Origin: a virus
Strand: one strand, 5' to 3'
Length of the DNA: 25,019 nt
IMG/VR virus record: IMGVR_UViG_3300013372_002360
Location: 1 to 25,019 of that record
This document shows positions 1-25,019 of the stretch, piece by piece (the first letter of the stretch is position 1; the number at the start of each line of letters is the position of its first letter). The notes beneath the pieces are model-generated. The model was not told where the DNA came from. It ran no database searches and saw nothing but the letters and a program-made list of their open reading frames with translations. The position numbers were made by a program, and so were the translations under genes.

Positions 1-57
1 GGCCTTACTGGACCGACAGGTCCTACAGGCCCTACTGGACCGACAGGTCCTACTGGC
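1..57 (+). repeat. Gly-Pro-Thr collagen-like triplet run
   Basis: Codons 1-19 read [19 protein letters not shown], a run of collagen-type Gly-X-Y triplets with Pro in X and Thr in Y. The nucleotide repeat is imperfect (cct/ccg/act/aca alternate), so the protein pattern is kept while the DNA drifts. The run is cut by the window edge and may be longer. Confidence 0.85.
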
Positions 58-1341
58 TCTGCTGGCTCTGCTGCTACTATAGCAGTTGGAACTGTCACTA
101 CTGGTTCGGCTGGATCTTCAGCAGTAGTCACAAATTCTGGCACATCAAGTGCAGCAACCTTTGACTTTACTATACCAACAGGCGCAACAGGTGCTACAGG
201 GCCTACTGGCCCTTCTGGCCCTTCTGGAATAGTAGTCCAAGGCACCGCTCCTGTAGATACTACTGTTATTTGGGCAGACACCGCAACTACTGGTTCCGTT
301 GGACCACAAGGCCCTGCTGCAACTATTACGTTAGGAACAGTAACCACAGGATCAGTTGGGTCATCGGTATCTATTACCAATTCAGGAACAAGTGGAGCTG
401 CTGTATTTGACTTTTCTATACCAGTAGGGGCTACTGGAGCCACTGGTCCTACAGGTCCTACAGGTCCCACTGGCTCTGCTGCAACGATTACCGTAGGAAC
501 AGTAACAACAGGTGCAACCGGATCTTCAGCCTCTGTCACCAATGTTGGTTCATCAGGAGCTGCTGTATTTGACTTTTCGATACCAACAGGAGCTACAGGA
601 GCCACTGGCCCAACTGGCCCAACTGGCCCTACTGGCCCAGCAGGCTCACTAGGCTCAGCAACACTAGACGATCTTGCAGATACAATAATAACAAGCCCAG
701 CAACTGCTCAAATTTTAAGATATAACGGAACTAACTGGGTCAACTATGCCCCTACTCTTACTCTTGGTGGAAATTTTGAAACATCTGGGGCTAACTCACT
801 GACACTTACCACAACAGGCTCAACAAGCATAACTGTTCCAACTACAGGAACACTAGCAACTCTTGCCGGCACTGAAACTTTTACTAATAAAACTTTTACA
901 AGCCCAGTAACTAATAGTCCGACTTTAACTCTTTCAACATCATCTTCTACAACTGACGCTAGAATTTCTTGGGATTCCACTAATAAGAAACTGCAAGTTG
1001 GCAACGGAACAGTATCACTAGACTTTGCTTCTTCTAATGTTATTACAAATGCACAAGTAGCTAGCTATACATTAGTATTAAATGATAAGGATAAATTAGT
1101 AGAAGTCAGCAATGCGTCAGCAAATACATTAACAGTTCCATTAAACTCTTCTGTGCCTTTTCCTGTTGGAACGCAAATTACAATACTTCAAACAGGAACA
1201 GGTGCAACTACAATTACTGCAACTGGTGGCGTGACTATAAACGCTACTCCTGGCTTGATACTAAGAGCACAGTGGTCTTCTGTAACATTAATAAAAAGAG
1301 CTACTGACACTTGGGTTGCATTGGGAGATTTGAGAGCTTAG
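1..1341 (+). CDS. Collagen-like phage tail fibre / virion protein, C-terminal part (5' end outside window)
   Basis: The frame is open from base 1 to the TAG at 1339-1341 (446 codons visible). The start lies upstream of the window. The visible part opens with six Gly-Pro-Thr-type triplets, then three 45-residue units of the form AATI-VGTVTTG...[13 protein letters not shown] separated by more GPT/GPS triplets. A Thr/Ser-rich beta-type region follows, including '[15 protein letters not shown]', and then a C-terminal domain containing '[13 protein letters not shown]' and '[14 protein letters not shown]'. This arrangement is typical of trimeric fibre or appendage proteins of aquatic phages: collagen-like shaft, beta region, C-terminal tip. 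The protein would sit on the virion surface, perhaps in host recognition. Its stop codon overlaps the stop of the convergent oxygenase gene by 2 bases, with no terminator visible. The fibre identity is secure by composition; the exact place on the virion is not known. Confidence 0.88.
70..204 (+). repeat. Fibre repeat unit 1 (45 codons)
   Basis: First of three units of exactly 135 nt inside the fibre gene. It starts with Ala-Ala-Thr-Ile, contains VGTVTTG and FDFTIPTG, and ends in GATGATGP. A 37-codon linker follows, holding the sequence [17 protein letters not shown], a segment type frequent in phage fibres. Confidence 0.8.
316..450 (+). repeat. Fibre repeat unit 2 (45 codons)
   Basis: Second 135-nt unit, with VGTVTTG and FDFSIPVG and the same GATGATGP ending. 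Only nine codons of GPT triplets separate it from unit 3. Confidence 0.8.
478..612 (+). repeat. Fibre repeat unit 3 (45 codons)
   Basis: Third 135-nt unit, with VGTVTTG and FDFSIPTG and the GATGATGP ending, then further GPT triplets up to the end of the shaft near base 645. The equal unit length suggests expansion by in-frame duplication. Confidence 0.8.
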
Positions 1342-1880
1342 TCTTTCTTGATGCACCAAAAATTAGTAGAGCACCAACGGTATCCACTCTTTATTTCCTT
1401 GACTTGGTGTGGGAATTCATCTTTTGCGGGAAAACAAACAAACATTCCAGGTTCTGGCTTAATCAATAAGTCTTGATTAGGAAAATAAATTTCTCCACCC
1501 TCATAGTCATCATTATAATAGAGTACTGAGCTAAGGTCTCTAGTTGGGTGTCCTGCGCCAGTTTTTAATCCAACACTTTGATTTTGAGCAGATCCGTGAT
1601 CTAGATGAACCGGCATTGAATCACCAGTTTTCATTTCTACTATGCTACTTACTCCTTCATCAAAAACTTTGCAATCAAAAGAAGTTTCCATTATTTCTTT
1701 CAAAGCATCGTAATACTTACTGAGAAGCTCAGGTAAGGTAGGGCTACCATTTCCAGCATACACTCCAAATGGAGAATATCCAGATTCATCAATCGTAACT
1801 GGAGTATCTTTTAGGTACGATATAATTTGTTGTAAATCTTGTTCATCTATAATATTTTTAATAACATGAATCTTATCCAT
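1338..1880 (-). CDS. 2OG-Fe(II) oxygenase (prolyl-hydroxylase-like), 180 aa
   Basis: Predicted 2-oxoglutarate and Fe(II)-dependent dioxygenase of the prolyl-4-hydroxylase/2OG-FeII_Oxy superfamily. Visible ligands: H92 and D94 in 'MPVHLDHG', the distal His H158 in 'EFPHQV' and the 2OG-binding Arg R168 in 'SGYRWC'. Between them is the strand signature '[14 protein letters not shown]' followed by 'LLIKPEPG'. The family couples oxidative decarboxylation of 2OG to hydroxylation of a substrate; the substrate here is unknown. At 180 aa it is a compact, single-domain enzyme. It is second in a two-gene minus-strand operon, 1 nt downstream of its paralog, and ends tail-to-tail with the fibre gene. There is no strong Shine-Dalgarno, so translation is probably coupled to the gene before it. 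Confidence 0.88.
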
Positions 1881-1881
1881 T

Positions 1882-2502
1882 TTATTTTAATTCTGTAATA
1901 GTATAAAAAGATGGAGTTGTATATCTTTCTCCAGAAATAATTGGCTTTACTCCATGAAGGTAGTCTATGTCTCCAGGGTGAGCAACTCCTAATCCTGGCT
2001 GCGGTTTAATTACAAGATCATATTCTGGGTAATATAATTCTCCACCTTCAAAGTCATCATTGTAATAAATTAATGAATTTATATCGTAAGTGGGAAAAGG
2101 ATTAGGTCTTCCATCATTCATTTGTTTATCTGCATGAGGTCTTTGCTCCATGCCAGGACGCCACTTGATGATCACTGGTGGTCTTGTTGATAGCTTAACT
2201 TTAAAAGAATCTTCTAAACATTTTTTCATTTTTTGAATATATTTTTCTACAATATTATATATTTCTATATTTATTCTTTGAAGTATATCCCAACTACATT
2301 GTCTATCCACCCAGTAAGAAGCGTCATATGTACAAGTACCATCGTCTGCATACTGATTTTGACCCGCATCCATCCATTCTGAAATGGTAGGTAAAAACTT
2401 TTGTATAGTTTTAAGGTCTTCTAATTCAATAAAATTATTATACACCTTTATGTTTTTAACATCCTTGCCAAAATGTCCTGGCCTTATTAATGACTCATCC
2501 AT
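1882..2502 (-). CDS. 2OG-Fe(II) oxygenase (prolyl-hydroxylase-like), 206 aa
   Basis: First gene of the minus-strand pair. Iron ligands are H123 and D125 in 'QRPHADKQ' and H183 in 'DYLHGVK'; R193 in 'SGERYTT' is the expected 2OG-carboxylate ligand. The block 'YYNDDFEGGELYYP' plus 'LVIKPQPG' closely matches the neighbour at 1338-1880, so the two look like a tandem duplication with diverged N-terminal halves. The ATG is preceded by GGAG (2510-2513 on the minus strand) with a 7-nt spacer. About 38 nt of leader separates it from a TATAAT on the minus strand inside the palindrome at 2542-2556. The substrate cannot be inferred from sequence. Confidence 0.88.
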   Translation of the reverse strand: MDESLIRPGHFGKDVKNIKVYNNFIELEDLKTIQKFLPTISEWMDAGQNQYADDGTCTYDASYWVDRQCSWDILQRINIEIYNIVEKYIQKMKKCLEDSFKVKLSTRPPVIIKWRPGMEQRPHADKQMNDGRPNPFPTYDINSLIYYNDDFEGGELYYPEYDLVIKPQPGLGVAHPGDIDYLHGVKPIISGERYTTPSFYTITELK

Positions 2503-2541
2503 CTTGCGGCTCCAATCTAGTTTGATTTGCCCGAAACTACG

Positions 2542-2556
2542 TGCTATATTATAGCA
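2542..2556. promoter_or_regulatory. Palindromic, candidate bidirectional extended -10 promoter
   Basis: TGCTATATTATAGCA is a perfect inverted repeat with one central base. The minus strand reads TGCTATAAT (an extended -10, TGn-TATAAT, hexamer at 2548-2553) and the plus strand reads TGCTATATT (hexamer at 2545-2550). Predicted starts near 2541 (minus) and 2557 (plus) would feed the oxygenase pair on the left and the oxygenase/DUF6065 pair on the right. Symmetric shared -10 elements giving divergent transcription are known in bacteria and archaea. It could also be an operator half-site pair. No -35 TTGACA is visible on either side. Confidence 0.6.
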
Positions 2557-2580
2557 GAACTAAATACCGATAAGGAAAAA

Positions 2581-3264
2581 ATGGAAATTTATAACGTAGA
2601 AGATCCTAAGTTTGGAATCATCCTGTATAGGGACGTAATGTCAGATGACCTAAATATTATTGGTAGATTAGAAGAAACCCTAAAAGATAGTAAGCATGAA
2701 CATTTTAAGTGGAATACAGCTACAGTTGGATACAATACGCCAATGCCAGACTACAGAGATTGTGTTGACCTAAAAGTCGGTCCAGCTCATTGGCCTCATC
2801 TGCCTGAAGATTTAAAAGAAATTAAAAATGTTTATGATGATACAGACGCTATATTAAAAAAATGTCTAGCAGATTATGAATCTAGATATAATTTTAAAAT
2901 GGAATTTATGGAATCTATCAACTTTGTTAGATATGAAGTTGGGCAACACTTTTCTGTTCATACCGATCATGGCTTTTCTTACACGTGCACGCTATCTTCT
3001 ATAGCTTACTTAAATGACGACTATGAAGGTGGAGAACTATGGTTTCCTTATATCAACTTAAAGTTTAAGCCTAAAAAAGGAGATGTACTTTTCTTTCCTT
3101 CAACATACATTTTTGCTCACGGATCATTGCCCGTAACTGAAGGTGTTAAGTATTCAGCAGTTACAATGTTTGATTATAAAGACAACAATAAGGAATATCA
3201 TCAAACAGCCAACTCTGGAAATGAAACTAAAGAAGAATCTGGAGTTACCCTTAAAAAACTTTAA
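2581..3264 (+). CDS. 2OG-Fe(II) oxygenase with Lys at the 2OG-anchor position, 227 aa
   Basis: Predicted 2OG/Fe(II) dioxygenase: H127 and D129 in 'FSVHTDHG', distal H180 in 'IFAHGSLP', and '[14 protein letters not shown]' with 'KFKPKKGD' between them. At the position where paralogs have Arg ('GYRW', 'GERY') this protein has K190 ('EGVKYSAV'). Lys is used for the 2OG C5 carboxylate in collagen-type prolyl-4-hydroxylases, so activity is plausible. I chose ATG 2581 (AAGGA just upstream) rather than the in-frame TTG at 2527, because the promoter palindrome lies between them. The C-terminal 30 residues are polar and probably disordered. The stop is followed after 1 nt by the next gene, so the two are likely coupled. 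Confidence 0.86.
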   Translation: MEIYNVEDPKFGIILYRDVMSDDLNIIGRLEETLKDSKHEHFKWNTATVGYNTPMPDYRDCVDLKVGPAHWPHLPEDLKEIKNVYDDTDAILKKCLADYESRYNFKMEFMESINFVRYEVGQHFSVHTDHGFSYTCTLSSIAYLNDDYEGGELWFPYINLKFKPKKGDVLFFPSTYIFAHGSLPVTEGVKYSAVTMFDYKDNNKEYHQTANSGNETKEESGVTLKKL

Positions 3265-3265
3265 G

Positions 3266-3970
3266 ATGACTAGAATAACCCTAACTAAGACTCATCAAAA
3301 TCCGCCAGACATAAAGCAGTCTAGACTCAAAAGAGACTGGATGGACCAAACCTACAAGAAGCATGCCTATAAATGTCTCCCAATGACAGCAGCCAATGTT
3401 AACGGTTGGGAGTTAGTTCTACAGCAGGATGTAGTAGTTCAGTGGGATGGCGGGAATACTACGCCTAGAGTTTTAGAGGGTGAGTTCTTGAATGGAAGAC
3501 CAGTGGTAATACCTTCTATAATAGGAATAATTTCTTTTGCTACAGGATGGGCTATCAATACTGAAGATGGTTATGATACATGGATAACAGGTTCTCCTAA
3601 TTATTTTTTAGATGGAGCTGTTCCATTGTCCGCCACTATACCAAGCTCTTGGTGGCCTGATGAATTTAACATGAACTGGAAGATAACCAAGATTGGTGAA
3701 CCAGTTAGATTTGAAGCAGGAATGCCGTTCATGTTCTTTAATATTTATAAAAATGATCTCCTAGAAAATGCAGAAGTAGTAGTTGAAAACCTTTGGGATA
3801 AACCAGAATTAATGGCCAAACGTCAATCATACGGAGATGCAAAAATGAAGAAACTTCATGAGCAGCCTTGGACTTGGATGAACGGAATCAGAACTGGCTT
3901 GGATGAAAATGGAAATGCAATAGGGCCAAAGCATGATGGGCTATTAAGCCTGGTTGATCCAACCAAATGA
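3266..3970 (+). CDS. DUF6065-like protein of unknown function, 234 aa
   Basis: No enzymatic motif is recognised. The sequence resembles the DUF6065 family as I remember it: an N-terminal 'KRDWMDQT...AYKCLPMTAANVNGWE', a central 'ATGWAIN' and 'WITGSPNYFLDGAVPLSA', a 'WWPDEFNMNWK' block and a C-terminal 'VRFEAGMPFMFF'. Trp-rich conserved blocks suggest a compact beta fold. The ATG at 3266 lies 1 nt after the previous stop; an upstream in-frame ATG at 3143 is rejected because it would overlap the oxygenase by 120 bases. Coupling to an oxygenase gene suggests a role in the same modification process, as partner, substrate or tailoring enzyme; this is inference. The family assignment needs a profile search. 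Confidence 0.7.
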   Translation: MTRITLTKTHQNPPDIKQSRLKRDWMDQTYKKHAYKCLPMTAANVNGWELVLQQDVVVQWDGGNTTPRVLEGEFLNGRPVVIPSIIGIISFATGWAINTEDGYDTWITGSPNYFLDGAVPLSATIPSSWWPDEFNMNWKITKIGEPVRFEAGMPFMFFNIYKNDLLENAEVVVENLWDKPELMAKRQSYGDAKMKKLHEQPWTWMNGIRTGLDENGNAIGPKHDGLLSLVDPTK

Positions 3971-4006
3971 CCAAGGTCCTAGGTTGCAAATTCTAGTAAA
4001 TTTAAG

Positions 4007-4015
4007 TACTATATT
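4007..4015 (+). promoter_or_regulatory. Candidate -10 promoter for the 4045-5711 operon
   Basis: TACTATATT holds overlapping -10-like hexamers TACTAT (4007-4012) and TATATT (4010-4015). A leader of about 22 nt follows, with AAAGGA at 4033-4038 as ribosome binding site before the ATG at 4045. No -35 is seen. The 74-nt gap after the previous gene supports a new transcription start. Confidence 0.45.
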
Positions 4016-4044
4016 AAAATAAGTTTTCACGCAAAGGAAAAATA

Positions 4045-4302
4045 ATGATCTTTAACAATATAGAGAAAAGCGCAAAAATAGAAATATTACAAGAAAATAT
4101 TCTAAAATATGAAAAAAAAGTATATACAGGTTTAGCAGAGCTAGGAATTAATCCAGACAGTTTTGATGGAAGCTCATTTGAAGTTGAAGATTCGTCAGTT
4201 GATCCAATAGATTTGGGAACTGTAAGCTCACGACAAAATCTAAAAAAAGCTCTTGATTCACTAGAAATTTTAAATAATCAGATGTCCTTATTAGAAGAGT
4301 GA
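4045..4302 (+). CDS. Small hypothetical protein, 85 aa, paralog of the next gene
   Basis: Unknown function. Acidic, predicted helix-loop-helix: an N-terminal helix (about residues 5-35), an acidic loop 'LGINPDSFDGSSFEVEDSS' and a C-terminal helix (about 62-85). The same core, 'LGIDPEEFDEDSF', occurs in the protein encoded next, so the pair arose by duplication. The start has a good AAAGGA Shine-Dalgarno 6 nt upstream. First gene of a three-gene operon. No transmembrane or signal segment. Small acidic helical proteins in phages can be scaffolds, chaperones or inhibitors; nothing here decides among them. Confidence 0.75.
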   Translation: MIFNNIEKSAKIEILQENILKYEKKVYTGLAELGINPDSFDGSSFEVEDSSVDPIDLGTVSSRQNLKKALDSLEILNNQMSLLEE

Positions 4303-4305
4303 TAT

Positions 4306-4527
4306 ATGAAATTTACTTTATCTTCTGAAGAAAAAAAACAAGCATACCAGTTGGTAAAAGCAGAACTTGAAAAAACTTTAATCTTGAGGCTATCGGTATT
4401 AGGTATTGATCCAGAAGAATTTGACGAAGACAGCTTTACTCCTGCTGAAAATAGCACAGCGCAAAATGATATTTATGGTATAATTTGTAAGATAAAAGAT
4501 ATTGACATCAAGATATCTTCCCTATAA
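4306..4527 (+). CDS. Small hypothetical protein, 73 aa, paralog of the preceding gene
   Basis: Unknown function. Helix (about 5-33), the shared 'LGIDPEEFDEDSFTPAENS' loop (about 32-50) and a C-terminal amphipathic helix. It starts 3 nt after the previous stop without a strong Shine-Dalgarno, so it is probably translationally coupled. The shared LGI-(N/D)-P-x-x-FD-x-x-SF core is the only conserved mark and would be the query for a sensitive search. Confidence 0.72.
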   Translation: MKFTLSSEEKKQAYQLVKAELEKTLILRLSVLGIDPEEFDEDSFTPAENSTAQNDIYGIICKIKDIDIKISSL

Positions 4528-4538
4528 CTGGAGAACAA

Positions 4539-5711
4539 ATGCAGTATAAAGCAATCGAAGAATATAGTCCCTCCAACTACGCCTGTTATGCAGTAACGTC
4601 TATTAAAGAAAACTTTACTTTAAATACAGTTCATCCTCGTGGGCTACAAGAGTATTTAAAGTACGACATATATGACATTGGCGACAAAACTTTAATAGCT
4701 TTTACAAAGATAAATGTCTATAAAACAGATTTTGTATATAGAATTATTTCGCAAAATTATACAGAAGATATAAATTACGAAAATTATGAATTTATTGAAG
4801 ACGTATTAAATAACTCCTACAGTAAGAATACAAATGCATTCTTTATAATGCAGTCTGTATCAGATTATAAAGAAGCTCTAGGAGGAGCTCCTTCTCCAGT
4901 GGACGATGCTAGAAGATGCGACCTTGAAGATTATGCTGCCGTCGGATTCCTCGACACAAATAAAGAAGGTGCAGCAGATGTTTGCGACAGAAGTCAACTT
5001 GGTGGAGATAATGTAAAAGGATGGACGGTTTTCTTATCTTCAATGTCCAATATCTATATAGTAAAAGTGGAATATTCTAGCGAACTTAATGATAGAAATT
5101 ATAAAGACTGGCCTATTCGTGTCAATTACTGCAGAACTTTCGCTCATGCTGTAAAGATGGCATATGAATGGAATTTGCTAAATCAAGATCCATGGAACTC
5201 TGCCGACAATATTGCAGTTAGATGTAATAAAGCGTTTACGGACTGGTCAATACCACAAGACGCATTAGATGAACTAGCAGAATCTCAGCCTGACACTGTC
5301 TTGTCTCTATATCTAAGTGGTGACGAAGACCCAAGAAAGTCTATAGAAGAAAATTCAATTGTTCCAGAAAAATTTAAGAAATGGTTTATGTCAAAGCTAA
5401 GATACAGAACATTAGGTTCTTTAGCTCAAAACTATCCAGAACATTTAAACATTCCAGGCTCTATGATAGAAAAAGAAAAAACATTTTTTGAAACTGAAAT
5501 ATATAAATTTTGTATTGAAAATGAATTAGATATACTTTCAACTACTTCTGTAGATATTCTGGACAAAGCATACTGTAGCGGTCCTTCTTATAAAGAAAAA
5601 AATAATACTATTACTGATATTATAGGCAAAAATCCCTACTTGCAAGATAGAGAATTGATTAAGCAGTATCAAGAAATTAAAAAAACACCACACCCAGCCT
5701 ATGAGGGCTAG
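4539..5711 (+). CDS. Hypothetical protein, 390 aa, no recognised family
   Basis: I do not recognise this protein. It is soluble, without signal peptide or membrane segment. The N-terminal half is aromatic-rich (many Tyr/Asn) and beta-like; a middle part carries 'GWTVFLSSMSNIYIVKVEY' and 'YCRTFAHAVKMAYEWNLLN'; the C-terminal third is helical and charged with conserved-looking 'SMIEKEKTFFETEIYKFC'. Six cysteines are scattered (positions 16, 128, 149 and others) with no metal-binding spacing. GGAG 7 nt upstream of the ATG supports the start. Third gene of the operon with the two small paralogs. Its position among modification genes suggests an accessory role; a structural role is also possible. 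Confidence 0.72.
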   Translation: MQYKAIEEYSPSNYACYAVTSIKENFTLNTVHPRGLQEYLKYDIYDIGDKTLIAFTKINVYKTDFVYRIISQNYTEDINYENYEFIEDVLNNSYSKNTNAFFIMQSVSDYKEALGGAPSPVDDARRCDLEDYAAVGFLDTNKEGAADVCDRSQLGGDNVKGWTVFLSSMSNIYIVKVEYSSELNDRNYKDWPIRVNYCRTFAHAVKMAYEWNLLNQDPWNSADNIAVRCNKAFTDWSIPQDALDELAESQPDTVLSLYLSGDEDPRKSIEENSIVPEKFKKWFMSKLRYRTLGSLAQNYPEHLNIPGSMIEKEKTFFETEIYKFCIENELDILSTTSVDILDKAYCSGPSYKEKNNTITDIIGKNPYLQDRELIKQYQEIKKTPHPAYEG

Positions 5712-5714
5712 CTG

Positions 5715-5720
5715 TATAAT
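5715..5720 (+). promoter_or_regulatory. TATAAT -10 box upstream of the 5735 oxygenase
   Basis: TATAAT lies just after the previous stop codon and 14 nt before the ATG at 5735, so transcription would begin about 7 nt before the start codon. No Shine-Dalgarno is visible, so the message would be nearly leaderless. A weak inverted repeat (GCTAG...TTAGC) surrounds the box. Confidence 0.5.
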
Positions 5721-5734
5721 TAGCATTAATTTTT

Positions 5735-6400
5735 ATGATAGTAAAAGATAACTACCTAGACAAAGATCTATATGACGAAGTGCTAAAAGATAGTTTATTT
5801 TTTCCTCAATCAATGGGAAATGAAGACAAGATAGCTGCTCATCTAATGATGTATCACGAAGAATCTTCTAGCTGTTACTCTCCATTTATGTTTTGGGATG
5901 GCTGGTGGAGAAGTCCAGCAGATACATTAAAAAAACAAGTTATAAAACAAATTTGGTCAGAAAATATGGAGTGGCCATGTGAAGATGTTCTTGGCTTTGA
6001 ATACTGGACAAGATCCTATAGTCCCGGTCAATACATAGATGCTCACGTAGATGAAGATACTTTTTTATATAAGAAAAACAAATCATTTCAAGGTCCTATT
6101 CTCGGCTGTATTTATTATGGAATAGAAAATAAAGATGGTGGTTTTTTAGAAATTCATAAAAAGACACTAATAGATGGCAATAAAGAAACTTTAGATCAAA
6201 TTAAAAATAATACATCCCCCATAGAAGACAGAGAAAGAATAGCTTATAAAGGAAATAGGCTAATTATTTTTGATGCCGGCCACCTAGTACATAGCACGAC
6301 TCCTTCAAAGTCTGGGCTTAGACAAGTTTTGGTCGTAAACGTTTGGCATAAAAATAATCCCCCAGAAGCTCTTTCTAGTGGTGAATTTTTTTATGAATGA
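5735..6400 (+). CDS. 2OG-Fe(II) oxygenase of a divergent subgroup, 221 aa
   Basis: Predicted 2OG/Fe(II) dioxygenase: H104 and D106 in 'IDAHVDEDTF', distal H186 in 'GHLVHSTTP', and R196 in 'SGLRQVLV' 10 residues later. It differs from the other oxygenases here: there is no 'NDDYEGGE' strand, a long insertion (about 115-170) lies between the HxD and the distal His, and an aromatic 'FMFWDGWWRS' patch precedes the core. It probably has a different substrate from its neighbours. It has its own promoter and almost no leader. The distal ligand could be H183 rather than H186; spacing to the Arg favours H186. Confidence 0.82.
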   Translation: MIVKDNYLDKDLYDEVLKDSLFFPQSMGNEDKIAAHLMMYHEESSSCYSPFMFWDGWWRSPADTLKKQVIKQIWSENMEWPCEDVLGFEYWTRSYSPGQYIDAHVDEDTFLYKKNKSFQGPILGCIYYGIENKDGGFLEIHKKTLIDGNKETLDQIKNNTSPIEDRERIAYKGNRLIIFDAGHLVHSTTPSKSGLRQVLVVNVWHKNNPPEALSSGEFFYE

Positions 6401-6412
6401 TAATATGATTAT

Positions 6413-6422
6413 GTGATATAAT
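6413..6422 (+). promoter_or_regulatory. Extended -10 promoter giving a leaderless mRNA
   Basis: GTGATATAAT contains the extended -10 TGn-TATAAT (hexamer 6417-6422). Exactly 7 nt separate it from the ATG at 6430, so the predicted transcription start is the A of the start codon. No Shine-Dalgarno is present. The same TGTGATATAAT string occurs at 19151-19161 upstream of another transcription unit. Confidence 0.65.
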
Positions 6423-6429
6423 TGCGTTT

Positions 6430-6780
6430 ATGAATAAGACTCTTAATATAGCAAACATTTTTGGAAAATGGAATATTGATATTAATACTCCATTTGGAAA
6501 AGAAAAATACACTTTAAACATAAATACTTTTGGACCACTCAAGGGTAGTGGCTTCTACCTTGACTACGATGGATTAGCAGGTTCAATTGAGCACGAAAAA
6601 GGATCTATTGCATTCACAAATGCAAAGTTTGAAGGTGTAACATTTTACCTTTCTGTAGAAACAGATTTTCCAATAAAGTCTACTATATCAATAACAGCAG
6701 ATTTAATAGAGGATAATAAGATATCAGGAATGCTAGAGATAGATCAGTATCTTGTGACTTCATTTATTGGAATTAAGTAA
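6430..6780 (+). CDS. Small beta-rich protein of unknown function, 116 aa
   Basis: A series of short beta strands with Gly turns: 'GKWNIDINTPFGKEKYTLNI', then 'GSGFYLDYDGLAGSIEHEKGSIAF', 'FEGVTFYLSVETDFP', 'STISITADLIEDNKISGMLEI' and 'TSFIGIK'. The order (W-containing first strand, a P-x-G-x-x-x turn, a 'D-K-I-S-G' strand near the end and a final 'F-x-G') resembles a small beta-barrel family common in actinobacterial and proteobacterial genomes with no known function. It opens the six-gene operon from a leaderless promoter; its TAA overlaps the next ATG (TAATG). Lipocalin-like ligand binding is possible but unproven. Confidence 0.72.
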   Translation: MNKTLNIANIFGKWNIDINTPFGKEKYTLNINTFGPLKGSGFYLDYDGLAGSIEHEKGSIAFTNAKFEGVTFYLSVETDFPIKSTISITADLIEDNKISGMLEIDQYLVTSFIGIK

Positions 6781-7394
6781 TGTCTTTTTATGATTTCTCA
6801 GCTTCTTCAATTCACGGTAGAGAGAACTACCTTTCTGAGTTTAAGGGTAAGATAACCCTAGTGGTAAATATAGCTAGCAAATATGGCTATGAACCACAGT
6901 GTTCAAAATTGTGGTCTTACGCAAGAACTTGTAGGCAACTTGGCCAATTGCAAGAGGTGCATGAAGAATTTAGCGATAGAGGTTTTTCTGTACTAGCATT
7001 TCCATGTAACCAGTTTGGGTCGATGGACCCTGGAACTAATGAAGAAATAGCAGATTTCATTAAGCAGAATTACTCCTTTGTTACTTTTCCTATTTTTGAA
7101 AAAGTTGAAGTCAATGGAAAAGGTGAGCATGAAGCTTTCGCATTCCTTAAGGGTTATGAAAAAAGAGCTTATTCAGATTTTGCAGCAGATGGTAGCGAAG
7201 AAGCTCAAAGAGGACAGAACTTAGCAGGCGAAGCAATGGCAAGAATCTCTCACAACTATGAAAAGTTTTTAGTTAGTAGAGATGGAGTTATGATATCTAG
7301 ATTTAACTGGCAAGATATGCCACTAGATGAAGTGCCAAGAATACAAGGTGCTGGATGGACAATCAGACAAGCCATAGATGAGGTGCTGGGATAA
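6780..7394 (+). CDS. Degenerate glutathione-peroxidase-like protein, 204 aa
   Basis: Thioredoxin-fold protein of the glutathione peroxidase family: 'LVVNIASKYGYEPQ' (28-40) aligns with the family's NVASKCG(F/Y)TPQ, 'LAFPCNQFG' (72-80) is the second signature, and 'HNYEKFLVSRDG' (158-169) aligns with WNFxKFLVxxxG. The peroxidatic Cys/Sec is Tyr (Y35) and the catalytic Trp is His (H158), while the Gln of FPCNQF and the Asn of HNY remain. A stretch of about 14 residues with two Cys ('SYARTCRQLGQLQ', near 46-58) is inserted after the active-site loop. Classic peroxidase chemistry is therefore unlikely unless C41, C51 or C76 takes over. It overlaps both neighbours by 1 base (TAATG) and precedes four oxygenases, which suggests a linked role such as redox partner or chaperone. 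Confidence 0.85.
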   Translation: MSFYDFSASSIHGRENYLSEFKGKITLVVNIASKYGYEPQCSKLWSYARTCRQLGQLQEVHEEFSDRGFSVLAFPCNQFGSMDPGTNEEIADFIKQNYSFVTFPIFEKVEVNGKGEHEAFAFLKGYEKRAYSDFAADGSEEAQRGQNLAGEAMARISHNYEKFLVSRDGVMISRFNWQDMPLDEVPRIQGAGWTIRQAIDEVLG

Positions 7395-8506
7395 TGGAAG
7401 ATAGTAGTTCTTTTTTTGAAAAAGACGAATCAAGAATGAGCAGTAGTGCATATCCAGTATCGCCTCATTTTGATGAGGTAACCATAAAAGAAATAGCAGA
7501 CTTTGAAGCAGAAGAATTAGCGCCTGGCATAGTTGTGGTTAGAAATGCATTTAAGATAGATCAAGATTTAGTTCTTGGCCACATAGATTCAAGGGCTGAA
7601 GAAGCACATAAGAATAGATGGTCATACAAAGAAATAGATGGCGTTACATATGGAATTAATGAAGATGGTTTCAAATACAGAATGGAAGATGTTCCAGCAG
7701 CTCCAGTAAGAATACTTGACCCAGTTAATCCAAAGACAGAGGAAGAAATAAAAAATTTCTTTATTTATCTAGAAGATCAAATATATAAAGGTTTAATCAA
7801 ATATATAGATTACTACCCACTGATGATTGGTTCTATTTGGTGGAAGACTAGAGGTCACGTTCTTAGATATGGCGACGGCGGAATACTTGGATGTCACGCA
7901 GACAATGATACAAATTATAAGGTAACTAACGGCGTTAGGTATATGCCAAAGGGAATGGTTGCATCTAGACAGACGTGTGGAGCATTAGTATACTTAAACG
8001 ATTGCGTCGATGACGAAGAGCAGCTAAACGGTAAAAACTTTACTGGTGGACATCTAAGATTCGTTCATTTAGGAGTTTCTTACAAACCTCAAAAGGGAGA
8101 TATCATATTCTTCCCAACAAACTACGTTGCAGCACACGATGTGGGAAGAATGGGAAACGGAGTTAGGTATTCATATTTAACTTTCTTTGGACAAGGATCA
8201 TCTGATCAGCCAGCTAATATAATAATATCTGAACCATCAGAAAGTTTTGAATGGTGTCCACCTGTTTGGTTTAATAATATTTACGATGACTACGAAATGT
8301 ATTGTAGGACTCCTTATTCTAGATGGGAAAATAGATCACAAGAATTTGGCGTTGAAGCTGGTTGGAATCCAGTTTACCAAGGTAGAGAAGTTACTCAATA
8401 CTCTCAAAGTCATGATGTTATTGAAGTCGATAAAAAAGAAGAATCAAAGCTATCAACGAACGACATCCCAGAAGGGCCATGTGGAACGGAACCTAGGTTA
8501 ATATAG
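7394..8506 (+). CDS. 2OG-Fe(II) oxygenase, tandem paralog 1, 370 aa
   Basis: The largest of four tandem paralogs. The core has H168 and D170 ('GCHADND'), distal H248 ('AAHDVGR') and R258 ('NGVRYSYL'), with the strand 'LVYLNDCVD' and 'NFTGGH' between. An N-terminal domain of about 140 residues ('GIVVVRN', 'GINEDGFKYRMEDV') is shared with the next three genes and may bind substrate. 'WWKTRGHVLRYGDGG' leads into the active site. Two extra parts: 40 N-terminal residues rich in Ser and acidic residues, and about 100 C-terminal residues including 'WCPPVWFNNIYDDY' and a polar tail. The start overlaps the previous TAA. Confidence 0.87.
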   Translation: MEDSSSFFEKDESRMSSSAYPVSPHFDEVTIKEIADFEAEELAPGIVVVRNAFKIDQDLVLGHIDSRAEEAHKNRWSYKEIDGVTYGINEDGFKYRMEDVPAAPVRILDPVNPKTEEEIKNFFIYLEDQIYKGLIKYIDYYPLMIGSIWWKTRGHVLRYGDGGILGCHADNDTNYKVTNGVRYMPKGMVASRQTCGALVYLNDCVDDEEQLNGKNFTGGHLRFVHLGVSYKPQKGDIIFFPTNYVAAHDVGRMGNGVRYSYLTFFGQGSSDQPANIIISEPSESFEWCPPVWFNNIYDDYEMYCRTPYSRWENRSQEFGVEAGWNPVYQGREVTQYSQSHDVIEVDKKEESKLSTNDIPEGPCGTEPRLI

Positions 8507-9432
8507 TGTTTGAGATAAAAGAAGAAAATATAGAAATTCATGATATGGGAGTTGTTCTTTTTAAGAATGTACTGCCCATGGAAAATCATGATTATATATT
8601 GGAGTTTGCAAGATCTTTAAGATTAAAAGCTTTAGAAGACGATTTTACTTTTATCAATGACAATTTTGGCAATCCAATTTATGCAATAAATAGAAGCGGA
8701 CATAGATATACTCTAGAAGACGTAGATATTGCGTGCAATCATATAATGAATTTTATGCATGAAGGCTTAGATAAAAAATACTTTGACTTCTTTAAGGCTT
8801 GCGAAGACGTTCTTTACTCGTGCATGCTTAGGTATATAGAGATATTTCCTATGGTGCTGACCTGCTTATGGTGGAGAACTCAAGGACATATAGTCGGATA
8901 TGGAAAAGGCGGGCGATTTGGAAAGCACTGTGACAATGATGTCAATTATCAACCAGGAGCAGAACCAGATCAACAGCTAGCAATAAGAAATGTTTTAGGT
9001 GGGCTAATTTATTTTAATAATTCAGCTTCTTCTTATAGTGAAGTAAGAAGCAGTAATGATTATATAGGTGGAGAAATAGTTTTTCCATACGCAAATTTTA
9101 CATACTCTCCAAAAGCGGGCGACGTACTGATGTTTCCATCGAATTATCTCGGAACACACAAAGTCCTCGAATGCAAAGAAGGAGAAAGATATGCTTACGT
9201 TGGATATTTTGCACAAGGGTCTAGCGATCCATCCAGAGGGGTAAACATAAGACAGCCTTCAGAAGTAATGGATAGTGGTCAAGTGTGGATGCCAAACATA
9301 GTGCAAGACTATTTAACATTAATAGAAAAAAGACATCCTCAAACAAACAAAGAGGAATTAGCACTATTGACTGAGGCAGCAAATAGACCAATGACTAGCA
9401 ATAACACTAATGAAGAGATTGGCAGATTATGA
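8506..9432 (+). CDS. 2OG-Fe(II) oxygenase, tandem paralog 2, 308 aa
   Basis: Same architecture as its neighbours: an N-terminal domain with 'GVVLFKN' and 'INRSGHRYTLEDV', then 'WWRTQGHIVGYGKGG', H141 and D143 ('KHCDNDVNY'), the 'YIGGEIVFP' strand, 'PKAGDVLMFPSNY', H218 ('GTHKVLE') and R228 ('GERYAYV'). A C-terminal extension (about 240-308) contains 'WMPNIVQDYL', similar to 'WMPNLIEEA' in paralog 4. The start is GTG at 8506, overlapping the preceding TAG by one base, so it is translationally coupled. Substrate unknown. Confidence 0.87.
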   Translation: MFEIKEENIEIHDMGVVLFKNVLPMENHDYILEFARSLRLKALEDDFTFINDNFGNPIYAINRSGHRYTLEDVDIACNHIMNFMHEGLDKKYFDFFKACEDVLYSCMLRYIEIFPMVLTCLWWRTQGHIVGYGKGGRFGKHCDNDVNYQPGAEPDQQLAIRNVLGGLIYFNNSASSYSEVRSSNDYIGGEIVFPYANFTYSPKAGDVLMFPSNYLGTHKVLECKEGERYAYVGYFAQGSSDPSRGVNIRQPSEVMDSGQVWMPNIVQDYLTLIEKRHPQTNKEELALLTEAANRPMTSNNTNEEIGRL

Positions 9433-10310
9433 TTTTTAATAAAGTCGAACCAAAACACCTAGGTGGTGGAGTAGTAGTGTTTGAAGGTTGCCTAGATTTA
9501 GATTGGCAGAATCTACTTAACAGATCAAATGATTTAATAGAAGAAGAGTGGAACGAAATGTACTCTTCTGGCACAGACCCTGAAACTGGTCAAGAAATAT
9601 ACGTAAATAAAAGTGGATACTTTTTTAATAAAGAAAGTATTGACCTCATGCCAAAGAGAGCTAGCGCAATCCATTATAAGGATAATGAAGACTTGCGTGA
9701 CATTTTTTCTTTTATAGAGTTAGCAAAAGACAAATGCTTACTGCAGTACTTTGAACTATTTCCATTAGCTTACAAATGCGTATGGTGGAAAGTTAAGGGT
9801 CACATATTGCAGTATCCAAAAGATGTTTATCTTGGTTCGCATTCAGATATCAGTGGCGATTATATATATGGAATCTTAGAACCTCAAGATCAATTGGCGT
9901 TAAGAAATGTTGTTACAAGTCTAGTTTACTTTAATGATTCGGTTGATAATAGAGAAGATTTAGACGGGCAAAATTACATTGGTGGACATCACTACTTTAA
10001 CTATCTGGACATAGATTACTCTCCTAAGAAGGGTGATATATTATTCTTTCCATCCAACTATATGGCAGCCCATGAGGTCAAGCCGGTAAAAGAAGGTTTT
10101 AGATACAGCTATCTTGGATGGTATAGTCAAGGAACTCCCAATCCTGCAGTTCACGAATATGTAGCAGATCCTTTAAAAGAACCTGAATTGTCGAAAAAGG
10201 CAACAAACGTTTACATGACCACGCTTAGAGAAGATCTAAAAAAACATCTATTAGAATCTGGGTACAAAGAAGATTCTCCTCAGTTTTATATTACAAAATC
10301 AAATTATTAA
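9429..10310 (+). CDS. 2OG-Fe(II) oxygenase, tandem paralog 3, 293 aa
   Basis: N-terminal domain with 'GVVVFEG' and a looser version of the conserved 'NKSGYFF' segment; 'WWKVKGHILQYP'; iron ligands H138 and D140 ('GSHSDISGDY') and H215 ('AAHEVKPV'); R225 ('EGFRYSYL'); strand 'LVYFNDSVD' and 'NYIGGHHYF', 'PKKGDILFFPSNY'. The loop after HxD differs from the 'DND' of paralogs 1 and 2, a candidate specificity difference. ATG 9429 overlaps the previous stop (ATGA). A C-terminal helical tail ends the protein. Expressed from the same operon as the genes on both sides. Confidence 0.87.
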   Translation: MIFNKVEPKHLGGGVVVFEGCLDLDWQNLLNRSNDLIEEEWNEMYSSGTDPETGQEIYVNKSGYFFNKESIDLMPKRASAIHYKDNEDLRDIFSFIELAKDKCLLQYFELFPLAYKCVWWKVKGHILQYPKDVYLGSHSDISGDYIYGILEPQDQLALRNVVTSLVYFNDSVDNREDLDGQNYIGGHHYFNYLDIDYSPKKGDILFFPSNYMAAHEVKPVKEGFRYSYLGWYSQGTPNPAVHEYVADPLKEPELSKKATNVYMTTLREDLKKHLLESGYKEDSPQFYITKSNY

Positions 10311-10318
10311 GGAACTTT

Positions 10319-11125
10319 ATGATATCAAAACATATGGGAATGGGCGTAGTTATTTGCGAAAACGTAATCAATATAGATCAAGATTTTCTTTTTGAATATA
10401 TGGATTGGATTCGCAAGAACCAAGAAGATACATTTACTTATCATGAAGAAAACGGAGTAAAGTATGCTACTAACAAAACTGGTTTTAGATTTAGCTTAGA
10501 AGATATACAGCAAGCACCTCAAAGATTCTTGGACACAAAGGGTAGTCAGCTAAACATAGAAGTACCTAAAAAATATATTGATTTCATAGATTCACTAGAA
10601 GACGCATTATATGATGCCCTTGTAGAATATTGTTGCTATTTCCCCGATGCTGGGACAACTTCTTGGTGGAGACCAAATGGGCACATTGCAGGATATGAGA
10701 ATGGACAAAGAATAGGTCAGCACTGTGACGATCAAGTTCCTTATGAGTGGGGAAAGCCAACTGGCAATCAGGTGTCAATGCATAACAGTTCTAGCATAAA
10801 CTTGTATTTAAATGATTGCGTTGATTCAGAGCAAGAGTTGAATGGTTACAACTATGTTGGTGGAGAGCTTCACTTTCCTAATATTTCAACAACCTGGAAG
10901 CCAAAAATGGGATCAGTTGCAATATATCCCTCATCTTATATAGGAAGACACGAAGTCCTTCCAGTCTCAGCAGGTCAGAGATACGCCTACCTAAGCATTG
11001 CTTGCTACGGCACTTCTTTTGATCGAGAAGAGATAGTTGGTGAGGACAATCCTTACAAAAAATGGATGCCAAACCTAATAGAAGAAGCAGCCAAAAGAGC
11101 TTCATCTAAAGAATATACTCTTTAG
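10319..11125 (+). CDS. 2OG-Fe(II) oxygenase, tandem paralog 4, 268 aa
   Basis: Shortest of the four. 'GVVICEN' and 'TNKTGFRFSLEDI' mark the shared N-terminal domain; 'WWRPNGHIAGYENGQ' leads into H135 and D137 ('GQHCDDQVPY'); 'LYLNDCVD', 'NYVGGELHFP', H211 ('GRHEVLPV') and R221 ('AGQRYAYL') complete the core. In place of the usual KxGD turn it has 'KPKMGSVAIYPSSY', a small deviation. AAGGAA about 5 nt before the ATG gives it its own ribosome binding site after an 8-nt gap. It is the last gene of the oxygenase operon and is followed by a new promoter. Confidence 0.87.
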   Translation: MISKHMGMGVVICENVINIDQDFLFEYMDWIRKNQEDTFTYHEENGVKYATNKTGFRFSLEDIQQAPQRFLDTKGSQLNIEVPKKYIDFIDSLEDALYDALVEYCCYFPDAGTTSWWRPNGHIAGYENGQRIGQHCDDQVPYEWGKPTGNQVSMHNSSSINLYLNDCVDSEQELNGYNYVGGELHFPNISTTWKPKMGSVAIYPSSYIGRHEVLPVSAGQRYAYLSIACYGTSFDREEIVGEDNPYKKWMPNLIEEAAKRASSKEYTL

Positions 11126-11136
11126 AGCTAGCAGAT

Positions 11137-11142
11137 TATAAT
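11137..11142 (+). promoter_or_regulatory. TATAAT -10 box at the start of the structural module
   Basis: TATAAT lies 12 nt after the last oxygenase stop, inside the AT-rich 64-nt gap. A start near 11150 would give a leader of about 40 nt to the ATG at 11190. A second candidate box at 11177 is closer to the gene. Confidence 0.4.
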
Positions 11143-11176
11143 ATATTTTTTCGTTTTAAATAATTCAATAAATCAC

Positions 11177-11182
11177 TACTAT
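11177..11182 (+). promoter_or_regulatory. TACTAT -10 box placed for a leaderless mRNA
   Basis: TACTAT fits the TANNNT consensus and is exactly 7 nt upstream of the ATG at 11190, the same geometry as the box before 6430. No Shine-Dalgarno precedes this ATG, which supports leaderless initiation. Confidence 0.45.
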
Positions 11183-11189
11183 ATAGTTC

Positions 11190-11477
11190 ATGCTGTATAA
11201 CGACTCAATAACGTATAGTCAATCTAACATTAATTATTTTGGGTCACTAGTAATTAATATTGTTGGCATATCGAATCCCATAACCATAGGTAATATCAAT
11301 GTAATCCAGGTAACTGGAGAGGATTATTCAAACTATACGACAATTGGCGTAATGTCAATAGACTTTACTTCATCTGGTATTATGACAATACAGGTTGATT
11401 CAAGCCAAGAAGCAGCAGTATATCAAGCAGTTCAGTCTGCTCAGGAATCTGGGGAAATTGCACTAGAGTTAATTTAA
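11190..11477 (+). CDS. Small hypothetical, possibly virion, protein, 95 aa
   Basis: Unknown. The N-terminal 70 residues are beta-rich and low in charge, with many Asn/Ile/Thr ('VINIVGISNPITIGNINVIQV'-type strands); the last 25 form a short amphipathic helix with 'SSQEAAVYQAVQSAQESG'. The composition suits a small structural or decoration protein, and it sits directly before the connector genes, but no family is recognised. It has no Shine-Dalgarno; the start is supported by the TACTAT box 7 nt upstream. Confidence 0.65.
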   Translation: MLYNDSITYSQSNINYFGSLVINIVGISNPITIGNINVIQVTGEDYSNYTTIGVMSIDFTSSGIMTIQVDSSQEAAVYQAVQSAQESGEIALELI

Positions 11478-11491
11478 CACTACTATTATTC

Positions 11492-11497
11492 TATAAT
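11492..11497 (+). promoter_or_regulatory. TATAAT -10 box before the connector gene
   Basis: TATAAT in the 43-nt gap between 11477 and 11521. A start around 11504 leaves a short leader with GAGG (11510-11513) as Shine-Dalgarno for the ATG at 11521. No -35 is visible. Confidence 0.5.
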
Positions 11498-11520
11498 CTG
11501 CTTGAATTTGAGGTGTAAAT

Positions 11521-12483
11521 ATGTCTATAGGCAACGTTTTAGTTAATGATACTGTTCGTATAAAGGTCAAATTTGTAGACGTTAATCCAGACACTTCTGA
11601 GCAGATAGAAATTTCTCCAGTATCTGTTTCCGTCAATATTACTGACAAAGATGGAAATAATGCAATAACGCCAAATCCAGGAATACCAGTTCCATCAGGC
11701 GGAGCATCAGAGTGTTATTATGACTTTACTCCTACTGAGGCTGGAGAGTATAGTATTCTTTTTTTGGGACTTTTATCTAACGGTTCATACGTTAGAGTCA
11801 CTCAGCAACTGTATGTCAGTACCCCTTCTGTTGAGTATAAACCAACTGTTACTCTGAGGGAAGACGAAATAATTGTATTTGCACCAGGTTTGTCTCCCTT
11901 ATATCTAGATCCAGAAGAGTTACTAGCAATTTTTCCAGATGCAACACTATTAGAAATTGCTGAAATTATTAATAGATATTCTCATGAAATCAATCAGCTA
12001 TACGGGATTACTCAAGTTCCAGGACTAAATGAAGATCCTTTAGCTAAAATAGCAACCGTAACAACTTCTACATATTCTGTACTAGAGTACATTAGAGCAT
12101 CTGTTGCATGCGAGTTAAGTAGAACATATGGTTTTGGTGGAGATGATGAGCTGAGTGTCCAGCTAGGAGACCTGCAAATAAGTAACAAAAATGTTCCTAG
12201 ATCTACGGTCACAAGAGCCAATGCAACCACGTGGTGCCAAATTGCTGCAGCTTTAAGAAAAGAGATAATGACAAAGAGAGTAGGAATAAAGGGCGTTCAG
12301 CCAAAAGGCCTTCCAACTTCAAGAACTTATAAGGGTGGAGGATCCCTTGACCCACAAACCGGTGCATTAATTTATGTAAACGACGACGCTATATACGGAT
12401 CAAGAGATATGTATAGGCCTGGAGAAACGGGTGGGGAAGGATTTGACCCAATACCTGACAGAAATATAAAGAGATATGATTAA
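11521..12483 (+). CDS. Probable head-tail connector with N-terminal Ig-like domain, 320 aa
   Basis: Two parts are visible. Residues 1-105 look like an Ig-like beta sandwich ('DTVRIKVKFVDVNP', 'YYDFTPTEAGEYSILFLG', 'YVRVTQQLYV'). Residues about 125-265 are helical: 'YLDPEELLAIFPDATLLEIAEIINRY', 'TSTYSVLEYIRASVACELSRTY' and 'ATTWCQIAAALRKEIMTKR', resembling the helical head-tail connector/adaptor (gp6-like) proteins that bind the portal. The C-terminus is Gly/Asp-rich and probably extended. The position right before a head-closure-like gene and the tail genes fits. GAGG Shine-Dalgarno. It overlaps the next gene by 8 nt. The connector call rests on helix pattern and synteny, not a decisive motif. 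Confidence 0.6.
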   Translation: MSIGNVLVNDTVRIKVKFVDVNPDTSEQIEISPVSVSVNITDKDGNNAITPNPGIPVPSGGASECYYDFTPTEAGEYSILFLGLLSNGSYVRVTQQLYVSTPSVEYKPTVTLREDEIIVFAPGLSPLYLDPEELLAIFPDATLLEIAEIINRYSHEINQLYGITQVPGLNEDPLAKIATVTTSTYSVLEYIRASVACELSRTYGFGGDDELSVQLGDLQISNKNVPRSTVTRANATTWCQIAAALRKEIMTKRVGIKGVQPKGLPTSRTYKGGGSLDPQTGALIYVNDDAIYGSRDMYRPGETGGEGFDPIPDRNIKRYD

Positions 12484-12853
12484 CGCACAAAAAGTATTTA
12501 AAAAAATACTAAGACAATGGGGTCACGATATCCTTTTGCAGAGAAGATTATCTGATGACTTTGTTTACGATACAGAGATGCAAAGGTATACAACTAGGTC
12601 GCATTTGCCTAAAAAATTTGCTACAGCCACATCGCAGCAAGAATATCCAGAAGGTGTATTTGTTAATTCTGATTTATTATATTATTTTGAATCAACCGTA
12701 AACCCTAAACCAGGTGATAGAATATATGAAGGCTCTTTTAATCCATTAGAGTCTATAATGATGTATGTAATAGACGACTCCTACCCAGTCAGGGGAAGGC
12801 ACGGCGAAGTTACATATTGGATTGTTGGAGCAACTAAGGAAGTGCCTAGCTAA
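12476..12853 (+). CDS. Probable head-closure / neck protein, 125 aa
   Basis: A short protein beginning 'KVFKKILRQWGHDILLQRRL', a start typical of phage head-closure (stopper) proteins, followed by beta strands and turns 'PKPGDRIYEG', 'YVIDDSYPVRGRHGEVTYWIVG'. Stopper proteins close the connector after DNA packaging and join head to tail. The size (about 125 aa) and the place between connector and tail terminator agree. It overlaps the gene before by 8 nt and the gene after by 1 nt (TAATG), so the three are co-translated. Confidence 0.62.
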   Translation: MINAQKVFKKILRQWGHDILLQRRLSDDFVYDTEMQRYTTRSHLPKKFATATSQQEYPEGVFVNSDLLYYFESTVNPKPGDRIYEGSFNPLESIMMYVIDDSYPVRGRHGEVTYWIVGATKEVPS

Positions 12854-14445
12854 TGCTAATTTTAAATGCAGGCGAATCAATAGAGATACCTTTTGTTTAT
12901 AAATCTGGACATACGTATATTGATCCAGACGAAGACATTTATGTCTACTTAAAAAGAGGATACAATACACCAGGACCAATAATAGTTGGCCCACTTAAAT
13001 ATAATATATCATTGATTAATTCAGCAACTCCTTCTTTAAAACAAAGCTTAGATTCAAATACAACTCTAGAAAGATTGTCAACTGGATCTTTTGTTTTAAA
13101 CATGACTCTTCCAATAAATTTATTCGAAGGAATGTACACGATACAAGTTAGCACTACTGCAGACGACCTAAGTGATTTGAGAGAGTTTAACCTACAATGT
13201 AAAGCTCCTATTCAACAGCCTGATCAAGAGTACTCAGTATCTGACAAAAGCATACAAGTAGGAAGTAAGTCACTGTATGTAGACATGGGCTATTCTGAAA
13301 CTAATACTGTCATCTTAATTGGTCACACAAGTGCGATGGAACCTTACTCAATCTACAGAATAACATCGATGCAAGATGGCATCAATGCATTAAGGGCGGA
13401 TATGGAATCACCACTGCTTAGAGGTTTGCTAGACGCCTACTCGTGCGGAGCAAGAGACATATATATAATGTCAGCTGGATACATGAATGAATACCAACCT
13501 GACGTATCAAAAAGAAATATAAAAACTTACGCAGATGATAGTGCAACTCCAAATACCTATTCTTTCTATGAGCTTTACTATGCACGACTTAAAAAATGTT
13601 ATGACATAATAAAAGATTATGAGTTTTTAGACATAATAGTCCCACTTGAAACTTCTATTGTTTCTACTGGAAATGTTAACTTTGTTAGACAATTAGCTGA
13701 TCATTGCAACTCAGTACAGCTAGTTACAGGTGAGGTTCAGCTTGGAGTCGTAGGATCAAGAAGTGTTAACAGTACTGATTCTGACATTAATGAACTTATA
13801 TCAAAAGATTTTAATTTACTATCTGAAACTACTGCAGATGGATTCATAACTAAAGATACAGGTAAGTATATTCTTTTAGTTTATGGAGAATGCATATTTA
13901 ATCACAAGCAAGTACAAAAGACTTATTCTTCATCCTCAGCAGCGGCTTTTGCTTCTGTCTTAGCTTCTACTAGAGTTGACTATGGCTTAGCTAAGAAGCA
14001 GGTTCCTTCTGCATTAGCTGCGGCAAATGGTGGACTGACTTCATTGCAAGCAAAGCAGCTATCAGATGTTAAAATAAACTCTATTACTCCAGCACATAGA
14101 ACTAGAAAAGGAACTCCCTATAACGTTCGAATAAGTGGAGACTTGACAATGTCAATTAGCGAGAACTACGCTGATGCATCTAATATTAGATTGGTCGCCA
14201 TGCTTATAGCGGAGATTCAGTCTATGAGCTTTAGTTCTTTGGGTAAATTTTCTTATGACAAGTTAATAAGAGGTGTCGACGCTCTTCTAATGTCTCTAAA
14301 GTCTGGAGATATAATAAGAGATTATAGTTTTGACGCATTTGCAGACAAGCTAGAAAAAGGAAAGATCTATTTTAACATTTCTTTGACATCAGTTAGAACT
14401 TTAAGAAGTATAAGTTTTAATGTAGCTACAGGTAGAGGGGTATAG
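12853..14445 (+). CDS. Tail-sheath-like protein with N-terminal beta domain, 530 aa
   Basis: The N-terminal 115 residues are a beta domain with an Ig/adhesion look ('GESIEIPFVYKSG', 'FEGMYTIQVSTT'). The remainder follows the plan of contractile tail sheath proteins: an early 'VILIGHTSAMEPYSIYRI' strand, 'RGLLDAYSCGARDIYIMSAG', a middle region with 'YYARLKKCYDIIKDYEFLDIIVPLE', and a C-terminal region of helices and strands with 'VDALLMSLKSGDIIRDYSF' and 'KIYFNISLTSVRTLRSISF', as in the sheath domain that forms the inner mesh. A second, clearer sheath gene lies at 15271. This one could be a sheath initiator, collar or a specialised terminal sheath ring. Same operon as the neck genes. Confidence 0.55.
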   Translation: MLILNAGESIEIPFVYKSGHTYIDPDEDIYVYLKRGYNTPGPIIVGPLKYNISLINSATPSLKQSLDSNTTLERLSTGSFVLNMTLPINLFEGMYTIQVSTTADDLSDLREFNLQCKAPIQQPDQEYSVSDKSIQVGSKSLYVDMGYSETNTVILIGHTSAMEPYSIYRITSMQDGINALRADMESPLLRGLLDAYSCGARDIYIMSAGYMNEYQPDVSKRNIKTYADDSATPNTYSFYELYYARLKKCYDIIKDYEFLDIIVPLETSIVSTGNVNFVRQLADHCNSVQLVTGEVQLGVVGSRSVNSTDSDINELISKDFNLLSETTADGFITKDTGKYILLVYGECIFNHKQVQKTYSSSSAAAFASVLASTRVDYGLAKKQVPSALAAANGGLTSLQAKQLSDVKINSITPAHRTRKGTPYNVRISGDLTMSISENYADASNIRLVAMLIAEIQSMSFSSLGKFSYDKLIRGVDALLMSLKSGDIIRDYSFDAFADKLEKGKIYFNISLTSVRTLRSISFNVATGRGV

Positions 14446-14446
14446 A

Positions 14447-15187
14447 ATGCCACAGAACGCTTACAGATTTCCCGTAACAGGAATCAATGAAATTAATAAT
14501 GACAGAAGATTTGGTGCACCACTTCAAGCTTCTGGAAACCTTAGCTACTTAGAATTTATAGCAGTCGTAAAAGCGTTATGGGAAAATGCATACCCAGACA
14601 TCAAGTTGCAACCAACATCTGGTGGGCAGTACGCAGAATATCCCACTATAGTTTATGGCCTTGAAATTAGAAAGACGCACAGCAATGAGCCAAAACCAAG
14701 AACTAGGAACACTCAAAATATTAAAGACGTAATGGTGTTCGGTCAAAGATTCCAAAATGTAGTAAGTTTTACAATAATAACAAAGGCAGATGGAGCAATT
14801 GCTGAAAACGAATTACAAAAAAGATACTCAGGAGCTATAGTAGCAGATAACTTAGCTGAAATATTTGAGGACTTTATGTTAGAGCATACTCCAGTTTTTA
14901 AAAGACTAGGGGCAGCAGAACTAGTTTATTCAAGAAGATTGTCAGACTCTGATATAAATAGAGATTCAACAGATGTAGTCAAAAGAACAATAACTTATAT
15001 GTTGACTACAGAAAAGTTGATAGCTACAACTGTTGATACTATTGAAAAAATAGCAATAGACGTACGTAGATATATGGCTTATGAGCAGTCGATCTTAGAT
15101 GAGAGATATTCAATGGCTACTCCAGACTTTACCAACAGTGAGCTAAATATTATAGATTTGCACCAAACTGCCACTCCAAATACTTAA
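14447..15187 (+). CDS. Probable tail terminator / completion protein, 246 aa
   Basis: A mixed alpha/beta protein: 'YLEFIAVVKALWENAYPDIKL', 'YPTIVYGLEIRKTH', 'VFGQRFQNVVSFTIITKAD', 'LAEIFEDFMLEHTPVFKRLGAA', then 'DSTDVVKRTITYMLTTEKL'. The helix, strand, long helix and final strand order (an FEDFM...F...G.....Y.RR...D block followed by a returning strand) matches tail terminator proteins that cap the tail and bind the neck. It lies 1 nt after the sheath-like gene and before the main sheath, which is the expected position. The C-terminus is acidic and Thr-rich. The call is based on pattern and order. Confidence 0.58.
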   Translation: MPQNAYRFPVTGINEINNDRRFGAPLQASGNLSYLEFIAVVKALWENAYPDIKLQPTSGGQYAEYPTIVYGLEIRKTHSNEPKPRTRNTQNIKDVMVFGQRFQNVVSFTIITKADGAIAENELQKRYSGAIVADNLAEIFEDFMLEHTPVFKRLGAAELVYSRRLSDSDINRDSTDVVKRTITYMLTTEKLIATTVDTIEKIAIDVRRYMAYEQSILDERYSMATPDFTNSELNIIDLHQTATPNT

Positions 15188-15214
15188 TGTAGTTTGTTTC
15201 GATAGCTAGGCTAT

Positions 15215-15220
15215 TACTAT
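15215..15220 (+). promoter_or_regulatory. Candidate -10 box for the tail sheath / tube operon
   Basis: TACTAT in the 83-nt gap before the sheath gene, one of the longest gaps of the module. A short inverted repeat (ATAGC, TAG loop, GCTAT; 15202-15214) lies directly upstream and could be an operator. The leader of about 43 nt ends with the strong Shine-Dalgarno CGGAGGA (15254-15260). Confidence 0.45.
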
Positions 15221-15270
15221 ATGACTGAAGTAAAATTGTCAAATCGCCGCAATCGGAGGACTTAAATCTA

Positions 15271-16533
15271 ATGGCTTTACCAGGTGTAAAAACTATAATT
15301 AAAGATCGCTTTTATAGCATCTCCCGTCAGGACATACCTGTCGGACCAAGAGTGTGCCTCATTGCACAAAGAACTATCAATCCAGTTCATTCCAATGGCA
15401 CTCAATATGTTCAGGACCTTGACGTAGTTCAGGCTACTACAGAATCTGACATTATCACAGCATTTGGTGAGAACTCGCCAATTCACAAAGGTTTCATTGA
15501 ACTTATTGCAGGCGGTGCAGAAAGAATTTATATCGTTCCATTGCCAGCTGCTACAGTGTGGAATCACACCAATGGTACAATAACCGACGGTGCTGCTACT
15601 CCATCTAATATCTTCGATGCTGCTTTTGCAGCTGCTGAGGCTTCACAGCCAGATATCATCATCCCTTGGGGTCGTGGTGGTAATCCTGACGACTGGCAGG
15701 GTACTGCTACTCCTGGTGATGACCAAGAGTATGGCTTCTACGCAAATAACTCAACTGACCCAACAAAGAGCTGGGCAGTCAAAGTTGCAAATGCTGTTAA
15801 AGACATTGCAGAGAATTCGCACCCATGCTTTGCTGTAATGGGAATCAAGCCATGGAATCCATCCACATCTAACTATGAGTCAATGACTCCAAGTCAGACT
15901 GGAACCCATCTTGGAGCTGGTCCTGCAAATCTCTTGTCAAGAGACAATGCAAGCCTGTCAGAAGTTGGCCGTCATGTTGTTGTAATTGCAACAGAATTGA
16001 AGCCAGTTAATTACCCAACAGCTTGGGGTTACACTAATGGAGCAACAACACTTGCTGCTGCAATAAGCAGAATGTCTTCATTTACTTCCCCTGTTAACAA
16101 GACAGCTTACAATGTATCTTCAATTAGATACAATCCAACAAGATCACAACAGCTTACGCTTTCTAATCTTGGAGTAAACTGCTTGGCACTGAACTTTAAT
16201 AAGGTTCCAACCTTCATCGAAGGCTTGACCTTAGCAGGCTCAACCTCTGATTACACAAGAATTTCTACAATGAGAATTGTAACAGAAGCTTCGTTGTTGA
16301 TCAGACAAGTTTGTCAGAAGTTTATTGGTGAACCATCAACAATACAAACACGTAACTCGATGGAAACAGCAATTACTTCTGCCTTGCGCGGGATGCAACA
16401 GCTTGGAGCTCTTCTGGACAGTGACTTTGCAGTCTCTTACATTCCAGCAGAGAACAAAGCTTTTATCGATCTCGTGATAACACCAGCATTTGAACTCAAG
16501 AACATTGAAGTTCAAGTAGCTATTAACCTATAA
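15271..16533 (+). CDS. Tail sheath protein, 420 aa
   Basis: Main contractile-tail sheath subunit; it polymerises around the tube and contracts during injection. The start 'MALPGVKTIIKDRFYSISRQ' is a typical sheath N-terminus (the arm that links subunits). 'VQATTESDIITAFGENSPIHKGFIELIAGGAERIYIVPL' is the classical early domain, followed by an inserted outer domain (about 100-290). The C-terminal part with 'IQTRNSMETAITSALRGMQQLGALLDS' and 'AFIDLVITPAFELKNIEVQVAIN' is the conserved sheath core and C-terminal arm. It has its own promoter region and a strong Shine-Dalgarno. Arginine codons CGT/CGC are more frequent than in neighbouring genes, fitting a highly expressed structural gene. Confidence 0.88.
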   Translation: MALPGVKTIIKDRFYSISRQDIPVGPRVCLIAQRTINPVHSNGTQYVQDLDVVQATTESDIITAFGENSPIHKGFIELIAGGAERIYIVPLPAATVWNHTNGTITDGAATPSNIFDAAFAAAEASQPDIIIPWGRGGNPDDWQGTATPGDDQEYGFYANNSTDPTKSWAVKVANAVKDIAENSHPCFAVMGIKPWNPSTSNYESMTPSQTGTHLGAGPANLLSRDNASLSEVGRHVVVIATELKPVNYPTAWGYTNGATTLAAAISRMSSFTSPVNKTAYNVSSIRYNPTRSQQLTLSNLGVNCLALNFNKVPTFIEGLTLAGSTSDYTRISTMRIVTEASLLIRQVCQKFIGEPSTIQTRNSMETAITSALRGMQQLGALLDSDFAVSYIPAENKAFIDLVITPAFELKNIEVQVAINL

Positions 16534-16541
16534 ATAAACCA

Positions 16542-16547
16542 TATATT
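16542..16547 (+). promoter_or_regulatory. Weak candidate -10 box before the tube gene
   Basis: TATATT in the 40-nt gap between sheath and tube. The Shine-Dalgarno GGAGGG (16562-16567) before the ATG at 16574 is strong. The tube may be transcribed mainly with the sheath; this box would be secondary. Confidence 0.25.
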
Positions 16548-16573
16548 TTTAATACCGAATTGGAGGGTATACT

Positions 16574-17263
16574 ATGGCAGGCGAATACTATGACGGCCCA
16601 GTAAATAAGTACCTTAATACTTATACTACATTTTCTGGAGCTGATATTGTTGCCACTTTTGGTGGCGTTGAAATCGGTGCACTATCAGGAATTACTTTTT
16701 CTGTAACAAGAGAAAAGGCACCAATCTACACAATGGGTTCACCAAACCCAAGATCATTCTCAAGAGGCAAAAGAGGAATTGCAGGATCATTAATCTTTAC
16801 TGTTTTTGATCGTCCAGCTCTCTACCAAATGCTTGAGGCACACCACGCAACTGATCAATCTATGAAGTTCTTTACCAGAAAGCACAATACGCTTCCTGGT
16901 GATCCAAACCACAAGAGAGGCATCTCTGAACTGAGCGATCAGGCAAGAGATATTGTTTCTCAGGTCCCATTCTATGCAGACCAGATTCCACCATTTGATA
17001 TTACAATCACCTTCGTTAACGAATACGGCCAGGGTGCTGTAAGATCAATCTACGGTGTAGAACTTCTGAACGAAGGTTCAGGAGCTTCAATGGACGACAT
17101 TGTAATCGAAGAAACGATGACATATGTTGCTAGAGAAATTGGTCCTATGTACAGAATTACTACAGATAACCTTGGTAAATTCAATACTGGTGATCTTAAG
17201 GATCTTATCAGTAGAGAGACCGCTGGAGAGAGCGGTTTGAATACTCAAATTATCAGACCATAA
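16574..17263 (+). CDS. Tail tube protein, 229 aa
   Basis: Inner tail tube subunit. Diagnostic features: 'GVEIGALSGITFSVTREKAPIYTMGSPNPR' split as strand and turn (31-60), the signature 'RGIAGSLIFTVFDRPALY' (67-84), 'QIPPFDITITFVNEYGQGAVRSIYGVEL' region (137-164), and 'GASMDDIVIEETMTYVARE' (170-188). This is the beta-sandwich core with the strands that join into the ring, and it directly follows the sheath as in most myoviruses. It has a strong GGAGGG ribosome binding site and somewhat more C-ending codons than the paralogs downstream. A strong terminator follows. It is the best candidate for the major tube protein among three relatives. Confidence 0.84.
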   Translation: MAGEYYDGPVNKYLNTYTTFSGADIVATFGGVEIGALSGITFSVTREKAPIYTMGSPNPRSFSRGKRGIAGSLIFTVFDRPALYQMLEAHHATDQSMKFFTRKHNTLPGDPNHKRGISELSDQARDIVSQVPFYADQIPPFDITITFVNEYGQGAVRSIYGVELLNEGSGASMDDIVIEETMTYVAREIGPMYRITTDNLGKFNTGDLKDLISRETAGESGLNTQIIRP

Positions 17264-17286
17264 AATAAACATAAATTAATCTTAGG

Positions 17287-17325
17287 GCGTGGAGGACTTG
17301 TTAATGCAGGTCCTCTATGCTTTTT
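17287..17325 (+). terminator. Intrinsic terminator after the tail tube gene
   Basis: A 14-bp stem with a 6-nt loop: left arm 17287-17300 (GCGTGGAGGACTTG), loop TTAATG (17301-17306), right arm 17307-17320 (CAGGTCCTCTATGC). Three of the pairs are G-U wobbles in the outer or middle part (17291, 17289, 17299) and the rest are Watson-Crick. Five T residues (17321-17325) follow at once. It sits between two tube paralogs read in the same direction, so it probably acts as a partial terminator that reduces expression of the downstream genes. Confidence 0.8.
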
Positions 17326-17338
17326 ATAGGCAGGTATA

Positions 17339-18040
17339 ATGGAATCAAAGCAACAAAACTGGAAGTATGAACAGACTTCAATAAGTTCAAATAGAGCTGC
17401 AAAAGGACTACCAGATCCATTCTCTAACATGTCGTTCTCTGGAACTGACATTACAGCCACAATAGTTCTTCCTACTATAGATAGAGAAAAAGGAACAATA
17501 GGCGAAGCTGATGTTCTTGAGATGGCAGAGATACAAACTATCTCCTATTCAATACATAGAGAGAATGCCCCGATAAGAACACTGGGGCACGTTAACCCCA
17601 GAGGCTTTGTCAAGGGTGGAAGAACTATAGCTGGTTCATTAATATTTACAGTATTTAACGAATATGCTTTCTATAGAATTAAAGAGTTTAGACAAATGAT
17701 GTCTGAATCTGGACTGTTCTTTGCACCTCTTGCCGACATGCTTCCTCCGTTCGATATAGTTCTATCATTTTTTAATGAATATGGTCTTGGGGCTAAAATG
17801 AAACTATATGGAGTTACTATAGTAGACGAAGGTGGTACAATGTCTGTAGACGACCTTATCACGGAACAGACTTATACTTTTATGGCTAGAGGAATTCAAC
17901 CTTTAATATCCATAGAGAACGATCCAACAATGTTGTCAGAAGACGAAGCAGCTGTCTATTACGAGAGACAAAAAAATTTCTTTGCTCAAGACACATTAAC
18001 CTCGTATACATCATTTATTGATAGAATAAAAAAAATATAA
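17339..18040 (+). CDS. Tail-tube-like protein 2, 233 aa
   Basis: Paralog of the tube protein: 'ISYSIHRENAPIRTLGHVNPRGF' (68-90), 'GRTIAGSLIFTVFNEYAFYR' (94-113), 'MLPPFDIVLSFFNEYGLGAKMKLYG' region (134-158), 'TMSVDDLITEQTYTFMARG' (167-185). It differs by a 45-residue Ser/Asn-rich N-terminus and an insertion (45-63) in the first hairpin, and lacks the HHATD...DPNHKRG segment of the main tube. It starts just after the terminator with a weak Shine-Dalgarno (CAGG), so output should be lower. Likely a tail-end or baseplate-hub-proximal tube ring; an exact place on the virion cannot be read from sequence. Confidence 0.75.
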   Translation: MESKQQNWKYEQTSISSNRAAKGLPDPFSNMSFSGTDITATIVLPTIDREKGTIGEADVLEMAEIQTISYSIHRENAPIRTLGHVNPRGFVKGGRTIAGSLIFTVFNEYAFYRIKEFRQMMSESGLFFAPLADMLPPFDIVLSFFNEYGLGAKMKLYGVTIVDEGGTMSVDDLITEQTYTFMARGIQPLISIENDPTMLSEDEAAVYYERQKNFFAQDTLTSYTSFIDRIKKI

Positions 18041-18048
18041 GGATTATA

Positions 18049-19143
18049 ATGGTAGTAGGCAATAGTCAAAATCAACCAGGCAGAAAAATGTACAGACCTT
18101 TTAGTTCTTACGTTAGTCCTCAATTTTACAGTCAAACCTTTGACGCTAAAGGTAACTTAAATACTTTAGATATTATAAATCCAAAAAGCTTTGATCCACT
18201 CAATGAAGATATTGACTTAAAGTGGGCAGGCAAATCAGATGATACAGCAAAGTTTAGTAACTATTATGATTATTACTTTTCTGGTGAAGACGTTAAAATA
18301 TACATGGATGGGCTATTTGATGCCGGCGATGAACTTGACATTGCAAACTTTGCTTTTCTTATAAAGCAAGAGAAACAACCATTGTATGGTTTTTGGTCAT
18401 ACAATTATGATGTAATGATGACTGGAACCAGAATAATCAGTGGAGAATTTTCTGTGTATTCAAGATACCCAGGAAGAATGAGAGATCTACTTTCTAAGGC
18501 TGCAGATCAAAGAGCATTAGCTTTTAAAGAAGGAAAAGATTCAAAAAGAGTTCAATCAAAACTTTTAAGTAGAGTTGATTCAGATCAAGATGAAAAAAAC
18601 ATCCAAAAGTATTGGGCTAATGGAAACAGTGGTGGTGGAAGGTTAGACAGACTATCTGGAGATCCAGGTAATTCTGATATGAGAAACATATTCTCAGCAC
18701 ATCCACCTTTTAACTTTATTGTAAAATACGGAACGCAAGAAGGTTCTGTTACAACAATTGGAACCAACAAAGGAACCAATAATGAAGACAACTTTAGTGT
18801 TCTAGATAGAATGATGGCTACTGATTACAATGAAAGATTAGTCCAAAAAACTGCATCAAGCAGTATGGACATAGTACTTCAGAGTATCCAGTTAATGAGC
18901 ATGACAACAAGTTACGCCCCAGGTGGGCAAGCATTAATTGAAACTTACCAGTTTTTAGCTAGAGATATGTATATATCAGATGGTGGAATTAGAAAGCCAG
19001 TATCTACAAGTCCATCCACAGCGTCTAGTGACTCAAGTGGAGCAAGAGCAACGAGTCCTACAACCGGTACATCAGCCCTAACTGCAGAACAAATAGCAGC
19101 AATAGCAGCAGGGGTTAATATTACTGGATTTGGCACTCTTTAA
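18049..19143 (+). CDS. Divergent tail-tube-like protein 3, 364 aa
   Basis: Shares the plan of the two genes before it in a more diverged, longer form: 'FSGEDVKIYMDGLF' (77-90), 'IANFAFLIKQEKQPLYGF' (98-115), 'TRIISGEFSVYSRYPGRM' (127-144), a long inserted region (145-215), 'HPPFNFIVKYG' (about 218-228) and 'LQSIQLMSMTTSYAPGGQAL' onward to 'YQFLARDMY' (about 279-310). The last 50 residues are a Ser/Thr/Ala low-complexity linker followed by 'TAEQIAAIAAGVNI'. AAGGA Shine-Dalgarno upstream of ATG 18049. Probably an adaptor ring or distal tail protein built on the tube fold. Confidence 0.65.
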   Translation: MVVGNSQNQPGRKMYRPFSSYVSPQFYSQTFDAKGNLNTLDIINPKSFDPLNEDIDLKWAGKSDDTAKFSNYYDYYFSGEDVKIYMDGLFDAGDELDIANFAFLIKQEKQPLYGFWSYNYDVMMTGTRIISGEFSVYSRYPGRMRDLLSKAADQRALAFKEGKDSKRVQSKLLSRVDSDQDEKNIQKYWANGNSGGGRLDRLSGDPGNSDMRNIFSAHPPFNFIVKYGTQEGSVTTIGTNKGTNNEDNFSVLDRMMATDYNERLVQKTASSSMDIVLQSIQLMSMTTSYAPGGQALIETYQFLARDMYISDGGIRKPVSTSPSTASSDSSGARATSPTTGTSALTAEQIAAIAAGVNITGFGTL

Positions 19144-19152
19144 TAAAAAATG

Positions 19153-19161
19153 TGATATAAT
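19153..19161 (+). promoter_or_regulatory. Extended -10 promoter before the chaperone-like genes
   Basis: TGATATAAT is an extended -10 (TGn-TATAAT, hexamer 19156-19161), within TGTGATATAAT, the same string as upstream of 6430. Here a leader of about 30 nt follows, with AGGAG (19183-19187) as Shine-Dalgarno for the ATG at 19197. Confidence 0.6.
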
Positions 19162-19196
19162 ATTAATTATATATTCTGAAATAGGAGAAATGTAAA

Positions 19197-19736
19197 ATGG
19201 CACAAGGTAGAAAAGTAACGGTTACTGGTTCGTCAGAAATGGCAAAAGAAGTAGGCGCAGATGAAATTTATTCAATTGTAGAAGAAGCTGCAGACGAGGG
19301 TGAACAAGACACCATTACAATTATTCCAGACATCGACGCAGAAGAGTTTGAGCCATCTTCTGTAGAAGACCTTCCTGACGATGAAGAGGTTTGGCCAGAT
19401 GGGCCAACAGCTGGTCAGATTAAAGCTTGGAAGAAAGAGTATGGAGAAGTATACGTTACATCGATCTCATATGAAAAGCATGTTGCTTGGAGACCTCTTG
19501 GCAGACTAGAGTATAAGCAACTCGTAAAGAAGATGGAACAAATGGTTCAGTCTGGACAGCTTAGTTCCGCTGAAGCTAATCTTTGGAACGAAGAAGCTAT
19601 AACAGAGTTGTGCGTACTTTTTCCAACCTCCGAAGTTGGAGATATGGTCAGAGAGATGGCAGGACTTCCATCCCTTATTTCACAAGAAGTTCTTGAGGCT
19701 TCAGGGTTCGTCGCCTTAGAGGTCAGACAACTGTAA
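19197..19736 (+). CDS. Probable tail assembly chaperone A, 179 aa
   Basis: The N-terminal 65 residues are strongly acidic and probably disordered. The rest has 'PDGPTAGQIKAWKKEYGEVYVTSI' (about 65-90), 'VAWRPLGRLEYKQLVKKMEQM', 'WNEEAITELCVLFP', and 'MAGLPSLISQEVLEASGF', ending in 'VALEVRQL'. The pattern 'RPLGR.EYK ... EE.I...C.L.P ... AG.P..L...VLE.SGF' is typical of phage tail assembly chaperones that escort the tape measure. Position between tube genes and a giant ORF agrees. The next gene is in the -1 frame relative to this one and carries a related motif set, as for a chaperone pair. Confidence 0.65.
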   Translation: MAQGRKVTVTGSSEMAKEVGADEIYSIVEEAADEGEQDTITIIPDIDAEEFEPSSVEDLPDDEEVWPDGPTAGQIKAWKKEYGEVYVTSISYEKHVAWRPLGRLEYKQLVKKMEQMVQSGQLSSAEANLWNEEAITELCVLFPTSEVGDMVREMAGLPSLISQEVLEASGFVALEVRQL

Positions 19737-19738
19737 TC

Positions 19739-20365
19739 ATGGTAACACCAGATCTTCTATATGAAGTAAAAAAAATATATGGATCTGTTTTTCAAACTTA
19801 CATTAAAGATCAAGAAGTTCTTTTTAGAGAGCTAACTTTTGCGGAGTTTGATGAGGTAGCACAATTTCAAAAAGATAAAGACTTTTCTTCAGCAGATGTA
19901 GAAGAGTTAATTATTAAAAAATCTGTTGTGTATCCAGAGAACTTTAATGTAGATCTATATCCAGCAGGCATAATATCATACTTGGCTCAAGAGATACTGG
20001 AGGAGTCTGGTTTTTCTTCAGCTAAAAAAGCTAAGAGTATTCTTGACGAGCAAAGAGATAAAGCTTCTGAAGTAAGAAGTTTAATGAAGGCCTTTGTGCT
20101 GGCTACTATACATACATATAGACCAGAAGATCTTGATAATATGACATTTTCTAAATTGGCTGAAAATGTTGCAATGGCAGAAAAAATAATAGAGATAAAA
20201 CAAAACATCAATGGCATGGAGTCAACAAACATATCTCTACAATTAATAGATCCACAAGAAGAAATTGAAAAGAAAAAGGATCTGGCCAATAGATATAATT
20301 CATCAAGAAAAGATGGAGAAGCTAAATACGAAGACCCTGTAGCAAAGAAACTATGGGGAAGCTAG
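19739..20365 (+). CDS. Probable tail assembly chaperone B, 208 aa
   Basis: Related to the gene before it: 'VLFRELTFAEFDEVAQFQ' corresponds to 'AWRPLGRLEYKQLVKKM', 'VEELIIKKSVVYPENFNVD' to 'EEAITELCVLFPTSEV', and 'PAGIISYLAQEILEESGFSSA' to 'MAGLPSLISQEVLEASGF'. A helical C-terminal half (about 105-208) is highly charged and ends in 'PVAKKLWGS'. It begins 2 nt after the previous stop. GAGG lies about 16 nt upstream, long for a Shine-Dalgarno, so re-initiation is likely. No canonical slippery heptamer is seen in the overlap, so separate translation is preferred to frameshifting. Confidence 0.62.
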   Translation: MVTPDLLYEVKKIYGSVFQTYIKDQEVLFRELTFAEFDEVAQFQKDKDFSSADVEELIIKKSVVYPENFNVDLYPAGIISYLAQEILEESGFSSAKKAKSILDEQRDKASEVRSLMKAFVLATIHTYRPEDLDNMTFSKLAENVAMAEKIIEIKQNINGMESTNISLQLIDPQEEIEKKKDLANRYNSSRKDGEAKYEDPVAKKLWGS

Positions 20366-20380
20366 TAGGAGAAATCTTAA

Positions 20381-23300
20381 GTGATAAGAGACCGTGGACC
20401 AATATCAAGCATAGGGCATGGGCTTACCTCTAGAGATCTTCCAATTCAAGAAGGTGAATCAGAAGGCCCAAGTCCAAACAGTGGCTTTGTAGGAAAAGCG
20501 CTTAACGGCCATCCCGTTATGCGCTTTTTTGCAACAACGGCAGCCTCTGTTGTTGCCATGAGCGTTGCAGGCAAGATGCTAAAAGGCCAAGGCCTAAAGT
20601 TAGCAAAGACTATTCAAAGCTCGGCCGAACTTGGCAACATTGCATCGACTAGAGCTGTTGATACCATAACTCAACTAAGAAGAGGGCTTGATGAGTTAGA
20701 AGGTCTGTCCAGGTATGTGGATGATACAGTAGACCCATACTCAAAACTTGTTTTTGAAAAAGATGGAAAGCTAACTACTGGATTTACAAGGACTATTGCA
20801 GATGGCGATGAAATCCTTGAAAACGGAACCTACATCACCGGAAGAGAAGTCCAGCAAGCAGGCGGTGGAACAACTAGAGAGCCAGCTTCTGTATGGTCTC
20901 TCAGAGATGATATACAGCAAAGACTTGTAAAGCATGCAAGGAGACTTCCCTACGAATTGCCAGCACTTTATGTTGGCCAGAAAGCTGTTGTAGAACCATT
21001 ATTTGGACACAATCAAGATAAGCGCAAAGTAAACTGGTATAACCCAGTAGACGTGATAGCAGACTTCGCAAAAGAATCTGTTAAAAACGCTGCATTCATA
21101 ACTGGAGGATCTGCAGTTGGTGGAGGAGTTCTTGCGAGAAGCAAGTTCTACATGAACGCACCTTATGCTAATAATCCTAACTTAGCATTAACAGCAAAGC
21201 AGATGAGAACTGCAGACAGGTTTGCAGACTTAAGAACTGTTTTGCGAGAAGTTGGCCATGATGCTGGAGATCTAATAAATAAAGGTTCCAGGTTTGCATC
21301 AAGTGCTTCTGGGGCATTTAACCTAGGTGTTGAAAATGCATCAGCAAATCAAGGTTCTCCTGTATTTGCGATGCAGCAGGCAAGACATGGTATGGCAGCC
21401 ATGGGGGATTACCTAGAAGCATCTCAAGCTGGAAGGTTAAAAATAGCAACCCAAAAAGCTAAAGCACTCTTTCTTGGTTCTACAGTTGGAGATGAAAATT
21501 ACCAAGGGTTAGTCGACACACTTCCTTCCATGAGAGGCTTTACTCATGGCTTCAGGGCTTTTGGCGAGCAATTCAAGGTAATGAAACAAGGATACGATGT
21601 AGTATCTGGGGCTAAAAGCTTTGATGAAGCAGTAAACGCAATTAAGTTAGGCCCAAATAAGTCTGCTACAGAAGCCTTGGAAAATGCAATCAACGTTGTT
21701 CAAGGCCAACATAGAAGTAAGTTTTCTGCTTTTGCAGGGTCCGTTGGAGGATTAAAAGGATCTGGTGGTCCAGGTAACTCTTCTATAGACAGAAGTCAAT
21801 TTGGTAGAGCCGTACAAGAAACAATGTACAGAAGACAGCTTGAAAACTATCTCAGGCACAATGGAACCGATGCCAAAGCCGCTGCAAATTTTGCTAGATC
21901 AATAAAAATACAAGAACTTCCAAACACATACAAAACAATGGAAGTCTCAAATAGAATAACTTTGGGACGCAAACAGATAATAGCAACAAGTGATGACGAT
22001 TTTTATGATCAGATGGCTAAAAGATTCAGAAAGAGTAACGGCTTAATAGGCGCTCCTGATTCAAATGTTATAAAAAGATCGATCGAGCAAGCAGATAACT
22101 ACCTTACAAGAAAAGAATTCCAAGACTCTTTTGGAAGAAAAGTTCAAAGTCAATGGAATAAATTCTATGATGAAAACGTAGTCTCTTATGGTAATACAAT
22201 ACTTAAACCACAAAAAGCTGTTTATCAAGATTTTGTTGGTCCACTAACTGGAGCTAAAGAAGACTTCCTTAGAAGAAGAGCAGCACAAGTTCTAGGAGTT
22301 CCACTAAAAGACGCAGATGGAAGATTAGCTAGTGGAAGAGTAATTAATGATGAATTATCTAAAAGAGGAATTGATAGTAACAACTTTGGTCAGTTAAGAG
22401 CTTTCTTAATACGCAATAAACAAATGACTTCTCAGGCTAGTTCTGGTGGATCAAACCTTTTTGGAATGAAGCAGCTTTTAGTTGATGAAGCTTTTGATAA
22501 AGGCATGTTTAATTACATGCAACCAGAGCAAAGAGACTTTGTCAGAGACTTAGCTGGAAGATTAAAGGTTGGAGATCCTGTATCTAGATCTATTGGTTTT
22601 TCTAAGTTGGATGGTGTTTATCAAAATAAAAATGGTGAGATAGTAGACTTAACAAGAATAAAATCAATGGTTGGCGGTTTAGCTAACTTTTTTGGAACAG
22701 AATTCCACATACCTGTTGTAAAGTTTAATCCACTTCAAATGTTGGGCATTGGTGGCCCAGGTGGAATTAGTAAATCGGCTCCTTTCCAGGTAACTTCTGG
22801 CATGAGCTCTCAACCGTTTGGAGCACTAGAGACGCATGCAGCAGACGTGTTTGTTTGGACTAAAGCTAAAAATGGAATATTTGGCCCCAAAGGAACTCTA
22901 TCTAGCATCTCAACCGATCAAGCAGGCAGGGTTAGTTCCACAAAGATGCAGGGGATGTACAGGCCCATAAATGGTAGAGAAAGTAATATATTTACTAGAG
23001 CAGCAGGATATGCAGCAGACAAAGGTGGAATTAGTACAGCCGAATTAGCAGCAAAAGACGCTGGTAGGGATTTAACATTTTTAGAAAGATTTAAAAAATA
23101 TTTTGATGTTGACGAGGAACAACCAAACTCTCTCTTACGTTTAGCTGGAAGATTCAGAAATAGAAAACAAGACATAAATAATCCAAACTTCTTTGCAAAA
23201 CTTCTTCAAGAAGAAGAGGTTGCAATTGGTGGCAAGACAAGTGGAAAATCTATGTCTATGGTCAGAGAAGCTGACGGCACCTATAAAGTGGTTGATTCCA

Positions 23301-25019
23301 GAAATCCTGGAACAGAAATCTATAATCACAAACAAATCTTAGAAGCATACGAAAGTTTCAGAAGAACTACAATGCAGTATGGCACCCCAAAGAGGGTAAT
23401 GTCAGCAGTCCAAGGTCAGTTAGATGATGTACCAATGCTTAACGGTCGTGCTTTTGACATAGCAACCGCAACTGATAAAGATCTTAAGGATTACGGAAGA
23501 GTGCTTTCAGATCTTTATCCAGATGACAAATCCTTAATAAGGGGACAAGGCATTGATTCAACTGGATTAAGAAGAAGGCTCGGAAGAATAACTAGCATGA
23601 TTGATGATTCAACTGCTTCAGCAACTTCTTCTATGGCTGCTAGGTCACCGTCTATTGCAACAAGGCAAGATGAACTTAGAAATGAAATATATAAATATTT
23701 ACTTGAAAGAAATGCTTATATAAAAAATCAGGGAGACCCATCAGCTGTTTTACAACTGATTGATCAAGCAGTACTTGACCTAAAGAAAAGGGGATTAATT
23801 TCTGCTGGGCAAGCAGCAGAAGCAAGAGCAGCTGGTTTATCTACAGTTCTTGAAACAGGGGGATACAAAACATTTAGTCGTCAAGCACACACTGGGGTAA
23901 ATAAAGCTTCAGCTCTTTCTGAAGCAATGGATATGGCAAGAGGTGCAAATAAATCTTCTTTCCAGAATTTAGCTTCACCTTTTACTGAGGGCACTACATC
24001 AATTATCGATACGTCTGGTTTAAAGAAAACAACTTCTTTGATAAAACCAATGTTGAAAAGAAATTTTGGAACAGCACCATACAAAATGGACGAAATGGCT
24101 GGAGATCCATTTGGTGGCAGCAATGTTACGTTTGTTCCTACAGCAGGAACTGTATTAAAAAATGTTGGAGCAAAAAGATTCTTAAAGAGCGCATCAGGAC
24201 TGTCTACCTATTCTGATCCAGAAGCTTTTTCGTTTTCTTCAATTCCTATTTCTCATGGTTTTGAAAGATTAAATAGATACTTCGGAACACTAGGTATGGG
24301 CCTAGATGCAAACAAGTACAAAGGTCCTTTAGACTTATACGCAAGAGGAATGGTTGGAAAAAGAGTTCTTCCAGTTGTTGCTGGTGGTACAGGATTGCTT
24401 GCTGCTGATAGAACTATTGGCGGATTTGTTAATGAAAAAGATCAAAATAATCAAAGAGTATATTCCCCATACTTTACTGGAAAAGCAGCAAAAGGCGTAG
24501 TAGAAGCACAAGCTGCAATCAGTGGAGCAATGCCTGGTGGACTAAGTTATTCAGAAAAAAGAGATCAACTACTAAAAGGCAATGTACCAATAAGACAGGG
24601 TAGATTCTGGCCACTTGGAACCACCCCGTTTGAGGGTGGAAAGATAATGTATTATCGTCCATCTTGGTATAGAAAACTTCAAGGTGGAGCGATGTTTACA
24701 TCCGACACTTATGGTTCTCCTGTTGAAAAGTTTATGTATGGCAATGACTTCTCTCCACTAAGACCATTAGATCCATACAGGTTTGAAAGAAAACATTATA
24801 CAGATAGACCATATCCTGTAACTGGAGAGTATTTCAGTGGACCTTGGGGACCATTAACCCCACTTCTAAACGCTACAGCTGGAAAAGTATTAAAGCCACA
24901 GCTAAAGATGCACGAGGAAGAAGTCAATCAAGCTCTTTCTCAATATGCTCCAGCTGGACAATCAGGAGCCTATAATACTGCTGGAATAGCTATGATGTCT
25001 GGTCAAGGTCAGGCTATAC
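20381..25019 (+). CDS. Very large virion protein in the tape-measure position (3' end outside window)
   Basis: An open frame of at least 1546 codons, from GTG 20381 to the window end without a stop; I translated it throughout. AGGAG 8-10 nt upstream decides the GTG start. Visible parts: a hydrophobic stretch 'RFFATTAASVVAMSVAGKML' (48-67); 'RLPYELPALYVGQKAVVEPL' (about 187-206) followed by 'FGHNQDKRKVNWYNPVDV'; long Ala/Arg/Gln-rich helical regions; 'HIPVVKFNPLQML' (about 776); a second hydrophobic stretch 'VLPVVAGGTGLLAA' (about 1330); and a Pro/Tyr-rich block 'GRFWPLGTTPFEGGKIMYYR' (about 1407) to 'DPYRFERKHYTDRPYPVTGE' (about 1465). Size, hydrophobic segments and position after the chaperone pair suggest a tape measure or internal virion protein. 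The Pro/Tyr-rich blocks are unusual for a tape measure. Confidence 0.75.
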   Translation, partial: MIRDRGPISSIGHGLTSRDLPIQEGESEGPSPNSGFVGKALNGHPVMRFFATTAASVVAMSVAGKMLKGQGLKLAKTIQSSAELGNIASTRAVDTITQLRRGLDELEGLSRYVDDTVDPYSKLVFEKDGKLTTGFTRTIADGDEILENGTYITGREVQQAGGGTTREPASVWSLRDDIQQRLVKHARRLPYELPALYVGQKAVVEPLFGHNQDKRKVNWYNPVDVIADFAKESVKNAAFITGGSAVGGGVLARSKFYMNAPYANNPNLALTAKQMRTADRFADLRTVLREVGHDAGDLINKGSRFASSASGAFNLGVENASANQGSPVFAMQQARHGMAAMGDYLEASQAGRLKIATQKAKALFLGSTVGDENYQGLVDTLPSMRGFTHGFRAFGEQFKVMKQGYDVVSGAKSFDEAVNAIKLGPNKSATEALENAINVVQGQHRSKFSAFAGSVGGLKGSGGPGNSSIDRSQFGRAVQETMYRRQLENYLRHNGTDAKAAANFARSIKIQELPNTYKTMEVSNRITLGRKQIIATSDDDFYDQMAKRFRKSNGLIGAPDSNVIKRSIEQADNYLTRKEFQDSFGRKVQSQWNKFYDENVVSYGNTILKPQKAVYQDFVGPLTGAKEDFLRRRAAQVLGVPLKDADGRLASGRVINDELSKRGIDSNNFGQLRAFLIRNKQMTSQASSGGSNLFGMKQLLVDEAFDKGMFNYMQPEQRDFVRDLAGRLKVGDPVSRSIGFSKLDGVYQNKNGEIVDLTRIKSMVGGLANFFGTEFHIPVVKFNPLQMLGIGGPGGISKSAPFQVTSGMSSQPFGALETHAADVFVWTKAKNGIFGPKGTLSSISTDQAGRVSSTKMQGMYRPINGRESNIFTRAAGYAADKGGISTAELAAKDAGRDLTFLERFKKYFDVDEEQPNSLLRLAGRFRNRKQDINNPNFFAKLLQEEEVAIGGKTSGKSMSMVREADGTYKVVDSRNPGTEIYNHKQILEAYESFRRTTMQYGTPKRVMSAVQGQLDDVPMLNGRAFDIATATDKDLKDYGRVLSDLYPDDKSLIRGQGIDSTGLRRRLGRITSMIDDSTASATSSMAARSPSIATRQDELRNEIYKYLLERNAYIKNQGDPSAVLQLIDQAVLDLKKRGLISAGQAAEARAAGLSTVLETGGYKTFSRQAHTGVNKASALSEAMDMARGANKSSFQNLASPFTEGTTSIIDTSGLKKTTSLIKPMLKRNFGTAPYKMDEMAGDPFGGSNVTFVPTAGTVLKNVGAKRFLKSASGLSTYSDPEAFSFSSIPISHGFERLNRYFGTLGMGLDANKYKGPLDLYARGMVGKRVLPVVAGGTGLLAADRTIGGFVNEKDQNNQRVYSPYFTGKAAKGVVEAQAAISGAMPGGLSYSEKRDQLLKGNVPIRQGRFWPLGTTPFEGGKIMYYRPSWYRKLQGGAMFTSDTYGSPVEKFMYGNDFSPLRPLDPYRFERKHYTDRPYPVTGEYFSGPWGPLTPLLNATAGKVLKPQLKMHEEEVNQALSQYAPAGQSGAYNTAGIAMMSGQGQAI

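Follow-up and report, generated by a model that had tools for sequence, protein, structure and literature searches.

The window analysed here, the entire 25,019-base stretch of IMG/VR virus record IMGVR_UViG_3300013372_002360 (positions 1 to 25,019), derives from an uncultured phage and encodes a tail sheath gene and numerous genes of the 2OG-Fe(II) oxygenase family (seven of nine neighbouring proteins tested scored above the Pfam cut-off). The oxygenase genes are densely clustered between positions 1338 and 11125, along with a glutathione peroxidase-like gene (6780–7394) and a DUF6065 gene. Two members of the family diverge from a 78-bp gap and are referred to below as A and B. Gene A (1882–2502, minus strand) encodes a 206-aa 2OG-Fe(II) oxygenase family protein, whose match to PF13640 falls just under the Pfam cut-off (E = 1.3e-4) and which also matches phrog_61 (E = 1.1e-16); adjoining it downstream is a second 2OG-Fe(II) oxygenase gene of 180 aa (1338–1880, minus strand; PF13640, E = 1e-10). 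Gene B (2581–3264, plus strand; 227 aa, PF13640, E = 9e-13) is a 2OG-Fe(II) oxygenase gene adjoined downstream by the DUF6065 gene (3266–3970, plus strand; PF19541, E = 5.5e-45). Gene A starts with the ATG at 2502, 7 nt after a Shine-Dalgarno-like GGAG on the minus strand (2510–2513, read 2513–2510), and gene B with the ATG at 2581, preceded by a Shine-Dalgarno-like AAGGA on the plus strand (2572–2576), in agreement with the initial annotation, according to which genes and Shine-Dalgarno sites are well placed on both sides. Since relatives carrying the A/B pair were found on contigs that reach 268 kb in length, the source is probably a jumbo phage.

Inside the gap lies TGCTATATTATAGCA (2542–2556), a perfect palindrome with 7-bp arms centred on T2549 and kept in relatives, which reads on both strands as an extended -10, as had been claimed from the initial inspection. 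The plus-strand element, TGC TATATT (2542–2550, hexamer 2545–2550), faces gene B and is conserved with drifting spacing; the minus-strand element, TGC TATAAT (2548–2556, hexamer 2553–2548), faces gene A and is a perfect extended -10 of full consensus. Each strand therefore carries the TGn and TATAAT-like hexamer that define an extended -10, for which a -35 is optional, and the two -10-like sequences share one symmetric region. The opposed hexamers overlap by 3 bases, with the central base pair occupying position -8 on each strand. A -35-like TTGATT (2522–2527, plus strand), overlooked in the initial annotation, is located 17 bp upstream of the plus hexamer, and the minus side is without a comparable -35; the two sides are thus not equivalent. 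With a -10-to-start distance of 7 nt, the predicted transcript starts, each within 1–2 bases, would be at 2557 for B (plus strand) and 2541 for A (minus strand), a separation of 16 bp in the window and of 11–16 bp across relatives.

Judged by chance expectation within the window, TGCTATATTATAGCA is weak evidence. The window contains three perfect palindromes whose arms are 7 bp or longer, which makes its symmetry unremarkable by count, and we rejected the idea that the palindrome is significant by itself. TGNTATAAT occurs four times in the window (2.1 expected) and TGNTATANT 14 times (6.9 expected). The significance of the element comes from its conservation.

Relatives of A and B were gathered by protein searches and identical regions were removed; a further alignment-based search gave mostly the same contigs, and no DNA-level relatives were found in the annotated phage collection. 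The first two protein searches yielded 46 distinct A/B gaps, and in 42 of them no more than one of the 12 fixed bases of TGnTATAxTATAnCA is changed (0.35% of mononucleotide shuffles). With later searches included, 77 distinct regions upstream of B were available, and 76 after one miscall (L263) was dropped. At least 7 of the 8 positions of TGnTATAAT were matched on both strands at one place in 62 of these 76 regions, which are related sequences and not 76 independent events, compared with 9 of 1520 dinucleotide shuffles (0.6%) scored with the same spacing freedom; the consensus used for scoring is of sigma70 type and may not match the promoter preferences of the host. The right half is kept in the group across 60–99% protein identity, with L411 and L412 reaching just 6/8 on the minus strand. 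TTGATT or TTGACT recurs at the plus side in relatives: a -35 score of at least 4/6 was found on the B side of 31/76 regions (about 15% by chance) and on the A side of 6/76, so that -35 enrichment is limited to the B side. The strict motif is present once in every one of the group's large relatives that has it, and genome-wide use of the palindrome in the group was rejected on this ground.

The gene arrangement around the element also varies. Where an extra oxygenase gene has been added on the A side (L186, L249, L267), the element is flanked by B and by the gene that has become the first on that side. In L455, L443 and L446, what looked like tandem neighbours of B were spurious short ORFs, and divergent minus-strand genes are present. 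In one lineage (L148, L149, L346), A and B are separated by an inserted plus-strand gene. In L148 this gene encodes 349 aa (2869–3918, plus strand), and its region and A each have an extended -10 of their own, the two being divergent, non-overlapping and located near 2794 and 2808.

Perfect dyad symmetry in the window, the frequent occurrence of operators in divergent gaps and the unmistakable -10 of the left half, with its -35 at 17 bp, are all compatible with the palindrome being an operator that binds a dimeric regulator and overlaps a one-way B promoter, with A transcribed from elsewhere. A dimeric operator would be expected to hold its half-sites at a fixed spacing and to keep its symmetry regardless of whether the genes diverge; among the relatives the spacing varies, and in the one lineage with a broken divergent arrangement the symmetry is lost. 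Half spacing differs from that of the window in TGATATGATTATACCA (+1), TGGTATAGTAGTATATCA (+3), TGGTATAATAATCATATCA (+4) and TGATATGATATAGTGTACCA (+5), for which the predicted starts would be 15, 13, 12 and 11 bp apart, respectively, instead of 16. Slides of 1–5 bp would turn operator half-sites around the helix, yet each half is still -10-like: both -10s are retained at 6–8 of 8 positions, nearly all of them near-complete on both strands. On a quick protein tree of B, in which the long rows L378 and L546 are placed less surely and with the spacing offsets of L353, L411 and L412 assigned by hand, the shifts arose no fewer than four times, making five changes when the lineage with the inserted gene is counted. 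In the lineage with the inserted gene, where A is separated from B, B retains TTGACA-17-TGGTAAAAT and the right (minus) half has decayed to CCTATT. An operator half-site would moreover have to match TGnTATAAT by coincidence, and the motif is single-copy in relatives. We regard an operator over a one-way promoter as improbable; a regulator with flexible spacing, or one acting atop the promoter pair, may be involved.

The right half might instead be a chance companion of a plus promoter that alone is functional, as it is at numerous one-way promoters in other phages. The exact 15-mer is indeed common in unrelated phages, mostly at tandem genes (60/101 distinct sites), and in a phage group of ~345 kb the right half accompanies 6/52 distinct one-way sites of the TTGAC-17-TGnTATAAT family, of which the 15-mer is a minor variant. 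Because the same 15-mer is found at so many one-way promoters, the palindrome alone is no proof of bidirectionality, and the notion that it implies bidirectionality anywhere was rejected. Against a chance origin at the A/B locus, the right half is conserved over the full range of protein identity and through the spacing changes, and it is absent from most one-way promoters of the same phages: 43/47 distinct extended -10s upstream of tandem genes are without an opposing element of at least 7/8, and four have one. A plus promoter with an accidental right half is accordingly very unlikely. Selection for a hairpin, terminator or cruciform has a negligible probability. The arms can pair (-4.4 kcal/mol on the plus strand, z about -2), but the minus-strand z is just -0.95, the stem carries a mismatch in most relatives, and positions 3 and 13, which extended -10 promoters leave free, do not covary, being complementary in 7/21 distinct elements when 7.6 were expected; on this evidence neither a hairpin nor a cruciform is what was selected. 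Rfam returned no match for the element and the terminator scan listed no site at it. As read from the sequences, the case for bidirectionality is carried by the comparative record of the A/B locus and not by the palindromic -10 alone.

Several one-way sites met in these comparisons have features of their own. At 4476–4484 of the window (plus strand), and counted among the 47 sites above, there is a conserved one-way extended -10, TGGTATAAT, without the right half; it lies inside the end of a 73-aa ORF (4306–4527), upstream of the gene at 4539, and is kept with its flanks in L123, L139, L141, L154, L160, L161 and L163. The phages L008, L010 and L020 (IMG/VR records G008, G014 and G021; about 345–349 kb) each carry 22–28 near-identical one-way promoters on one strand of the record, of the form TTGAC-17-TGnTATAAT and with a recurring spacer like CAATAATTCCCAATT, which together make up a repeated promoter family. 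At several one-way promoters of L008, L050, L559, L582 and others an ATG is found ~6 nt past the -10 hexamer, an arrangement that would give leaderless mRNAs. On a 119-kb phage contig (L039), four exact copies of the palindrome occur within 1.3 kb (9685–10951), each with GTCAA ~17 bp to its right, which suggests a repeated minus-strand promoter.

Taken together, the unpaired free bases, the drift in spacing, the decay in the split lineage and the one-way controls back the initial claim of two opposed extended -10s as opposed to a pure operator, and the comparative evidence supports two such elements serving two oxygenase transcription units over a dimer operator. We estimate a probability of roughly 0.85 that the element is a bidirectional sigma70-type promoter composed of two complete opposed extended -10s (TGnTATAxT). 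A host-type sigma70 polymerase would bind this bidirectional promoter in either orientation. Landing rightward, it would use TTGATT and TGCTATATT and transcribe B and the following genes; landing leftward, it would use the perfect TGCTATAAT without a -35 and transcribe A and the second oxygenase gene. The sites overlap, and the two landings should therefore be mutually exclusive. Transcription itself, the start positions, the use of host polymerase and the mutual exclusion are what we infer from this arrangement. Among 13 related records, which may be partial, neither a phage Rpb1-type polymerase nor a sigma factor was found above the cut-off; the search for a single-subunit polymerase was run without a positive control. 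The initial annotation also had one element coordinating the two oxygenase units. Opposed -10s facing both units have comparative support, whereas "coordinate" is uncertain: the element cannot take up two polymerases at once, and the coupling could therefore be competitive.

The register of the two elements may have a function as well. As the central base pair is at -8 on both strands, at most one strand can have the consensus A there. This shared base, read on the B strand, was G or T in 21/21 distinct elements and never A, so that B never obtains a consensus hexamer. We tentatively propose that the distinct register, with extended -10s fused at a shared -8, has been selected across diverse phages and that the shared base pair sets the strand bias, although this is doubtful enough to stand well below the bidirectional reading itself. 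The shared base pair and the B-side -35 might then act as a balance between the two directions.

The founding paper on bidirectional promoters is reportedly that of Warman et al. in 2021. Bidirectional promoters are pairs of divergent starts separated by 7–25 bp, most often by 18 bp and frequently by 10 or 23 bp as well; in the commonest geometry the starts are 18 bp apart and -7T and -11A are reciprocally paired (Middlemiss et al., 2023, PMC10268837; Warman et al., 2026, PMC12825309). Their definition comes from the mapping of start sites in bacterial and archaeal genomes, and whether such promoters are eliminated by evolution is discussed in that literature (PMC10268837; PMC12825309). The A/B element resembles the published promoters with a shared -10 in its symmetric -10 on both strands, its flanking divergent genes, its overlapping polymerase sites and a predicted distance inside the 7–25 bp range. 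The expectation that starts ~16 bp apart are typical of the class thus holds for the published range but not for the optimum, the predicted distance being 16 bp and not 18 (or 10, or 23). Unlike in the 18-bp geometry, whose -7/-11 pairing is typical of the class and optional, -8 coincides with -8 here. The A/B element further differs in having TG extensions on both strands, in being phage-borne and conserved at one locus, and in being known from its sequence, whereas the published cases rest on mapped starts. Like ordinary extended -10 sigma70-type promoters, it has TGn immediately preceding a TATAAT-like hexamer, here on each strand; unlike them, it has two such elements fused in opposite orientation. 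On this comparison, the putative A/B promoter joins the known bidirectional promoters; its register is unusual, and its evolutionary support is clearer than is usual.

In phage lambda, the divergent promoters PR and PRM are under a regulator-made switch. Plasmid pLS20 is reported to have overlapping or back-to-back divergent promoters likewise under a regulator-made switch (PMC4207663). Those systems share with the A/B locus divergent units run from one short region and possible polymerase interference; there the switch is made by regulators, whereas neither a regulator gene nor an array of operators was identified at the A/B locus. No phage case of a bidirectional promoter was found in the literature searched, the coverage of which was partial. 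At the A/B locus, the sequence record indicates that both directions have been kept over deep divergence, that the halves slide independently and that one is dropped when its gene is displaced. The locus would thereby serve as clean comparative evidence that bidirectionality can be a selected function, and as a short, readily cloned element with which to test how a shared base pair balances two directions.
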